Shown: piece by piece, positions 1 through 64,000 of the stretch | Layout: the number at the start of each line of letters is the position of its first letter | How positions within the stretch are numbered: position 1 is the first letter of the stretch | Assembly: GCF_016623465.1 (NCBI RefSeq) | Contig: NZ_JAEDAJ010000002.1 | Location: 198,093 to 262,092 of the forward strand | Length of the DNA stretch: 64,000 bases | Direction of reading: 5' to 3' | Origin: Brachybacterium halotolerans | GTDB lineage: Bacteria; Actinomycetota; Actinomycetes; Actinomycetales; Dermabacteraceae | The notes under the pieces: generated by a model | Database searches by the model: none | What the model was told of the DNA's origin: nothing | The model's input: only the letters and a program-made list of their open reading frames with translations | Program-made: the position numbers and the translations under genes

Positions 1-290
1 GCGAGGTGCTGCCCGGGGACGACGCCCTCACCGACGAGCAGGTCACCGACCTCGCCCTCGCCGACGCCTCCGCGATCCTCGGCACCGCGCTCTCGCGCGA
101 GCAGCTGCGGGCCGCCCGCACCGTCACCTGGCGGCGCACCATGCGGCAGGCCCGCCCCGGCCACCGCGCCGCCCTCGAAGACCTCGACCGCATCCTCGGC
201 AGCGCTGGGCTGCCGCTGGAGCTGACCGGCGCATGGCGCGCCGGGACGGGGCTCGACGCCCTCGTCCGACACGATGGAAGGACATCATGA
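1..290 (+). CDS. cgoX: Coproporphyrinogen III oxidase / protoporphyrinogen oxidase, C-terminal end (partial)
   Basis: Only the last ~95 codons are present; the gene begins before the window. The tail has the pattern of HemY/CgoX flavoproteins: an Arg-rich stretch with a GHRAALEDLDRIL segment, then LPLELTGAWRAGTGLDALV, which corresponds to the C-terminal Rossmann strand and helix that close over FAD. In Actinobacteria this enzyme oxidises coproporphyrinogen III to coproporphyrin III, feeding the next two genes. Its TGA stop overlaps the ATG of chdC (ATGA), so translation is probably coupled. Identification rests on the tail plus the operon context; an unrelated FAD amine oxidase is unlikely here. 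Confidence 0.8.
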   Translation, partial: EVLPGDDALTDEQVTDLALADASAILGTALSREQLRAARTVTWRRTMRQARPGHRAALEDLDRILGSAGLPLELTGAWRAGTGLDALVRHDGRTS

Positions 291-1051
291 GCAGCGAAGA
301 CACCCACCAGGCCTCGTCGGCCCCCGCGGCGACCGCCCCGTCGGCCGCCTCTACCCCGTCGACCCCGTCGGCCCCCACCGGCGGCGAGACGGTCCGGTAC
401 ACCTCCTACACGGTCTTCACGCGCGTCGAGGCGGCCGACGCCCCGCGCGAGCAGGTCGCGGCGGAGGTCGCGAAGGTCGTGGCAGCGATCGAGGCCGAGG
501 GCACCGTGGTGCGCGGCATCTACGACGCCTCGCTGTTCCGCGCCGAGGCGGACCTCATGCTGTGGATGCACGCCGAGACCCCCGAGGCGCTGCAGGACGC
601 CCTGCGCCGCTTCGAGCGCACGCGCGCCGCCGAGGGCCTCGTGCGCTCGTGGTCGGCCGTCGGCGTGCACCGCGAGGCCGAGTTCTCCCGGTCCCACGCC
701 CCGGCCTTCCTCTCCCCCTCGCGCACCCCGCAGCAGTGGGTCACGGTCTACCCCTTCACCCGCTCCTACGAGTGGTACCTGCTGCCCGACGAGGAGCGCC
801 GCGACATGCTCATCGAGCACGGCACGCTGGGCCGCACCTACCCGCAGGTCCACGCGAACACCGTTGCCGCGTTCGCTCTCGGCGACTGGGAGTGGCTGCT
901 GTCCTTCGAGTCCGACGACCTCCACGACCTCGTCGACATGATGCGCGCCCTCCGCTACACCGGCGCCCGTCTGCACGTGCGCGATGAGCTGCCCTTCCAC
1001 GTGGGCCGCCGCCTGGCCGCCGCCGACGACGTCGCCGCCATCCTCGTCTGA
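287..1051 (+). CDS. chdC: Coproheme decarboxylase (HemQ, chlorite-dismutase family)
   Basis: 254 aa. Last step of the actinobacterial haem route: decarboxylates two propionates of coproheme with peroxide to give haem b. Residues 8-33 are a low-complexity Ala/Ser/Thr/Pro linker; the ferredoxin-like fold starts near 38. The segment YPFTRSYEWY (155-164) matches the family stretch carrying the reactive tyrosine, and His178 in EHGxLGRxY is the candidate haem ligand. The ATG at 287 follows GGAAGGA and overlaps the upstream stop; an in-frame ATG at 233 would lie inside cgoX and lacks a good ribosome site. The gene sits between cgoX and cpfC, its usual partners. Confidence 0.93.
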   Translation: MSSEDTHQASSAPAATAPSAASTPSTPSAPTGGETVRYTSYTVFTRVEAADAPREQVAAEVAKVVAAIEAEGTVVRGIYDASLFRAEADLMLWMHAETPEALQDALRRFERTRAAEGLVRSWSAVGVHREAEFSRSHAPAFLSPSRTPQQWVTVYPFTRSYEWYLLPDEERRDMLIEHGTLGRTYPQVHANTVAAFALGDWEWLLSFESDDLHDLVDMMRALRYTGARLHVRDELPFHVGRRLAAADDVAAILV

Positions 1052-1127
1052 TCCCGTCCCGCACCCACCCGATTCCCTTCCGCCCCGGCCGCCCCGCCGG
1101 AGCATCGACTGCGACCCGGAGGTCACC

Positions 1128-2456
1128 ATGCTCGAGAACCCCGCACCCCTCCCCGACGACGTCCCGTACGACGCGATCCTGTTCGCCTCCTTCGGCGGAC
1201 CGGAGCAGCAGGAGGACGTGGTGCCGTTCCTGCGCAACGTCACCCGCGGGCGAGGGATCCCGGACGAGCGCCTCGAGGTCGTCGGCGAGCACTACCGCAA
1301 GCTGGGCGGGCGCTCCCCGATCAACGACCAGAACCGCGACCTCATCGCCCGCTTCCAGCGGGCGCTCGCAGCGGCCGGCATCGACCTGCCGGTCTACTGG
1401 GGGAACCGCAACTGGGCGCCGTTCACGAGCGACGTGGTCGGGCGGATCAGCGCCGACGGGCACCGCCGGGTGCTCGCGGTCGCCACGAGCGCCTACTCCT
1501 CCTACTCCTCGTGCCGCCAGTACCGTGAGGACTACGCGAAGGCGCTGGTCGCGAACGATCTCGTGGGTCAGATGGAGATCCAGAAGATCCGCGCCTACTT
1601 CGACCACCCCGGATTCCTCGAGCCCGTGCGCGACGGGGTGCGCGCGGCGATCACGCAGATGCGGGACGCCGGCCACGACGCCTCCCGCACCCGGGTGCTG
1701 TTCTCCACGCACTCCATCCCGCACGTCATGTCCAGCGCCTCCGGGCCCGCGGAGAAGGACGCGCAGGACCCGTCGGCGGGCGATGTGGGCGGCTGGTACG
1801 TCGCCCAGCACCTCGCGGCGTGCCGCTGGGTGATGGAGCAGCTCAGGGCGACCGGCGGCGCATCGGCCGGCGCGCGCCCGGGCGACGCGGCCCGGGCCGA
1901 CGGAGGTGCAGCGGCCCTCGGCGTACCCGACTGGGAGCTCGTCTACCAGTCCCGCTCGGGCGCTCCGCACGTGCCGTGGCTCGAGCCCGACATCAACGAC
2001 CGCCTGCAGGAGATCCGCGAGAACGGCGAGGCCGACGCGGTGATCGTGGTCCCGATCGGCTTCGTCACCGACCACGTCGAGGTCGTCTGGGACCTGGACA
2101 CCGAGGCCGCCGAGACCGCCGAGGAGCTCGGCCTGGCATTCACGCGCGTGGCGACCTCCGGGACCGACGAGCGCTTCGTCGAGGGCCTCGTGGACCTCGT
2201 GCGCGAGCACGTCGAGCCCGGCCACAGCCCCCGCGCGGTCACCGACTTCGGCGTCGTCGAGGACACCTGCGGCGCCCTGTGCTGCCTGAACGGCTCGGCG
2301 CACGCCCGCCCCGTCCCCGTCGAGGGCACGCCCCTGGACACGGTCGAGCAGATCGCCCTCGCCATGCGGGCCGACGAGCACATGCGCGCGCTCATCACCG
2401 AGGAGCAGGCCGCGCACGCCGAGCAGTCGCGCGCCGGTTCCGAGGTGCCGGCGTGA
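1128..2456 (+). CDS. cpfC: Coproporphyrin III ferrochelatase
   Basis: 442 aa. Inserts Fe2+ into coproporphyrin III. The N-terminal ILFASFGGP and GGRSPIN segments are ferrochelatase hallmarks, and His195 in FSTHSIPH is the metal-handling histidine. Cys129, Cys381, Cys385 and Cys386 fit the four ligands of the [2Fe-2S] cluster typical of actinobacterial ferrochelatases. A short Ala/Gly-rich insertion lies around residues 243-265, as in several genes of this operon. The ATG at 1128 is preceded by CGGAGGT; the 76-bp gap after chdC is the largest in the first half of the operon. Often annotated hemH; the coproporphyrin substrate is inferred from the adjacent chdC. Confidence 0.95.
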   Translation: MLENPAPLPDDVPYDAILFASFGGPEQQEDVVPFLRNVTRGRGIPDERLEVVGEHYRKLGGRSPINDQNRDLIARFQRALAAAGIDLPVYWGNRNWAPFTSDVVGRISADGHRRVLAVATSAYSSYSSCRQYREDYAKALVANDLVGQMEIQKIRAYFDHPGFLEPVRDGVRAAITQMRDAGHDASRTRVLFSTHSIPHVMSSASGPAEKDAQDPSAGDVGGWYVAQHLAACRWVMEQLRATGGASAGARPGDAARADGGAAALGVPDWELVYQSRSGAPHVPWLEPDINDRLQEIRENGEADAVIVVPIGFVTDHVEVVWDLDTEAAETAEELGLAFTRVATSGTDERFVEGLVDLVREHVEPGHSPRAVTDFGVVEDTCGALCCLNGSAHARPVPVEGTPLDTVEQIALAMRADEHMRALITEEQAAHAEQSRAGSEVPA

Positions 2457-3529
2457 GCGCCGAGCAGCACAGCGCGACCTCCGCGCGTGCCGACGCCGCC
2501 CCCGCGCGTGCCGACGGGGCCCTCCTGCTGCGCGTCGGCACCCGCGGTTCCGACCTCGCCCTCGCCCAGTCCGGCCAGATCGCCGGACGCGTCGCGGGCG
2601 AGGACCGCGTCGAGCTCGTCCGGGTGCGCACCCACGGGGACGTCGACCGCACCAGCCCGCTCGCGCAGATCGGCGGCACCGGCGTGTTCGTCACCGCGGT
2701 GCGCGAGGCCCTGCTGGGCGGGGCGGTCGACGCCGTCGTGCACTCCGCGAAGGACCTGCCCACAGCGCCGGTCCCCGGCATCGTGATGGCCTGCATCCCC
2801 GAGCGCGAGGACCCCCGCGACGCCCTCTGCGCCCGCGACGGCCTCACCCTCGAGACGCTCCCGCAAGGAGCGAAGGTCGGCACCGGCTCCCCGCGCCGCG
2901 CCGCCCAGCTGCGCCGCGCCCGCCCCGACCTCGAGGTCGTGGGCATCCGCGGCAACGTCGAGACGCGGCTCGCCCGCGCGCTCGGCGAGGGCGCGGACCT
3001 GGACGCCGTGGTGCTCGCCGCCGCCGGCCTGCTCCGCCTGGGCCGCAGCGAGGTGATCAGCGAGCTGCTGAGCCCCGACGTGCTGCTGCCCGCGCCCGCG
3101 CAGGGCGCGCTGGCCGTCGAGTGCGCCGAGAGCTCTGCCGGCGCCTGGTTCGAGTCCGAAATGCGCGCGGCCGACCACGCCCCGACCCGCGCGGCCGTCG
3201 CCGCCGAGCGCTCCCTGCTGCGCACCCTCGAGGCCGGCTGCTCGGCACCCGTCGGCGCCCTCGGCACGGTCGCGGGCGCGGACGCGGGCTCGAGCTCGGA
3301 CGGCGCCGACGACGCCTCCGAGGGGCCCGTGCTCACCCTGCGCGGCCTCGCGATCTCCGAGGACGGCACCCAGGTCTTCGAGGGCACCCGCAGCACGCCC
3401 GTCGACCTCGCCGACCCCGCAGCACTCGAGGCCGACGCGGTGCGCCTCGGGCAGGACCTCGCCGCAGACCTCCTCGAGGCCGGCGCCGCCCGTGTGCTGA
3501 GCGCCGCAGGGGGCGACGCCGCATCGTGA
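2453..3529 (+). CDS. hemC: Hydroxymethylbilane synthase (porphobilinogen deaminase)
   Basis: 358 aa, GTG start inside the last codons of cpfC (GTGA overlap). Joins four porphobilinogen units into hydroxymethylbilane. About 24 Ala-rich residues precede the catalytic domain, which starts at LRVGTRGSDLALAQS. Further family motifs are HSAKDLP, the paired-arginine region GTGSPRRAAQL and IRGNVETRL. Cys263 in EAGCSAPVG is the dipyrromethane-cofactor attachment site. A Gly/Ser/Asp-rich insertion (AGADAGSSSDGADDASEG) breaks the C-terminal domain, again low-complexity. Gene order with hemD and hemB supports the call. Confidence 0.96.
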   Translation: MSAEQHSATSARADAAPARADGALLLRVGTRGSDLALAQSGQIAGRVAGEDRVELVRVRTHGDVDRTSPLAQIGGTGVFVTAVREALLGGAVDAVVHSAKDLPTAPVPGIVMACIPEREDPRDALCARDGLTLETLPQGAKVGTGSPRRAAQLRRARPDLEVVGIRGNVETRLARALGEGADLDAVVLAAAGLLRLGRSEVISELLSPDVLLPAPAQGALAVECAESSAGAWFESEMRAADHAPTRAAVAAERSLLRTLEAGCSAPVGALGTVAGADAGSSSDGADDASEGPVLTLRGLAISEDGTQVFEGTRSTPVDLADPAALEADAVRLGQDLAADLLEAGAARVLSAAGGDAAS

Positions 3530-4434
3530 GCAGGGACCGCGTCCTCCTCCCCCGCCCCGAGGGGCGCGGGGACGACCTGACCGACCTCCTCGAGATCGCC
3601 GGCTACGACGTGGTGCGCGCGCCCTTCGTCCGGATCGAGCCCGCACCCGCCGCGGACCTCGCCCCCGCCCTCGACCGCCTCGCCCGCGGCGAGTACGACC
3701 TGCTGGTCATCACCAGCCCCGCGACCGTGCGCTCGCTCGTCGCCGTCGGTCTGCAGGTGCCCGAGGGCACCGAGGTCGTCGCCGTCGGCGGCGCGACCGC
3801 CCGCGCCCTGCACGAGGCCGGCCTCGAGGTCGACCTGGTCGCCGAGGGGTCCGGTGCGGCGCTCGTCGAGGCGGTGCGCCGCTGTCGGGAGGCCGTGGGC
3901 TCGTCGGACCAGGACACGAACCCGGAACTGGGCTCGGTCTCGAGGTCGGTCTCGGACTCGACCGCTCCCGCTCCGCGGGTGCTGCTGCCGGCCTCATCGG
4001 CCGCCGCCCCGACCGTCCGCGAAGGCCTCGAGGGCGCCGGCATGCGCGTCGAGCAGGTCGACGCCTACCACCCGGAGCACGCGCCCCTGCCCGCGGAGGT
4101 CGAGCGCGACCTGCCCGGCGGCGGCTTCGACGCGATCGTGCTGACCAGCTCGATGATCGCCCGCCGCGCCGCCCAGATCGGCGTGCACCCGCGCACCGCC
4201 GTCATCGTCATCGGCCGCCCCACCGAGAAGGCCGCTCTCAGCGCCGGGCTCCGGGTCGACGCGCGCGCCGAGCACCCCGACGCCCCGTCCCTCGCACGAG
4301 CCGTGCACCTCGCGCTCGCGCCCGAGACCACCGCTCTCCCAACCACCAGCACGACCAGCCCCACGATCCCCGCCGGCCACACCAGCTCGACCAGCCCCAC
4401 CAGCTCGACCAGCCCCGCCGCCCCGAAGGAGTGA
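3526..4434 (+). CDS. hemD: Uroporphyrinogen-III synthase
   Basis: 302 aa, GTG start overlapping the hemC stop (GTGA). Cyclises hydroxymethylbilane with inversion of ring D. Sequence is poorly conserved, as usual for HemD, but the two-domain pattern is visible: VLLPRPEGRGDDLTDLLEIAGYDV at the start, LVITSPATVRSL and GGATARAL in domain one, and IVLTSSMIARRAA plus VIVIGRPTEKAAL in domain two. A Ser/Asp-rich linker around residues 125-150 separates the halves. The last ~35 residues are a Thr/Ser/Pro repeat tail (TSTTSPT, TSSTSPTSSTSP) encoded by an imperfect DNA repeat, not part of the fold. Confidence 0.9.
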   Translation: MSRDRVLLPRPEGRGDDLTDLLEIAGYDVVRAPFVRIEPAPAADLAPALDRLARGEYDLLVITSPATVRSLVAVGLQVPEGTEVVAVGGATARALHEAGLEVDLVAEGSGAALVEAVRRCREAVGSSDQDTNPELGSVSRSVSDSTAPAPRVLLPASSAAAPTVREGLEGAGMRVEQVDAYHPEHAPLPAEVERDLPGGGFDAIVLTSSMIARRAAQIGVHPRTAVIVIGRPTEKAALSAGLRVDARAEHPDAPSLARAVHLALAPETTALPTTSTTSPTIPAGHTSSTSPTSSTSPAAPKE

Positions 4435-4441
4435 CACCCCG

Positions 4442-5506
4442 ATGACCTCCATCGACCCCGATCAGCGCGTCGCCGACTACCGCGCCCAGCTCCCCGCCCA
4501 CCTCTCGCCCGCCCGTCGGGCCCGCCGCCTGCGCACCACCGAGGCCATGCGCTCCCTGGTGCGCGAGACCACGCTGCGGCCGTCGGACCTGGTTCTGCCG
4601 ATGTTCGTGCGCGAGGGGATCGACGCGCCCGTGCCGATCACCTCGATGCCCGGCGTCGTCCAGCACACCGAGGACTCCCTGCTCGAGGCCGCCCGCGAGG
4701 CCGCCGACCGGGGCGTCGGCGGGATCATCCTGTTCGGCGTCCCCGCGACGAAGGACGCGGTGGGCTCCGCCGCGAGCGATCCCGACTCCTTCGTGAACCG
4801 GGCGATCGCGCGCCTCGCCCAGGAGATCGGCGAGGACCTCGTGATCATGGCCGACCTGTGCCTGGACGAGTTCACCGACCACGGGCACTGCGGCATCCTG
4901 GACTCCCGCGGCCGCGTCGACAACGACGCCACTCTGGTGCGGTACCGCGAGATCGCCCTGGCGCAGGCCCGCGCGGGCGTCCACATGATCGGCCCCTCGG
5001 GAATGATGGACGGCCAGATCGCCGCGATCCGCGACGCCCTGGACGAGGGCGGCTTCGAGGACGTCTCGATCTTCGCCTACAGCGCGAAGTACTCCTCCGC
5101 GTTCTACGGCCCCTTCCGTGAGGCCGTCGACTCCTCGCTCGAGGGCGATCGCCGCACCTACCAGCAGGATCCCGCCAACGGCGGCGAGGCCCGCCTCGAG
5201 GTCGAGCTCGACGTGGACGAGGGCGCGGACCTGGTGATGGTCAAGCCCGGCATGCCCTACCTCGACGTGCTGCGCGACATCGCCGAGTCCTCCCCCGTGC
5301 CCGTGGGCAGCTACCAGATCAGCGGGGAGTACGCGATGATCGAGGCCGCGAGCGCGAACGGCTGGATCGACCGCGACCGCGCCATCATGGAATCGCTGCT
5401 CGGCTTCAAGCGCGCCGGCGCCTCGACGATCCTCACCTACTGGGCGTCCGAGGTCGCCGGCTGGATCCACGACGGCCTGCCCGCCCACCTGCGCCCGTTC
5501 GTCTGA
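4442..5506 (+). CDS. hemB: Porphobilinogen synthase (5-aminolevulinate dehydratase)
   Basis: 354 aa; condenses two 5-aminolevulinate molecules. The two active-site lysines are Lys216 ([18 protein letters not shown]) and Lys268 ([10 protein letters not shown], the Schiff-base lysine). The metal segment reads [13 protein letters not shown]: Cys140 and Cys150 are kept but the middle cysteine of the classic zinc triad is Asp142, an intermediate between Zn- and Mg-type enzymes. Starts 7 bp after the hemD stop; the AAGGAG ribosome site lies in the hemD tail. The 115-bp spacer to hemL holds short direct repeats (GGCACTGGCTCGAG-like). Confidence 0.96.
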
Positions 5507-5621
5507 GACCCCGCTCGACCGCCGGCTCTGGCACTGGCTCGAGCACTGGCTCGAGCTCCGCTCGACGTCCCGGCGCTGCCCGCACTCCCACCCGTCCGCA
5601 CTCCCCGAAGGAGACAGCCCC

Positions 5622-7004
5622 ATGACCCTCGACGAGTCGACCTCCGAGTCCCTGTTCGACCGCGCCAAGCAGGTGATCCCCGCCGGCGTGAACTCGCCCG
5701 TGCGGGCCTTCGGCTCCGTGGGCGGCACCCCGCCGTTCATCGCCTCGGCCTCCGGCGCGCTGCTCACCGACGCCGACGGCCACGAGTACGTGGACCTCGT
5801 GGGCTCCTGGGGGCCGATGATCCTGGGCCACGCGAACCCGCGCGTCGTCGAGGCCGTGCGCGAGGCCGCTGGCCGCGGCCTTTCCTTCGGCGCTCCGCAG
5901 ACCGGGGAGGTCAGCATCGTCGAGGAGCTCGTGCGGCGCGTGCGCCCGCTGCAGAAGGTGCGCCTGGTCAACTCCGGTACCGAGGCCACCATGAGCGCCC
6001 TACGGGTGGCCCGCGCCGCGACCGGCCGCGACGTCGTCGTGAAGTTCGCCGGCTGCTACCACGGGCATGTCGACGCTCTCCTCGCCGAGGCCGGCAGCGG
6101 CGTCGCCACCTTCGCGATGCCCGGCTCCGCGGGAGTCACCGAGGGCACCGCCCGCGACACGATCGTGCTGCCCTACGGCGACCGCGACGCCGTGACCTCC
6201 CTGTTCGCCGAGCGCGGCGGCGAGATCGCCGCGATCATCACCGAGGCCGCACCCGCGAACATGGGCGTGGTGACCCCGCCGGAGCACTTCAACGCCTTCC
6301 TCGCCGAGACCGCCCACGCCGCCGGCGCGCTGCTGATCACCGACGAGGTGCTCACCGGCTTCCGCGCGAGCGCCGAGGGCTACTACGGCATCGACGGGCC
6401 GACGGCCGGTGGGGCGGGGTCGACTCCGGCCGGCGGGGCGGGCACGGCCGACGGGGCCGGATCCGCTCCGGCCGGCGGCTCGGACTGGGCTCCCGACCTC
6501 ATGACCTTCGGCAAGGTCATCGGCGGCGGTCTCCCGGTGGGGGCCTTCGGCGGCCGCGCGGACCTCATGGACCTGCTCGCGCCGCTCGGCCCCGTCTACC
6601 AGGCGGGCACGCTCTCGGGGAACCCGCTCGCCACGGCCGCGGGCCTCGCGACCTTCGCCGGGCTCGACGACGCCGCGTACGCCCAGCTCGCGCGCACCTC
6701 CTCGACCCTGCAGTCGCTCGTGGCCGACGCCCTCTCCACCGCGGGCGTCCCCCACGTCATCCAGACCGCCGGCACCCTGTTCTCGGTGTTCTTCCGTGAG
6801 CAGCCGGTGACCACCTACGACGACGCGAAGGACCAGGACACGGCCGCGTTCGGCCGCTTCTTCCACGCGCTCCTCGAGGGCGGCGTCTACCTGCCGCCGT
6901 CGGCCTTCGAGGCCTGGTTCGTCTCCACCGCGCACGACGAGCAGATCGTCGACCGCATCGCCCAGGTCCTCCCGGCCGCGGCGCGCGCGGCAGCGCAGGG
7001 TTGA
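5622..7004 (+). CDS. hemL: Glutamate-1-semialdehyde 2,1-aminomutase
   Basis: 460 aa, longer than the usual ~430. A PLP enzyme that makes 5-aminolevulinate from glutamate-1-semialdehyde, the first committed precursor of this pathway. Motifs: [14 protein letters not shown] at the N terminus, [44 protein letters not shown], and the PLP lysine Lys298 in [17 protein letters not shown]. Residues ~259-289 are a Gly/Ala-rich insertion repeating an [11 protein letters not shown] pattern just before the PLP loop, absent from typical homologues. ATG at 5622 follows GAAGGAGAC. Last gene of the haem operon; hemA and hemE must lie outside the window. Confidence 0.95.
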
Positions 7005-7346
7005 GGGAGCGGGGTTGAGCGGGCTGGGCCGGGCTGAGCAGGCTGGGCGCGCCGGGCTGGGTTGAGTGAGCGCGCTGGGCTGAGCAGGCTGGGCTGAGCG
7101 GGCGCGCCAGGTCGCTCGGGGCGGGGACCGGACTCGAGTTCGAGTTCGAGTCCAGGTTGGGCGCCGGTCTCGCTGTGCGTCGCCGTGTGTCCCATGGGTG
7201 GCACGGCACGGGGCTCCCTGCGCACCATGGATGCGCGTCCTCCTCGGGGATGGCGCGCATGGCCGCCGACGTCGATCCCGCGCGTCGGTCGCCTCGCCGG
7301 GATCCCTCGTCGACCTCGACACGAGTTCTCGGCGTGCAGGCCGTCC
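7005..7346. repeat. Non-coding spacer with degenerate short repeats
   Basis: No credible gene. Positions 7012-7108 are built from imperfect copies of a GGGCTGAGCAGGCTGG-type unit. Positions 7130-7153 form an inverted repeat, GGACTCGA...TCGAGTCC around a GTTCGAGT core, a possible terminator or processing hairpin after hemL. No T-run follows. Antisense reading frames here exist only because of the tRNA and repeats. Confidence 0.6.
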
Positions 7347-7420
7347 CGCTCCGTAGCTCAGCCCGGTAGAGCAGCTCCCCCATAAGGAGCGTGTCGCAGG
7401 TTCGAATCCTGCCGGAGTGT
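7347..7420 (+). tRNA. tRNA with CAU anticodon (Met elongator, or Ile2)
   Basis: A full cloverleaf is seen: acceptor CGCTCCG/CGGAGTG with one G-U pair, T8-A9, D-stem GCTC/GAGC, anticodon stem GCTCC/GGAGC, T-stem GCAGG/CCTGC with TTCGAAT loop. The anticodon at 7381-7383 is CAT. The D-arm and perfect first acceptor pair argue against initiator tRNA-fMet. Two oddities: position 33, nearly always U, is C (loop CCCATAA), and the discriminator base is T. No CCA is encoded. With CAU, a lysidine-modified Ile2 tRNA cannot be excluded. Confidence 0.88.
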
Positions 7421-7527
7421 CCGCCGCCCGGGTGCTCGGCGCCCGGATGCACGGCGCCCGCTCACCCGGCCCAGTCCCCGCCCGGCGTCGGTTCGCACGC
7501 TGGGGCCGTGGGGCCACAAGGGAAAGC

Positions 7528-7826
7528 GTTGAGTGCTGCGTAGTCGTCGTTCTGAGCGCCCATAACGACCGGTATGCAGCACTGTTCGAGCCAGTACCTG
7601 GTCCGCATCACCCTTCGGGCCGATTTCGGGCTGGCCGGACCGTTGAGTGCTGCGTAGTCGTCGTTCTGAGCGCCCATAGCGACCGGTACGCAGCACTGTT
7701 CGAACCAGCACCCGGTCCGCATCACCCTTCGGGCCGATTTCGGGCTGGCCGGACCGTTGAGTGCTGCGTAGTCGTCGTTCTGAGCGCCCATAACGACAAT
7801 TGCGCAGCACTGTTCGAGCCAGCTCC
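7528..7826. repeat. Three-copy 114-bp tandem repeat with conserved hairpins
   Basis: Units start at 7528, 7642 and 7756 (exact 114-bp period; the third is cut short). Each begins with a 50-nt hairpin (7533-7582, 7647-7696, 7761-7810): 19-nt arms GTGCTGCGTA...TCGTT and AACGA...GCAGCAC around an invariant loop C-TGAGCGCCCA-T. Differences between copies keep pairing (TAT/TAC/TGC opposite GTA, AACGAC versus AGCGAC). Copies 1 and 2 carry a second hairpin closed by GGTCCG/CGGACC. The same block plan occurs in the palindrome at 27747-27804. The unit can be read through as a 38-residue repeat but has no ribosome site. Confidence 0.9.
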
Positions 7827-7885
7827 GGTTCCCAAGCACTGTTCGGGTCAACACCGGGGCCTCGGCGAGGTTCGGGGGGCATCAC

Positions 7886-7923
7886 GTGCTGCCGCGCCCC
7901 GTGCCGTCGTTCTGGGATGCCCA
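7886..7923. repeat. Probable decayed copy of the hairpin element
   Basis: GTGCTGC (7886-7892), GTCGTTCTG (7906-7914) and GCCCA (7919-7923) occur in the same order as in the left arm and loop of the tandem hairpins, with extra bases between the first two blocks and no matching right arm. I read it as a relic fourth copy. Confidence 0.4.
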
Positions 7924-8028
7924 CTTCCCGTCGACGTCGGCTGATCTGCCATGCACGCGCTCGGCGGCCCTCGCGTGACCATCGCCGCGCGTCGGTGCCG
8001 TCACCACCGCACGCGGAGCCGGGACGCG

Positions 8029-8041
8029 TAATCTGCACCGG
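8029..8041 (+). promoter_or_regulatory. -10 box for leaderless start at 8041
   Basis: TAATCT at 8029-8034 lies 6 nt before the GTG at 8041, so the transcript should begin at or next to the start codon. No Shine-Dalgarno sequence is present. The -35 region is weak. Confidence 0.5.
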
Positions 8042-8529
8042 TGGACATCAACCCGTACGACACTCGCCAGCGGATCCTGCAGGCGCAGGACCAGGTGCAG
8101 GTCCAGCGGGAGGTCGCGCCGGACGCCGAGCTCGCCGGATGCCCCGGCTGTCCGTACTTCTGGACGTGCCCGGTGCCGCATCGCGGCGAGGAGGTGCGGC
8201 CGCCCCGGGAGATCCACCTCGAGGACGTCACCGAGGAGATCGGAGAGCGCCGTCCCTTCCGTCCGCACGACGAGTCCGACATCGGCTGGACCGACGTCTG
8301 GATCGAGGACGACGAGGACGGAGCCGCACACCCGACGGAGGACGCACCGACGACCTCATCGGAGGACGAGAAAGCGGACGTCGAAGGGGCGCACGACGAG
8401 GGTGCGGCGGAGTCGGCGGACTCAGGGTACTCGGCTGACTCAGCGGACACAGCGGATGCTCCGAGCGCGCCGGATCACGGACCGACGTCGCGCCGCCGCT
8501 GGTGGCAGCGTCGTTCGCGGCGAGCCTGA
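8041..8529 (+). CDS. Small acidic protein with a CxxC-type cysteine cluster
   Basis: 162 aa, function unknown. Residues ~33-43 hold GCPGCPYFWTCP, three cysteines plus a nearby His that could bind metal or iron-sulphur. Residues ~55-140 are strongly acidic (DVWIEDDEDG, SSEDEKADVE) and probably disordered, and the C terminus is basic and tryptophan-rich (RRRWWQRRSRRA). No signal peptide or membrane segment. The GTG start fits the leaderless promoter just upstream. Codon use matches neighbours. I do not recognise the family. Confidence 0.7.
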   Translation: MDINPYDTRQRILQAQDQVQVQREVAPDAELAGCPGCPYFWTCPVPHRGEEVRPPREIHLEDVTEEIGERRPFRPHDESDIGWTDVWIEDDEDGAAHPTEDAPTTSSEDEKADVEGAHDEGAAESADSGYSADSADTADAPSAPDHGPTSRRRWWQRRSRRA

Positions 8530-8582
8530 GTCACCACGGGATCCGCGCAGCGCCTCGGGCCACCGCCTCGGGGCCACCGCCA

Positions 8583-8666
8583 CGAGCTCAGCGATGCGGA
8601 CTCACCGCGACGGGCGCAATGCCGTGCGGACTCATCGCCGCGAGCTCAGCGACGCGGACTCACCGC
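8583..8666. repeat. Short direct repeats downstream of 8041 gene
   Basis: CGAGCTCAGCGAYGCGGACT followed by CACCGC occurs at 8583-8608 and 8641-8666 with a partial copy at 8624-8640. Located between convergent genes; function unknown. Confidence 0.6.
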
Positions 8667-8673
8667 CCCGCAC

Positions 8674-10692
8674 TCACCGCCGCCGAGGCTTCCGGTGGAG
8701 GCCCTTCGGCGGCGCGAGCGGACGCTGCGGCAGGCTGCGCACCGGTCCGTAGCGGCCCTCCTTCTCGGCCTCGGCGGAGCGCTGGTGCCGACCCTGGGGT
8801 CCGCCATCGCGCGGTGAACTGGTCACGCCGATCCAGCTGAGGTCGTCGGCCGCGCCGCCCGGCACCCCGTCAGCCGGGCTAGCTCCGTAGTCAGCATCGC
8901 TGTCGACCCTGCTGTCCGCACCTCTGTCGCCAGCACCGACCTCACCGTCGGCCCCGCGACCGCCGCGCGCGCCCGCACCCGCACCCGGCGTGCTGCGGCG
9001 GCGGGTGACGCGGCGGATCCTGCGGACCGCGCCGTCGGGCGAGCCGACCTCGACGAGCTCTCTGCTCGCCGACAGCGCGAGCAGGGCGAAGGGGAGGAAG
9101 CAGCCGATCACGAGTGCGGCGCCGCCGGAGGCGTCGGCCGGCATGAGGGCGAGCGCCCCGGTCAGGATGCCGATCGGCACCGCCCAGAACCAGACGCCGG
9201 GGCGGCGCAGGGCGACGGCGATGACGCCCACCAGCAGCACGGCCACGACGCGCAGGGGCGACTCGACGAGCAGTCGCAGGCCGGGGGTCCCGTCGAGGAC
9301 CGAGGCGACCGCGCCGGGCGCACCGTCGTCCGCGGTGCCCGGGAGGTTCTGGCGGCCGTGGGCGAAGGGGTCGAAGGTGCTGGAGACCTCCAGCAGGATG
9401 CCGTCGGCCGCGAGTCCGGGATGGTTCTGGGCGAGGTGCCACCAGATGTCCGGGAGCCGCTCCGCCTGGGCCGCGCTGACATCGTCGTTCTCCGCCTCGA
9501 GCAGTCTCGCGGGCGCTCCGGGCGAGTAGCGGTCGCGCAGGGCTTCGACGTCGAAGATCTTCGCGAGCGCGTCGGCGTCCTCCGCGGACAGCGCATCGGG
9601 GTCCTCGCGCAGGGCGAGGGCGATGCTCTGCGCCTGCAGCCCGTGCTGGGCGACCGGGTCCTCCGTGCCCAGCATCCCCTGGGAGGCGCCCAGGCGCGTG
9701 CCCACGAGGACCACGAGCAGCGGCACGACGAGAGCGACCAGCGCCACCCGCCATGCCTCCCGGCCGCGGCGCATGATCACCGTCATCACCAGCAGCACGA
9801 TCACCAGGGGCACCGCAAGCGCGGAGCAGCTGAGCAGCAGCAGGGCGGCGAGCGCCCATTCGAGCACGCGTCCGCCGTGGATCGGCTCGCGCGAGTGGAC
9901 GTGGTCGATGACGAGCGCGAGGAACCAGCACAGGGAGGCCGCCCCGAGCGCGGCGGGTGAGAGCGACAGGGACCAGAGCGCGATCGGGACGCCGCCGATC
10001 ACGAGCACCGCGAGCGCGAGGGCGCACAGGCCGTCGCTGCGCACCCAGCGCCCGAGCAGCGCCGCCGCGCGGCCGAGGGCCGCGAGCACGAGGGCCAGCT
10101 GGACCAGGACCAGGACGCCGAGGCCCGCCCCGATGCCGCCGGTGAGGAGTCGGCCGATCGCGAGCACGCACTCGAAGGCGATGATGACGAGCGGACTGCG
10201 GTGGCCGGACATGCCCTCGCCGCGCAGCGATCCGCCCTGGAGGTCGGCGTCCGCCCAGGCCCCGCCCCCGCCGAGCACCTCGCCCAACAGGATGGGCGAC
10301 CAGATCACGAGCAGCAGCAGAGCGAGGCGCCACCAGCTGCCCAGCAGCCAGCGCGCGGCCCGTGCGATCCGGGAGGGCCGTCGCCGGGAGGTCCCTGCGG
10401 CCAGCTCGCCGGCGCGCTCCTCGGCCCGGGCGAGCGTGAAGCGCAGCAGGCCGCCGACGACGGTGAGCAGGGCGGCGTACATGACCGCGGTGTAGATCAG
10501 CAGGCCCACGACGAGCTTCGTGTGGGCGTCGAAGGCGCTCAGGAACAGCAGGTGCTCGCCCTGGTCGTCGAAGGGATGGCGCGCGATCCAGCCCATCGTC
10601 GCGCACAGCGTGAGGGCGCAGACCACCAGGATCGGGACGGCGACGGCGCCGAACTTCTGGACACCTCGCAGTGCGCGCTCCACTTCGGCCAC
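8674..10692 (-). CDS. Large polytopic membrane protein of unknown function
   Basis: 672 aa, GTG start. Roughly a dozen hydrophobic segments: one at residues ~14-36, a pair near 60-85, then a long membrane block to ~340, a soluble extracytoplasmic region (~345-465) with PDIWWHLAQNHPGL, two or three more membrane spans, and a cytosolic Arg/Gly/Asp-rich tail from ~575. The short stretch WSPILLGEVLGGG between early spans recalls DUF6020-like proteins linked to surface polymers, but I am not certain. Divergent from the GT-C-like gene at 11225, suggesting a shared envelope role. Confidence 0.8.
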   Translation of the reverse strand: MAEVERALRGVQKFGAVAVPILVVCALTLCATMGWIARHPFDDQGEHLLFLSAFDAHTKLVVGLLIYTAVMYAALLTVVGGLLRFTLARAEERAGELAAGTSRRRPSRIARAARWLLGSWWRLALLLLVIWSPILLGEVLGGGGAWADADLQGGSLRGEGMSGHRSPLVIIAFECVLAIGRLLTGGIGAGLGVLVLVQLALVLAALGRAAALLGRWVRSDGLCALALAVLVIGGVPIALWSLSLSPAALGAASLCWFLALVIDHVHSREPIHGGRVLEWALAALLLLSCSALAVPLVIVLLVMTVIMRRGREAWRVALVALVVPLLVVLVGTRLGASQGMLGTEDPVAQHGLQAQSIALALREDPDALSAEDADALAKIFDVEALRDRYSPGAPARLLEAENDDVSAAQAERLPDIWWHLAQNHPGLAADGILLEVSSTFDPFAHGRQNLPGTADDGAPGAVASVLDGTPGLRLLVESPLRVVAVLLVGVIAVALRRPGVWFWAVPIGILTGALALMPADASGGAALVIGCFLPFALLALSASRELVEVGSPDGAVRRIRRVTRRRSTPGAGAGARGGRGADGEVGAGDRGADSRVDSDADYGASPADGVPGGAADDLSWIGVTSSPRDGGPQGRHQRSAEAEKEGRYGPVRSLPQRPLAPPKGLHRKPRRR

Positions 10693-11013
10693 TCCCCTCG
10701 TCCGTGCCTGCGGACCATTGTCCAGGAACGCAGGCCACGAGCGGGGAGGACACGGCCGTCGTCCCGCGGAAGTCGCGCCGACCGCGCCCCACTTGTCCCG
10801 TTCTGCGCCGCTTCTGCGCGGCCACTGCGCCGCTTCTGCCCCACTCCTGCGGGGCCGCTCCGTGCCCCACGTCGCATCCCGTCCGCTCGTCGGTCAACGT
10901 CGGGCGTCGGTCCGATGAACTTCGTATGAAGCTTCCCGCGCTCCGGGGCGCTGTCCTGGTGCGTCGCGCGGGGACGGCACGATCTCTCCCAGGACGCCGA
11001 GGCCGCCGGGGCT
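10693..11013. promoter_or_regulatory. Divergent intergenic region
   Basis: Separates two divergent membrane-protein genes. An imperfect inverted repeat with a TATGAA box (GAACTTCGTATGAAGCTTC, 10917-10935) is the most AT-rich part and may be an operator or promoter. Nothing coding is seen. Confidence 0.4.
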
Positions 11014-11224
11014 ATTCTCACGACGGCGGGTCGCGGATGGCCGGCCCGGTGGTGGCACGGCGTCCCGCGCAGGGACGCCGCACCCGGCCTCGTGGGGGAT
11101 CGCGAGCCGGGTCGGGGCAGGGCCCCGTGCCTCACGGGCCCGCCCATCCGCACCGCGCCGGTGCCTCTGCTCCTTCCGTGCGGCCGCACCTGCCCTCTGT
11201 TCCCGTCGCCGGAGGTTCGCCACC
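11014..11224 (+). promoter_or_regulatory. Promoter and structured ~200-nt 5' leader
   Basis: TATTCT at 11014-11019 is a good -10 box; transcription would start near 11026, leaving ~200 nt before the GTG at 11225. The leader contains a perfect 8-bp hairpin (GGCGTCCC/GGGACGCC, 11059-11079) and a second one (CCCGTG-CCT-CACGGG extended by flanking G/C, 11120-11141), then the GGAGG ribosome site at 11211-11215. Not a riboswitch class I recognise. Confidence 0.45.
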
Positions 11225-13165
11225 GTGTCATCACCCGCTGCCGCGCGCTCCGCGGAGATCACGCTCCCTCCCACCGCGCTGCGACGCTCGCGCGAGACCG
11301 GAGCCGAGCGCGCGGCCGGCACGAAGGCGGAGGACGGCACTGAGGGGCGGGCCGGCGCTGAGGCCAGGACCACGGCTGCGACCGGGACCGGGGCCGACGT
11401 CAGGTCGGGCTCGGCCGCCGGGGCCTCCCGCTTGTGGTGGGCGCTCGCGGGGGCCGCCGTCGTGCTCTGCATCGTCCTGCACGTGGTGGTCGCGCAGAGC
11501 GCCGTGGCGCCGCGCACCCCATGGGACGAGATCCATCCTCTGCAGATCGCGCGGATGCTCTCCGGCGATCACGACGTCCCCAAGCTCTCCGGGAGCGGCT
11601 ACTACCCGGGGTGGGCGATCCTCATGACGCCCATCTGGTGGTTCACGCACGACCCGGCGACGGTGTACCGCGCGGCGATCATCCTGGGCAACGTCATCGG
11701 CGTCGCGACGATCCTCCCGCTGGCCCTCGCGGGCCGCCATCTGGGGATGAGCACGCCGCAGGCGATCGCGGTCGCGGGCCTGGCCATGTGCATGCCCGGA
11801 CGGATCGAGCCCGCGGACTACGCGATGAGCGAGCCGCTGCTCATGTTCTGCTACGCCTGGGCGGCGCTGGGCATGCTCGTGCTCTGGAAGCGGCCGACGT
11901 GGTGGCGCCTGGCGCTCTTCGTCGGCGCGATCGCCGCCGCCTACCTCACGCACACGCGCGCTCTCGCGCTCGTGCTCACGGCCGTGGTGTGGCTGCTCTT
12001 CTTCACTCGCCGCAGCGTCGCGAAGGCGCTCGTGGGCGTGCTCGCGCTGGTCGCGTCCTGGTGGATCGTGGACCGGATCGCCTCGGCCATCAACCACCGC
12101 ATGCTGCTGACCGGCAGCAGCAAGACAGACCTGGCCATGCAGGCGATCCTCCATGCCCAGCCCGAGGCGCTCGCGAAGCTCCTGGCGGGCCAGAGCTGGG
12201 CGCAGGTCGTGGGCACCGCCGGACTGTTCGCCCTGGGGTTCGTCGTGATCGTGGTGTGGACGCTGCGGGAGCTGCGCACCGTGCGTCTGGGACCGGGGGC
12301 GTTCCTGTTCGGTCTCACCCTGAGCACCGTCGGCATGAGCGTGGTGTGGTGGTACCAGCCCGAGGCGCTGTGGGGGAAGAGCTTCCACGGCCTCGAGGCC
12401 TGGCTCTATTCGCGCTACATCGATCAGGTCGCGGCCCTGGTCGTGATGGTGGCCGCGGCCGCGCTGCTGCGCCGGGTGAGCGCCCCGATGATCGGCATCG
12501 CCCTGGTGGTGTTCGTGCTGGGGGCCGCGGCCGTGGTGCTGAAGGTCGCCCCGCACGTGCCCATGTGGTACGGGCTGGGGACGAACACGGCGGCCGTGAA
12601 CAGCTGGCAGGGCATGTTCCCCGAGTACCCTTTCCATCGTCCGCTGACGCCCACGCTCGACAACGCGAACCGCTTCTGGATATGGGCTTCGCTGGCGACG
12701 GCGATCGCCCTGGCCGCGCTGTTCGTGCTGCGGCGCTTCCCGCGCACTGCCGTGGCGCTGCTGCTCGTCGGGGCCGCCGCGATGTCCCTGAACGCGAACC
12801 AGGATCAGCAACGGCGCGTGCCGGCCAAGGTGGGTGCGAGCCTCGAGAGGGCGGACGCCGCGAGCGGGGACACGGGCCCGCTGCCGGTGGACGTCGACCT
12901 CTCGTGTGCGAGCTCCGGCTTGAACAGGGCCGAGATCCTCAACTGGTCGGGCTTCTGGTTCTCGCCGCGCACCGTGAGCATCGCCGATCCGCCGAAGGGC
13001 CTGCCCTTCACGACCGAGCTCGTCATCTCCTGCAAGAACGGGTCGACGATGAAGGACCTGGGCGCCCGACCGGTCACCGGCGGTTCGAGCTACGGCTACC
13101 GGCTCTGGGTGCTCCCCGGCTCACTCCAGGACCAGCTCGCCCGGGAGGGCGCCCTGGCGACATGA
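11225..13165 (+). CDS. GT-C-type membrane glycosyltransferase-like protein
   Basis: 646 aa, GTG start after GGAGG. Residues 1-70 are an Ala/Thr/Arg-rich cytosolic lead; a first membrane span is at ~72-92, followed by TPWDEIHPLQIARML with acidic residues Asp101-Glu102 in the first outer loop, the hallmark position for polyprenyl-phosphate-dependent GT-C enzymes. About eleven more spans follow to ~535, then an extracytoplasmic C-terminal domain with two cysteines (LSCASSG, ISCKNGS) that could pair. Likely adds a sugar to an envelope polymer or protein; donor and acceptor are unknown. A plain membrane protein without transferase activity remains possible. Confidence 0.78.
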   Translation: MSSPAAARSAEITLPPTALRRSRETGAERAAGTKAEDGTEGRAGAEARTTAATGTGADVRSGSAAGASRLWWALAGAAVVLCIVLHVVVAQSAVAPRTPWDEIHPLQIARMLSGDHDVPKLSGSGYYPGWAILMTPIWWFTHDPATVYRAAIILGNVIGVATILPLALAGRHLGMSTPQAIAVAGLAMCMPGRIEPADYAMSEPLLMFCYAWAALGMLVLWKRPTWWRLALFVGAIAAAYLTHTRALALVLTAVVWLLFFTRRSVAKALVGVLALVASWWIVDRIASAINHRMLLTGSSKTDLAMQAILHAQPEALAKLLAGQSWAQVVGTAGLFALGFVVIVVWTLRELRTVRLGPGAFLFGLTLSTVGMSVVWWYQPEALWGKSFHGLEAWLYSRYIDQVAALVVMVAAAALLRRVSAPMIGIALVVFVLGAAAVVLKVAPHVPMWYGLGTNTAAVNSWQGMFPEYPFHRPLTPTLDNANRFWIWASLATAIALAALFVLRRFPRTAVALLLVGAAAMSLNANQDQQRRVPAKVGASLERADAASGDTGPLPVDVDLSCASSGLNRAEILNWSGFWFSPRTVSIADPPKGLPFTTELVISCKNGSTMKDLGARPVTGGSSYGYRLWVLPGSLQDQLAREGALAT

Positions 13166-13347
13166 CGGCCGGGCCCGTCGGCCCGGCCGGCCCGGCCGAC
13201 CCGTCGGCCAGACCTGCCGATCGCCCGACCGTCCCCTCTCCCGACCAGTGACCGCGGCCACGCGACCGTGAGACGATCTCCCGGAATGCCCGACCTGACC
13301 GGCCCCACGACCCGCTCGCCGGACCCCGCCAGACAAGGACACCGCTT

Positions 13348-14025
13348 ATGCGCAGCACCCTCTTCGACGCCTCGAACCAGGAGAAGCAGACCCAGGAGCG
13401 CTGGGTCCTGCAGTCCTCCAAGATGCTGCGCTGCGCTCTGCAGCCGCAGTCCCCCGAGATCATCGCCGCCCAGGGCGTGATGGTCGCCTACCAGGGACAG
13501 ATGGACTTCTCGTACCAGGGCTCGGGCGGCGGCATGAAGCTGCTGAAGAAGATGACCACGGGCGAAGGAGGGAACCTCATGCGCGTGCGCGGCCAGGGCG
13601 AGGTGTTCTTCGCCCGTCGGGCCGACGAGATCTTCCTGATCCAGCTCGAGGGCGATGCGCTCACCCTGAACACGCGCAACCTGCTGGCCTTCGACTCCTC
13701 GATCCAGTGGGACATCCGGGGCACGGGCGGTGCGGGCTTCATGGCCGGCGGCCTGTTCAATCTGTTCCTGCAGGGCCAGGGCCTGGTCGCCGTGACCTCC
13801 GACGGCCCGCCCATGCTGCTGGACTGCTCGCAGCAACCCACCTACGTGGACCCGCAGGCGGCGGTCTGCTGGTCGGCGAACCTCACCCCGCAGATCAAGA
13901 ACGACTTCAAGATGGGCTCGCTCATCGGCCGCGGCTCCGGCGAATCCTTCCAGCTGGGCTTCCACGGCCCGGGCTTCGTCGTGGTCCAGCCCTCCGAGGG
14001 CGCTCCGGTCACGACCGCTTCCTGA
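13348..14025 (+). CDS. AIM24 family protein
   Basis: 225 aa, cytosolic, no signal or membrane span. Shows the Gly-rich beta-helical pattern of the AIM24/TIGR00266 family: GVMVAYQGQMDFSYQGSGGG near residue 43, GEVFFAR, IFLIQLEGDAL, a central GTGGAGFMAGGLFNLFLQGQG, and GFHGPGFVVVQPSEG at the end. Bacterial members have no agreed function; the mitochondrial relative helps maintain inner-membrane organisation. ATG at 13348 follows an AAGGA ribosome site. It stands alone between the GT-C-like gene and an operator region. Confidence 0.88.
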   Translation: MRSTLFDASNQEKQTQERWVLQSSKMLRCALQPQSPEIIAAQGVMVAYQGQMDFSYQGSGGGMKLLKKMTTGEGGNLMRVRGQGEVFFARRADEIFLIQLEGDALTLNTRNLLAFDSSIQWDIRGTGGAGFMAGGLFNLFLQGQGLVAVTSDGPPMLLDCSQQPTYVDPQAAVCWSANLTPQIKNDFKMGSLIGRGSGESFQLGFHGPGFVVVQPSEGAPVTTAS

Positions 14026-14162
14026 TTCCGGGCCGGGGCTCGGCTGGCTTCCGGGCTCACTGGCGGCTGGGCGGCTGGGGCCGGCGCGGGCGGCGAGCGG
14101 GCGGCGGTCGGCAGCTGGCCCAAGCGACCGACGGCCCGCGGCACGCCCTCTTCGGTCAGGTT

Positions 14163-14192
14163 CCGTGCTGAGATTCGGCGAATCCGGCACGG
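14163..14192. terminator. Nested inverted repeat after the AIM24 gene
   Basis: CCGTGC (14163-14168) pairs with GCACGG (14187-14192), and inside it GATTCG-G-CGAATC (14172-14184) is a 13-bp palindrome. It may terminate the AIM24 transcript or be a protein-binding site; no T-tract follows. The rest of 14026-14331 is GC-rich spacer. Confidence 0.4.
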
Positions 14193-14296
14193 ATCCTGCC
14201 CATTCAACGCCGGTCCGCCGCCCAACCACCCGCCGTCAGCACAACCACCCGCACCACAGCGCGACCCTCCCTTCCCTCCTGCGCACCGCCCGCGCT

Positions 14297-14313
14297 AGTG
14301 TGTGACCCACACT
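14297..14313. promoter_or_regulatory. Palindromic operator upstream of Gfo/Idh gene
   Basis: AGTGTG (14297-14302) and CACACT (14308-14313) are perfect inverted halves with a 5-bp spacer, just 18 bp before the ATG and its strong AAGGAGGAAAT ribosome site. The position suits a repressor; no regulator gene is adjacent. Confidence 0.5.
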
Positions 14314-14331
14314 TTGTTTCAAGGAGGAAAT

Positions 14332-15615
14332 ATGTCGTTCACCCTGGGCATCGTGGGCATCGGCCAGTTCGGCACCCACTTCGCCGAGCTCTTCAGCGCC
14401 CACCCCGACATCTCCGCGGTCTATGCCGTGGACTCGGTGCCCGAGCGCATCGACGCGATCGAGCAGCGCGAGCAGAACCCCGTGCACTTCGCCGGACGCT
14501 TCTCGAGCGTCGAGGAGCTGCTGGCCTCCGACGTCGACGCGGTCGCGATCTTCACCCAGCGCTGGACGCACGGGAAGATCGCGATCCAGGCGCTGCAGGC
14601 CGGCAAGCACGTGTACTCGGCGGTGCCCATGGCGATCGAGGAGGAGGAGATCCGCGAGATCACCCGCCTCGTCCAGGAGACGGGCCTGGTCTACATGATG
14701 GGCGAGACCAGCCAGTACAACGCCGCCGTGGTGCTGGCCCGTCGGATCGAGCGCTCGGGCGCCTTCGGCGAGGTCTTCTACGCCGAGGGAGACTACGTCC
14801 ACGACATGGACCTGGGCTTCTACGACGCCTACAAGTACTCCGGCGGCGACGCCTGGAAGTCGACCGCCTCCTACCCGCCCCTGCTCTACCCCACGCACTC
14901 GATCGGCGGGATCCTGGGCGTGCTCGAGGACCGCCACGCGGTCTCGGTCTCGGCGCTCGGTCGGCCCGACACCCGCGGCGACGGCGTCTTCGACAAGGAC
15001 GTCTCGATGTTCGACAACGACGTCTCCAACGCCTTCGCGCTGTTCGAGATGGACAACGGCGGAGCCTTCCGCACCAACGAGCTGCGCCGCGTGGGCTACC
15101 CCAGCCACAAGCGCGAGTCCCGCTTCCGCTTCTTCGGCGAGGCCAGCAGCTTCGAGGAGACCGTGGACGTCACCTACTGGCACGACAAGAAGTCGGTCCT
15201 CGAGGTCACCGACCTCATCAGCACCTCGTCGACCATGAGCCTGGACGACCCCCGCCTGAAGGATGTCTCCCCCACCCTGCGCGACGCCTTCGTCGCCGGC
15301 GCAGCCCGCTCCCACCACCAGGAGCGCCTGCCCGCGGAGTTCCAGGGCAAGCCCAACGGCCACGAGGGCGCCCACCACTTCCTGGTCGACGACTTCGCGC
15401 GTGCGGTGACGAACGGGAAGCAGCCGATGGTCAACGCCTGGCAGGCGGCCCGCTATACCCTGCCCGGGATCATCGCCCATCAGTCGATGCGTGAGGGAGG
15501 CGCCCGTCTCCCGATCCACGACCTCGGCGACTGCCCGCTGCCGGTCCAGGATCTCGACGCCGACCAGCCCGCTCTCGACGAGGCCGGCATCCAGGCGCTG
15601 CTCGCGGAGGTCTGA
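14332..15615 (+). CDS. Gfo/Idh/MocA family oxidoreductase
   Basis: 427 aa. The N-terminal Rossmann domain begins GIVGIGQFGTHFAELF (NAD(P) fingerprint GxGxxG), followed by VYAVDSVPERIDAI and the region AGKHVYSAVPMAI, where the usual EKP catalytic motif is replaced by SAVP. The C-terminal alpha/beta domain contains HDMDLGFYDAYKYSG and a long substrate-binding sheet. Such proteins act on sugars, inositols or their derivatives; loss of the EKP lysine means the chemistry may differ or be absent. ATG at 14332 is set by AAGGAGG. It is monocistronic and probably repressor-controlled. Confidence 0.88.
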   Translation: MSFTLGIVGIGQFGTHFAELFSAHPDISAVYAVDSVPERIDAIEQREQNPVHFAGRFSSVEELLASDVDAVAIFTQRWTHGKIAIQALQAGKHVYSAVPMAIEEEEIREITRLVQETGLVYMMGETSQYNAAVVLARRIERSGAFGEVFYAEGDYVHDMDLGFYDAYKYSGGDAWKSTASYPPLLYPTHSIGGILGVLEDRHAVSVSALGRPDTRGDGVFDKDVSMFDNDVSNAFALFEMDNGGAFRTNELRRVGYPSHKRESRFRFFGEASSFEETVDVTYWHDKKSVLEVTDLISTSSTMSLDDPRLKDVSPTLRDAFVAGAARSHHQERLPAEFQGKPNGHEGAHHFLVDDFARAVTNGKQPMVNAWQAARYTLPGIIAHQSMREGGARLPIHDLGDCPLPVQDLDADQPALDEAGIQALLAEV

Positions 15616-15929
15616 TCCGGGCGGGGCCGACGGGCCCGTCGGCCGTCGGCCCCGACCCGTCGGCCGGCCCGTCGGCTCGCCGCTCGCCGGCTGCTCTCGC
15701 CGGCCGGCCCGTCGCCCCGGTGCGTCGGCCCTGACTGTCGGCCCCGCCCGTCCGGCCGACGCCCGCCCCAGCGGCCCGGAGCGTGATCCCGCTTGCTCCG
15801 GGCCGCCGGGGTCTGCAGGTCAGTGATTTTCGCGTATAGGCTGGTGCGTAAATCGAGACCAACGGCGACGCCGCTCTCGCCGGACGCGTGCAGCGCCCGC
15901 GGGCGCTCGCCCCGGGAACCCGAGGTGCG
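15616..15929. promoter_or_regulatory. GTCGGCC-rich spacer and fpr promoter region
   Basis: Positions 15620-15790 are crowded with CCGTCGGCC / GGCCGACGG words on both strands. Downstream, the AT-richer stretch around 15820-15845 includes TATAGGCT (15835-15842), the likely -10 element for the ferredoxin reductase gene. No coding sequence is evident. Confidence 0.45.
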
Positions 15930-17417
15930 ATGACCACGAACCAGCCTTCCGCCCAGCCCCTGCGACTCGCCGTGATCGGCTCCGGTCCCGCGGGCGTGTA
16001 CGCCGCCGAGACGCTGCTGCGCTCCCCGCAGGTGAAGTCCGGCGAGCTCGAGGTCCAGTGCGACCTCTTCGACGCGCTGCCGACGCCCTTCGGGCTGATC
16101 CGCTACGGCGTCGCCCCCGACCACCCGCGCATCAAGGGCATCATCACCGCCCTGCACCGCATCCTGGACCGCGGGGACATCCGCTTCCTGGGCGACGTCG
16201 AGTTCGGCACCGACCTCACCGCCGCCGAGCTGCGCGAGCGCTACGACGCGGTGATCTTCGCGACCGGCGCCCTCAAGGACGCCGAGCTGAACATCCCCGG
16301 CATCGACCTCGAGGGCTCCTACGGCGCCGCCGACTTCGTGGCCTGGTACGACGGCAACCCCGACTACCCGCGCACCTGGCCCTTGGAGGCCGAGCAGGTC
16401 GCCATGATCGGCAACGGCAACGTGGCGCTGGACGCGGCCCGCATGCTCGCGAAGTCGGCCGACGAGCTGCTGCGCACCGAGATCCCGGAGAACGTTTACG
16501 AGGGCCTGACCTCCGCGCGCACCACCGATGTGCACGTGTTCGGCCGCCGCGGGCCCGCGCAGTCGAAGTTCACGCCGCTGGAGACCCGCGAGCTCGCCCA
16601 CCCCCACGGCGTGCAGATCGTCATGGACCCGGCCGACTTCGCGATGATCACCCCCGAGGAGCGCGAGGCCATCCGCGCCGACCGCCGCCGCGAGCAGGTC
16701 TACGCGACGTTCGAGGGCTGGCTGCATGCGCAGCAGGAGCGCGAGGCGAAGGGCGAGGAGCCCACGGACGCCCACGGCGGTCCCGTGCAGCGTCGCCTGC
16801 ACCTGCACTTCTGGCACAAGCCCGTCGAGGTGCTCGGCGAGGACGGCCGCGTCGCCGGCATGCGCTTCGAGCGCACCCGCCTGGACGCCGACGGCACCAT
16901 GGAGGGCACCGGCGAGTTCGTCGACTACGACCTCCAGGCCGTCTACCGCGCGATCGGCTACTTCGGCTCCGAGCTGCCCGGCGTCCCGTACGACGAGTCC
17001 CGCGGCGTCATCCACAACGAGGCCGGCCGCGTCACCGAGGCCGACGGCGAGGTCATCCCCGGACTCTTCGCCAACGGCTGGATCAAGCGCGGTCCCGTCG
17101 GCCTCATCGGCGCCACGAAGTCCGACGCCGCGGAGACTGTCGCAAGCCTGCTCGAGGACCTCGAGGCCGGCCGCATCCCCAGCGCCTCGGACCGCGATCC
17201 CTACTCGATCCTGCGCCTGCTCGAGGACAAGGGCGTGGAGTTCACGACCTGGCAGGGCTGGACCGCCCTCGAAGAGCACGAGATCGGCCTCGGCGCAGCG
17301 GTCCAGGACAGCGAGGGCAATCCGCGCCCGCGCGTGAAGGTGGTGCCGCGCGAGGAGATGGTGCGCGTGGCCCGCGAGGGTCAGCGCGCGCACGAGAGCG
17401 CCTCGGCCGACGCCTGA
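15930..17417 (+). CDS. fprA: Ferredoxin/flavodoxin-NADP+ reductase (FprA, adrenodoxin-reductase type)
   Basis: 495 aa. Transfers electrons between NADPH and ferredoxin. FAD site GSGPAGVYAAETLL near residues 18-31; YGVAPDHPRIKGI is the characteristic adrenodoxin-reductase segment; NADP site VAMIGNGNVALDAARML (~160-176); the C-terminal FAD loop reads NGWIKRGPVGLIGATK. The last ~90 residues (after LLEDLEAG) follow the actinobacterial FprA form. ATG at 15930 has a modest CGAGGTG ribosome site; an in-frame ATG at 15888 is less well placed. Possible partners are ferredoxins for P450s or Fe-S assembly, not visible here. Confidence 0.93.
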   Translation: MTTNQPSAQPLRLAVIGSGPAGVYAAETLLRSPQVKSGELEVQCDLFDALPTPFGLIRYGVAPDHPRIKGIITALHRILDRGDIRFLGDVEFGTDLTAAELRERYDAVIFATGALKDAELNIPGIDLEGSYGAADFVAWYDGNPDYPRTWPLEAEQVAMIGNGNVALDAARMLAKSADELLRTEIPENVYEGLTSARTTDVHVFGRRGPAQSKFTPLETRELAHPHGVQIVMDPADFAMITPEEREAIRADRRREQVYATFEGWLHAQQEREAKGEEPTDAHGGPVQRRLHLHFWHKPVEVLGEDGRVAGMRFERTRLDADGTMEGTGEFVDYDLQAVYRAIGYFGSELPGVPYDESRGVIHNEAGRVTEADGEVIPGLFANGWIKRGPVGLIGATKSDAAETVASLLEDLEAGRIPSASDRDPYSILRLLEDKGVEFTTWQGWTALEEHEIGLGAAVQDSEGNPRPRVKVVPREEMVRVAREGQRAHESASADA

Positions 17418-17601
17418 GGGCGGCACCTGGCGGCGGTGCCTGAGGGCGGTGCAGCCGAGGACATCGAAGCCGGGCCCCCAGGCCCAGGTCCCAGACCTCA
17501 GGCCCCAGCCCACGCAGCGCGCCCCGGGAATCCCGGGGTGCGCTGCCGTCTCTGACGGACCTCACAGCTCCTCGACAGCCACCGAACGACCCAGCGCCCT
17601 A

Positions 17602-17623
17602 TAGTGGAATGGTCATTTCACTA
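17602..17623. promoter_or_regulatory. TetR-type operator over the promoter of the quinone reductase-like gene
   Basis: TAGTGGAATG-GT-CATTTCACTA is a 22-bp imperfect palindrome (18 of 22 positions symmetric) overlapping a TATAGT -10 box at 17600-17605. The core TGGAATG/CATTTCA is the layout bound by TetR repressors. The sequence CTATAGTGGA recurs at 20068-20077 before the DUF1304 gene. Confidence 0.55.
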
Positions 17624-17716
17624 CAGGGTGGTCTTCGCCGAACCCCGGACGTCGCATCGCGTCGTCGCACCGGAGCTCCCCGCGCCGTCGCCACCCACCG
17701 TTCCAGGAGGTCCGCC

Positions 17717-18694
17717 ATGCGCGCCGTCACCCATCAGTCCTTCGGAGAGCCCACCGACGTCCTCGACGTCACCGAGGTCGCCGAGCCCTCACCCGGTCCC
17801 GGCGAGGTGCTCGTGCGGATGGTGCTGAGCCCCATCCACAACCATGACCTGTGGACCGTGCGCGGCACCTACGGCGTGAAGCCGGAGCTGCCCGCGCGCG
17901 CCGGCACCGAGGCCGTCGGCGTCGTCGAGCAGCTCGGCGAGGGCGTCACCCAGCTGGTCACCGGTCAGCGCGTGGTCGCGACCTCACAGCTCGGCGTGTG
18001 GGCGGAGCGCTTCACGGCGCCCGCCGCGTCACTCATCCCCGTACCGGAGAACCTCGCCGACGAGGTCGCCGCGCAGCTCGCGGCGATGCCGTTCAGCGCG
18101 ATCTCGCTGCTGGAGCGCCTGGACCTCGAGCCCGGACAGACCCTCGTGCAGAACGCCGCCAACGGCGCCGTCGGCCGCCTGGTCGCACAGTTCGCTCGCG
18201 CCCGCGGCATCAACGTCGTGGGCCTCGTGCGCCGCTCCGCCGGGGTCGAGGAGCTCGCGGCCCAGGGCATCACGGGCGTCGTCGCGACCGACGAGGACGG
18301 CTGGGAGGACCGCGCCCGCGCTCTCATCGGCGACTCCACCGCTCCTGTCGGCATCGACTCGGTGGGCGGGGAGGCCGCGGGCCAGGTGCTCTCGCTGCTG
18401 GCCGACGGCGGACGCCTCGTCGTCTTCGGCGCGATGGCCGCCCCGGTCATGTCGATCCCCTCGGGCCCGGTGATCTTCCGCGACCTGCACATCGAGGGCT
18501 TCTGGGGCGCCCAGGTCTCCAAGGACATGCCGGCCGACCAGCGGGCCGAGCTGTTCGGCGAGATCATCACCCGCCTGCTCGACGGCTCCGTGACCCTGCC
18601 GGTCGCCGCGACCTACTCCCTCGAGGACGTGCGCGATGCAGCGGCCGCGAACTTCGACGTCGGCCGCGTCGGCAAGGTGCTGCTGCGTCCCTGA
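17717..18694 (+). CDS. Zinc-less alcohol dehydrogenase / quinone oxidoreductase family protein
   Basis: 325 aa MDR-superfamily enzyme. GroES-like half at residues 1-120 (MRAVTHQSFGEP, PSPGPGEVLVRM, PARAGTEAVGVV), then a Rossmann half with AANGAVGRLVAQFARARG (AxxGxxG) near 145-160 and GIDSVGGEAAG. The cysteine/histidine ligands of zinc dehydrogenases are missing, which points to NADPH:quinone reductase or enoyl-reductase-like activity. ATG at 17717 is set by AGGAGG 7 bp upstream; the TetR-like operator suggests induction by quinones or electrophiles, possibly by the regulator at 19318. Confidence 0.9.
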   Translation: MRAVTHQSFGEPTDVLDVTEVAEPSPGPGEVLVRMVLSPIHNHDLWTVRGTYGVKPELPARAGTEAVGVVEQLGEGVTQLVTGQRVVATSQLGVWAERFTAPAASLIPVPENLADEVAAQLAAMPFSAISLLERLDLEPGQTLVQNAANGAVGRLVAQFARARGINVVGLVRRSAGVEELAAQGITGVVATDEDGWEDRARALIGDSTAPVGIDSVGGEAAGQVLSLLADGGRLVVFGAMAAPVMSIPSGPVIFRDLHIEGFWGAQVSKDMPADQRAELFGEIITRLLDGSVTLPVAATYSLEDVRDAAAANFDVGRVGKVLLRP

Positions 18695-18781
18695 TCCCGC
18701 TCGGCGCGCGTCGGCATGGTCGGCGGCCCGAGCATCGGCTCGGCGCGCAGACGCCCGCGCGCCGAGCCGCCCCACGCACAG

Positions 18782-18813
18782 GAGCCCGCCGGGAGGATTC
18801 TCCCGGCGGGCTC
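18782..18813. terminator. Bidirectional terminator hairpin
   Basis: A perfect 14-bp stem, GAGCCCGCCGGGAG paired with CTCCCGGCGGGCTC around a GATT loop, sits between two convergent genes and can serve both. Confidence 0.8.
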
Positions 18814-18832
18814 TCGTCATGGGCGACGTGGA

Positions 18833-19255
18833 TCAGTCGTCGGCGACGGTGACGTTCACGGGGATGTTCCCGCGGGTCGCGTTGGAGTACGGGCACACCT
18901 GGTGCGCGGCGTCGGCGAGCGACTGCGCGGCGTCGTGGTCGAGCTCGGGGATGACGACCTCGAGGTCGACGGCGAGGGCGAAGCCGCCCTCGTCGTTGCT
19001 GCCGATGCTCACGCGGGCGCCGACGCTCGAGCCGTCGATCGCGACCTTCTGCTGGCGGGCCACGGCCTGCAGCGCCGAGTGGTAGCAGGCGGCGTAGCCG
19101 GCGGCGAAGAGCTGCTCGGGGTTGGCGCCCTTCCCGGAGCCGCCCATGGCCGTCGGGACGGCCATGTCGAAGGCGAGGTCCGATCCTGAGACCTCGACGT
19201 GCCCGTCGCGGCCGGCGCCGGTGGCGAGCGCTTCGGTGGAGTAGAGGGGCTTCAT
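18833..19255 (-). CDS. ohr: Organic hydroperoxide resistance protein (Ohr, OsmC family)
   Basis: 140 aa. Thiol peroxidase reducing organic hydroperoxides. Starts MKPLYSTEALATGAGRDGHV; GANPEQLFAAGYAACYHSAL contains the reactive Cys57 and VCPYSNATRGN the resolving Cys121; Ohr-type spacing distinguishes it from OsmC. Transcribed with the TetR gene immediately upstream (62-bp gap). The ATG follows GGAAGGAATCC. Ohr is usually controlled by the MarR-type OhrR; here the adjacent regulator is TetR. Confidence 0.94.
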   Translation of the reverse strand: MKPLYSTEALATGAGRDGHVEVSGSDLAFDMAVPTAMGGSGKGANPEQLFAAGYAACYHSALQAVARQQKVAIDGSSVGARVSIGSNDEGGFALAVDLEVVIPELDHDAAQSLADAAHQVCPYSNATRGNIPVNVTVADD

Positions 19256-19317
19256 GGTGGATTCCTTCCGTCGGGTGCTGCGGTGGACCTGCGGGGTCGG
19301 ACGGCCGGGGTGCGACC

Positions 19318-19926
19318 TCAGCCGGCCGACGCGAGCAGGGGTGTGCGGGCCGCTTCGAGGGAGCTGCGCGCGGCGCTCCGGTCGATGCGGCTCATGACCA
19401 GGGCCGCGATGAGCGCGGAGACGCTGGTCTCGGTGAGGCGCTCGCGCTCGGCGGCGGAGGCCTCGGGGAAGCGGGCGGCGACGCCGGCGCCGAAGGCGCG
19501 CACGAGCTCGGCCCGGTAGGAGGCGATGACGTCGCGCACGGCCTCCTCGCGGCCGATGCCCGCGCAGGCGGAGTTCACGAGCAGGCAGCCGTCGGGCAGG
19601 GAAGTCTGCTCCCCCTTCCCGTCGTCCCCGATCTCCTCGCCCAGCAGCCGGGCGGCGGAGCCGAGGTAGTCGGCGAGGGCATGGGGGCTGGGGTGCTCGG
19701 TGAGCAGCGGGGCCAGGCCCGGGCGGACGACCTCGTCGAGGTAGTTCGCGATCGCGGCCTCGAAGAGCCCGCGCTTGGAGCCGAACGCGTGGTAGATGCT
19801 TGACGCGTTCAGGCCCGTGGCCTGCTGGATCGCGCTCATGGAGGCGCTCTCGTAGCCCTCACGCCAGAAGAGCGAGCGCGCGGCGCGCACGACCTCGACG
19901 GTCTCGAAGGTGGCGGTGCGTCCCAT
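19318..19926 (-). CDS. TetR/AcrR family transcriptional regulator
   Basis: 202 aa. N-terminal HTH at ~residues 25-50 (ASMSAIQQATGLNASSIYHAFGSKRGLF), followed by a helical ligand domain with GCLLVNSACAGIG, a two-cysteine stretch typical of the TetR_C_13-like group; the cysteines might sense oxidants. ATG at 19926 is preceded by GGAAGGAG. It precedes ohr in a probable two-gene operon and is divergent from the DUF1304 gene; palindromes at 20071 and 17602 are its candidate operators. No biochemical target can be read directly. Confidence 0.9.
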   Translation of the reverse strand: MGRTATFETVEVVRAARSLFWREGYESASMSAIQQATGLNASSIYHAFGSKRGLFEAAIANYLDEVVRPGLAPLLTEHPSPHALADYLGSAARLLGEEIGDDGKGEQTSLPDGCLLVNSACAGIGREEAVRDVIASYRAELVRAFGAGVAARFPEASAAERERLTETSVSALIAALVMSRIDRSAARSSLEAARTPLLASAG

Positions 19927-20067
19927 CGGCAGGCTCCTTCCCTGATCGGTCCCCGGCGGCGCCATCCGGCCGCGCCCTGCAGCGGCGGCAGACGCGTGCG
20001 CCCTGCGACATCCACCTGTCCGGCGGAGCCGCGTGACGCCCGCCCTTCCGGCGGCGCCGCCGTCAGT

Positions 20068-20090
20068 CTATAGTGGAGCGAGCGCTACAG
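20068..20090. promoter_or_regulatory. Promoter with TetR-type operator (tetR/DUF1304 intergenic)
   Basis: TATAGT (20069-20074, -10 type) runs into TGGAGCGA-GCGCTACA (20074-20089), a 16-bp palindrome with 12 symmetric positions. It shares CTATAGTGGA with the operator at 17602, supporting one regulator for both. Confidence 0.5.
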
Positions 20091-20162
20091 AAAAGCCTCG
20101 CTGGTCACTCCTCACATCACTCGTCACAGGTCGCCTTTCACCCCACCCCTCCGGAGGTCCCC

Positions 20163-20552
20163 ATGCTCGTCGTCGGTCTCGTCCTCGCAGTGCTCGCGGC
20201 GCTGCTGCACGTGTTCATCTTCTGGCTCGAGTCGCTCGCCTGGGGCAGCGAGCGCGCCCAGGGCGTCTTCGGCCAGCAGACCGAGCAGGAGGTCGCGGCG
20301 ACCCGTCTGTTCGCCTTCAACCAGGGCTTCTACAACCTGTTCCTGGGCGTGCTCGCGCTGCTCGGCGTGCTCCTGACCGCCCTCGGTGCGCACTCCGTGG
20401 GCCCGGCCCTGGCGCTCGCGGGAACCGGCTCGATGCTGGGCGCGGCCCTCGTGCTGGGCCTCGCCTCCCCCGCGCATCGCGGCGCGGCCGTGCGCCAGGG
20501 GGCGCTGCCGCTGCTCGCGGTGCTCGTCCTCGTGCTCGCACTCGCGATCTGA
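20163..20552 (+). CDS. DUF1304 family membrane protein
   Basis: 129 aa, four membrane spans (about 3-22, 50-72, 78-100, 107-127). The conserved N-terminal HVFIFWLESLAW and the segment FGQQTEQEVAATRLFAFNQGFYNLFL identify the family, often misnamed epimerase. Function unknown. ATG at 20163 follows CGGAGGT. It is divergent from the TetR gene and probably repressed by it, so it may belong to the same peroxide or toxic-compound response. Confidence 0.9.
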   Translation: MLVVGLVLAVLAALLHVFIFWLESLAWGSERAQGVFGQQTEQEVAATRLFAFNQGFYNLFLGVLALLGVLLTALGAHSVGPALALAGTGSMLGAALVLGLASPAHRGAAVRQGALPLLAVLVLVLALAI

Positions 20553-20587
20553 GCGCCGCGGGCACGACGGGCGGGCGGCCGGAGCAT

Positions 20588-20628
20588 CCGGGGACCCCGC
20601 GGCATCCGCCGCATCCGCGGCACCCCGG
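20588..20628. terminator. Terminator hairpin between convergent genes
   Basis: CCGGGG (20588-20593) pairs with CCCCGG (20623-20628) and CCGCGG (20597-20602) with CCGCGG (20615-20620), giving an interrupted stem between the DUF1304 and SDR genes. Confidence 0.55.
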
Positions 20629-20637
20629 GCCGACGCC

Positions 20638-21606
20638 TCAGAAGACGGGCCGTCCCCCGGTCACGCCGAGCACGGTGCCCGAGACGTACGAGGCCTCGGC
20701 CGGGCTCGCGAGGAACACGTAGGCCCCCGCGCACTCGGCGGGCTGGCCCGCGCGGCCCAGCGGGGTGTTGCCGCCGAAGGCCGTGTAGTCCTCGCTCGCA
20801 CGGGTGGCGACGTTGAGCGGGGTCCAGATCGGCCCCGGCGCCACGGCGTTCACGCGGATCCCCTTGCCGCCCAGGTCGCCGGCGAGGTTCACCGTGAGGT
20901 TGTTGATCGCGGACTTCGTCGCGGCATAGTCCATGAGCGGCACGGAGGGGTCGTAGGACTGGATCGACGTGGTGTTGATGATCGAGGAGCCCTCCCGCAG
21001 GTGCGGCACGGCCTCCTGGGTGATCCAGAACATCGACTCGAGGTTCGTGGCCAGCGTGCGGTGCAGGCGCTCCGAATCGATGCCCTCGATGCCGCGCGGC
21101 TCCGCACGGCCCCACTGGAACGCGGCGTTGTTCACGAGCACGTCGAGCCGTCCGAGCTCTTCGACGGTGCGCGTGACGAGCGAGCGGGCGTGGGCCTCCT
21201 CGCGGATGTCACCGGGAAGCAGCAGGGCCCGTCGGCCCGCGTCCTGGACCCAGCGGGCGGTCTCCTCCGCGTCCTCCTGCTCGGCGTCCATGTAGGAGAG
21301 CGCGACATCGGCCCCCTCGCGCGCGAAGGCGATCGCGACCGCGCGGCCGATGCCGGAGTCTCCCCCGGTGATCAGCGCGACCAGCCCGTCGAGCCGGCCG
21401 TGGCCGACGTAGGACTGCTCGCCGTGGTCCGGCACGGGCTCCATCGGGGCCGTGAGGCCGGGAGGGTCCTGGTCCTGCGCGGGGAACGAGGGCTCGCCGT
21501 CCTTCGTGCCGAGCTCGCGGGCGCGGGCGGTGACGGGACCGATGTCCTCGGCGCCGTTGCCGTGAGTGTCCTCTCGAGCGTGGGTCTCCGGGTCTGTGGC
21601 GGGCAT
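20638..21606 (-). CDS. General-stress-type SDR oxidoreductase
   Basis: 322 aa. NAD(P) motif TGGDSGIGRAVAIAF (80-94), NNAA at 159-162, and catalytic Tyr227/Lys231 in DYAATKSAI. The ~70-residue N-terminal extension with MEPVPDHGEQSYVGHGRLDG is typical of the YhdF/YghA group of stress-induced dehydrogenases. Substrate unknown. ATG at 21606 has a GGAAGGA ribosome site. Convergent with the DUF1304 gene; no clear operon partner. Confidence 0.9.
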   Translation of the reverse strand: MPATDPETHAREDTHGNGAEDIGPVTARARELGTKDGEPSFPAQDQDPPGLTAPMEPVPDHGEQSYVGHGRLDGLVALITGGDSGIGRAVAIAFAREGADVALSYMDAEQEDAEETARWVQDAGRRALLLPGDIREEAHARSLVTRTVEELGRLDVLVNNAAFQWGRAEPRGIEGIDSERLHRTLATNLESMFWITQEAVPHLREGSSIINTTSIQSYDPSVPLMDYAATKSAINNLTVNLAGDLGGKGIRVNAVAPGPIWTPLNVATRASEDYTAFGGNTPLGRAGQPAECAGAYVFLASPAEASYVSGTVLGVTGGRPVF

Positions 21607-21739
21607 GGATCATTCCTTCCGTGGACAGTCCCCCAGCGTATGCCGGGAGACGGAGTTCGTGAAGGGGTGGTGGTGGCGTTCCGGTGGCGGCCCGGGGCGC
21701 CCCCGGGCCGCCACGCATGACCGGCCGCGCCAGCCGGCC

Positions 21740-22951
21740 CTAGCGCCGGATCGAGGCCAGGTGGTCGGCGATGCGGTCGACGGCGTCGGCGAGCAGGCCG
21801 ACGTCCGGCAGGGTCACCAGGCGGAAGTGGTCGGACACGGGATAGTTGAAGCCTGTCCCCTGCGTGACCAGCAGCTTCTTGGAGCGCAGCAGGTCCATGG
21901 CGAACTGCTCGTCGCTGTCGATGCGGTACATCTCGGTGTCGATGCGCGGGAACATGTAGAGCGCGCCCTGGGCCTTGACGACGGAGACGCCCGGGATCTC
22001 GCTGAGCCCCTCGTAGGCCACGTCGCGCTGGTCGCGCAGGCGCCCGCCAGGCAGCAGCAGCTCGTCGACCGACTGGTAGCCGCCGAGCGCCGTCGCCACC
22101 ACGTGCTGGGCGGGGACGTTGGGGCACAGGCGCATGTTCGAGAGCACGTCGAGGCCCTCGATGAAGTTCTCGGCGTCGTCCTTCGGCCCGTACAGCGCCA
22201 TCCAGCCGGCGCGGAATCCGGCCACCCGGTAGGCCTTCGAGAGGCCGTTGAAGGTGATGGTGAGCAGATCCGGGGCGAGCGCGGCGACGTGGGTGTGGAC
22301 GGCGTCGTCGTAGAGGATCTTGTCGTAGATCTCGTCGGCCAGGATCAGCAGGTCGTGCTTGCGCGCGACCTCGACGATCTCCTTCAGCACGTGTTCGGGG
22401 TAGACCGAGCCGGTGGGGTTGTTGGGATTGATGACGACGATCGCCTTGGTGCGCTCGGTGACCTTGTCGGCCAGGTCCGAGACGTCGGGCCACCAGTTCT
22501 GCTCCTCGTCGCAGCGGTAGTGCACGGCATTCCCGCCCGCGAGCGAGACCGAGGCGGTCCACAGCGGGTAGTCAGGAGTGGGCACGAGTACCTCGTCGCC
22601 GTCGTCCACGAGCGCCTGGCAGGTCATCTGGATCAGCTCGCTGACCCCGTTGCCCAGGTAGATGTCGTCGAGCTCCATCCCGGGCATGCCCTTGGTCTGG
22701 TAGTACTGCGCGACCGCCCGACGTGCGGAGACGATCCCCTTGGAGTCCGAGTACCCCTGCGCGGTGGGCAGGGTGCGGATCATGTCGACGAGGATCTCGT
22801 CGGGCGCCTCGAAGCCGAACGGGGCCGGGTTGCCGATGTTCAGCTTGATGATCTTGTGGCCCTCTGCCTCCATGCGCGCTGCCTCTGCGGGGATCGGCCC
22901 GCGGATCTCGTAGCAGACGTCGCGCAGCTTGGAGGACTGGGTGAGGATCAT
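21740..22951 (-). CDS. Pyridoxal-phosphate aminotransferase, alanine transaminase type
   Basis: 403 aa, class I aminotransferase. LNIGNPAPFGFEAPDEI at 38-54, GYSDSKGI near 66-73, PDYPLWTAS at 126-134, NPNNPTGSVY at 175-184, PLP lysine Lys239 in NGLSKAYRVAGFRAGW. The GNPAPFGF start and overall pattern match AlaA/AspC-like enzymes that make alanine from pyruvate and glutamate. The ATG at 22951 follows TAGGAGTCGAACG; a longer upstream reading frame is Pro/Arg-rich and unlikely to be translated. Confidence 0.9.
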   Translation of the reverse strand: MILTQSSKLRDVCYEIRGPIPAEAARMEAEGHKIIKLNIGNPAPFGFEAPDEILVDMIRTLPTAQGYSDSKGIVSARRAVAQYYQTKGMPGMELDDIYLGNGVSELIQMTCQALVDDGDEVLVPTPDYPLWTASVSLAGGNAVHYRCDEEQNWWPDVSDLADKVTERTKAIVVINPNNPTGSVYPEHVLKEIVEVARKHDLLILADEIYDKILYDDAVHTHVAALAPDLLTITFNGLSKAYRVAGFRAGWMALYGPKDDAENFIEGLDVLSNMRLCPNVPAQHVVATALGGYQSVDELLLPGGRLRDQRDVAYEGLSEIPGVSVVKAQGALYMFPRIDTEMYRIDSDEQFAMDLLRSKKLLVTQGTGFNYPVSDHFRLVTLPDVGLLADAVDRIADHLASIRR

Positions 22952-23151
22952 CGTTCGACTCCTAGGGCCCGGGGCCCGGTTCGCGGCCGACGGGACGGCC
23001 GCAGCCCCGCGGGCGCGAGGCTGCGGCCAGGGTATCCCCGGGCCAGGGGGCAGCGGCATGCGCGTCTCGTGCTGCGTCACCGCCGCCTCGTCCCCCTCCC
23101 TCCAGGCGGACCGCACGGCACGCCGCACCGCCCGCGCCGCTCCGCACCGAG

Positions 23152-23181
23152 CCCGACCCGACCCGACCCGACCCGACCCGA
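23152..23181. repeat. Pentanucleotide repeat
   Basis: Six copies of CCCGA in a row between the divergent aminotransferase and HdeD genes; likely a slippage-prone simple repeat. Confidence 0.8.
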
Positions 23182-23265
23182 GAGGCTAGGCTGGAAACCG
23201 TCTGAACGACGACAGGGAACGCGCCGGTGCCACGAACGGCGTCGTCCGATCACAGGAGGTCCGCC

Positions 23266-23874
23266 ATGTCCGCATCGCAACCCGACGCACCCGATCAGAC
23301 GGAGTCGACGGTGCCAGCAGAGACCGGTTGGAGCCGACTGCGCAAGGGCGCGCGCATCGCCCTCATCGTGCAGGGTGCGCTGAGCGTTCTGGTCGCGCTC
23401 GTCCTCCTCTTCGACCCGCTCCGCTCGATGCTCGTGCTCACGCTCGTCGTCGGTGCATGGCTGCTGGTCACCGGAATCGCCGCGATCATCAGCCATATCG
23501 CTCGAGATGCGCATCACCGCAGCGTATGGACGGTCGTGTCCGGCGCGCTCTCGATCGTGGCCGGTGCCCTCGTGATGATCATGCCCGGCTCGGCCGCGGT
23601 CGCTGCCGTCGCGATCCTCGCGACCTGGGCGATCCTCTTGGGAATCACCTACGGCCTGAACTCCTTGGCCCTGCGACGAGCAGGAGCGCCGGGATGGTGG
23701 GGCGTGCTGATCACGGGCATCCTCGCCGTTCTGCTGGGGATCCTGATGCTCGCCAATCCTGGCGCGGCCATGCTCGGCCTGGTCTGGGCCATCGGCATCT
23801 ACGCGCTCGTCGACGGCATCAGCGAGCTGATCCTGGGGATCCGCCTGGGCTCCCCTCGCTCCGATCGCCCCTGA
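23266..23874 (+). CDS. HdeD/DUF308 family membrane protein
   Basis: 202 aa. After a ~20-residue polar start come six membrane spans arranged as three DUF308 hairpins (GVLSVLVALVLLFDP-type, GALSIVAGALVMIMPG, GILAVLLGILMLANPG), ending in GISELILGIRLG. E. coli HdeD helps acid resistance; the role in Actinobacteria is unknown. ATG at 23266 is fixed by AGGAGG (23254-23259). TAGGCT near 23186 is a plausible -10 box. Confidence 0.9.
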   Translation: MSASQPDAPDQTESTVPAETGWSRLRKGARIALIVQGALSVLVALVLLFDPLRSMLVLTLVVGAWLLVTGIAAIISHIARDAHHRSVWTVVSGALSIVAGALVMIMPGSAAVAAVAILATWAILLGITYGLNSLALRRAGAPGWWGVLITGILAVLLGILMLANPGAAMLGLVWAIGIYALVDGISELILGIRLGSPRSDRP

Positions 23875-24330
23875 AGCCGCGGTCTCGCCCCGCCCCCGCG
23901 CCTCCACTCGCCCGCCCCCTCGGCCGCCCGGTCCACCCGGATCCGGACGAGCAGTCGTGCGCGACGCTGCCGGGGCCGGCACCGCCAGGGCCTAGGCCCT
24001 GCTTCGGCGAGCGCTTCTGCACCCTCACCGGTCACAGCGCACCCCTCGAGAGACCGTCTGCCACGTGCTCGAGGCGGGCGCACGCCGCGTTTGGGGACGA
24101 GCGCGCTCGCATCCGCTTCGGGACACCCTTGACGCACATGCTCGGAACCCTTTACTTTCAGTGCGTAAGTAATTGGGGCCGACGACGTCGCCCGGTGCCG
24201 ATGCGTGCAGTGATCGCCTGCGCCGCAGCTTCCGCCACTGCATATGGCGAGCGGAGGGCGATCATGCACTCTCGGCACCGAAAGCGACGCTCCGCGAGCG
24301 ACGTCGACGCTCTCCGACGAGAGGACGAAG
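23875..24330 (+). promoter_or_regulatory. Promoter and operator of the sugar ABC operon
   Basis: TTGACG (24129-24134) and TTACTT (24152-24157), 17 bp apart, form a promoter. TTACTT and AAGTAA (24167-24172) are inverted halves with a 9-bp spacer covering the -10 box and start site, as expected for a repressor operator, possibly that of the ROK protein at 27904. A ~165-nt leader follows; the rest of the gap is GC-rich and non-coding. Confidence 0.6.
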
Positions 24331-25242
24331 ATGTCTGCCGCATCCACCGCCGAGCTCCCGCCCGCACGACGCAAGCACCGGGACGACACCCGCCTGGCGC
24401 TGCTGTTCATCCTGCCGGCGAGCATCGGCCTGCTGGTGTTCCTGGTCTGGCCGCTGCTGACGGGCCTGTACTACTCGCTCACCGAGTACTCGATCCTCAC
24501 GCCCCCGAAATGGGTGGGGCTCGAGAACTACACGAACATGCTCAGCGACCCGGTGTTCTGGAAATCGCTGCGGGTCACCGTGCTGTACGTCGTCATCAAC
24601 ATCGGCGTGCAGACGGTCCTCGCGCTCCTCATCGCCGTCCTCATGCAGCGCCTCACGCAGAACACGTGGCTGCGCTCGCTCGTGCTCACCCCGTACCTGG
24701 TCTCCAACGTGGTCGCCGCGATCGTGTTCCTCTGGCTGCTGGACTCGCAGCTGGGCATCGTGAACCTGATCCTGCAGGGCATCGGCTTCGATCCGGTCTC
24801 CTTCTGGGCCAACGAGAAGTGGGTGATCCCCACGATCGCGCTCGTCAACGTGTGGCGGCACATGGGCTACACGGCGCTGCTGCTGTTCGCCGGTCTGCAG
24901 TCGATCCCCGAGCAGCTCTACGAGGCGGCGCGCACCGAGGGCGCCGGCGAGTGGCAGCTGTTCCGCCGGATCACCCTGCCGCTGCTGCGGCCGATCCTCG
25001 CGCTCGTGCTGATCATGTCGATCATCGGCAGCTTCCAGGTCTTCGACACCGTCTCGGTGACCACGCAGGGCGGACCGTCGGACGCCTCCAAGGTGCTGCA
25101 GATGTACATCTACGAGAACGCCTTCGGGCAGTACCAGTTCGGGTACGCGTCCGCGCTCTCGGTGGCGCTGCTGGTGATCCTCATGGTCATCACCTTCGCC
25201 CAGTACTTCCTGACCCGCGCCGGCCAGTCGGACCTGGACTGA
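24331..25242 (+). CDS. Carbohydrate ABC transporter permease (MalF/UgpA type)
   Basis: 303 aa with six membrane spans. N-terminal LALLFILPASIGLLVFLVWP is typical, and the EAA loop YEAARTEGAGEWQLFRRITLPLL near residues 200-223 contacts the ATPase. First gene of a permease-permease-binding protein operon; no ATPase gene is present, so a shared MsiK/UgpC-like ATPase elsewhere is likely, as is common in Actinobacteria. Start chosen at ATG 24331, after GAGAGGA; an upstream in-frame ATG at 24244 would overlap the leader. Confidence 0.92.
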   Translation: MSAASTAELPPARRKHRDDTRLALLFILPASIGLLVFLVWPLLTGLYYSLTEYSILTPPKWVGLENYTNMLSDPVFWKSLRVTVLYVVINIGVQTVLALLIAVLMQRLTQNTWLRSLVLTPYLVSNVVAAIVFLWLLDSQLGIVNLILQGIGFDPVSFWANEKWVIPTIALVNVWRHMGYTALLLFAGLQSIPEQLYEAARTEGAGEWQLFRRITLPLLRPILALVLIMSIIGSFQVFDTVSVTTQGGPSDASKVLQMYIYENAFGQYQFGYASALSVALLVILMVITFAQYFLTRAGQSDLD

Positions 25243-25254
25243 GAGGACGCCCAG

Positions 25255-26277
25255 ATGAGCACCGCCACTCCCGCCGTCGGCCCGTCGGCCGCCGGCCCCA
25301 CCGGCACCCCCGAACCCACCGGCCTGACCGACCCCACGGACCCCGACGCCCCCACGGGCCCGTCGGCCTCCCCCGCCTCCGGCGCCGCCCGCGCGCGCCG
25401 CCGTCCGCTGTCGCCCGGGCGGATCGTCGCCTGGATCGTCATGATCGTGATCCTGCTGGTGACGCTGTTCCCGTTCTACTGGATGCTGCGCACGGCGCTG
25501 TCCTCGAACACGGCGCTCGCGACCGACCCGACCAGCCTGCTGCCGGTGGACTTCTCGCTCGGCGGCTTCGAGCGCGTGTTCGGGCTGCAGGACGTGGAGA
25601 CCGCGGTCTCCCAGGGCGGCTCGGGCGCGTCGATCAACTTCTGGCGCTACCTGCTGAACTCGGTGATCGTCGCGACCGTGATCACCGTGGTGCAGACCTT
25701 CAGCTGCGCGATGGCCGCCTACGCCTTCTCGCGACTGCGCTGGAGGGGCCGCGAGACCGTGTTCCTCATCTTCCTGGGCGCGATGATGATCCCGCAGATC
25801 TTCACGCTGCTGCCCAACTTCATCCTCATCAAGAACCTGCACCTGGTGGACACGCTGCTGGGCATCATGCTGCCCACCCTGTTCATCTCGCCGTTCGCGA
25901 TCTTCTTCCTGCGCCAGTTCTTCAACAACATCTCGCGCGAGGTCGAGGAGGCCGCCCTCATCGACGGCGCGTCCAAGCCGCGCGTGTTCTTCACGCTGAT
26001 CCTGCCGATCAGCTCCGCGCCGCTCGCGACGCTCGCACTGCTGACCTACATGACGGCGTGGAACGAGTACTTCTGGTCGCTGATGGTCTCCTACACGGAC
26101 TCCTCGCGCGTGCTCACCGTCGCGCTCGGCGTCTTCCGCGCGCAGTCGCCCCAGACGGGCACGGACTGGGCGGGCCTGATGGCCGCGACGCTGGTCGCGG
26201 CGGCGCCCATGCTGATCCTCTTCGTGCTGTTCGCGAAGCGGATCGTGAACTCCATCGGCTTCAGCGGGATCAAGTGA
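25255..26277 (+). CDS. Carbohydrate ABC transporter permease (MalG/UgpE type)
   Basis: 340 aa. A ~55-residue Pro/Gly/Thr-rich cytosolic N terminus, encoded by DNA full of GTCGGCC-like words, precedes six spans starting at VAWIVMIVILLVTLFPFYWMLRTAL. EAA motif EEAALIDGASKPRVFFTLILPI near 225-246. Ends SIGFSGIK, typical of MalG relatives. Begins 12 bp after the first permease with GAGAGGA. Works with the flanking genes to import an oligosaccharide or sugar derivative. Confidence 0.92.
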   Translation: MSTATPAVGPSAAGPTGTPEPTGLTDPTDPDAPTGPSASPASGAARARRRPLSPGRIVAWIVMIVILLVTLFPFYWMLRTALSSNTALATDPTSLLPVDFSLGGFERVFGLQDVETAVSQGGSGASINFWRYLLNSVIVATVITVVQTFSCAMAAYAFSRLRWRGRETVFLIFLGAMMIPQIFTLLPNFILIKNLHLVDTLLGIMLPTLFISPFAIFFLRQFFNNISREVEEAALIDGASKPRVFFTLILPISSAPLATLALLTYMTAWNEYFWSLMVSYTDSSRVLTVALGVFRAQSPQTGTDWAGLMAATLVAAAPMLILFVLFAKRIVNSIGFSGIK

Positions 26278-26288
26278 GGGACGCACCC

Positions 26289-27674
26289 ATGACACGCACG
26301 ACTCCCCGTTCCCCCGTCCGCGCGCTCAGCCGTCGGACCCTGCTCGGCGGGACCGCCGCGCTCGGCGCGGCGGCCGCGACCGGCACCCTCGCCGGCTGCT
26401 CGGGCGGCGCCTCCGCGAGCGGCACGACGCGCCTGGACTACTGGCTGTGGGACGCCAACCAGCTGCCCGGCTACTCCCGCGCGATCGACCTCTTCATGGA
26501 GCGCAATCCCGACCTCGACGTGCGCATCACCCAGATGGGCTGGGACGACTACTGGACCAAGCTCACCGCGAGCTTCGTCGCCGGTGCCGGGCCCGACGTC
26601 TTCACCGACCATCTGGGCCGGTATCCGGAGTTCCTCTCGCTCGACGTGATCGTGCCGCTGGACGACTTCGCCCCGATCGCCGAGATCCCCGACGACCAGT
26701 ACCAGCCGGGCCTGCAGGAGCTGTGGACCGGGCAGGACGGCAAGCGCTACGGACTGCCCAAGGACTACGACACGATCGCGCTGATGTACGACGCGAAGAC
26801 GCTGAAGGAGGCGGGACTCTCCGCCGACGACCTCGAGGGCCTGGACTGGAACCCGCAGGACGGCGGGAGCTTCGAGAAGATGCTCATGCGCCTCGCGAAG
26901 GACACCACCGGGAAGCGCGGCGACGAGGAGGGCTTCGACCCCAAGAGCGTCGCCCGGTACGCCCTCGCGGCCGACCCCTCCACCGACTACACGGGCCAGA
27001 CCACCTGGTCGCCCTTCGCCTTCTCCACGGGCTGGACCTTCACCGACGAGAAGACCTGGGGCACCCGCTTCAACTACGACGACCCCGACTTCCAGGCGAC
27101 CATGGACTGGTACTTCGGGCTCGTCGACAAGGGCCTGCTGGCGCCCTTCGGCCTGTTCGGCGACTCCAGCCCCGCCGAGACCCAGATCCAGGGCGGCAAG
27201 GCGGCCGTCGCCCTCGCCGGCTCCTGGATGATCGGCACCTACGCGGGACTCGAGGGCGTGGACCTGGGCATCGCTCCCCTGCCGTCCGGGCCTATCGGGC
27301 ATCCGATGTCGATGTTCAACGGCCTGGGCGACTCGATCTCCTCGCAGTCGGAGCACAAGGAGGAGGCCGCGCGGCTGGTCGCGTTCCTGGGATCGGACGA
27401 CGCCCAGGAGATCATCGGCTCGCGGGCCATCGTCTTCCCCGCCTCCGACGCCGGCACCGCCGCCGCCGTGAAGGCCTACGAGGACAAGGGCCTGGACGTC
27501 TCCCCCTACACCGACCGCGTGAAGAAGGGCGAGACCGGGCTCTATCCCCTGGTCGAGCACGCCGCCCGGATCATGTCGATCATGCAGCCGGCCTTCGACG
27601 ACCTCTGGATGCGCAAGACCGAGGCCGACTCCTTCACCGCCTACAACGACAAGGCCAACGCCCTGTTCGAGTGA
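26289..27674 (+). CDS. Extracellular sugar-binding lipoprotein (Tat-type signal)
   Basis: 461 aa. Signal region SRRTLLGGTAALGAAAATGTLAGC has a twin arginine and a lipobox ending at Cys37, so the protein is probably exported folded by Tat and lipid-anchored. Then an SBP_bac_1 fold: LDYWLWDANQLPGYSRAIDLF, PDVFTDHLGRYPEFL, YGLPKDYDTIALMYD, GKAAVALAGSWMIG. Family members bind maltose, trehalose, glycerol-phosphate or other oligosaccharides; the ligand cannot be read. Begins 11 bp after the permease stop. Followed by the 58-bp palindrome. Confidence 0.92.
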   Translation: MTRTTPRSPVRALSRRTLLGGTAALGAAAATGTLAGCSGGASASGTTRLDYWLWDANQLPGYSRAIDLFMERNPDLDVRITQMGWDDYWTKLTASFVAGAGPDVFTDHLGRYPEFLSLDVIVPLDDFAPIAEIPDDQYQPGLQELWTGQDGKRYGLPKDYDTIALMYDAKTLKEAGLSADDLEGLDWNPQDGGSFEKMLMRLAKDTTGKRGDEEGFDPKSVARYALAADPSTDYTGQTTWSPFAFSTGWTFTDEKTWGTRFNYDDPDFQATMDWYFGLVDKGLLAPFGLFGDSSPAETQIQGGKAAVALAGSWMIGTYAGLEGVDLGIAPLPSGPIGHPMSMFNGLGDSISSQSEHKEEAARLVAFLGSDDAQEIIGSRAIVFPASDAGTAAAVKAYEDKGLDVSPYTDRVKKGETGLYPLVEHAARIMSIMQPAFDDLWMRKTEADSFTAYNDKANALFE

Positions 27675-27746
27675 GGGGTGGGGCGAAGCGGGGCTGGGCG
27701 CGGGGCGCCCGGGCGCGGTCTCGGTCGCTTCCGCGGCGCCGCCGCG

Positions 27747-27804
27747 GTGAGAAGTACGAAATCGTTGCCATGAGCGCTCATGGCAACGATTTCGTACTTC
27801 TCAC
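27747..27804. repeat. Perfect 58-bp palindrome, member of the hairpin element family
   Basis: Every base from 27747 to 27775 pairs with 27776 to 27804 (29-bp perfect stem): GTGAGAAGTACGAAATCG... centred on TGAGCGCTCA. It is far less GC-rich than its surroundings and lies between convergent genes (27674 and 27904). Blocks GTG, GTA, TCGTT, TGAGCGCYCA, AACGA, TAC, CAC occur in the same order and near-identical spacing as in the repeats at 7528-7810. It could act as a terminator for both genes, but has no U-run. The flanks 27675-27746 and 27805-27903 hold only GC-rich repeats. Confidence 0.95.
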
Positions 27805-27903
27805 GCTCCGGAGCCCGCTCCGGAGCCCGAGCCCGCGCCCGATGCCGCGCCCCGTCGCGCCGTCCATCGCGCTGGGTCCGACGGAGGTGCGCCGCGCGGG
27901 CCG

Positions 27904-29175
27904 TCAGGCGTCGTCGCGGCCGCCGATGAAGCGGCGCAGGGCGATCACGGCGGCGCCGCGGGTCCAGTCGTCGAAGTCGGCGGGAAGGAAGCGCACGAGC
28001 ACGTCGCGCTGGACGCGGGCCAGGTGGGCGCGCAGGGCGACGTCGAACTCGTCGCCCACGCGCAGGAGGTCCACGGCCTCGCCGCCCAGGATCAGGGCGT
28101 CCGGGTCGAGCACGCCGACGAGCCCCGCGCCTGCGACCGCGACCGCGTGGGCGACGTCGGCCGCGACCTCGAGGGCGGCCGGATCGCCGGCGCGGGCCGC
28201 GTGCACGAGGGCCTCGAGACCGTGCGCCTCCGATGCTCCTGCGGCCCCGCCGGCACCGCCGACGCCGACGCCGGCGCCGACCCCACCGTCCGCCTCCGAC
28301 ACCCCGGGGACGCCGCGCTCCCGCGCCGCGTCGAGGATGTGCGCGGTGCTCGCGACCTGGCGCAGCAGCACGCCGCGGCCGTCGCGGGTGATAGTGGGCA
28401 GGGTGCCGGTGAGCCCGGCGAGGTGGGTGCGACCGCGGTGCACCTCGGCGTCCTCGACGCTGCCCACGCCCACGCCCGCGCCGATGGTGATGACGGCGAA
28501 GGAGCAGTGGCGTCGACCGATGCCGAACCAGGCGTGCCCCTCGAGCAGGGCATGGAAGTCGTTGCTGACCGTCACCGGCAGGCCCAGGCGCCCTTCGAGC
28601 TCGGCGCGCAGGTGGACCGGCTCGCTCCAGCCGAGCATGGCGGACGAGGCGACGGCGCCGTCGTCGTCGACCTGCGCGCCGATGCCCACGCCGATCCCCG
28701 CCACGCGCGGGTGGGCGGCGAGCAGAGGCTCGCACAGCTCGAGAGCGGTCGCGATGATCGTGGCCGGCTCGACGTCCTCGAGATCCCGGCTGACCTCCTC
28801 GAGCGCCGTGCCGCGCACGGTGACGACGGCGGCGTAGATGCTCTGGGCGGTGATCTTCACGCCGATGAAGACCGCGTGGTCCTCGTCGACGTCGAGGGGC
28901 TGCTGCGGCCGTCCCTTGGTCTGCATCTGCGGCGGCAGCTCGCGCAGCAGGCCGCTCTCCAGCAGCTCGCGGGTGACGCGGGTGAGGGTCGGCCCCGAGA
29001 GCCCGAGCAGCCGCGCGAGGTCGGTGCGGGCGTGCGGGCCGTAGCGGACGAGGTGCTCGTAGACCTCGCCGGCGGTCGCGGAGCAGGGGGCGCTCGGCGG
29101 CACGCGATCCGCGGACGTGCGTGCCGCGCCCGGTGCGTCCGCCGCGCCGGACGTCGACTCTCCCCCGCTGTCCAT
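27904..29175 (-). CDS. ROK family transcriptional regulator
   Basis: 423 aa. Winged HTH at ~33-90 (EVYEHLVRYGPHARTDLARLLGLSGPTLTRVTRELLESGLL), then a ROK kinase-like domain: VFIGVKITAQSIYAAVV, GIGVGIGAQVD, VSNDFHALLEGHAWFG, ITIGAGVGVG, and ALILGGEAVDLL. The CxCGxxGC zinc motif of most ROK proteins is missing. A Gly-rich insertion (residues ~295-325) interrupts the domain. Position beside the sugar ABC operon suggests it senses the imported sugar and controls the promoter at 24129. TACCCT lies 6 nt before the ATG at 29175, a leaderless start; GTG 29181 is an alternative. Confidence 0.9.
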   Translation of the reverse strand: MDSGGESTSGAADAPGAARTSADRVPPSAPCSATAGEVYEHLVRYGPHARTDLARLLGLSGPTLTRVTRELLESGLLRELPPQMQTKGRPQQPLDVDEDHAVFIGVKITAQSIYAAVVTVRGTALEEVSRDLEDVEPATIIATALELCEPLLAAHPRVAGIGVGIGAQVDDDGAVASSAMLGWSEPVHLRAELEGRLGLPVTVSNDFHALLEGHAWFGIGRRHCSFAVITIGAGVGVGSVEDAEVHRGRTHLAGLTGTLPTITRDGRGVLLRQVASTAHILDAARERGVPGVSEADGGVGAGVGVGGAGGAAGASEAHGLEALVHAARAGDPAALEVAADVAHAVAVAGAGLVGVLDPDALILGGEAVDLLRVGDEFDVALRAHLARVQRDVLVRFLPADFDDWTRGAAVIALRRFIGGRDDA

Positions 29176-29219
29176 GTCCACAGGGTACGGAACGCGCTGT
29201 GCTCCTCCGACCGTCTCCG

Positions 29220-30125
29220 TCAGGTCGCCGCGATCCTGCGGTCCGCCCACTCCGTGACCCGCCGGGCCAGCGCGAGGTCGTTCGCCGCGTCCGATCGGCG
29301 CAGCAGCGTCGGCCGCCCGCGGTTGCCCATCGGCCCGTCGGGGCCGACGTAGGAGCCGGGCGGGAGGAGCTGGGTGGCGGCGAACAGCACGGACTCGGCG
29401 CCGCGGGCGGCGGGCATCGCGATCGGCCGGGTGACCTCGGTGACCAGGGCGTCCAGCGCGGCGGAGCCGGTCGCGTTCTGGATGTTCGTGAGCACCCACC
29501 CGGGATGCGCGATCTGCAGGTCCGTCCCGGTCCCGTGCAGGGATGCGGCGAGGTCGAGCGCCCACAGCATCGCCGTCAGCTTCGAGCGCCCGTAGGAGGC
29601 GGAGATGCTCCAGCGGCCGCGTGCGAAGTCCATGTCCGTCAGGTCGATCCGGCCGGCCTTGTGGGCGTGGGAGCCGACGAGCACGATCCGTTCGCGCACG
29701 AGCGGCTGCAGCATCGTGGTGAGGAGCCGGGGCGCGAGGGCGTTCACGGCGAGCGCGCGCTCGATCCCGTCGGCCGTCTCCTCGCGCCGACGGGTCACCG
29801 TGCCGGCACCGTGCACGAGCACGTCGATGCCCCGGTCGCCGACGGCATCGGCGATCGCCGCGGCGCCCTCGCGCACCGACGCCATGGATGCGAGGTCGAG
29901 CGGGACGAGGCGGACGGCGTCCTCGCGTCCCGTCTCCCGCGCGATGCGCCCGCGCACCACCTCGCCCTTGGCCGGCGTCCGCACCGGCAGCACGAGGTCA
30001 GCACCCCATCGGGCGAGCTGCAGCGCCGCCTCCCGGCACAGCCCGTCGCTGCCGCCCGTGAGCACGATCAGCCGGCCGCTGAGGTCGGGCGTGCGCAGGT
30101 GCTCCCATCCCATGACTGTCCGCAT
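29220..30125 (-). CDS. Short-chain dehydrogenase/reductase (retinol-dehydrogenase-like)
   Basis: 301 aa. Cofactor motif LIVLTGGSDGLCREAALQLARWGADLVLPVR: the third glycine of TGxxxGxG is Cys. Further: LDLASMASVREGA, LVHGAGT (HGAG replacing NNAG), and SYGRSKLTAML with the YxxxK pair. Resembles the long RDH/WWOX-type SDRs that oxidise or reduce lipophilic alcohols; substrate unknown. Start at ATG 30125, 6 nt after TATCGT; ATG 30113 is possible. Divergent from the M3 peptidase. Confidence 0.85.
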   Translation of the reverse strand: MRTVMGWEHLRTPDLSGRLIVLTGGSDGLCREAALQLARWGADLVLPVRTPAKGEVVRGRIARETGREDAVRLVPLDLASMASVREGAAAIADAVGDRGIDVLVHGAGTVTRRREETADGIERALAVNALAPRLLTTMLQPLVRERIVLVGSHAHKAGRIDLTDMDFARGRWSISASYGRSKLTAMLWALDLAASLHGTGTDLQIAHPGWVLTNIQNATGSAALDALVTEVTRPIAMPAARGAESVLFAATQLLPPGSYVGPDGPMGNRGRPTLLRRSDAANDLALARRVTEWADRRIAAT

Positions 30126-30165
30126 CCGCCCACGATAGGCGCACAGCGCACATAGGCTGGTCACC
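30126..30165. promoter_or_regulatory. Divergent leaderless promoter pair
   Basis: Only 40 bp separate two divergent start codons. TAGGCT (30153-30158) is 7 nt before the ATG at 30166, and on the other strand TATCGT (30137-30132) is 6 nt before the ATG at 30125. Neither gene has a ribosome site, so both mRNAs should lack leaders; the -35 regions must overlap the opposite gene's promoter. Confidence 0.65.
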
Positions 30166-32250
30166 ATGCCCTCCACACCCGACGTCGACGTCACCGCCGC
30201 CACCGAGACCGCCGCCCCCGACCTCACCGGCAACCCGTTCGCCGAGCCCTCGACGCTGCCCTACGGCCTGCCGGACTTCGCGGCGATCCGTCCCGCCCAC
30301 TTCCTGCCGGCGCTGCGCGCGGGCATCGCCGAGCAGAAGGCGATGATCGCGCAGGTCGCCGCTGACGAGGAGCCGCCGGCGTTCGACACCGTGATCCGTC
30401 CCCTGGAGGAGGGCTCGCCCCTGCTGCAGCGCGCGCTGCCGGTCCTGTTCCACCTGCTGGGGACCGACGGCACCGAGGAGCTGCAGGCCATCGAGGCGGA
30501 GATCGTGCCCGAGCTGACCGCCCTCGAGGACTCGGTGTGGCTGGACGGGCGGATCTTCGCGCGGGTCGAAGCCCTCGAGCGCGACGCCGACGCCCTCGAC
30601 CTGAACGCCGAGGAGCGGCACGTCCTCGAGCGCACGCACCTGCGCTTCGAGCTGCGCGGCGCCCAGCTGGATCCGGCGCAGAAGGCCCGGCTGGGCGAGG
30701 TCAACCAGGAGCTCTCGTCCCTCCAGACCCGCTTCACGCAGCAGACGAAGGCCGATCTCCACGACGCGGCCGTGCTCGTGACCGACGAGGCGGACCTGGC
30801 GGGCCTCGACGACTCCCAGAAGGAGGCCGCGCGCCTCGCGGCCGAGGACGCCGGGAAGGACGGCTGGCTGCTCACGCTGATCCTGCCCACGATGCAGCCG
30901 CTGCTGGCCTCCCTCACCGACCGCGCGGTGCGCGAGCGTCTGTACACCGCGTCGATCGAGCGCGGCACCGAGACCTGGGGCCTCGCCAAGAAGATCGCCC
31001 GCCTGCGTGCGGAGAAGGCCCATCTGCTGGGCTTCGCGGACTTCGCCGAGCTCGCGGTCGCCGACCGCACCGCGAAGACCCCGTCGGCCGTCGAGGAGTT
31101 CCTCGCGCAGATCGCCGGGCCCGCGGTGCGCAACGCCGACCGCGAGGCGGAGCGCCTGGCCGCGCGGGCCGCGCGCGACGGCATCGACGAGCTCGCCCCG
31201 TGGGACTGGTCCTTCTACTCGGAGCTGATCCGCGCGGAGGAGTTCGCGGTGGACCAGGCCGAGCTGCAGCCCTATTTCGTGCTGGACCGGGTCCTCGAGG
31301 ACGGCGTGTTCCGCGCCGCCCACGATGTCTACGGGCTGTCCTTCGCGCGCCGCGAGGACCTCACTCCCCCGCACCCGCTCGCCCGGATCTGGGAGGTGAC
31401 GCGGGAGGACGGCTCCGCCGTCGGCCTGTTCATCGGCGACTACTTCACCCGGCCCACCAAGCGCGGTGGCGCCTGGATGAACACGCTCGTGGACCAGTCG
31501 CGCCACGACGGCACGCTGCCGATCGTCATGAACACGATGAACGTGTCCCGCCCCGGCGAGGACCGCCCGGCGTTCGTGACCCTCGACGAGGTCGGCACGA
31601 TGTTCCACGAGTTCGGTCACGCCCTGCACGCGCTGCTCTCGGACGTGGAGAACTCGTTCGTGGCCGGCACGGCCGTCGCCCGCGATGTCGTCGAGTTCCC
31701 CAGCCAGGTCAACGAGATGTGGGCGCTGCGGGAGGGCATCGTCGAGCACTACGCCCGGCACGTGGAGACCGGCGAGGTCGTCCCGGCCGAGCTGCTCGAG
31801 AAGGTCCGCGCGGCCGAGCAGTGGAACGCAGGCTTCCGCACCCTCGAGCACGTGGCCGCGGTGACTCTGGACTGGCGCTGGCACCGCCTGAGCGAGGACA
31901 CGCGCATCGGCGACCCGCACGCCTTCGAGGCCGCGCAGCTGGAGGACGCGGGACTCGCGCATCCGCTGATCGCCCCGCGCTACCGCACCGGCTACTTCCA
32001 GCACACCTTCTCCGGCGGGTACGCCTCCGGCTACTACTCCTACCTGTGGGCCGAGGCGTACGACGCCGACGCCGTCGCGTGGTACGAGGAGCAGCTGGCC
32101 GAGGGGATCTCCCCGCGCGAGGCGGGCCGACGGTTCGCCGCCGGCATCCTCTCGATCGGCGGCTCGCGCGATCTGCCGGAGGCCTACCGGGCCTTCCGCG
32201 GCCGCGACCGCGACGCGCGCTTCCTGCTCGAGCGCCACGGGCTTGTCTGA
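30166..32250 (+). CDS. M3 family zinc metallopeptidase (oligopeptidase A / dipeptidyl carboxypeptidase type)
   Basis: 694 aa, cytosolic. Zinc motif HEFGH at residues 481-485 in TMFHEFGHALHALL, with the downstream FPSQVNEMWA ligand region (third ligand Glu) and YRTGYFQHTFSGGYASGYYSYLWAEAYDADA near the C terminus, all hallmarks of the M3A group. N-terminal LPYGLPDFAAIRPAHFLPAL is also typical. It degrades short peptides released by other proteases or imported. Leaderless ATG. A hairpin follows the stop. Confidence 0.95.
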   Translation: MPSTPDVDVTAATETAAPDLTGNPFAEPSTLPYGLPDFAAIRPAHFLPALRAGIAEQKAMIAQVAADEEPPAFDTVIRPLEEGSPLLQRALPVLFHLLGTDGTEELQAIEAEIVPELTALEDSVWLDGRIFARVEALERDADALDLNAEERHVLERTHLRFELRGAQLDPAQKARLGEVNQELSSLQTRFTQQTKADLHDAAVLVTDEADLAGLDDSQKEAARLAAEDAGKDGWLLTLILPTMQPLLASLTDRAVRERLYTASIERGTETWGLAKKIARLRAEKAHLLGFADFAELAVADRTAKTPSAVEEFLAQIAGPAVRNADREAERLAARAARDGIDELAPWDWSFYSELIRAEEFAVDQAELQPYFVLDRVLEDGVFRAAHDVYGLSFARREDLTPPHPLARIWEVTREDGSAVGLFIGDYFTRPTKRGGAWMNTLVDQSRHDGTLPIVMNTMNVSRPGEDRPAFVTLDEVGTMFHEFGHALHALLSDVENSFVAGTAVARDVVEFPSQVNEMWALREGIVEHYARHVETGEVVPAELLEKVRAAEQWNAGFRTLEHVAAVTLDWRWHRLSEDTRIGDPHAFEAAQLEDAGLAHPLIAPRYRTGYFQHTFSGGYASGYYSYLWAEAYDADAVAWYEEQLAEGISPREAGRRFAAGILSIGGSRDLPEAYRAFRGRDRDARFLLERHGLV

Positions 32251-32267
32251 GCCGTCGGCCCCGTCGT

Positions 32268-32297
32268 CCCGTCGGCTCGATCCTCCCGACCGACGGG
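32268..32297 (+). terminator. Hairpin after the M3 peptidase gene
   Basis: CCCGTCGG (32268-32275) pairs with CCGACGGG (32290-32297) across a 14-nt loop; the stem is made from the GTCGGCC-type word common in this window. Possible intrinsic terminator without a T-run. Confidence 0.45.
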
Positions 32298-32354
32298 GAG
32301 CCGTTTCCCGGCGCCGACCCAGCGAACATCGAGACCGCTCCAGGGTTCTCTGCC

Positions 32355-33071
32355 ATGCTCGACTCCATGACCCAGGACCAGCAGGCCGCCTCGGCCACGG
32401 AGACCCCGACCGCGCCGACGATCTTCACCGCCTACGAGATCGACGACATGCTCACTCTGAGCGACACGAGGTCGGCGGAGATCACGCGCGACCAGCTCGG
32501 CATCCCGGGCGTGCCGGGCTCCGGGCCGGGGACCGAGCACGTGACCGCGGCGGTCAATGCGGGCCTGCGGGCCCGCGGCATGCTGGTTCGCCGCGGCGGC
32601 GAGTGGGTGCTGGGGCCGCAGGGCGAGCTCGTGGCGACCACCCTCACCACGGCCGACCGCTGGCTCGGGATCGCCCTCGCGCAGGACGCGGGCATGCGCG
32701 CGGCCTTCGTCGTGAAGGCCGGCGGCAGCGTCCTCATGCTCACGCAGGACGACCTGGACTCCTTCCAGGTCACGTCGCTGAGCGGGGCCGACGGGCGCTC
32801 GGCGGGCGACGTGCCGAAGGCCGTGGCCCGGGTCGCCACGACCTTCCTGCGCCGCGGCGCCGGGCACACCGTCAGCCTGCGCCGCACCGACATCTCCGAC
32901 CCGGACTCGACGACGCCGCTCATGGTGCATGTCGAGGACGACGGCTCCTGGCAGTCGGGCCACCTGCCCTTCACCGAGGACGGCGTGCTCTCCGCCTCGC
33001 CGATCGCGCTCACCGAGGTCGAGCCCGCGATCGCCGATCTCTGGGAGCGCGGGGAGAGCCGCGGGCGATGA
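32355..33071 (+). CDS. Conserved hypothetical protein
   Basis: 238 aa (234 if the ATG at 32367 is used). No signal, membrane span or recognised catalytic motif. Visible features: an N-terminal Thr/Ala-rich stretch, IFTAYEIDDMLTLSDTRSAEITRDQLGI, a winged-helix-like piece GLRARGMLVRRGGEWVLGPQGELVATTL, and a beta-rich C-terminal half (VLMLTQDDLDSFQV, VSLRRTDISD, LMVHVEDDGSWQSGHLPF). Recalls EspG-like secretion chaperones only vaguely, and I do not assign it. No ribosome site precedes either start. Confidence 0.7.
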   Translation: MLDSMTQDQQAASATETPTAPTIFTAYEIDDMLTLSDTRSAEITRDQLGIPGVPGSGPGTEHVTAAVNAGLRARGMLVRRGGEWVLGPQGELVATTLTTADRWLGIALAQDAGMRAAFVVKAGGSVLMLTQDDLDSFQVTSLSGADGRSAGDVPKAVARVATTFLRRGAGHTVSLRRTDISDPDSTTPLMVHVEDDGSWQSGHLPFTEDGVLSASPIALTEVEPAIADLWERGESRGR

Positions 33072-33108
33072 CCCTCACGCGCGCCTGAGCCTCACGCGCG
33101 TTCGACCC

Positions 33109-33519
33109 TCAGCCGCGCCGGGAGCGCATCGCCCTGCGCTGCTGCACGTGGGGGTCTGCGGCCAGCGCCTGGTACTGCGCGGAGCCGACCGGCACGAGGG
33201 CGACGCGGCCCTCGGCGTCGTGGTGGATGCCCCATCCGTACTTCTTGGGCAGCGGTGAGGCACGCAAGCAGGCCTGCGATCTCGCGAAGAACGCCTCGCG
33301 CGCCGCGCGGCGCTCCTCCGCGTCGAGCGAGCGTCGGGTGGCGTGGACGTCGAACAGGACGTCGTCACTGGTGAACTCGTAGGGGTGCTCGGCGATCAGG
33401 GCGAACTGGAGCGCCGCGATCGTCGGGGAGCCGTTGCCGCGGGGCGGCTGCTCGGCCGTCGTGACCGGGCAGTCCTCCGCCACCTGGATGAAGGTGTCGA
33501 TGTAGTTCGTGGATCCCAT
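33109..33519 (-). CDS. DUF6157 family protein
   Basis: 136 aa, soluble. The signature NYIDTFIQVAEDCP at the start, IAALQFALIAEHPYEFTSDDVLFDVHATRR in the middle and KKYGWGIHHDAEGRVALVPVGSAQYQAL near the end identify the family. Function unknown. Basic C-terminal tail. Downstream of a convergent hypothetical gene. Confidence 0.82.
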   Translation of the reverse strand: MGSTNYIDTFIQVAEDCPVTTAEQPPRGNGSPTIAALQFALIAEHPYEFTSDDVLFDVHATRRSLDAEERRAAREAFFARSQACLRASPLPKKYGWGIHHDAEGRVALVPVGSAQYQALAADPHVQQRRAMRSRRG

Positions 33520-33611
33520 GCGTCGATGATGCGCCTCGGGAGGTCGCGGCCTCTCGGACGAACGCGACAGTCCCTGCGCGCCTGCATCCGCCAGTCCATC
33601 GATACGCGCCC

Positions 33612-34205
33612 TCAGCCGACGCCCGGTGCCGCGGCCTCCCGCGCCCGTCGGCGAGCGCGCACCCGCGACCAGAACCGCAGCGCACGGTAGATGAGATACC
33701 CGCCCGCGAGCAGCGCGATCACGGCGATCACGCCGGCGACGACCGGCAGGGCGATCGAGAGCGCGCCGACCACGAGGGCGGCCACGTCCTCGGTGCCGGA
33801 GACGGCGACGTTCGAGACGGGCTCGGGCGAGGTGTTCACGACCGCGCGGGTCGCGGCCTTCGCGCCGTGGGCGCCGAGGGAGGCGAGCACGCCGATGATC
33901 GCGAGCACGATCGCGTGGGTCGTGTCGGTCTCCCCGCCCAGCAGGTAGCCGATGGCGCCGCCCGCGACGGGCCGCACCACGGTGTGGACGACGTCCCAGA
34001 ACGAGTCGAGGAAGGCGATCTTGTCGGCCGCGAAGTCCACGAGCAGCAGCACGGCGGTGATGACCAGCACGTCGGAGCGCTGCAGGACCTGCGGGATGTC
34101 GTCGACGCCCAGGAACCGTCCGCTCATGCCGAGCAGGAACACCATGAGGTACGGGCGCAGGCCGCTCACCCAGCCCGACCCGAGCGTCATCATCACCGCT
34201 TCCAT
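33612..34205 (-). CDS. DUF4126 family membrane protein
   Basis: 197 aa, four or five membrane spans. Pattern SGLRPYLMVFLLGMSGRFLG, DFAADKIAFLDSFWDVVHTVVRPVAGGAIGYLLG and IIGVLASLGAHGAKAATRAVVNTSPEPVSN identify DUF4126. It ends with a basic cytosolic tail. Role unknown. ATG at 34205 is 7 nt after TACGCT, a leaderless start; an alternative ATG lies 4 codons on. Divergent from the gene at 34265. Confidence 0.85.
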   Translation of the reverse strand: MEAVMMTLGSGWVSGLRPYLMVFLLGMSGRFLGVDDIPQVLQRSDVLVITAVLLLVDFAADKIAFLDSFWDVVHTVVRPVAGGAIGYLLGGETDTTHAIVLAIIGVLASLGAHGAKAATRAVVNTSPEPVSNVAVSGTEDVAALVVGALSIALPVVAGVIAVIALLAGGYLIYRALRFWSRVRARRRAREAAAPGVG

Positions 34206-34264
34206 GGGCGACAGCGTAGGCGACGGCGGCGTCGCGGCCGGCGCCCCGGGCCTACCCTGGATGC
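34206..34264. promoter_or_regulatory. Second divergent leaderless promoter pair
   Basis: TACCCT (34253-34258) is 6 nt before the ATG at 34265; on the opposite strand TACGCT is 7 nt before the ATG at 34205. No ribosome sites are seen for either gene. Confidence 0.6.
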
Positions 34265-34897
34265 ATGTCTTCGACGCCCTCACCCCGCTTCCGCCGGCCA
34301 GCTCCCCTGTTCGCGGCGCGCGCGGAGGAGATCCCGGGCGCTCCCGATCCGCAGCTCGCGACGGACCTGGGTCACGAGAGCGCCCGCGCGCTGCTGGACG
34401 GGGTGTACCGCAGCACCGACCCGGCCGTCGTCGAGCGGGTGCTGCACCTGGTGGAGACCGAGGGCCTCGACGATCTCGCCTCGCTGTGGTCGGGCTCCCC
34501 GGCGGAGACCCTGCCCGGCGCGCTGTGGCGCCTGTACGTGCTGCACACGTGGGCGCAGCGCAACGCCCATGACGTAGTGCGCCGCTACCGCGAGGGGACG
34601 CACACGATCCCCGGCCTGCGCTACCTCGCGGGCGTCGCGGAGCCGCCGGACATCGACCAGGTCCGCGCGACGCTCGACGAGATCCTGCGCGGCGCCTTCA
34701 CGGGCGACCTGCCGATCGCGCTCGGCCGCGCCGGGGCCGTCGCGGTGCTGTGCGCCCACGGCACCGCCCACCTGGCCGACCTCGAACGGACTCCTGAGCT
34801 CCAGCACGCGATGACGACGCAGGCGTCCCGTCTGCTCTCCACCGGCGAGGAGCTCACCGAGGCCGCCCGCATGGCGGAGGCCGGCACCCTGAGCTGA
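34265..34897 (+). CDS. Conserved hypothetical helical protein
   Basis: 210 aa, predicted mostly alpha-helical and soluble. Notable segments: RALLDGVYRSTDPAVVERVLHLVETEGLDDLASLWS, LPGALWRLYVLHTWAQRNAHDVVRRYREG and IDQVRATLDEILRGAFTGDLPIALGRAGAVAVL. No catalytic motif seen. Similar small proteins occur in Micrococcales but I know no function. Leaderless ATG. Confidence 0.75.
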   Translation: MSSTPSPRFRRPAPLFAARAEEIPGAPDPQLATDLGHESARALLDGVYRSTDPAVVERVLHLVETEGLDDLASLWSGSPAETLPGALWRLYVLHTWAQRNAHDVVRRYREGTHTIPGLRYLAGVAEPPDIDQVRATLDEILRGAFTGDLPIALGRAGAVAVLCAHGTAHLADLERTPELQHAMTTQASRLLSTGEELTEAARMAEAGTLS

Positions 34898-35276
34898 CGC
34901 CGGCCCCGGCACGCCCGGCGTCGGCTGTGCTCCCACCGGACCGCAGCCCTGGCCCCGCCCGCCCTCGGTCGCATTCCCGGATCCGTCCCGTCCGTCTCGA
35001 TCCCCACATACCCGCGACCCGTGATGCGTCGTGGGTTGCCGATGTCCTACGATGGGACGCGCGTCGGGCCGCGGTTGCCCCGGGCTCCAACATTCGCCGC
35101 TTCGAGCGGCCTTCGCGCCGTCAGGCGCACCCGGTCCGGCGCGCCCCTTCTTCTGCGGGCGGCGTCGTCGCCCCTTGGATGGCGCCCTCGGGCGTCAGTC
35201 GTGTTCACCCGCACTGCCGGGTGTCGACCTGTCCGTGCCGAGCATCCGTGCCGACCCGCCCTTGCGAGGAGACGTC
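34898..35276. other. Intergenic region upstream of the phosphate-transport pair
   Basis: No gene. TACGAT at 35048-35053, inside GTCC-TACGATG-GGAC, is the best -10 candidate, giving a leader of ~215 nt before the GTG at 35277. No PHO box could be recognised with confidence. Confidence 0.4.
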
Positions 35277-35903
35277 GTGGCGTTCCGCTTGTTCTCCCGT
35301 CGCTTCGAGAGCTCCCTGCACGACCTCTTCAACGATCTTGCGCAGGTGCTGGTCGCCGGAGCGGAGATCCACTCGCGCACCCTCGGCCAGTCCCCGCGAG
35401 ACCGGGCTCGCAGCGCCCCGCGCCTGCACGAGCTGGCAAGCGACTCCTCGCAGCTCTCGCACCGGATCGCGAACCGTCTGGCGGATTCGCTGATCACCCC
35501 CTTCGAGGCCGACGCCCTCCACGACCTCGCGCTGACGATGTCCGACCTCATGTACTCCCTCGAGCGCACGGCGGAGCTCTCGGCGGCGCGCGGCGCCACG
35601 GCCGTGCCCGACGTGCTGCTGGAGGCTGCACAGCTCATCGAGCGCGGCTGCGAGCTGACGGTCGAGGCGGTCTGGAAGCTGCAGGCGGTCAAGGAGCTCG
35701 AGGGGTACGCCCAGGAGATGCGGCGCCTGCGCCGCCACGGCGACGGCCTTGCCCTGCGCGCGCGCACCGAGGTCTACGCGCGCGGCGGCGCGGCGGCGGA
35801 CCTGCTGCGCGAGCGCGACCAGGTCGAAAGCGTCGAGGCGAGCCTACGGCTGCTGGACGAGCTGGGACGCACGGCGGACCTGCTGCGCGTCAAGGCACCG
35901 TAA
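35277..35903 (+). CDS. PhoU-like/DUF47 protein, phosphate transporter accessory
   Basis: 208 aa, all-helical. MAFRLFSRRFESSLHDLFNDLAQVLVAGAEIHS, then ANRLADSLITPFEADALHDLALTMSDLMYSLERTAEL, matches the DUF47/PhoU-like helper proteins that precede Pit genes. Probably controls or assists the transporter encoded 8 bp downstream. GTG start chosen for its GCGAGGA ribosome site; the longer upstream frame is Pro/Arg-rich non-coding DNA. Confidence 0.88.
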   Translation: MAFRLFSRRFESSLHDLFNDLAQVLVAGAEIHSRTLGQSPRDRARSAPRLHELASDSSQLSHRIANRLADSLITPFEADALHDLALTMSDLMYSLERTAELSAARGATAVPDVLLEAAQLIERGCELTVEAVWKLQAVKELEGYAQEMRRLRRHGDGLALRARTEVYARGGAAADLLRERDQVESVEASLRLLDELGRTADLLRVKAP

Positions 35904-35911
35904 GCCCGCCG

Positions 35912-36934
35912 ATGCTCTCGCCCTTCTTCGTCGCGGCGGTGTGCCTGGCCCTCGTCATGGCCTACGTGAACGGCCTGCACGACGCCTCGAACGCCGTCTC
36001 CACCACCATCGCCACGCGTGCGATGTCCGAGCGCGCTGCCCTGATCCTCGCCGCGATCCTCAACCTGCTGGGCTCCCTGCTGGGGCTCGGCATGTCGCTG
36101 ACCGGGGCCCGCTGGGCGCTCGAGCTCGCGGGCCTGGAGTCCCTCACCCACGCCGACGTCCACGGCGACCCGCGGGTGCCGCCGATGCTCGTGGGCGTGG
36201 CGCTCGCGGTGATCAGCTGGTCGCTCCTCACGTGGGCGCTCGGGATCCCCTCCTCGACGTGGCAGGCGATGCTCGGCGCGGCCGCCGGGGCGGCTCTCGC
36301 GATGGGGGTGCCGGTGCCCTGGCTCGCCGCGCTAGCCCTGATCGTCCTGCCCCTCGTCGTCGCGCCGGTGGTCAGCGGCGTCGCCTCCTACGCGCTCGCT
36401 CGCGGGATCCGCCGCCTGGGAGCGGAGGACCGCATCAGCATCGGGACCCTGCAGTTCCTGCAGACCCTCTCCGCCGGCGCCGTCGCCACCGCCCATGGAT
36501 TCTCCGACTCGCGGATCTCGATGGCGCTGATCGTGCTCGCGGCCTCCTACCAGGGCATCGAGATGGCGGACACCCCTGCCGCCCTCTCCGCGATGGTCGC
36601 CGTCTCGCTCGCCCTCGCGCTCGGGACGCTCGTGGGCGGGCATCGCATCATCCGCACGCTCGCTCGTCGTCTGACGAACCTGGCCACGGTCCAGGGCTTC
36701 GCCGCCGAGACCGTCGCCGCGATCGTGGTGCTCGTGGGCGCGAGCGGCACGGGCACCTCCTTCTCGACCTCGCAGTCCCTGACGTCGAGCGTCGTCGGCT
36801 CCGGTCTCGCTCTGGGCCCGCGCCAGATCCGCTGGAAGCTGTTCGGCGGGATCCTGGGCATCTGGGTCGCGACGCCGGTCGCGTGCCTGGGGCTGGGCGC
36901 GATGTGCACGCTGCTGGTGCACCGCCTCACCTGA
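35912..36934 (+). CDS. Inorganic phosphate transporter (Pit family)
   Basis: 340 aa, about ten membrane spans in two inverted halves. The duplicated signature is visible as NGLHDASNAVSTTIATRAMS (residues 20-39) and AHGFSDSRISMALI in the second half. Low-affinity metal-phosphate symporter of the inner membrane. Begins 8 bp after the PhoU-like gene, forming a two-gene operon. Somewhat shorter than E. coli PitA, as usual for actinobacterial versions. Confidence 0.92.
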   Translation: MLSPFFVAAVCLALVMAYVNGLHDASNAVSTTIATRAMSERAALILAAILNLLGSLLGLGMSLTGARWALELAGLESLTHADVHGDPRVPPMLVGVALAVISWSLLTWALGIPSSTWQAMLGAAAGAALAMGVPVPWLAALALIVLPLVVAPVVSGVASYALARGIRRLGAEDRISIGTLQFLQTLSAGAVATAHGFSDSRISMALIVLAASYQGIEMADTPAALSAMVAVSLALALGTLVGGHRIIRTLARRLTNLATVQGFAAETVAAIVVLVGASGTGTSFSTSQSLTSSVVGSGLALGPRQIRWKLFGGILGIWVATPVACLGLGAMCTLLVHRLT

Positions 36935-36967
36935 GACCCCGCGTCCCCGCGCGCACCCTGCCGATGT

Positions 36968-36994
36968 TCGGGACGTCTCGTTATCCTGTCCCGA
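36968..36994. promoter_or_regulatory. Inverted repeat over a -10 box
   Basis: TCGGGAC (36968-36974) and GTCCCGA (36988-36994) flank TTATCCT, a likely -10 element for the gene at 37021. Possible operator. Confidence 0.4.
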
Positions 36995-37020
36995 CCAGAC
37001 GTCGCCTCACAGGAGGTCAG

Positions 37021-37992
37021 ATGCCCTCGCCCGACGAGCGCCCCGCCGCACGACCTCGCCCCAGCTACGGCCTGCCCGGACCGGGCACGAACGCGTCCGA
37101 CGGCCCCTCGGCCGACCGGGGCCGCCCGACGTACGGCCAGTCGGCGCCCGGCGCGCCGTCCGCGGGCACGAGCGGCGGCACGTCGCCTGCCGGCCCGAAC
37201 GTCGGCGCGTCCGACGGAGCGCCGAACACCGGCGCGAACGGCTCGGCGGGTCCCTCGGCCCCGTCCGGTCCGACGGGCTACGTCCTCCCCCCGAAGGGCC
37301 AGCGCGGCTCCGCCGGCGGCCCGACGGGCCCCGCAGGGAACCAGGCAGGACCCGGCGGCGGCCCGGCAGGACCGGGCAGCCCGGCAGGACCGGCCGGCCC
37401 GGCGGGACCGGCGTACGGGCCTGCGGGATCCGGCGGGCCGACGGGCCCCGCGGGAGCGGCCGCGCCGACACGCCGGCGCGGGAAGCTCCCGCTGATCCTG
37501 GGCATCGTGCTCATCGTCATCGCGCTCGCCCTGGCGATCATCGGCCCGATCATCAGCGTGCGGAACGTGGTCTCTGCGATCGACGCGGACGGCAACGCCA
37601 TCTCCGACGGCAAGGCCGAGGTCCCGCTGAACGAGTTCGACATGATCCTCGTGTACGTCCCGAGCGACGACTCGGGGACCGCCGAGTGCACGTCGTCGAG
37701 CCCCGGGGACTCCTCCGTGCAGACGGACACCGGCGGCGGACAGTCCGTCACCTTCCCCAACGGCACCTCCTACGAGCAGCGCTCGGGGATCCTCGCGACC
37801 TCGGACACGACCGTGACCGTCTCCTGCACCGGCACCAGCTCGGCCGACGCGATGTACGTGGGCCCGATCAACGTGTGGGGCTTCGTGGTGCCGTTCTTCG
37901 GCGGCATCGTGCTGGGCCTGTTCATCGGACTGATCGGCCTGGTCCTCACGATCGTGGGGATCGTGCTGATGGTGCGCTCGCGTCGGGCGTGA
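37021..37992 (+). CDS. Membrane protein with collagen-like Gly/Pro-rich N terminus
   Basis: 323 aa. Residues 1-150 are disordered and Gly/Pro/Ala-rich, including GPAGP-type triplets resembling collagen. A first span (LPLILGIVLIVIALALAIIGPII) is followed by an extracytoplasmic domain of ~110 residues with two cysteines (AECTSS, VSCTGT) likely forming a disulphide, and a last span pair near the C terminus (VVPFFGGIVLGLFIGLIGLVLTIVGIVLMV). ATG is fixed by AGGAGGTCAG. Overlaps the next gene by one base, so they are co-transcribed. Function unknown. Confidence 0.82.
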   Translation: MPSPDERPAARPRPSYGLPGPGTNASDGPSADRGRPTYGQSAPGAPSAGTSGGTSPAGPNVGASDGAPNTGANGSAGPSAPSGPTGYVLPPKGQRGSAGGPTGPAGNQAGPGGGPAGPGSPAGPAGPAGPAYGPAGSGGPTGPAGAAAPTRRRGKLPLILGIVLIVIALALAIIGPIISVRNVVSAIDADGNAISDGKAEVPLNEFDMILVYVPSDDSGTAECTSSSPGDSSVQTDTGGGQSVTFPNGTSYEQRSGILATSDTTVTVSCTGTSSADAMYVGPINVWGFVVPFFGGIVLGLFIGLIGLVLTIVGIVLMVRSRRA

Positions 37993-38948
37993 TGCGCATG
38001 CCGTCCTCGCAGCCCACCTCGCCCGAGCCCGAGGAGCCTGGCGCGCCTGACGCGAACCTGCCACAGGCCGGGACGGCCGACGCGGAACCTGCCCAGCCCG
38101 CGACGGCGGACGCGAACACGCCTCAGGCCGAAGAGGCCTGGCCCGGAGGGATCCCGCCGGTCGAGCCCCGGCCACGCTCGTCCTGGCCGGGCGCACCCCG
38201 CCCGGCCGCCGCCGCGACGCAGGGCTCCGGCGACTCCGGCGACTCCCGCGAACCTCATGAGTCGCCCGCGTCCACCGACTCCCGACCCCGGACGGCCAAG
38301 CGCACGGCGTCCCGGCATGACGCGTCCCGCTCCGCTGCCCCGTCGGGCGCCTCCCGCACCGGTGCCTCTCGAACACAGACCTCTGAGTCCGGTGCATCTG
38401 GTGCCTCACGAGCCAGCGCGTCCCGCTCCGTTGCCTCTCGCACCGATGCCGACGGTCCGAACCCGTCCTCCCGCGACACAGCCTCGCGAGAGACTTCCCG
38501 GTCCACCGGACCGCGCCGCGGCCCCATCGACACCCCGCGCGCCTCGCGGGCGATCGCCACGCTCGTGCTGGCGGTGCTCGCGGCGATCCTGGTGTGGGTG
38601 GTCGCGACCCCGATCGCCGGGCTCGACCTGCACGCCGGCGGCTGGTCCATCAGCCCCGGGGCCATCATCCCCGCGGTGCTCGTGCCCGGGATCCTCGCCT
38701 GGGTGCTGCGGATCGCCTTCGAGCCCTCGCCCCGCGGGCCCCTGATCTGGACGATCATCACGGTCGTGGTGCTCGCGCTGTCCCTGCTCGGACCGGTGGT
38801 GATGGGCGCTTCGGGGCCGATCCTGCTGGCGCTGCTGACGATGCACCTGGTCGTCGGTATCGTGCTCGTCGTCGGCCTGCGCGGTCCGCGCGGGACGGTG
38901 CACGTCTCCCGCACCCCACGCGCGCAGGAGAAGGTCGGGCCTCTCTAG
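37992..38948 (+). CDS. DUF6069-like membrane protein with long disordered N terminus
   Basis: 318 aa. Residues 1-180 are Ser/Ala/Arg/Pro-rich and disordered (repeating SRTGAS, SRSVAS). The C-terminal part has four spans: ATLVLAVLAAILVWVVATPIAG, AIIPAVLVPGILAWVLRIAF, LIWTIITVVVLALSLLGPVVMG and LLALLTMHLVVGIVLVVGL, the four-helix pattern of DUF6069. Starts at ATG 37992 or GTG 37989, overlapping the previous stop. Function unknown. Confidence 0.75.
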   Translation: MRMPSSQPTSPEPEEPGAPDANLPQAGTADAEPAQPATADANTPQAEEAWPGGIPPVEPRPRSSWPGAPRPAAAATQGSGDSGDSREPHESPASTDSRPRTAKRTASRHDASRSAAPSGASRTGASRTQTSESGASGASRASASRSVASRTDADGPNPSSRDTASRETSRSTGPRRGPIDTPRASRAIATLVLAVLAAILVWVVATPIAGLDLHAGGWSISPGAIIPAVLVPGILAWVLRIAFEPSPRGPLIWTIITVVVLALSLLGPVVMGASGPILLALLTMHLVVGIVLVVGLRGPRGTVHVSRTPRAQEKVGPL

Positions 38949-38963
38949 GAGGAGATGAGACCG

Positions 38964-39734
38964 ATGATGTCGACTCAGGATCTCTGGACCGCTTGTCTGC
39001 TGATCCCCGCGATCGCCCTCGGCATCATCGGGGCCGTGGCCGCTCATCGTCGGCGGACCACCCTGGGCCTCTCCCTGCGCCACGGCGCCGTGACGGAGTT
39101 CCTGTCCGGCTGCGCGTTCTCCCTGCCGTTCGTGCTGGTGCTCATCGGGGTCATGGACCTCACCGGGCTCGTGGACGGCCCCGAGTGGATCGGGGGCTGG
39201 GCCTCCGCCGCGGGGATCGCCGTGTACTTCCTGGTGCTGTTCCTGCTCGAGGAGATCGCGTTCCGCGCGCTGCTGATGACGGGACTCGGCGTGATGATCG
39301 GGCGATCGGGCGCCTGGGTGATCACGGCGGTGGCGGTCGCGGGCGCCTACGCCTTCGCGCCGCACACGGGCGTGCTGCCGGTGGCGGGCGCGATCATCAC
39401 GAACCTGCTCACGGGTCTCGCGCGCTGGCGGACGGGTCGCATCTGGTGGGGGTTCGGGCAGCGCTGGCTGTGGAACACGGCGGTCGTCGCGCTCGGCTTC
39501 ACCGACAGCGGCTTCGCCCTCCAGGACGGCCTCATGCACCAGCCGATCGCCGGACCGTCGTGGCTGACGGGCGGCGGGTTCGGTCTAGAGGGCGGGGTCG
39601 GCGGCATCGCCATCCTGGTGGTGATGATGCTCGGCGTCGTGCTCTTCGCCCGAGGGCGCACGGGCCCCTGGCAGATCTCCGCCGCCTCTGCGGCGTCCGC
39701 GTCCGCCTCGGCACCGGTCTCCGAACGCCCGTAG
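38964..39734 (+). CDS. CPBP family intramembrane metalloprotease-like protein
   Basis: 256 aa with about seven spans. LLEEIAFRALL holds the EExxxR motif at Glu96, Glu97 and Arg101; the second motif is FAPH instead of FxxxH, and NLLTGLARWRTGRIWWGFGQRWLWN contains the later conserved segment. Such proteins process prenylated or signal peptides, or act in bacteriocin self-immunity. The AGGAGGAG ribosome site (38947-38954) touches the ATG at 38955, so ATG 38964 is preferred. Probably third gene of the 37021 operon. The tail is Ala/Ser-rich. Confidence 0.85.
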   Translation: MMSTQDLWTACLLIPAIALGIIGAVAAHRRRTTLGLSLRHGAVTEFLSGCAFSLPFVLVLIGVMDLTGLVDGPEWIGGWASAAGIAVYFLVLFLLEEIAFRALLMTGLGVMIGRSGAWVITAVAVAGAYAFAPHTGVLPVAGAIITNLLTGLARWRTGRIWWGFGQRWLWNTAVVALGFTDSGFALQDGLMHQPIAGPSWLTGGGFGLEGGVGGIAILVVMMLGVVLFARGRTGPWQISAASAASASASAPVSERP

Positions 39735-39781
39735 CCCCGTCACCCCCTCGCCCCGTCGCCCCGTCGCCTCATACTGGAGGC

Positions 39782-40636
39782 ATGCCGGAACTGCCCGAGC
39801 TCGACGCCGCCGTCGCGCAGATCGACCGACTCCTGGCCTCGCGTCCTCTGCACGGCGCGGACGTCGCTGCCATCAGCGTGCTGAAGACGGCGGACCCTCC
39901 CCTGGCCGATCTCACGGGCCGCGAGCTCACCGGGGTAAGTCGCCGCGGCAAGCATCTCCTGCTGGATCTCGAGGGGACCGCGCTGGTGATGCATCTGGCG
40001 CGCGCGGGCTGGCTGCGCCACCATGCGCAGGCTCCTGCGGGTGCGCCGGGGCCGCGCAAGGGCCCGCTCGCCGTGCGCATGGTGTGGGACGACGGCTCCG
40101 CCCTGGACGTCACCGAGCAGGGCACCCGCAAGGCCGTCGCGCTGTGGGCCACCACGGCCCCGGAGGAGCTGGAGACGCTGGCCCGGCTGGGACCGGAGGC
40201 CGACGCTCTCGACGAGGCCGCCTTCACGAGCATCTGCGCCGGCACCCACGCGCACCTGAAGACGATCCTCACCGACCAGACCCTGATGGCCGGCATCGGC
40301 AACGCCTGGTCCGACGAGGTCCTCCACACCGCGCGCCTCTCTCCCTTCGCCGCGGCCGACGGCCTGGATCGCGAGTCCTCCGCGCGTCTGCACACCGCCC
40401 TGCGCGAGGTGCTGGACCGCGCCGCGGAGGGGCTTCGGGACCTGCCGCTGGACCGCATCAAGCGGGCGAAGAAGGCGCTACTGCGTGTGCACGGCAGGGC
40501 CGGGGAGGACTGCCCCACGTGCGGGACGAGGATCGCGGAGGTCTCCTTCGCCGAGCGCTCCCTGCAGTACTGCCCCACCTGCCAGACCGGCGGTCGGCGT
40601 CTGAGCGACCGCCGGATGGACCGCCTGCTGCGCTGA
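39782..40636 (+). CDS. Fpg/Nei family DNA glycosylase
   Basis: 284 aa. N-terminal MPELPELD provides the catalytic proline (after Met removal) and glutamate; RGKHLLLDL contains the conserved lysine, and DQTLMAGIGNAWSDEVL is the H2TH helix-hairpin signature. A C-terminal zinc finger uses Cys244, Cys247, Cys264 and Cys267. It removes oxidised bases such as 8-oxoguanine or oxidised pyrimidines; Fpg versus Nei cannot be decided from sequence alone. CATACT lies 6 nt before the ATG, and GGAGG also fits as a ribosome site. Confidence 0.92.
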   Translation: MPELPELDAAVAQIDRLLASRPLHGADVAAISVLKTADPPLADLTGRELTGVSRRGKHLLLDLEGTALVMHLARAGWLRHHAQAPAGAPGPRKGPLAVRMVWDDGSALDVTEQGTRKAVALWATTAPEELETLARLGPEADALDEAAFTSICAGTHAHLKTILTDQTLMAGIGNAWSDEVLHTARLSPFAAADGLDRESSARLHTALREVLDRAAEGLRDLPLDRIKRAKKALLRVHGRAGEDCPTCGTRIAEVSFAERSLQYCPTCQTGGRRLSDRRMDRLLR

Positions 40637-40775
40637 CCACGGCTCCTCCCGGGCACCGTCCGGGACCCTTCCGGGATCGTGGACAGGCCCCATCTCACGC
40701 ACCGGGCCCCGGGCGGCGGCGCCCAGCCGCGCTTCCTAGAGTGGGCCGATCGGACCAATCGAGGGAGAGATGATC

Positions 40776-42419
40776 ATGGCGCAGCATGAGCGAGCAGGTC
40801 AGAAGGCCCGCCCGGAGGATCTTGTCGACGTCGCGGAGCTGTTGGACGCGTACTACGACCTCCATCCGGATGCGAGCGATCCCGATCAGGCGGTCGTCTT
40901 CGGCACCTCGGGCCATCGCGGCTCGTCGCTGGACACGGCGTTCAACGAGGACCACATCGCGGCGACGACGCAGGCGATCGTGGAGTACCGGGCCGCGCAG
41001 GGGATCCGCGGCCCGCTGTTCATCGGCCGGGACACGCATGCGCTGTCCACCCCGGCCTTCGACACCGCGCTCGAGGTGCTCGGCGGCAACGACGTCACCG
41101 TGCTCATCGACTCGCGCGACGCCTATACGCCGACGCCCGCGGTCTCGCACGCGATCCTCGTGCACAACCGCGGCAAGGGCGGCCAGGATGCGACCCGGGC
41201 CGACGGCATCGTCGTCACCCCGAGCCACAACCCCCCGCGCGACGGCGGCTTCAAGTACAACCCGCCGCACGGCGGACCGGCGGGCTCCGACGCGACCGGC
41301 TGGATCGCCGATCGCGCGAACGAGCTGTTGAAAAGCGGCCTGAGCGGCGTGCGGCGGATCGAGCGCCAGCAGGCCCACGCCCGCGCCGAGCGCTACGACT
41401 ACCTCAAGAACTACATCGACGACCTGCCCAGCGTGGTGGACCTCGATGCGATCCGCAGCGCGGGCGTGCACATCGGCGCGGACCCGCTGGGCGGCGCCTC
41501 GGTGGACTACTGGGCGATGATCGCCGAGATGCACGACCTGAACCTCGACGTCGTGAACCCGAACGTCGACCCGCAGTGGTCGTTCATGACGCTGGACCGC
41601 GACGGCAAGATCCGTATGGACTGCTCGAGCCCCTGGGCGATGGCCTCGCTGCTCGAGGTCAAGGACCGCTACGACATCGCCACCGGCAACGACGCGGACT
41701 CCGATCGTCACGGCATCGTCACGCCCGACGGCGGGTTGATGAACCCCAACCACTATCTCGCGGTCGCGATCCGCTACCTCTTCTCCCATCGGCCCGACTG
41801 GCCGACGTCCGCGAAGGTCGGCAAGACCATCGTCTCCTCCTCGCTCATCGACAAGGTGACGGCGTCGCTGGGTCGAGAGCTGTTCGAGGTGCCCGTGGGC
41901 TTCAAGTACTTCGTGCCCGGCCTCATCGACTCCTCGGTGGGCTTCGGCGGAGAGGAGAGCGCGGGCGCCTCGTTCCTGCGACGCGACGGCAGCGTATGGA
42001 CGACCGACAAGGACGGCATCATCCTCGCGCTGCTGGCCTCGGAGATCCTCGCCGTCACCGGGAAGACCCCGAGCCAGCTGCACGGCGAGCTCGTCGAGGA
42101 GTTCGGCGCGAGCGCCTACGCCCGCATCGACGCCCCGGCGAACCGGGAGCAGAAGGCGAAGCTCAAGAGCCTCACGCCCGACGCGGTGAGCGCCACCGAC
42201 CTCGCCGGCGAGACCATCACCGACAAGATGACGGTCGCGCCCGACGGCTCCGCGATCGGCGGCCTCAAGGTCTCCACCGAGAGCTCGTGGTTCGCCGCGC
42301 GCCCCTCGGGCACGGAGGACGTCTACAAGATCTACGCCGAGTCCTTCCGCGGCGAGGACCACCTCGCCGAGGTCCAGGAGGCCGCGAAGAAGGTCGTCGA
42401 CACCGCCCTGGAGGGCTGA
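40776..42419 (+). CDS. pgm: Phosphoglucomutase (alpha-D-glucose phosphate-specific)
   Basis: 547 aa. Interconverts glucose-1- and glucose-6-phosphate. The phosphorylated serine is Ser150 in VVTPSHNPPRDGG; the Mg site reads GNDADSDRHGI, sugar loop GGEESAGASFLR, and phosphate-binding ARPSGTEDVYKIYAES at the end. VFGTSGHRGSS at the start is typical of the bacterial Pgm form. ATG 40776 is preferred to ATG 40770 because GAGGGA lies at proper distance. A strong terminator follows. Links glycogen or cell-wall precursor metabolism to glycolysis. Confidence 0.95.
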   Translation: MAQHERAGQKARPEDLVDVAELLDAYYDLHPDASDPDQAVVFGTSGHRGSSLDTAFNEDHIAATTQAIVEYRAAQGIRGPLFIGRDTHALSTPAFDTALEVLGGNDVTVLIDSRDAYTPTPAVSHAILVHNRGKGGQDATRADGIVVTPSHNPPRDGGFKYNPPHGGPAGSDATGWIADRANELLKSGLSGVRRIERQQAHARAERYDYLKNYIDDLPSVVDLDAIRSAGVHIGADPLGGASVDYWAMIAEMHDLNLDVVNPNVDPQWSFMTLDRDGKIRMDCSSPWAMASLLEVKDRYDIATGNDADSDRHGIVTPDGGLMNPNHYLAVAIRYLFSHRPDWPTSAKVGKTIVSSSLIDKVTASLGRELFEVPVGFKYFVPGLIDSSVGFGGEESAGASFLRRDGSVWTTDKDGIILALLASEILAVTGKTPSQLHGELVEEFGASAYARIDAPANREQKAKLKSLTPDAVSATDLAGETITDKMTVAPDGSAIGGLKVSTESSWFAARPSGTEDVYKIYAESFRGEDHLAEVQEAAKKVVDTALEG

Positions 42420-42442
42420 CTCCGGGCCGACGGAGCACCGTG

Positions 42443-42476
42443 CAGCGCCCGTCCCGCCGTCGTGGGGCGGGCGCTG
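42443..42476 (+). terminator. Terminator hairpin after pgm
   Basis: CAGCGCCCGTCCC pairs with GGGGCGGGCGCTG (13 bp with one G-T pair) around an 8-nt loop, 23 bp past the pgm stop. Confidence 0.75.
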
Positions 42477-42946
42477 CGCGTGTGGGGCCGCTCGCGCACG
42501 GGCCCCACGCGCGTGCGCGCGGGACAGGTTGTGGTTACCGTAGAGTCTTCAACTTCCGACCTCCGCCTTCCGGGCCGACGACCCCCGCGCATCCTGCTTC
42601 CCCCGGGTTCCCCCGGTGCTCGGATGCGCTTCCCAGGACGTTCCCCGCGATGAGCGCTCGTGCACACCGCCATTGCGCGCTCGCCGGGAAAGAGGCAGGG
42701 TGGTAGTTGGCCAAGGAACAGTAACGAGTCGGCAAAGGGCACACGGAGCTTCCCCGCACATACCCACCCAATCCGCCCGTCCGGTTGGCACGAAGATTGC
42801 TGACCTGCAAAGACGACGCAAGCCCCGGACTTCGCCCTCGCCATGTATCGTTCCGCAGAGCAATGACCCACACCACGTGGGAACCCCATCCGAGGACGGA
42901 TCGTCGACCGGCGAGCCGCACAGAGTGACGCAAGGAGAGGAGGCGC
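42477..42946. other. Long lower-GC upstream region of the surface-protein gene
   Basis: About 470 bp without a credible gene, less GC-rich than average. TAGAGT at 42540-42545 may be a -10 box, giving a leader of nearly 400 nt. CCCAC-ACCA-CGTGGG (42870-42884) is an inverted repeat near the 3' end. I could not match it to the c-di-AMP (ydaO) or another known riboswitch. Confidence 0.4.
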
Positions 42947-44638
42947 ATGCGACGCACGACACCCGCACGCAGTGCACGCGATGCACGGCGCCCTGTCCGC
43001 GCCATCCATCTGCGCGCCGCCTCCGTCGTCGCACTCGCCGCCCTCGGCGTGGGGGTCGCGCCTGCGCTCGCATCTCCCATCGCCGGCGCTGACGGCCAGA
43101 ACGCCGTCGTGACGGCCGGCACGAGCAGCGACGCCAGCGATGATGGTGGCAACGGAAACGCAGACAATCCGAGCGACCAGCCGACCTCGGACGAGCAGAC
43201 TCCTACCGAGGAGGCCAGCCAAGGCACCGACGAGGGGACGTCGGACGGATCGGACACGAGCGGCGACCAGTCCACCACGCCATCCGCCTCGACCCCGGGG
43301 AACACGCAGTCCGGGAACGGCGGGCACAGCAGCAAGCACCATCCCCACGCGAAGCTGCAGCCCTCGACCCTGGATCTGAGTGAGAAGAACACGGCTACCT
43401 TGTCTCTCTGGGGATTCACTCCTGGCACCAAGGTGTCGTTGACCGTTCCGGAAGGACTGTCGACCGATTCGCCGACGGTCACAACCGGAAAGCATGGCGG
43501 CAAGAGCGTGACTGTCCACGTCGATTCATCTGTCGAAGATGGCAAGTACGTGATCACGGCCACTGACCTGAATGACCCGAACGAGAGGTCCGCCAGTGCG
43601 GAGCTGACAGTGGACGCGCCGGACCAGAGCTCGAACCCTGCTATCACACTGGGGTCGAAGAGCATTGAGGCAGGGAAGTCCCTCAAGGTCACGGGCACGG
43701 ACTTCCCGACGGACGATCCGGTGACGGTCATTGTCACCGACAGTCACGGCAAGACCGTCGGCCGCCCCAAGACCGACGACGCGACGGCTGCTGGCGCGAT
43801 CTCGACCAATATCTCGATTCCGGGCACCACGCCCGCGGACAACAAGTGCACGGTCACGGCCACGACGGAGAGTGGCGACACTAAGGTCTCGGCCCCTCTC
43901 ACGGTCACGTCCCCGAAGGGCCCGGGCACGGACGGGCCGTCGAACACTCCCACGGGTGGCACAGGCGGAGGGTCCGGCAGCGGCACGCCGACAACAGACA
44001 AGCCGAGCACAGACACCCCGTCGAACTCGACCACTTCCCCCAGCTCGTCCTCGACGAGCGACGCGCCGTCCACAACGAGCACGTCGCCGTCGACTTCGAG
44101 CGGCTCACGCAGCGCATCCACGACCTCCGAGGTCCCGCCCGCCACGAGCACGCGCGATAGCTCGAAGGAGATCGAGCTGAGCGCGCCGTCGAACGACTCG
44201 TCGTCGAAGAGCACGGAGAAGTCCGAGAAGAAGGACACGTCGGAGAAGCCGACGAAGGACGAGAAGTCCGAGAAGGCCAAGGACGAGGACAAGAAGACCT
44301 CGGACACGCCGCAGCAGACCTCCGACCAGCCGGTGTCCGATCAGCAGAGCGACGCCACCCAGGCCGCCGCGACCATGGATGACGACGACACCACCTCGAG
44401 CGGCCCCACCACCGTCACCACGCAGGATGACGGCGGCGGCCCCCTGGTGAAGCTCTTCAGCTCCATCGGCGGCGAGGACGCGAGCGGCATGGACCGCATC
44501 CGCCAGGTGTTCATCGCGACCCTGGGCGTCGGCTTCCTGACCGCGCTGGGCTTCACCGCCGCCTCGTGGCTGAGCCGCCGCAGCGGCACCCACAGCGCCC
44601 GCGCCGGCCTGCGCCAGCTGTTCCACCGCAGGCACTGA
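42947..44638 (+). CDS. Ser/Thr-rich surface protein with Ig-like domains and C-terminal anchor
   Basis: 563 aa. Signal peptide near residues 22-46 (AASVVALAALGVGVAPALASP). Residues 50-130 are a disordered Ser/Thr/Asp stretch; two beta-sandwich Ig/IPT-like domains follow (LQPSTLDLSEKNTATLSLWGFTPGTKVSLTV at ~136, AITLGSKSIEAGKSLKVTGTDFP at ~228). Then a Ser/Thr stalk, a charged Lys/Glu/Asp segment, one membrane helix (FIATLGVGFLTALGFTAASWL) and a basic tail, so it is membrane-anchored rather than sortase-anchored (no LPxTG). ATG is set by GGAGAGGAGG. Codons are less GC-rich than neighbours. Possibly an adhesin or wall-spanning stalk protein. Confidence 0.8.
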   Translation: MRRTTPARSARDARRPVRAIHLRAASVVALAALGVGVAPALASPIAGADGQNAVVTAGTSSDASDDGGNGNADNPSDQPTSDEQTPTEEASQGTDEGTSDGSDTSGDQSTTPSASTPGNTQSGNGGHSSKHHPHAKLQPSTLDLSEKNTATLSLWGFTPGTKVSLTVPEGLSTDSPTVTTGKHGGKSVTVHVDSSVEDGKYVITATDLNDPNERSASAELTVDAPDQSSNPAITLGSKSIEAGKSLKVTGTDFPTDDPVTVIVTDSHGKTVGRPKTDDATAAGAISTNISIPGTTPADNKCTVTATTESGDTKVSAPLTVTSPKGPGTDGPSNTPTGGTGGGSGSGTPTTDKPSTDTPSNSTTSPSSSSTSDAPSTTSTSPSTSSGSRSASTTSEVPPATSTRDSSKEIELSAPSNDSSSKSTEKSEKKDTSEKPTKDEKSEKAKDEDKKTSDTPQQTSDQPVSDQQSDATQAAATMDDDDTTSSGPTTVTTQDDGGGPLVKLFSSIGGEDASGMDRIRQVFIATLGVGFLTALGFTAASWLSRRSGTHSARAGLRQLFHRRH

Positions 44639-44715
44639 GCCGACCTGCCGTCGGCCCCTCGGATCGAGCGCATCGAACCGGGCATCTGCCCGCGTCCGAC
44701 CATCCGCAGGACGCG

Positions 44716-45291
44716 TCAGGCGCGGTGCGTCGGCGTCCGTCGTTCGCTGTTGCCCGCGCGCTTCTTCGCGCTGTCCAGGGCATCCAGCTGCACGCGCAGG
44801 TAGAGGACGAGCGAGGGCATCGCGCGGATCATCCCCAGGACCGTGCGGTCGAAGGCCTTCTGCCCCTCGTACCAGGGATCCGGCACCGCCATGTCCTCCT
44901 CGCGCGCGTTCGCGGGGACGACGGGGTCGAACTGGCGCCACAGCAGGACATCCGGGCGCGGCTCGCCCTCGGGGATCTGATCGACCTTGCGGCGCATCGT
45001 CGCCGCATGCTCCGCAGTCATCGCGAGCACGAGGTCCCACCCGACCAGCTCGGACTGGTGGACCGTGCGGGCGGTGTGATCGAACGGCTCCTCGAACCCT
45101 GCGCTCACCAGGGCCTTCACGGTGCGGTCGTCCATCGGCATGCCTTCGGAGTCCCAGCTGGTGCCGGCCGATCCCACGTCGATGCGGTCCGACAGGCCCT
45201 CCTGGACCAGCCCCTGCCGCAGGATGACGGCCGCTGCGGGGGAACGACACATGTTCCCCGTGCACACGGTCAGGACACGGAAATCAGCCAC
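44716..45291 (-). CDS. Low-molecular-weight protein tyrosine phosphatase
   Basis: 191 aa, somewhat longer than the usual 150-165. Active-site loop VCTGNMCRSP gives nucleophile Cys10 and Arg16; the general acid is the Asp of VPDPWYEG. Dephosphorylates tyrosine residues, often in control of exopolysaccharide export, or acts as arsenate reductase-like. GTG 45291 lies 6 nt after CACAAT, a leaderless arrangement. Convergent with the surface-protein gene. Confidence 0.9.
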   Translation of the reverse strand: MADFRVLTVCTGNMCRSPAAAVILRQGLVQEGLSDRIDVGSAGTSWDSEGMPMDDRTVKALVSAGFEEPFDHTARTVHQSELVGWDLVLAMTAEHAATMRRKVDQIPEGEPRPDVLLWRQFDPVVPANAREEDMAVPDPWYEGQKAFDRTVLGMIRAMPSLVLYLRVQLDALDSAKKRAGNSERRTPTHRA

Positions 45292-45464
45292 ATCGACATT
45301 GTGACAGCACGATGACGCCTGCGCGGCCATCCGGAGATATGGCAAGGTGGGAGAGATCCTGGGGTCGAGACTCTTCCAGTTCTCGCACCCCGCGCAGGTA
45401 GGATGCCTGACGGGTGAGCGCGGGACCGCTCGTCCCGACGCTGACCCACGAACCGGAGGAGACC

Positions 45465-45950
45465 ATGGTCGACATCATCCGTGCACGCGAGGACGACTGG
45501 TCGCTCGTCCGCGAGATCCGGCTTCGTTCGCTGAGCACCGATCCCGAGGCCTTCGGCCAGACCTGGGAGCACGAGAGCACCTACGACGATTCCGACTGGC
45601 GCGAGCGCATCGAGGCCGCCGCCTGGTTCCTCGCCGTCGAGAACGAGCAGCCCGTCGCCGTGGTCGCCAGCCGTCACGAGGCGGACTCGCCCGAGAACGA
45701 GCGCGAGCTGCAGGCCATGTGGGTCACGCCCGAAGCCCGCAAGGGCGGCATCGCCCAGAAGCTCGCCGAGAGCGTCTGCTCGTGGGCCGAGGAGGACGGC
45801 GCCGACACGGTGACCCTGTACGTCGGCCCCGACAACACCGGCGCCCGCAAGACCTACGAGGCACTCGGGTTCGCCGACACCGGCGACCGCTGGGAGGTCG
45901 TCGAGGACGATCCCCGCTCCTCCTGGATCAAGATGTCCCGCAGCGTGTGA
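45465..45950 (+). CDS. GNAT family N-acetyltransferase
   Basis: 161 aa. Acetyl-CoA fold from IIRAREDDWSLVREIRLRSLSTDPEAFG, a start shared with RimI-like acetyltransferases, through LQAMWVTPEARKGGIAQKLAESVCSWA (the pyrophosphate loop, here R-K-G-G-I-A) to LYVGPDNTGARKTYEALGFADTG. Target amine unknown. ATG at 45465 follows CGGAGGAG; TAGGAT near 45399 may be the -10 box. The stop overlaps the next gene. Confidence 0.88.
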   Translation: MVDIIRAREDDWSLVREIRLRSLSTDPEAFGQTWEHESTYDDSDWRERIEAAAWFLAVENEQPVAVVASRHEADSPENERELQAMWVTPEARKGGIAQKLAESVCSWAEEDGADTVTLYVGPDNTGARKTYEALGFADTGDRWEVVEDDPRSSWIKMSRSV

Positions 45951-47023
45951 CACGCCCTCACCCGCCCTCGACCGCGCAGCAGGCACACCTGCAGCCGCAC
46001 TGGTCGGCGCGGATCGAGAACGTCAAGAACGCTGTGGTCAGCGGCGTCCTCGACACCGTGGGCTGGGTGCTGCGGATCAAGCCGTTCACCGGCTTCGGCA
46101 CCCCCGGCCGCGTGCGGATCATCGCGCGCGTGCTGTGGGCTCGGCCGTCGGCCCCCGCCGACTACCACGACCAGCCGGTGTGGGACATGCGCTCGATGGC
46201 GGTGCGCGGCTGGCGCAGCTTCATCTCGCAGGTCGCCCCGTACCAGGACGTGCGCATCCAGCTGGATGGACGCCAGTACGCGGTGCGCTCCGACCGCGCG
46301 GGACTGGTGGACGTCGAACTCGAGGCGCAGCTGACGCCGGGCGTTCACATCGCCCGCATCGCGACCACGGCCGAGAACACCGTGACCGCCGAGGTCCACG
46401 TCCACTCTCCCGACGAGGCCTTCGGCGTGGTCAGCGACATCGACGACACCGTGGTGGTCACCTGGCTCCCGCGGCCGCTGCTCGCCTTCTGGAACGCCTT
46501 CGTCATCCCTCAGACCTCCCGCCGCGCCGTCGCCGGCATGGCGATGCTCTACCAGCGGATCGCACGCGCGCACACCTCCGCCCCGTTCGTGTACCTCTCG
46601 ACGGGCGCCTGGAACGTGTTCCCCGTGCTCCAGCGCTTCCTCTACAAGAACGGGTATCCCGACGGCCCGCTGCTGCTCACCGACTGGGGGCCGACGAACA
46701 CCGGCTTCTTCCGCTCCGGCCGCGCCCACAAGGAGCGCACCCTGGAGACGCTCGTCGAGCAGTTCCCCCACGCCCGCTGGCTGCTCATAGGGGACGACGG
46801 GCAGCACGACCCGGCGATCTACGCGGCCTTCGCCCGCGCGCACCCCGAGAACGTCGCCGCCGTCGCCATCCGCGAGCTCACCGAGCCCGAGCAGGTGCTC
46901 TCCAGCGGACTGCGCGCCCGGCGTCACCCCGACCTGCCCGCCGACTCGCCCGTGGTGTGGGTCCAGGGGGCCGACGGCCACGCCCTGCTCCACAGCCTGC
47001 GCCGCGAGGGCATCGTGCCGTGA
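45947..47023 (+). CDS. APP1-type phosphatidate phosphatase domain protein (DUF2183)
   Basis: 358 aa, GTG start overlapping the GNAT stop (GTGA). The HAD-like catalytic motif is SDIDDTV with Asp164, Asp166 and Asp167-Thr168, and GDDGQHDPAIY near residue 285 provides the later acidic pair. Between them are IPQTSRRAVAGMAMLYQ and FVYLSTGAWNVFPVLQRFL, typical of the App1/DUF2183 family. In yeast App1 dephosphorylates phosphatidic acid; bacterial members are presumed lipid phosphatases. No signal peptide or clear membrane span. Confidence 0.9.
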   Translation: MTRPHPPSTAQQAHLQPHWSARIENVKNAVVSGVLDTVGWVLRIKPFTGFGTPGRVRIIARVLWARPSAPADYHDQPVWDMRSMAVRGWRSFISQVAPYQDVRIQLDGRQYAVRSDRAGLVDVELEAQLTPGVHIARIATTAENTVTAEVHVHSPDEAFGVVSDIDDTVVVTWLPRPLLAFWNAFVIPQTSRRAVAGMAMLYQRIARAHTSAPFVYLSTGAWNVFPVLQRFLYKNGYPDGPLLLTDWGPTNTGFFRSGRAHKERTLETLVEQFPHARWLLIGDDGQHDPAIYAAFARAHPENVAAVAIRELTEPEQVLSSGLRARRHPDLPADSPVVWVQGADGHALLHSLRREGIVP

Positions 47024-47132
47024 GAGGCCCGCGAGCCCAGGATGCCCCGGCCGTCGGCCGGCCACCGGCTGACCACCAGCCGACCGACGCACTCCCCGAC
47101 CGCACCCCACCCCGCAGGAGATCCTGACCACC

Positions 47133-47678
47133 GTGTCCACCGCCGCCGCCACGCCCGCACCCGCCCCTCGCCCGGCACCCCCGTCGATCCGCGAGGCGAG
47201 CCTCGACGATGTCGAGGGCATCGTCCGCGTCGTCAACCTGGCCTACCGCACGCAGGGCGGCTGGACCACCGAGGAGCACCTCGTGGGCGGTGCCCGCACC
47301 GACGCCGAGGACGTGCGCGCTGCGATCGCGGACGACACCCACCTGCTGCTGGTCGCCGAGCGCGACGGCGCGATCGTCGGCTGCTGCTACACCGACCGGC
47401 AGGGCGACAGCGCGGAGCTGGGCCTGTTCGCGGTCGACCCGACGCTGCAGGCCGGCGGCGTGGGCGGGGCGCTCATGGAGGAGCAGGCGCGTCGCCGGGC
47501 CGACGAGGGCCTCGCGTCTCTGCACCTGCGGGTCCTCGAGTCCCGCCAGGAGCTGCAGGCCTGGTACGCCCGGCACGGCTTCGTCGAGACCGGCGAGGTG
47601 GTGCCCTTCGCGGGCGACGCGGCGAACCTCAAGGTGCCGGGGCTCGGCATGGCGGTCATGGTGCGCGCGCTCGCCTAG
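47133..47678 (+). CDS. GNAT family N-acetyltransferase
   Basis: 181 aa, GTG start after CAGGAGATC. SIREASLDDVEGIVRVVNLAYRT opens the fold; ELGLFAVDPTLQAGGVGGALMEEQARR is the acetyl-CoA loop (Q-A-G-G-V-G); LRVLESRQELQAWYARHGFVETG is the typical C-terminal piece. An Ala/Pro-rich lead of ~17 residues precedes it. Substrate unknown. Its TAG stop forms part of the next gene's -10 box. Confidence 0.88.
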   Translation: MSTAAATPAPAPRPAPPSIREASLDDVEGIVRVVNLAYRTQGGWTTEEHLVGGARTDAEDVRAAIADDTHLLLVAERDGAIVGCCYTDRQGDSAELGLFAVDPTLQAGGVGGALMEEQARRRADEGLASLHLRVLESRQELQAWYARHGFVETGEVVPFAGDAANLKVPGLGMAVMVRALA

Positions 47679-47689
47679 GCTTGACCCCA
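47676..47689 (+). promoter_or_regulatory. -10 box overlapping a stop codon; leaderless start
   Basis: TAGGCT (47676-47681) contains the stop codon of the GNAT gene and lies 7 nt before the ATG at 47689, so the aldo/keto reductase probably has its own leaderless transcript. Confidence 0.6.
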
Positions 47690-48708
47690 TGAGCAACGAG
47701 GCCTTCGCACCCTCCCCCGACCGCTACGAGAGCACCGACTACCGCCGGGTCGGCGACTCCGGCCTGCGCCTGCCGCCGATCTCGCTGGGCTTCTGGCAGA
47801 ACTTCGGCGAGGACCGCGACCCCGGCACGCTGACCGCGATCGTGCGCCGCGCGTTCGACATGGGCATCACCCACTTCGACCTGGCGAACAACTACGGCCC
47901 GCCTCCCGGCAGCGCCGAGTCCCACCTGGGCCGGATCCTCGCCCGCGACTTCGGCCGCCACCGCGACGAGCTGGTCATCTCCACGAAGGCCGGCTACCTC
48001 ATGTGGGACGGCCCCTACGGCGACGGCGGCTCGCGCAAGTACCTGCTGAGCTCGCTCGACCAGTCCCTGGATCGGCTGGGCCTGGAGTACGTCGACATCT
48101 TCTACCACCACCGCGAGGACCCCGAGACCCCGCTCGAGGAGACCATGGGCGCCCTCGCCCACGCCGTCCACACGGGCAAGGCGCTGTACGCCGGGATCTC
48201 GAACTACTCGCCCGAGCACACCCGCGAGGCCGCCCGCATCCTCGAGGGCCACGGGGTGCCGCTGCTCATCCACCAGCCCTCGTACTCGATGTTCAACCGC
48301 CATGTCGAGGACGGTCTGCTGGAGACCGCCTCGGATCTGGGCATCGGTCTCGCGGTGTTCTCGCCGCTGCAGCAGGGGCTGCTGACCAGCAAGTACCTCA
48401 AGGGCGTGCCGCAGGGATCGCGCGCCGCGGGCGCCTCGCCGTTCCTCTCCGCCACCCAGACCGAGGACGAGACCTACCAGGAGCGCGTGCGGGGCCTCGC
48501 GAAGATCGCCGAGTCCCGCGGGCAGAGCCTCGCGCAGATGGCCCTCGCCTGGGTGCTGCGCCACCGGGAGGTCGCGACCGCGCTGGTGGGCGCCTCGTCC
48601 ACCACGCAGCTCGAGCAGAACGTCGAGGCCGCCCGCGGCGTCGAGTTCACCGACTCCGAGCTCGCCGCGATCGACGAGTTCGCGGTCGACGGCACCGGGC
48701 GGAAGTGA
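47689..48708 (+). CDS. Aldo/keto reductase (YghZ/AKR14-like)
   Basis: 339 aa TIM barrel. Catalytic set: Asp and Tyr in THFDLANNYGPPPGSAE, Lys in ELVISTKAGY, His in DIFYHHREDPETPLEETM. The loop LLSSLDQSLDRLGLEYVD and C-terminal SLAQMALAWVLRH...LVGASSTTQLEQNV match the L-glyceraldehyde-3-phosphate reductase group, which detoxifies aldehydes such as methylglyoxal. The LysR gene follows after 21 bp and may regulate it. Confidence 0.92.
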   Translation: MSNEAFAPSPDRYESTDYRRVGDSGLRLPPISLGFWQNFGEDRDPGTLTAIVRRAFDMGITHFDLANNYGPPPGSAESHLGRILARDFGRHRDELVISTKAGYLMWDGPYGDGGSRKYLLSSLDQSLDRLGLEYVDIFYHHREDPETPLEETMGALAHAVHTGKALYAGISNYSPEHTREAARILEGHGVPLLIHQPSYSMFNRHVEDGLLETASDLGIGLAVFSPLQQGLLTSKYLKGVPQGSRAAGASPFLSATQTEDETYQERVRGLAKIAESRGQSLAQMALAWVLRHREVATALVGASSTTQLEQNVEAARGVEFTDSELAAIDEFAVDGTGRK

Positions 48709-48729
48709 GCACTGAGTGAGCACGCGGCG

Positions 48730-49629
48730 GTGAACGGGTCCTCCGCCCTCACTCTCCCCCAGCTGGAGGCGGTGCTCGCGGTCGCCGACGAGGGCTCGTT
48801 CACCGTCGCCGCGCAGGCCCTGGGCATCTCCCAGCCCTCCCTGTCCCGGCGCATCCACAGCCTCGAGGAGACGCTCGGGCTGCGCCTGTTCCTGCCCGTC
48901 GGCCGGCAGATGCAGCTGACCGACGCGGGCCGACGGGTCGCGAACACGGCCCGCCGCACCCTCCAGGATCTCGAGGACCTCCGACACCAGGAGGCGGGGG
49001 CCGACGGGACCCTGAGTGGCACGTTGCGCGCCGCCGGCCTCCCCTCGCTGGTCGCGACGCGCCTCCCGCGGCACCTGGGCGCGTTCCATCGCGCGCACCG
49101 GGACGTGCGGATCGAGGTGTTCGCGCAGGAGGACCGCGAGCTGCTGGTCGAGTCGGTGCGCACCGGCCGGGCCGACGTCGCGCTCACGGCCGCCGGTCAC
49201 GTCCCGCCGGACCTGGAGGCTCTCGAGCTGAGGCCCCAGACCTTCCTCGCTGTGGTCCCGCGCGAGCCGGGCACACCGGTGACACCGGGCATGCTGAGTG
49301 CGCGCGACCTCGCGGAGCGGACGCTCGTGACCCTGCCGGAGGGGACGTCGATCCGAGAGGTCACCGAGTCCGTGTTCCGCGGCCTGGGCGTCACCCCGCC
49401 GCGTGTGATCACCACGACCCAGCGGGACGCCCTCGTGGCCCTCGCGATCGCCTCCGACGGCCTGACCATCGTCCCGGAGGACCTCGCCGAGAGCTCCCCG
49501 ACGACGGACGCCCGACGCCTGCACCTGCCCTCCGACGTGCAACGTCCCGTGGTGGCCCTCCACCGCCGGGAGCATCTGCGCACGCCCGCGCTCTCCGCCT
49601 TCCTCGAGACGCTCGCCGCCGACGTGTGA
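48730..49629 (+). CDS. LysR family transcriptional regulator
   Basis: 299 aa, GTG start. HTH at ~8-65: LTLPQLEAVLAVADEGSFTVAAQALGISQPSLSRRIHSLEETLGLRLF. Effector domain follows with GTLRAAGLPSLVATRLPRHLGAF and HPP-type loops. It is encoded in the same direction directly after the aldo/keto reductase, unlike the usual divergent layout, so it may be co-transcribed with its target. Effector unknown. Confidence 0.9.
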   Translation: MNGSSALTLPQLEAVLAVADEGSFTVAAQALGISQPSLSRRIHSLEETLGLRLFLPVGRQMQLTDAGRRVANTARRTLQDLEDLRHQEAGADGTLSGTLRAAGLPSLVATRLPRHLGAFHRAHRDVRIEVFAQEDRELLVESVRTGRADVALTAAGHVPPDLEALELRPQTFLAVVPREPGTPVTPGMLSARDLAERTLVTLPEGTSIREVTESVFRGLGVTPPRVITTTQRDALVALAIASDGLTIVPEDLAESSPTTDARRLHLPSDVQRPVVALHRREHLRTPALSAFLETLAADV

Positions 49630-49790
49630 GGCAACCGCGCCGAGGCGTCGTCCGTCCTCGCGTCAACACTTTGGGCGCCCACCTGGGTCCATACCTTGAA
49701 TGCATGACTTCCGTGCTGACCGCTATTGGACGCTATCGATGCGGGGTGCTTGGGTGACCGTCGGCGAGTGCCCGACGATCGAGGAGTCCC

Positions 49791-51059
49791 ATGCCCGCAC
49801 CAGATGCAGACCGCAGCCCGCGCCCCGGCCCGCCCCGCGGAACGACGCGCACGCTGCACCGCGGGCCGGCCCACCTCTCCCCCGCGGGGATGCGCGTGCT
49901 CGTGCGCAGGCGGCGGCGCCGCACGATCGCGGCCCTCGCCGGACTCGCCGCGCTCTCCCTGGTGGCCCTGATCCTCGTGCCCGCGCAGACCCTGCGCAGC
50001 GGGCTCACCGTCGCCCCTCTGCATGCGGGACCGGCCGCGCAGGACTCGGCGAGCGACGACGGATCGGTGAACATCCTGGTGCTCGGCTCGGACTCGCGCG
50101 TGGGCGAGGCGGACGAGGAGGACTCCACGGCGCGCAGCGACTCGATCCTGCTGGCGCACCTGAACGCCGACGACTCCTCGGTGCATGCGGTCCAGATCCC
50201 TCGTGACACCCTCATGGACCTCCCCGCCTGCGCGGACACCGGGGAGGGGTCCTTCGCGGGCGGCCGCGGCATGATCAACTCCGTGCTGAACTTCGGTCCC
50301 GCCTGCTCGGTCGCGGCTGTCGAGTCCCTGACGGGCGTGCACGTGGACCACTTCGTGGAGGTGGACTTCGCGGGATTCGCCGCGATCGTCGACGCCCTGG
50401 ACGGACTCCCCGTGTGCCTGCCCGAGGCGTTGCACGACTCGGCCGCCGATCTCGACCTGCCGGCGGGCCGCCAGACGCTCGACGGCCGCCAGGCGCTCGC
50501 CCTCGCCCGCACCCGGCACGCCGTCGGCGACGGCAGCGACATCGCCCGCCTCGACCACCAGCAGCAGGTCATGAAGGCGATCATGCAGCGCGCGGAGAAC
50601 CGGAGCCTGCTCACGCGGCCCGACCGCCTGTACCCGTTCCTGCAGGCGACCTCCTCCGCCCTCACGGTCGACGACCAGCTGGGCTCGATCCCCGGAATGA
50701 CCTCGCTGGCCTCGCGCTTCGCACGCGTCCCCTCGGACAGCATCACCGTCGAGACCATGCCGTGGACCCCCGCCCCGTCGGACCCGAATCGGGTGGTCCC
50801 CTCCTCGAAGGCCGCCGCGGTCTTCGCGTCGCTGTCCGACGAGGGCTCGAGCGAGCACGCCACCGGGGAGGGGACGAAGGCGACGTCGTCGGCGTCAGAT
50901 TCCCCGTCGTCCGACACCCCGTCGACGAGCTCTCCGTCGTCCAGCCCTCGGGCGTCGAGCTCTCCGTCGTCGAGCGGCCCCTCGTCGAGCGCCTCGCCGA
51001 GCGACTCTTCGAGCACGTCGACCTCGGCCTCGACCTCCGGGAGCATCCAGTGCGAGTGA
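49791..51059 (+). CDS. LytR-CpsA-Psr (LCP) family protein
   Basis: 422 aa. A basic lead, one membrane span (TIAALAGLAALSLVALILV, ~45-63), then the LCP catalytic domain: NILVLGSDSRVG, DSILLAHLNADDSSVHAVQIPRDTLMDLP (Arg-Asp pair), GVHVDHFVEVDFAGFAAIVDALDGL, and LDGRQALALARTRHAVGDGSDIARLDHQQQ with the conserved arginines. Transfers glycopolymers from polyprenyl phosphate to peptidoglycan. The last ~70 residues are a Ser/Thr/Pro stalk. ATG follows GAGGAG. Confidence 0.93.
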   Translation: MPAPDADRSPRPGPPRGTTRTLHRGPAHLSPAGMRVLVRRRRRRTIAALAGLAALSLVALILVPAQTLRSGLTVAPLHAGPAAQDSASDDGSVNILVLGSDSRVGEADEEDSTARSDSILLAHLNADDSSVHAVQIPRDTLMDLPACADTGEGSFAGGRGMINSVLNFGPACSVAAVESLTGVHVDHFVEVDFAGFAAIVDALDGLPVCLPEALHDSAADLDLPAGRQTLDGRQALALARTRHAVGDGSDIARLDHQQQVMKAIMQRAENRSLLTRPDRLYPFLQATSSALTVDDQLGSIPGMTSLASRFARVPSDSITVETMPWTPAPSDPNRVVPSSKAAAVFASLSDEGSSEHATGEGTKATSSASDSPSSDTPSTSSPSSSPRASSSPSSSGPSSSASPSDSSSTSTSASTSGSIQCE

Positions 51060-51176
51060 TCCCCGCTCGCGTGCCGTCCGCTCCGACAGCCCCGCCACCC
51101 GGCCGTGACCCGTCGGGCCTGTGGCTGAGGCCACCGCGACGGGGGTTCTCAGCGACCGCGGTGGGATGATCGGAAA

Positions 51177-51782
51177 ATGCGCATTTCCCCCGTCCGCTGG
51201 CTCATCGCGGGGGTCTCGCTCGCCCTTTTCCTGCTCGTGTTCTACCTCTCGGGGTGGGTGGGGCCCACGGAGTCGCTCGACATCCGCATGCTCACCTCGC
51301 TGCGGACGGACGGCAATCCGGCGCTGCTGTGGATCGTCTCGGTGCCGTGGCTGATCCTGTGCAGCATCGTCGTGATCGCGATCGGCATCCGTCGCGGCCG
51401 CGCCATGGACGGCCTGCGCGCCTTCGCCCTGCTGGCCCTGTGCAACGTGCTCGGGCAGGTGCTGAAGAAGGTCGTGCTGCACCGCGACTCGATCGTGCTC
51501 ATGGTGGACAACACCTACCCCAGTGGCCACATGATCGCCTTCGCCTCGGTCGCGCTCGCCCTGCGGATCGTGCTGCCGCGGCGCATGCGCAGGGCGTTCA
51601 CCGTGATCGCCGCGATCGTGCTGTGCCTGGTCGCCTTCGAGCTCGTCTACTACGGATGGCACCGCCCCAGCGACGTGATCGGCTCGCTGCTGCTGGTCAC
51701 CGCCGTCGGCGTGCTCGGCGGCGGGTCGCGCGGGACCGAGGACGAGGATCGTCCCGAGCCGGTCCTTCCGCCCGGCGCCTGA
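51177..51782 (+). CDS. PAP2 superfamily phosphatase-like membrane protein (copy A)
   Basis: 201 aa, five to six spans. [20 protein letters not shown] and [17 protein letters not shown] carry the PSGH and HxxxD parts of the phosphatase signature; the first motif is reduced (LKKVVLHRD) and the SR of motif three is missing. Clear paralogue of the protein at 54369, sharing [24 protein letters not shown]. Possible role: undecaprenyl-pyrophosphate or phosphatidic acid dephosphorylation. GATGAT lies 6 nt before the ATG. Confidence 0.87.
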   Translation: MRISPVRWLIAGVSLALFLLVFYLSGWVGPTESLDIRMLTSLRTDGNPALLWIVSVPWLILCSIVVIAIGIRRGRAMDGLRAFALLALCNVLGQVLKKVVLHRDSIVLMVDNTYPSGHMIAFASVALALRIVLPRRMRRAFTVIAAIVLCLVAFELVYYGWHRPSDVIGSLLLVTAVGVLGGGSRGTEDEDRPEPVLPPGA

Positions 51783-51820
51783 GCGGCGCGGGCCCGGCGC
51801 CTGAGCCCCGCGGGCGACGG

Positions 51821-51897
51821 CCGAGCCGCCGAGCCGCCGAGCCGCCGAGCCGCCGAGCCGCCGAGCCGCCGAGCCGCCGAGCCGCCGAGCCGCCGAG
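51821..51897. repeat. 9-bp tandem repeat array
   Basis: About 8.5 exact copies of CCGAGCCGC in the short gap between convergent copy-A PAP2 and gntP genes. Likely variable by slippage. Confidence 0.92.
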
Positions 51898-51898
51898 G

Positions 51899-53275
51899 TC
51901 AGAAGATCGCGTAGACCGCGAGGACGAAGGCGAAGCCGACCACGGACTCGATGCCCTGCTGGACGGTCCAGGTCTTCAGCGTCGTCTTCACATCCATGCC
52001 CATGAGTCGGCCGACGAGCCAGAAGCCGGAGTCGTTGACGTGCCCGGCGAAGACGGAGCCCGCGGCGGCCGCGAGGGTGATCGCGGCGGTGTCGATCGCG
52101 CCGTAGCCGCCGGCCATCACGGCCGGGGAAAGCAGGCCCGCGGTGGTCACGAGAGCGACCGTCGCCGAGCCCTGGGCCAGGCGCAGGGCGAGGGCGATGA
52201 CGTACGCGGCGAAGATGACGGGCATGCCCCAGGAGTCGAGCGTCGAGGCGAGCGCGTCGCCGATGCCCGAGGCGCGCAGCACGCCGCCGAACATGCCGCC
52301 GGCGCCGGTGATGAGGATGACCGAGGCGACCTGGCCGAGGGTCGTGTCCACGAGCTTCTCGAGCGCCGAGCCGTCCTGCCCACGGAACTTCCCGAGCACG
52401 AGCATGGCCACCAGCACGGTGATCAGCAGGGCGACGGGCGACTCGCCGATCAGGCGCAGGGCCTGCACCCAGGCGGCGTCGGCGTCGACGACCTTCGCGG
52501 TGCCCAGCGCGTCCAGGCCCGTGTTGAGCAGGATCAGCACGAGCGGGAGCGCCACGACGGCGAGCACGGTGGAGGCCCGCGGCGGAACGGTGGGCTGGTC
52601 GTCATCGGTGCCGAAGAGGTCGGGCACGAGCAGCGGCGTGCGCGCGTTGACGAACTTCGCCCACAGGTAGCCGGAGACGTACCAGACGGGGAAGGCGATG
52701 ATCAGGCCGACCAGCAGCACGACGCCCAGGTTCGCGCCGAAGAAGTCGCTCGCGGCGACGGGGCCGGGGTGCGGCGGCACGAACACGTGCATGACCGAGA
52801 ACGCCGCGGCGGAGCTCAGCCCGTACAGCAGCAGGTTCTTCCCGCCGATGCGCCGGGCGACCGCGAAGATGATCGGCAGCATGACCACCAGGCCCGCGTC
52901 GAAGAAGATCGGGAAGCCCAGAACCAGGGAGGTCAGGCCCAAGGCGAAGGCCGCGCGCTTCTCGCCGAAGACGGCGACCATCTTCTCGGCGATCACCTTG
53001 GCGCCGCCGCTGGACTCGATGAGGCGGCCCAGCACCGCGCCGAAGCCGATGAGCAGCGCGACGGATCCGAGCGTCGAGCCGAACCCGTCGACGAGGGTGT
53101 CGATGATCGCGCCGGAGGGGATGCCGGCGGCCAAGGCCGTCAGCAGCGAGACGATGACCAGCACCAGGAAGGCGTGCAGCCTCACCTTGATGACCAGGAA
53201 CAGGATGAGCGCGACGGCGACCGCGGCGATGCCGAGGAGCGGTCCGGCACCCAGGTTCTGGGTCCAGTTGTCCAT
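51899..53275 (-). CDS. gntP: Gluconate:H+ symporter (GntP family)
   Basis: 458 aa, about 12-14 spans. Family signatures: GFGSTLGSVALLIGFGAVLGRLIESSGGA, LVLGFPIFFDAGLVVMLPIIF, HVFVPPHPGPVAASDFFGANLG, GAGGMFGGVLRASGIGDAL and AAAGSVFAGHVNDSGFWLV. Imports gluconate or a related hexonate or short sugar acid. The start at ATG 53275 follows CGGAGAA; an upstream frame is not conserved-looking. Divergent from the GntR regulator through the repeat operator at 53428. Confidence 0.93.
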   Translation of the reverse strand: MDNWTQNLGAGPLLGIAAVAVALILFLVIKVRLHAFLVLVIVSLLTALAAGIPSGAIIDTLVDGFGSTLGSVALLIGFGAVLGRLIESSGGAKVIAEKMVAVFGEKRAAFALGLTSLVLGFPIFFDAGLVVMLPIIFAVARRIGGKNLLLYGLSSAAAFSVMHVFVPPHPGPVAASDFFGANLGVVLLVGLIIAFPVWYVSGYLWAKFVNARTPLLVPDLFGTDDDQPTVPPRASTVLAVVALPLVLILLNTGLDALGTAKVVDADAAWVQALRLIGESPVALLITVLVAMLVLGKFRGQDGSALEKLVDTTLGQVASVILITGAGGMFGGVLRASGIGDALASTLDSWGMPVIFAAYVIALALRLAQGSATVALVTTAGLLSPAVMAGGYGAIDTAAITLAAAAGSVFAGHVNDSGFWLVGRLMGMDVKTTLKTWTVQQGIESVVGFAFVLAVYAIF

Positions 53276-53427
53276 GGGGATTCTCCGTTGAATGCGAGTG
53301 GGAAGCAGAGTGGAAGCGGGGTGATCGGACGGGCGGCGATGGGACGCTCGCGGCACGATGCGGCGCGCGGCTCAAAGCGAAGCGCGCCCCTGGCAACCGG
53401 CGGCGTCCGTCGGACACCCGACTTCAA

Positions 53428-53467
53428 AGGTACTACTTTTCGCGCGTTAAGGTAGCACTATTGCGCG
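53428..53467. promoter_or_regulatory. Direct-repeat operator between gntP and gntR
   Basis: AGGTACTACTTTTCGCGCG (53428-53446) and AGGTAGCACTATTGCGCG (53450-53467) are near-identical with a 22-bp offset, two helical turns, in the only AT-rich part of the divergent gap. Likely binding sites of the adjacent GntR protein, overlapping the gntP promoter. Confidence 0.6.
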
Positions 53468-53566
53468 GGGCGCTGGGGCGCTCGGATCGTCGGCCGATCC
53501 GCGTCTCCCCCTCCGCCCGCCGCACCGTGCGGAGCCCGCGCAGCCCTCGATGATGAAGGAATCGCC

Positions 53567-54268
53567 ATGACCTCGACGGACATGCATGCCGGAGTGCTCG
53601 ACGACCTGGGTCGGCGCATCGCCGATGGCCGGCTCCCCGAGGGGGCGGTGCTCACGCTGTCGGGCATCGAGAAGGACTGCGAGGCCTCGCGGACCGTGGC
53701 CCGGGAGGCCGTGCGCGTGCTCGAGACCCTGGGGATGGTCGCCTCGCGTCGGCGCGTGGGCATCACGGTGCAGCCGCGCAGCAGCTGGGACGCGTTCTCC
53801 CCGCGCCTGATCGACTGGAACCTCGCCGGCCCCTTCCGTCAGCGCCAGCTCGAGGCGCTCGCCGAGCTGCGCGTGGCCGCCGAGCCCATGGCCGCGCACC
53901 TCGCCGCACGCCGTGCCGACTCCCGTCAGTGCGCCGAGCTGCGGCGTCTGGCCGATCGGCTCGTGGACCTGGGAGGGCGGGGACTGGGCGATTCCGACGA
54001 CTACCTCGAGGCCGATGTCGCCTTCCACGACCTGCTGCTCACCGCCTCGGGCAACCCGCAGCTCACGGCGCTCGCCCGGCCGGTGCGCGCGGTGCTCGAG
54101 GGCCGCAACCGCCTGGGCCTCACTCCCCCGCTGCCCGTCGAGGGCACTCTCGAGGAGCACATGCGGGTCGCGATCGCGGTCGCCGACGGCGACGCCGAGG
54201 CCGCCGAGCGCTGCTCCCGCTCGCACATGCGCACCGTGTGGGGCGAGGTGAGCCGGACGGACGGCTGA
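53567..54268 (+). CDS. GntR family regulator (FadR/FCD subgroup)
   Basis: 233 aa. Winged HTH in the first 70 residues (GVLDDLGRRIADGRLPEGAVLTL, CEASRTVAREAVRVLETLGMVASRRRVGITV) and an all-helical FCD domain with ELRVAAEPMAAHLAARR, DVAFHDLLLTASGNPQL and EEHMRVAIAVADGDAEAAERCSRSHM, including the Asp and His residues that bind a metal. Probably represses gntP and responds to gluconate. ATG follows GAAGGA. Confidence 0.92.
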   Translation: MTSTDMHAGVLDDLGRRIADGRLPEGAVLTLSGIEKDCEASRTVAREAVRVLETLGMVASRRRVGITVQPRSSWDAFSPRLIDWNLAGPFRQRQLEALAELRVAAEPMAAHLAARRADSRQCAELRRLADRLVDLGGRGLGDSDDYLEADVAFHDLLLTASGNPQLTALARPVRAVLEGRNRLGLTPPLPVEGTLEEHMRVAIAVADGDAEAAERCSRSHMRTVWGEVSRTDG

Positions 54269-54368
54269 GCGCCGCGACGCTCTCACCTGCAGGTGCTTGC
54301 TGGGAAGAGCGTGTGCGAGATCCCACCGACCCCTCCGGGCGCACGGAGCGCGATGCCATCATCGGGGC

Positions 54369-55094
54369 GTGCTCACCACGGAACAGGACTCGCAGACCCT
54401 GACCGCGGACCTCACGCGTGGCATGACCCGAGCGCGCCCCCTCGACGGGGACCGCCGGCAGATGCCCCTCCGCCTCCTGGTGGCGGCGATCGCGACCGGG
54501 ATGTTCTTCGTCCTCTACCGGCTCTCCGGGTGGTACCGGCCCGCCGTGCAGCCGGACCTCGGCATCCTGCGGATGCTGGAGACGCACGGAACCCCCGCCC
54601 TGCTGAGCGCCGTCTCCGTGCCCTCGCTGATGCTGAGCAGCGCGGTCGTGCTCCTGATCGGCGCGACGCGGGGCCGCGCGATGCTGGGCGTGCGCGCCTT
54701 CATGATCCTGGCCGCCTGCAACGTGCTGGGACAGGTGCTCAAGGGCTTCGTGCTGGGGCGCGATGCGATCGCGACCGATCAGGGCAACTCCTTCCCCAGC
54801 GGGCACATGATCGCCTTCGGGTCGGTGGCGCTGGCCCTGTGGATCGTGCTCCCCCGCGTGATGCGCGGCGTCTTCACGATGGTCGCCGCGCTCGTGCTCG
54901 CCGTGGCCGCCTTCGAGCTCGTGCACTACGGATGGCACCGTCCCAGCGACGTGGTCGGATCGCTCCTCCTGGTCACGGCCGTCGGAGCGGTCGGCTCCGC
55001 CGCGAGCGGGAGCCGCGAGCACTGCCGGCCCTCGTCGCTCACAGCACGGAGGCGAGGAACCCCTGCAGACGATCCGACTGCGGATGGTCGATGA
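54369..55094 (+). CDS. PAP2 superfamily phosphatase-like membrane protein (copy B)
   Basis: 241 aa, GTG start. Paralogue of copy A with a ~40-residue N-terminal extension. [20 protein letters not shown] and [20 protein letters not shown] keep PSGH and HxxxD. The last 56 bp overlap the 3' end of the ABC ATPase gene on the other strand. Presumed lipid phosphate phosphatase. The two copies bracket gntP/gntR, consistent with a local duplication followed by insertion. Confidence 0.85.
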
Positions 55095-55905
55095 CCTGCT
55101 CGGGGGTGCCCTGCTCGAGGATCTGCCCGTCGGCCATGAAGACGACCTGATCGGCGACCTCGCGGGCGAAGCCCATCTCGTGGGTCACCACGACCATGGT
55201 CATGCCACCCTCGGCGAGCTCCTTGAGCACGGTGAGGACCTCGGCCACGAGCTCGGGGTCCAGGGCCGACGTCGGCTCGTCGAAGAGCATGAGCTCGGGC
55301 TCCATCGCGAGCGCGCGGGCGATCGCCACCCGCTGCTGCTGGCCGCCGGAGAGCTCGGAGGGGTAGTGCTCGGCGCGATCGGCCAGGCCCACGCGCTCGA
55401 GGAGCGCGAGCGCGTCCTTCTCGGCCTGCGCCTTGGGACGGCCCAGCACGTGCACGGGCGCCTCCATGACGTTCTGCAGGGCCGTCATGTGCGGGAACAG
55501 GTCGAAGCGCTGGAAGACCATGCCGATGCGGGCCCGCTGGCGCGCGATCTGCTGGGGCGAGAGCTTCTGCCAGCGGCCGTCGGGCAACGGTTCCTCGGCG
55601 TACCCCTGGGTGACGCCGGCGATGCGCACGCGGCCCGCCGTGGGCTCCTCGAGCTGGTTGATGCAGCGCAGCAGCGTGGACTTGCCCGAGCCCGAGGGGC
55701 CGATGAGCACGGCCACCTCGCCCTCGGCCACGCGCAGGTCGCAGTCCTTGAGCACGTGCAGGTCGCCGAAGGCCTTGTGCACGCCCTCGAGCGCGATGAG
55801 GGCGGGGCCCTCGGCGGGGGCGGCGGGGTCCGAGGGGACGACAGGCGCCGACTGGTCGTCCGGCGCGTCGGCCCGATGGGTGTTCCGGGGGTCCTGGCTC
55901 ATCAC
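55039..55905 (-). CDS. Polar amino acid ABC transporter ATP-binding protein
   Basis: 288 aa. A ~30-residue Pro/Ala lead, then [46 protein letters not shown] (Walker [10 protein letters not shown]), [19 protein letters not shown] (Q-loop), [19 protein letters not shown] signature, [15 protein letters not shown] (Walker B) and [19 protein letters not shown] (H-loop). HisP/GlnQ type. GTG 55905 overlaps the permease stop. The 3' end overlaps the convergent PAP2 gene. Confidence 0.95.
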
Positions 55906-56960
55906 AGCTCCACCTCCGGGAGGGAGTTCTTGGGGGTCGTCGAGGCGCTGTTCACGGCCCGCTGGCGGGCGCGCCGCCCGCGCTTCGCCGGACCGGCGCC
56001 GCCGGGGCGGTCGTCGAAGCCGCGGCCGAAGTAGCGCTCGAGGTAGTACTGCCCGACCATCAGCACGCTCGTGATCGCGAGGTACCAGATCGCGGCGACG
56101 ACCAGCAGCGGGATCGGCGCGTAGAGCTTGTTCGCGATCGCGTTGGTCGCGAAGGTGAGGTCCAGGGTGAAGGGCACGGCGAGCACGAGCGAGGTGGTCT
56201 TGAGCATGCCGATGGTCTCGTTGCCCAGCGGCGGCACGATCACGCGCATGGCCTGCGGGATGATGATGCGCCGCAGGATCTGCCCGTTGCCCATGCCCAG
56301 CGCCTTCGACGCCTCGCTCTGGCCCTTGTCCACGGAGTTCAGGCCCGAGCGGATGATCTCAGCGAGGTAGGCACCCTCGTTGAGCCCGAGGCCCACGACG
56401 GCCGCCCAGAAGGCCGGGAAGTAGTCGCGGGTGGAGAAGGAGAACCACTCGGGACCGAAGGGGATGCCCAGCGCGATCTTGGGGACGATCACCGTGAACA
56501 GGCCCCAGAACACCAGCTGGGTGTACACCGGGGTGCCGCGGAAGACGAAGATGTATGCCCAGGAGACACCGCGAAGCACCGGGTTCTCGCTGCGGCGCAT
56601 GATCGCCGCGGTCAGCGCGATCACCGTGCCCAGCACCATCGAGAGCACGGTGATCAGCAGGGTCCAGCCCACGCCCTGGACGACCTTCACGTCCAGGATG
56701 TACGTCGCGACCGTGCCCCAGTCGAAGACGGGGTTGGTGACCAGGAAGTTCGCGAGCGCGAGCACCAGCAGCACCACGATGACGGCGCTGATCCAGGTGC
56801 CCGGGCGCGGGCTGCGCTTGGCGCGGATCCGGCCCGGGATCGGGTCGGCGTCGCGGCCGGAGGGCTGCGGGGCGCCTGAGGCGCGTTGCGGGGAACCGGC
56901 GGCGGGCACCGGGCCGACGGGCCCGTCGGCGGGCGTGGGCGAGGGCTGTGTCGTGCTCAC
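55902..56960 (-). CDS. Polar amino acid ABC transporter permease
   Basis: 352 aa, GTG start overlapping the binding-protein stop (GTGA). A ~60-residue Pro/Gly/Ala-rich N terminus, then spans: [62 protein letters not shown], and the EAA-like loop [37 protein letters not shown]. HisM/GlnP type. The long [13 protein letters not shown] loop is typical of permeases with an extended first outer loop. Confidence 0.94.
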
Positions 56961-57889
56961 TGCGGATCCACTTCCGAGGTTTTGATCATACCTGCGGCGT
57001 TGCCCCAGGCATCGAGGATGTCGTGCATGGCGCCGGTGTCGATGAGGTGCTGGACCGCCCCGCGGATCGCCTCCGCGAGCTCGGGCTGGTCCTTGGAGAC
57101 GACGATCCCGTACAGGGCCGCGTCCTCGATGTCGCCCACCTGCTCGAGGGTCCCGCGGGACTTCTCGATCGCGTAGGCGACGACCGGTGAGTCGCCGATG
57201 AGGACGTCGGCCTTGCCGCCGGCGGCGGCGGTCGCGGCGTCGGCGTTGCCCACGTAGGGCTGGTCGATGACGCCCTTGCCCCCGTCCTTCCGGCAGGCGG
57301 CGTCGCGCTCGGCGACCACGTCGTCCATGTAGGTGCCGACCTGATGGGCGACGCGGGCGCCGCACAGGTCCGGCGGGTCGATGTCGTAGGGGTTGCCCTT
57401 CTTCACCGCGTAGGACATGCCGGCGGAGAAGTAGGAGACCATCGAGACCTGCTTCAGGCGGTCCGGGTCGATGGTGAAGCTCGAGATCCCGACGTCGTAC
57501 TTCGAGCCGATCGAGGGGATGATCTGCGCGAACACTGCGGACTCGGTGCGCGTGTCCAGCCCCAGCACCTTGCCGACGCCGCTGAGGATGTCCATGTCGA
57601 TGCCCACGGCCCCGCCGTCCGAGCCGACGAACTCGCCGGGCGCGTAGTTCAGGGCCGCGCCGTTGACGAGGGTGCCGCGGTCGCGGACGTCCTCGGGGAC
57701 GAGGCCCGCGAGGTCGTCCTGTTTCGTGATGCCCGAGAGGTCGATCGTCGGGATCGCGTCGGTCTCGGCGTCCAGCCGCTCGGAGGCGTGGGTGCAGCCG
57801 CCGAGGACGGGCACGCTGATCGCGGCGCCGAGGGCGAGGGGCAGCGCGCGAAGCAGGGTGCGTCTGCGGGGCCGGGATGACGGGAACAC
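56957..57889 (-). CDS. Polar amino acid ABC transporter substrate-binding lipoprotein
   Basis: 310 aa. Basic start RPRRRTLLRALPLALGAAISVPVLGGC gives a lipobox at Cys32. SBP_bac_3 fold: GAALNYAPGEFVGSDGGAVGIDMDILSGVGKVLGL, DVGISSFTIDPDRLKQVSMVSYF, VAHQVGTYMDDVV, PVVAYAIEKSRGTLEQVGD, YGIVVSKDQPELAEAIRGAVQHLI. Ligand probably a polar amino acid such as glutamate, glutamine or cystine. I place the start at GTG 57889, exactly at the predicted transcription start; a TTG at 57925 would lie inside the -35 box. Confidence 0.92.
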   Translation of the reverse strand: MFPSSRPRRRTLLRALPLALGAAISVPVLGGCTHASERLDAETDAIPTIDLSGITKQDDLAGLVPEDVRDRGTLVNGAALNYAPGEFVGSDGGAVGIDMDILSGVGKVLGLDTRTESAVFAQIIPSIGSKYDVGISSFTIDPDRLKQVSMVSYFSAGMSYAVKKGNPYDIDPPDLCGARVAHQVGTYMDDVVAERDAACRKDGGKGVIDQPYVGNADAATAAAGGKADVLIGDSPVVAYAIEKSRGTLEQVGDIEDAALYGIVVSKDQPELAEAIRGAVQHLIDTGAMHDILDAWGNAAGMIKTSEVDPQ

Positions 57890-57896
57890 GAATGGA

Positions 57897-57925
57897 AGTT
57901 TATGCAGAGGTATGCATGTTGACAA
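57897..57925 (-). promoter_or_regulatory. Strong promoter with embedded palindrome, leaderless start
   Basis: Reading the minus strand, TTGTCA (57925-57920), a 17-nt spacer and TAAACT (57902-57897) make a near-consensus promoter 7 nt before the GTG. The spacer holds ATGCA-TACCTC-TGCAT, an inverted repeat suited to a repressor. Confidence 0.7.
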
Positions 57926-57955
57926 ACTCGTGGGGTGTGGCGCACACGCTCCGGA

Positions 57956-59080
57956 TCATTCGCCGATGATCGCCCCGTCGGCTCGAGCCTCCAGCGACCC
58001 GCTGGTGTAGTCCGTGCTCAGGTAGACGCCGATGCGCACGTCCCCCTCGGAGGGATCGCGGCGCACCCCGGCATGCTGGATGTTGCCCCGCATCTCGTCT
58101 TCCGTGATGCCGTTGCGCGTGCGCGCAGCGCCGAAGACGCGAGGAACAGCATCCCAGTCGACATCGCCGAGGTCGAACTCGTCCTCCGGTTCGGGCTGGA
58201 TGGTCGCGGGCTCGCCACTGCCGACGTGCGGTCCGTCGATGCGGAAAGTGTCGTACGTCGTCGCCCCCGTTGCCGTGGGTGCCGTGATGCTCGCCCAGCC
58301 GTCGTACAGCAGCACCTCCGTCACTGTGGTGTCGCCGCGCGCGGCGGCGAAGACCCGGACCACCTCGGCGGCGCGGCCGCGACCTCGCACGTAGGACCCG
58401 TCATGAGTGCGAGCGACGAGATCGCGCCCGCGCAGCGCGATATCGTGGAAGTAGGGCCGGGCGACCGCCGCTGCGGCACCGGCGCCCACCGCGACGAACA
58501 GGACGCGACGCGAGAATCGGTGACGCCGACCGACAGGGATCAGAGACCGCGTGCGCCCGGGGACGTGCGCGTCTGGATCGCTGTCCCAGTGGTCCACGCT
58601 GTGCGGATCGTCGATCGAGGCCACCGACGAGCCCACCGGCGGCTCATCCAGGAGCACGACGTCCGGAGCGTCCGGTGCCAGGCGCACCGCCGCGACCCTT
58701 CGCCCGCTCGCGAAGCCGCCCACCTGCGAGGCATCCAGCAGCCGACGCATCGTGGTGCGATAGGCGGCGCGATCCGTCGGCTCGACCAGCAGTTCGACCT
58801 CGTACAGGGGCACGTCATTGACCGAGGTGCCCGTGCGGCGCAGGCTCAGGACCGTGGCGGCGACGAGTCGGCCCTCCGCGCGAGCGCGCTGCACGGCGGG
58901 ATCCTGGGGCCCCACCTGCCGCGGGACGCTGGCGGCTGCCAGCGCCAGAGTGATCATCAGCATCGCCGCGATGCCCGCGGGGATGGCGATCCACAGGCGG
59001 CTCTGATCGCCCACGAGCGCCACCACGAGCACCGCGGCCAGACATGCACCGGTCAGGGCGGCGGCGAGAAGTCGTAGCAC
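57956..59080 (-). CDS. Hypothetical membrane protein
   Basis: 374 aa. Two N-terminal spans (LLAAALTGACLAAVLVVALVG, LWIAIPAGIAAMLMITLALAA), a cytosolic-type domain of ~120 residues rich in VELLVEPTDRAAYRTTMRRLLD, a third weak span at ~198-212, and a C-terminal beta-rich domain (VLLYDGWASITAPTATGATTYDTFRI). No motif I can name. GTG 59080 lies 6 nt after CAGAAT, a leaderless start. Located between the amino acid importer and the ABC exporter. Confidence 0.7.
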   Translation of the reverse strand: MLRLLAAALTGACLAAVLVVALVGDQSRLWIAIPAGIAAMLMITLALAAASVPRQVGPQDPAVQRARAEGRLVAATVLSLRRTGTSVNDVPLYEVELLVEPTDRAAYRTTMRRLLDASQVGGFASGRRVAAVRLAPDAPDVVLLDEPPVGSSVASIDDPHSVDHWDSDPDAHVPGRTRSLIPVGRRHRFSRRVLFVAVGAGAAAAVARPYFHDIALRGRDLVARTHDGSYVRGRGRAAEVVRVFAAARGDTTVTEVLLYDGWASITAPTATGATTYDTFRIDGPHVGSGEPATIQPEPEDEFDLGDVDWDAVPRVFGAARTRNGITEDEMRGNIQHAGVRRDPSEGDVRIGVYLSTDYTSGSLEARADGAIIGE

Positions 59081-59199
59081 GAGCGCATTCTGCCATCCCC
59101 GACCCTATGACCAGTGGAGGGACCACGAACGGGAGACCCCATCACCATGGGAGCGTGCGCCCGTGGGAGGCTCGGCTCCAGCCGATCCGCCTCGCCTGA

Positions 59200-61359
59200 T
59201 CACATCCCCGGCATGCCCCCGCCGCCCGTGGGCACGGGCTCGCCCTGCTCCTCCTCGGCGTCGGGATCGGCCATCGCGCCCTCGAACTGGGAGCGGTACA
59301 GCCGCGCGTAGGCGCCGTTCGCCCCGAGCAGCTCGTCGTGCGTCCCCTGCTCGACGATGTCGCCGGCCTCCATCACCAGGATCAGGTCGGCGTCGCGGAT
59401 CGTGGAGAGCCGGTGCGCGATCACGAACGAGGTGCGGCCCGAGCGCAGGCGGTTCATCGCGTTCTGCACGAGCAGCTCGGTGCGGGTGTCCACGCTCGAG
59501 GTGGCCTCGTCCAGGATCAGCAGGCTGGGCCGGGCGAGGAACGCGCGGGCGATGGTCAGCAGCTGCTTCTCCCCCGCGCTCACGTTCGACGCGTCGGAGT
59601 CCAGGACGGTCTCGTACCCCTCGGGCAGATGGCACACGAAGTCGTCGACGTGGGTCGCCTTCGCGGCCTCGATGACCTCCTCGTCGCTCGCGTCCAGGCG
59701 CCCGTAGCGGATGTTCTCCATGATCGTGCCGTTGAACAGCCAGGTGTCCTGGAGGACCATGCCGGTGCGCTCGCGCAGCTGCGTGCGGGTGAGGTCGCGG
59801 ATGTCGATGTTGTCGATAGTGATGCGGCCGCCGTCGATCTCGTAGAAGCGCATCACGAGGTTCACGAGCGTGGTCTTGCCCGCGCCCGTCGGCCCCACGA
59901 TCGCGACCGTGTGCCCGGGCTCGGCGACCAGGGAGAGGTCACGGATGAGCTCGCGCTCGGGCGTGTACGAGAAGCGCACGTGGTCGAACTCGACGCGGCC
60001 CTCGCGGATCCGCGAGGCGGCGTCCAGCGAGGTCGGGTCCGGGTTGCCGGCCTCGTCGCGGGCCGAGTCCGGAGTCTGCTCCTCGGCGTCGAGCAGCTCG
60101 AAGACGCGCTCGGCGCTGGCCACGCCGGACTGCAGCATCGTGGCCATCGAGGCGACCTGGCTGAGCGGCTGCGTGAACTGGCGCGAGTACTGGATGAACG
60201 CCTGCACGCTGCCCAGCGACATGTCGCCGCCGATCACCTTGAGGCCGCCCACGATCGCGATCGCGACGTAGGTGAGGTTCCCGGCGAACATCATCAGCGG
60301 GCCGATGAGGGAGGAGACGAACTGGGCGCCGAAGGACGCCTTGTACATCTCGCCGTTGCGGGCCTCGAAGCTGCGGGACGCCTCCTGGCGGCGGCCGAAG
60401 ACGTTCACGAGCTCGTGGCCGCTGAAGGCCTCCTCGACCTCGGCGTTGACCTTGCCGGTCGCGTCCCACTGCTGCTGGAACAGCTTCTGGGAGCGCTTGC
60501 CGACGATGGCCGTGATCACCGCGGCCAGCGGGATCACGCACAGGGCGATGAGGGTGAGCTGCCAGGACAGCGTCAGCATCATGACGATCACGCCGAGCAC
60601 CGTCAGCAGCGCGTTGACCAGGCCGGTCAGCGTGTTGATGAGCGTGTTCTGGATGTTGTCGATGTCGTTGGTGACGCGGGAGAGGATCTCGCCGCGGCGC
60701 TGGCGGTCGAAGTAGGACAGCGGCAGCCTGTGCAGCTTCTCCTCGACCTCACGGCGCAGGCGGTAGACCATCCGGAAGATGATGCGGTTGAGCATCACGC
60801 CCTGCAGCCACTGGAACAGGCTCGCGACCACGTAGATCCCGACCACGAACCACAGCACCTGGTGCAGGGCCGCGAAGTCGATGCCCTGGCCGGGGGTGAG
60901 GTCCATGCCCGCGAGCAGGTCCGCGTAGGTGTCGTTGCCCTGCGCGCGCAGGCCCTCGATGATCTGCGCCTTCGTCGCACCCGCGGGCAGCTGCTTCGAG
61001 ATCGCTCCGGAGAAGACGACGTCCGTCGCGCGGCCCAGGATCTTCGGGCCGACGACGGCCAGGCCCACGCCGATCACGCCGAGCGCGATCCCCAGGATCG
61101 CGTACATCTTCTCGGGGCCGATGGTGCGGATCAGCCGCAGCGCCGAGGGCCAGAAGTGCTTCGCGCTCTGCCCCGGGCGCAGCCCGCGCTCGGCGCTCTT
61201 CTCGGCCTCGATCTCCGCGGCCTCGCCGGCCTCGTCGCCCGCGGGCTTCGTGGACGCGGAAGCGGGCGCGGTGCGCGCGGTGTCGGTCGAGGTGGCGTCG
61301 TCGGCAGACGTCGCGCCGTCGGCCGGGGTCGGCCTCTTCGTCGTGTCGTCGGCGTTCAT
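59200..61359 (-). CDS. ABC exporter subunit, permease-ATPase fusion (second half of heterodimer)
   Basis: 719 aa. A ~60-residue Ala/Thr/Glu-rich lead, six-span membrane domain (65-440), then an ATPase with GPTGAGKTT (Walker A), QDTWLFNGTIMENI (Q-loop), VSAGEKQL in place of LSGGQ, LLILDEATSSVD (Walker B with catalytic Glu) and IAHRLSTI (H-loop). With its partner it forms one catalytic and one degenerate ATP site. A Gly/Met-rich tail (TGGGGMPGM) ends the protein. ATG overlaps the partner's stop (ATGA). Confidence 0.94.
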   Translation of the reverse strand: MNADDTTKRPTPADGATSADDATSTDTARTAPASASTKPAGDEAGEAAEIEAEKSAERGLRPGQSAKHFWPSALRLIRTIGPEKMYAILGIALGVIGVGLAVVGPKILGRATDVVFSGAISKQLPAGATKAQIIEGLRAQGNDTYADLLAGMDLTPGQGIDFAALHQVLWFVVGIYVVASLFQWLQGVMLNRIIFRMVYRLRREVEEKLHRLPLSYFDRQRRGEILSRVTNDIDNIQNTLINTLTGLVNALLTVLGVIVMMLTLSWQLTLIALCVIPLAAVITAIVGKRSQKLFQQQWDATGKVNAEVEEAFSGHELVNVFGRRQEASRSFEARNGEMYKASFGAQFVSSLIGPLMMFAGNLTYVAIAIVGGLKVIGGDMSLGSVQAFIQYSRQFTQPLSQVASMATMLQSGVASAERVFELLDAEEQTPDSARDEAGNPDPTSLDAASRIREGRVEFDHVRFSYTPERELIRDLSLVAEPGHTVAIVGPTGAGKTTLVNLVMRFYEIDGGRITIDNIDIRDLTRTQLRERTGMVLQDTWLFNGTIMENIRYGRLDASDEEVIEAAKATHVDDFVCHLPEGYETVLDSDASNVSAGEKQLLTIARAFLARPSLLILDEATSSVDTRTELLVQNAMNRLRSGRTSFVIAHRLSTIRDADLILVMEAGDIVEQGTHDELLGANGAYARLYRSQFEGAMADPDAEEEQGEPVPTGGGGMPGM

Positions 61360-63092
61360 GCGACCACCTCCTCGGCGCCCTGGGAGCGGACGATCTCCTG
61401 ATAGGTCTCGTTGTTCTCGAGCAGCTCGGCATGGGTGCCGGAGCCGACGACCCTCCCGTGCTCGAGCACCAGGATCAGATCGGCCGAGGTGATGGTGGTG
61501 ACGCGCTGGGCGACGATCACCTTGAGCGCATCGCGGGTCTCCGGCGCGAGCGCCGCCCGCAGACGTGCGTCCGTGGTGAGGTCCAGCGCGCTGAAGGAGT
61601 CGTCGAACAGATAGATCTCCGGTCGGGCGACCAGCGCGCGGGCGATGCACAGGCGCTGGCGCTGACCGCCGGAGACGTTCGTGCCGCCCTGGGCGATCGG
61701 CGAGTCGAGCCCGTCGGGCATGGCGGCGACGAAGTCGCGTCCCTGGGCGACGGTGAGCGCGTGCCAGAGCTCCTCGTCGGTCGCGTCGGGCCGCCCGAAG
61801 CGGAGGTTCGTCGCGACCGTCCCGGAGAACAGGTAGGGGCGCTGCGGCACCAGGCCGATGCGGTCCCAGAGCACCTGCGGGTCCAGCTCACGCACGTCGA
61901 CCCCGTCGACCCTCACGCTGCCGGAGGTCGCGTCCATCAGGCGCGGCACCAGGCTGAGCAGGGTGGTCTTGCCCGAGCCGGTGCCGCCGATGATCGCGAC
62001 GGTCTGCCCCGCGCGGGCGGTGAAGTCGATGTCCGTGAGCACGTTGTTCTCGGCGCCCGGGTAGGTGAAGGAGACTTTCTCGAAGGCGAGGTCGCCGCGG
62101 CCGTGCACCTCGGTGACGCCGCGCTCGGGCACCGTCACGGAGGTCTCGGTGGTGAGCACGGCGTCGATGCGCTCGGCGGAGACCATGGCGCGCGGGATCA
62201 TCATCGTCATGAAGGTCGCCATCATCACCGCGATGAGGATCTGGATCAGGTAGGCGATGAACGCGGTGATCGACCCGACCTGCATGGTCCCCGACTCCAC
62301 GCGCGGCGCCGCGAACCAGAGCACGAGCACGCTGGAGACCTGCAGCAGGAACATGATGATCGGGTTGATGAGGATCATCAGCAGGCCCACGCGGCGGTTG
62401 GTGTCCGTGAGGGCCTCGTTGGCGCCCTCGTAGCGCTCGCGCTCGAAGTCCTCGCGGGTGAAGGCGCGCAGGACGCGGATGCCGGTGATCTGCTCGCGCA
62501 GCACCTTGTTGATCGCGTCGATCCGCTCCTGCATCACGCGGAACAGCGGTGCCGCACGGGCGATGAGGAAGCCGACGGAGACCAGCATCAGCGGCACCAT
62601 CACCGCGATCAGCCAGGCCAGCCCGGCCTCCTCGCGCAGCGCGAGGACGATGCCGCCGATGCCCGTGATGGGCGCCTGCACCAGGAACTGCATCGAGAAG
62701 AAGACGAGCATCTGGACCTGCTGCACGTCGTTCGTGGAACGGGTGATCAGCGAGGCGGCCCCGAACTCGTTCATCTCGTGCGCGGAGTAGGTGGCGACCT
62801 GGTCGAAGACGCGGCTGCGCAGGTCGCGGCCGATGCTCATGGCCGCGCGGGCGGCCGCGTAGTTCGCGACGACCACGGCGACGATGTTCGCGAAGGTCAC
62901 CGCGAGCATCCAGCCGCCCAGGCGCCAGATCGTCGGGATGTCGCCCTGGGCGACGCCGTCATCGATGATGTCGGCGTTCAGCGTGGGCAGGTAGAGGTTG
63001 GCCAGCACTCCGAGCAGCTGGAAGATCACGACGATGATGATCAGGGTCCAGTACCGGCGGGCGGCCGCGAGCACGAGTCGCAGCAGAGTCAC
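61356..63092 (-). CDS. ABC exporter subunit, permease-ATPase fusion (first half of heterodimer)
   Basis: 578 aa, GTG start after AAGGA. Six spans beginning YWTLIIIVVIFQLLGVLANLYLP. ATPase: GGTGSGKTT (Walker A), VPQRPYLFSGTVATNL (Q-loop), VSGGQRQRL (good signature), IYLFDDSFSALD where the catalytic Glu is Asp, and VIVAQRVTTI where the H-loop His is Gln. So its own Walker B and H-loop site is degenerate, as in TM287/288-like heterodimers. Exports lipids, peptides or drugs; substrate unknown. Confidence 0.94.
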   Translation of the reverse strand: MTLLRLVLAAARRYWTLIIIVVIFQLLGVLANLYLPTLNADIIDDGVAQGDIPTIWRLGGWMLAVTFANIVAVVVANYAAARAAMSIGRDLRSRVFDQVATYSAHEMNEFGAASLITRSTNDVQQVQMLVFFSMQFLVQAPITGIGGIVLALREEAGLAWLIAVMVPLMLVSVGFLIARAAPLFRVMQERIDAINKVLREQITGIRVLRAFTREDFERERYEGANEALTDTNRRVGLLMILINPIIMFLLQVSSVLVLWFAAPRVESGTMQVGSITAFIAYLIQILIAVMMATFMTMMIPRAMVSAERIDAVLTTETSVTVPERGVTEVHGRGDLAFEKVSFTYPGAENNVLTDIDFTARAGQTVAIIGGTGSGKTTLLSLVPRLMDATSGSVRVDGVDVRELDPQVLWDRIGLVPQRPYLFSGTVATNLRFGRPDATDEELWHALTVAQGRDFVAAMPDGLDSPIAQGGTNVSGGQRQRLCIARALVARPEIYLFDDSFSALDLTTDARLRAALAPETRDALKVIVAQRVTTITSADLILVLEHGRVVGSGTHAELLENNETYQEIVRSQGAEEVVA

Positions 63093-63415
63093 AGAGGTCC
63101 TTGGGCAGATGCGGTGCGGTCCGGGGGCGCGCGGACTGCGCGGTGAAGCCTACGTCGACCCGTGCGCACGGTCCATGGGATTCGGGCGGAATCGGGCGGA
63201 TTCCGCCGAGGGTGGAACGCCGCGGGATGACGTCGATCGGAGGGCGGTGCGTGCGCCGCCCATGACGGCCGAGTCTCCCCCGCGACGCCCTCCGCGCACA
63301 TCCGCCGATCGGCTGATCCTCGCGCGTACGGGCCGGATGCCCGCGCGTCGGGGTCGGATCCGCGGGTCCGGGCCGGATCCCCGCGCGTCCAGGCCGGACC
63401 TCTACGCTGGCCTGC
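63093..63415. other. Divergent spacer with direct repeats
   Basis: No gene. GGGCCGGATGCCCGCGCGTC at 63330-63349 is repeated with one change at 63370-63389 (40-bp offset), both near the DUF6318 promoter. TACGCT at 63403-63408 is the -10 box for the next gene. Confidence 0.5.
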
Positions 63416-64000
63416 GTGAGCAGACGGATGCAGCAGATCATCATCATCGTGGCGGCCATCGCCCTGGTGATCCCCTTCGGCGCGGTGGGCCTCGCGCAGG
63501 TCTTCGGCCGCAGCAACGGGACGACCGACGCCTCCTCCGCCACGGCGAGCGCGACGGCCCAGGACACGCGCCCCACGGTCGACCCGTCGTCCCAGCCGAG
63601 TCCCTCCCCCACGTCCGGCCCGAAGCTGCCGACGTCGGCGATGACCGACCAGTCGGACGACGGCGCCACCTCCGTCGGCACCTATCTGCTCGAGTCCTAC
63701 GCGTACATGATGGCCACGGGAGACACCGACGGCTGGATGAAGGTGGTCGACTCGAACTGCGAGGTCTGCACGTCGTTCCTCTCCAACGCCACCCAGCTCC
63801 ATGAGCAGGACGGATACCAGGTGGGCGGCGAGTTCACCGTGAAGTCCGCGAGCTTCGACGGCGCCGGCGACCCGCCCACCAGCGGCACGCTCACCCTCGA
63901 GGTCACCCAGAAGGACGCCACGATCGTCGACGACCCGAACAAGCAGGCGCAGGACGTCGACGGGTTCAGCGGCGAGATGCAGATGAAGCTGAACTGGGAC
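63416..64000 (+). CDS. DUF6318-like exported protein (partial)
   Basis: At least 195 residues; the gene runs off the window. An N-terminal hydrophobic helix (MQQIIIIVAAIALVIPFGAVGLAQVF) acts as signal anchor rather than lipoprotein signal. A Ser/Thr/Pro linker of ~45 residues follows, then YLLESYAYMMATGDTDGWMKVVDSNCEVCTSFLSNA, whose CxxC and TGD pattern match DUF6318 proteins of Micrococcales. Function unknown. GTG 63416 is 7 nt after TACGCT, so leaderless; ATG 63428 is an alternative. Confidence 0.75.
   Translation, partial: MSRRMQQIIIIVAAIALVIPFGAVGLAQVFGRSNGTTDASSATASATAQDTRPTVDPSSQPSPSPTSGPKLPTSAMTDQSDDGATSVGTYLLESYAYMMATGDTDGWMKVVDSNCEVCTSFLSNATQLHEQDGYQVGGEFTVKSASFDGAGDPPTSGTLTLEVTQKDATIVDDPNKQAQDVDGFSGEMQMKLNWD

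Follow-up and report, generated by a model that had tools for sequence, protein, structure and literature searches.

A perfect palindrome between convergent genes

The window analysed is a stretch of 64 kb (64,000 nucleotides) from Brachybacterium halotolerans. Within it, an extracellular solute-binding protein gene and a ROK-family protein gene converge on a gap of 229 bp that holds a perfect palindrome. Gene starts in the following list come from a crude codon-usage gene caller, and the boundary between inner and outer stem is our own division.

24331-25242 and 25255-26277: permeases of the same transporter cluster as the solute-binding protein gene
26289-27674, plus strand: extracellular solute-binding protein gene (SBP_bac_1, E 2.6e-24), with its 3' end 72 nt from the element
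27747-27804, no strand: perfect 58-bp palindrome (the element), with a core of 54 bp at 27749-27802 (GAG...CTC)
27747-27775, plus strand: left arm
27776-27804, minus strand: right arm, the reverse complement of the left arm, no spacer
27762-27789, no strand: inner stem (14 + 14) around the centre, with GTTGCCATGAGC/GCTCATGGCAAC (from the sequence and alignment A3)
27790-27802, plus strand: T-rich outer half of the 3' arm as read from the binding-protein gene (TTTCGTACTTCTC)
27749-27761: mirror outer half, for the ROK side (from the outer-arm T content of dialect I)
27904-29181, minus strand: ROK-family protein gene (ROK, E 1.9e-21), with its 3' end 99 nt from the element

An inverted-repeat search of the window (distance up to 200) returned six inverted repeats. 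The arms of the palindrome are 29 nt long, 100% complementary and separated by a spacer of 0 nt; the runner-up reached 26 nt at 85%. The 58-mer is identical to its own reverse complement and has a GC content of 48.3%, against 71.8% for the window. An earlier note, made from the letters alone, had described a perfect low-GC inverted repeat of 29 bp between convergent genes, and the arm length and the composition (48% versus 72% GC) confirm this description. In 40 dinucleotide-preserving shuffles of the window, the longest perfect zero-spacer arm per shuffle measured 7-12 nt. As RNA, the 58-mer is predicted to fold into a single hairpin on either strand (-60.2 and -61.6 kcal/mol; z -10.6 and -11.6), and the note's placing of this hairpin at the 3' ends of both the binding-protein and the ROK transcripts is well supported by position. 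A tandem duplicate, CGCTCCGGAGCC, immediately adjoins the palindrome at window positions 27804-27827.

The palindrome belongs to a dispersed family with several dialects

The palindrome, 54-55 bp long across the family, is a member of a set of dispersed elements at gene 3' ends in Brachybacterium and relatives, a repetition that was out of sight for the earlier note. Searching the host genome (G000) with a 21-base arm pattern (19 bases specified, up to 3 mismatches) gave 33 arm matches, and 0 for the reversed control. Twenty-eight of these matches form 14 pairs; of the other five, two are at contig ends, one belongs to a duplicated half, one has a partner that is partly N and one has a diverged partner. 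Whole 54-bp sites number 15 in the host, the window's included, 19 in genome G012 and 4 in B. subflavum CFH 10395 (G034), which additionally carries diverged forms of the element. The readout comprised 40 rows from these three genomes and included two host entries beyond the 15 sites: a copy on contig C13, whose locus seems to repeat one on C12, and, at L117:2671, a half that has been duplicated. One more host element is broken across the ends of contigs C3 and C19. At up to 2 mismatches, the arm pattern had matches in 3 of 38 genus genomes, and a scan of named genomes gave 14 stretches, three from B. subflavum with paired arms and 11 with single matches.

A covariance model, R1, was built from 31 of the 40 rows (alignment A1), in which 22 of 60 columns are invariant. 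Counting each element about twice, R1 gave 53 strand matches in G000, 55 in G012 and 60 in G034, with weaker ones in 12 further genomes. At least three dialects can be told apart: I (GAGAAGTACGAAACGGTTGCCAAGAGC and its mirror), II (GAGTGCTGCGCAATGGTCGTTATGAGC) and III (GAGAGGTGAGTTGTCGTCGTCAA..., 55 nt), with others elsewhere in the genus. We aligned 45 hand-chosen rows over 61 columns, with a single indel column near the centre (alignment A3). Mean column identity was 68%, and element length stayed nearly constant at 54-55 bp across dialects. Pairing held in 90.3% of cells, 25 of 26 pairs had changes on both sides, and covariation was 0.544, compared with 0.205 when shuffled and at most 0.134 when slid.

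The all-dialect model, R2, found matches in 24 of 38 genus genomes (E <= 0.001) and in 17 of 198 genomes of the order sample (E <= 1e-4), five from the genus and 12 from other genera. Within one other family, five genomes had at least 14-24 strand matches each, and among the seven remaining other-genus genomes two had at least 8 and at least 9 and five had at least 1-3; these counts are lower bounds because only part of the candidates gets scored. Arms from that other family, for example GAGTGCTCCGTAAGTGCCGTTTTGA, resemble dialect II as judged by eye, with kinship in sequence outside the genus less sure than kinship in structure because R2 rewards any long stem.

Palindromes were also listed without regard to their sequence. 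Two 200-kb stretches of G012, picked for holding known elements, contained 22 and 14 palindromes, with five flagged inside genes and five belonging to the family, all previously known; the remainder were mostly shorter GC-rich hairpins, together with a small number of other long families. A 400-kb span of G051 contained 30 palindromes, and two of these, both known before, carried that lineage's dialect. A search of 801 bases against Rfam gave five matches, all below the gathering score and the best of them to microRNA precursors, which we take as a generic hairpin effect.

Elements are concentrated near gene 3' ends

Using the codon-usage gene caller, we placed 67 elements relative to genes, a set that includes orthologues, the C13 copy and two elements added by hand (L096 and L115:2767). 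Thirty-six lie between convergent, 25 between tandem and six between divergent genes, against 14 convergent, 45 tandem and 35 divergent among control gaps of at least 120 nt without an element. Counted as gaps, 35 of 65 with an element are convergent versus 14 of 94 without one (Fisher p 2.4e-7). Genome by genome, with C13 excluded, the convergent fractions were 10/19, 14/25 and 12/22 (p 9e-4, 7e-5 and 2e-4 versus the pooled control). All 25 tandem elements are closer to the 3' end of the upstream gene (median 74 versus 257 nt), and the median distance to a 3' end is 74 nt in tandem and 92 nt in convergent gaps. One dialect II element lies 78 nt downstream of a tRNA-Met gene.

Elements outside this set are more mixed. 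Among the weak elements dropped by the placing script, L170 and both of L188 agree with 3'-end placing, and L183 and L189 are nearer the start of the next gene (52 versus 93 nt). Fifteen weaker places in other species comprise eight convergent, two tandem nearer a 3' end, three tandem nearer a 5' end, one divergent and one intragenic. L183, L189 and these mixed places slightly lower our confidence in the reading proposed below. A hand count of 25 R2 loci gave 13 convergent and one divergent; of the 11 tandem ones, 10 are closer to the 3' end. L099 and L171, both divergent, belong to a single locus. In the host, a small open frame there reads leftward into the element; G012 lacks this frame, which may account for the two cases. 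The other four divergent elements, at two loci (L106:2832/L117:1344 and L100:3129/L111:2947), do not fit 3'-end placing.

Two features of the arrangement are recorded here as side observations. In two species, elements flank both sides of a gene that encodes 321 aa in G000 and has no Pfam match (L117:1344 and L117:2551; L106:2832 and 4039). In G012, all 19 dialect I elements (C1, 1.61-3.44 Mb) are found no more than 1.44 Mb from dnaA (3.05 Mb), and a KS test of their distance from dnaA against a uniform spread gave p 0.0066.

Sites are shared between species and elements change less than their flanks

At the site orthologous to that of the window, the 54-bp core in G012 is identical letter for letter, and B. 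subflavum has a diverged dialect III hairpin. On these two occupied sites, a lone recent insertion was rejected. The earlier note had offered recent arrival or strong selection as the cause of the low GC content; of these, selection fits the occupied sites better than recent arrival. It had also named absence from relatives, with no trace of insertion, as evidence against its reading, and in G012 and G034 the site is occupied. In G019, the ROK-side gap contains an unrelated GC-rich hairpin of 15 bp (z -4.4). R2 found no element beside the ROK homologues of G005, G018, G019, G033 and six further genomes (L058-L067), and the ROK-side stretches of G005, G033 and G018 fold like shuffles (z -0.6, -0.8 and +0.6). 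In G011 (L068), R2 matched twice (353-413 and 840-899) on the downstream side of the ROK homologue, at a distance of some hundreds of bases from it. Elsewhere in the window, the gap at 22952-24330 corresponds to a place where G012 and G034 have an element (L100:3129, L111:2947); in the host it is partly filled by unrelated DNA with an open frame at 23206-23874.

We paired G000 and G012 sites by flanking similarity. Over 15 shared sites, 41 of 810 element positions differ (5%), versus 161 of 600 in the adjoining 40 nt (about 27%, a flank divergence overstated because the flanks were compared ungapped). Ten base pairs are altered on both sides (about 1 expected) and 21 on one side. Counting the C13 copy, G000 has AA at arm positions 4-5 in 28 of its 32 arms; G012 has it in 22 of 38 and G034 in 2 of 26. 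Such species-differing letters are a sign of homogenisation within genomes.

A probable two-way hairpin at transcript ends

From the copies, their positions and their shared sites we infer, with slightly better than even confidence, a dispersed family of two-way 3'-end or terminator hairpins acting as RNA. Three observations lead to this reading: the placing at 3' ends, the two-way symmetry and the different hairpins found at one site in relatives. A transcript from either side would fold into a hairpin of 25-27 bp that ends or caps it, and since the RNA folds from either direction, a single element between convergent genes would serve both. A copying process in an ancestor would have spread the copies, which would since have been kept in place and partly homogenised in each species.

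As in an intrinsic terminator, a stable hairpin follows shortly after the stop codon. In dialect I, the outer 3' arms are 45.8% T, against 13.9% in intergenic DNA of the window (55 elements, convergent ones read in both directions), and thus the inner stem and the T stretch could form an intrinsic terminator. The T-rich outer arm (TTTCGTACTTCTC in the window) would then act as a possible weak U-tract before the outer stem closes, and the outer stem would pair the two tails of the inner-stem terminator. Outer arms of dialect II are only 22% T. Beyond the full stem there is no T run (12.6% T in the following 12 nt), and a consensus terminator scan reported 0 terminator-like sites at the palindrome. 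Sense-strand mismatches in 24 tandem elements (11 G-U, 18 A-C and 21 others) show no G-U bias, and the covariation may therefore stem from DNA-level arm correction, a process reportedly described by van Noort et al. in 2003 that would likewise couple the arms. With no U-tract after the full stem and no G-U bias, the RNA mechanism is one that we infer.

Between convergent genes, G012 also has two shorter hairpins with a similar outer stem, AGAAGG...CCTTCT (L256:18462 and L267:10120). In element-free gaps, stems beat all 20 shuffles in 8 of 23 convergent, 13 of 73 tandem and 8 of 40 divergent cases; in the convergent ones, stems are only modestly stronger than in shuffles.

The proposed hairpin has partial counterparts elsewhere. 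In the sections available of two papers, one describes bidirectional terminators whose A and T tails are complementary (PMC1852404), and the other reports that E. coli has terminator-linked inverted repeats and few repeats of 13 bp or more (PMC6060812). The likeness to both is one symmetric hairpin serving both strands (PMC1852404, PMC6060812); as far as those sections go, the known bidirectional terminators have A/T runs alongside, whereas the Brachybacterium arms are 27 bp with no T run past the full stem. Mapped transcript ends of Mycobacterium tuberculosis (n = 121) are, in the portion available of that study, high-GC actinobacterial hairpins that likewise lack a conserved 3' flanking motif, but that portion describes no single repeated sequence family (PMC10937400).

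Alternative explanations

The strongest alternative, which we judge unlikely but a serious contender, is a selfish or passive palindromic repeat of REP or MITE type, copied by a transposase or by template switching and tolerated at gene ends, its hairpin having no job. A genome with near-identical copies at as many as 15 sites does require a copying process, arm ends vary by species as in concerted spread, and the family is patchy in the genus (24 of 38 genomes). Against this, sites persist between species and the elements change less than their flanks. Target-site duplications and empty sites were searched for, and neither a duplication nor a clean empty site was found at the window, L099 or L100 loci, where the flanks are too diverged and the G000 copy of L099 is corrupted by poly-G. 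Viral contigs (searched with the exact pattern), phages and plasmids likewise held no match, and a phage or plasmid origin was rejected on that ground.

Stem-loop repeats at gene 3' ends are already known as E. coli REP, Bor, Ype and Efa, and in the parts available of two reports REP-type repeats are likewise dispersed, near-identical extragenic palindromes with species-specific sequences that cluster at 3' ends (PMC1590033, PMC2267715). The Brachybacterium family shares the dispersed extragenic palindromes, many near 3' ends, but its members are 54-55 bp, many perfect and spacerless, and sit in high-GC Actinobacteria. REP/REPIN elements are defined by an associated RAYT transposase with the Y1_Tnp domain. 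This domain (PF01797) is absent from the genus sample (0 of 38 genomes, versus 5 of 14 controls), which speaks to the RAYT type of copying only, and a RAYT-driven REP is not supported.

An action at the level of DNA appears improbable to us: here the element would be a symmetric protein-binding or cruciform site that insulates genes or blocks RNA polymerase both ways. Zero-spacer symmetry in many copies, the near-constant length of 54-55 bp, a sense strand free of G-U bias and the conserved letters within the arms (the invariant columns of the 31-copy alignment) would all suit such a site. However, the arms vary by dialect beyond what would be expected for one conserved binding protein, and a preference for 3' ends is the pattern expected of an RNA hairpin.

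We hold it very improbable that the element is solely an RNase III processing site, a duplex of 25-27 bp cut in the 3' UTR that sets mRNA half-life without termination, although cleavage of the hairpin by RNase III, as the earlier note suggested, is possible. Stem length stays near-constant while sequence drifts, and an RNase III gene is present (PF14622, E 5.6e-37), but the enzyme is common, occurring in 8 of 14 control genomes, and the same position is equally expected of terminators.

DNA uptake signals were also compared. In the excerpts available of one paper, uptake-signal terminators of Neisseria and Pasteurellaceae likewise consist of a conserved motif in inverted pairs forming gene-end hairpins, with a motif of 9-11 nt and generally 1,000 occurrences or more (PMC1852404). 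The Brachybacterium arms are instead 27 nt long, at 15-19 dialect I sites. Uptake signals (DUS/USS) are also frequent as single copies. In G000 there are no free lone arms (28 of 33 matches paired, the rest explained), and this identity was rejected. A telomere-resolvase site, a palindrome of similar length, was set aside on copy number and 3'-end placing.

Other repeats and assembly scars

Further repeats came to light in these genomes. A second long palindrome family (ATGAGGCTGGCGAACCAAGAAC and its mirror) lies between convergent genes at L098:4834, L113:4554, L119:3017, L253:2333 and L116:4612-4868. A third, around CTCTGCC(A)ATATGGCAGAG and 56-74 bp long, lies between convergent G012 genes (L252:5228 and L267:10220), and a further repeated hairpin (CGATGTCGCTGGGTGAGGTCTCGAC and its mirror, with a short loop) is found near gene ends at L107:785, L118:774 and L251:14417.

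Hairpins of this kind can break short-read assemblies. In the host assembly, two contigs stop on either side of one palindrome (C19:308905, the end of L125, and the C3 end, L120:5501-5650), with poly-C in one of them. At other host scars (L124:2918-2927, L117:2551-2697 and L191:1944-2021), there is a run of Ns, an arm present twice, or poly-G where an arm should be. Contig C13 (L124) and the locus at about 87 kb on C12 (L122) of the host share the same dialect (GTAACGG) and the same gene lengths on both sides, and C13 may duplicate part of C12.

Wider meaning

A literature search returned nothing on these Brachybacterium repeats; a Brachybacterium genome paper, in the part available, mentions palindromes solely for CRISPR. 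The family is a lineage-specific new version of a known kind of element, the 3'-end stem-loop repeat. Transcript ending without clear U-tracts in high-GC Actinobacteria is, to our knowledge, still an open question.

We raise, as a tentative and fairly improbable extension, an order-wide 3'-end element of the Micrococcales: a palindrome of near-fixed length, with dialect arms that drift between lineages, change together and are homogenised genome by genome, read by a dedicated factor that co-evolves with the dialect and would be either a termination protein or RNase III as a duplex ruler. If true, such an element would amount to sequence-family-based, U-tract-free transcript ending in high-GC bacteria. 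For work on transcript ending, this family of long 3'-end palindromes, repeated many times and in several lineage dialects, offers a ready test set.
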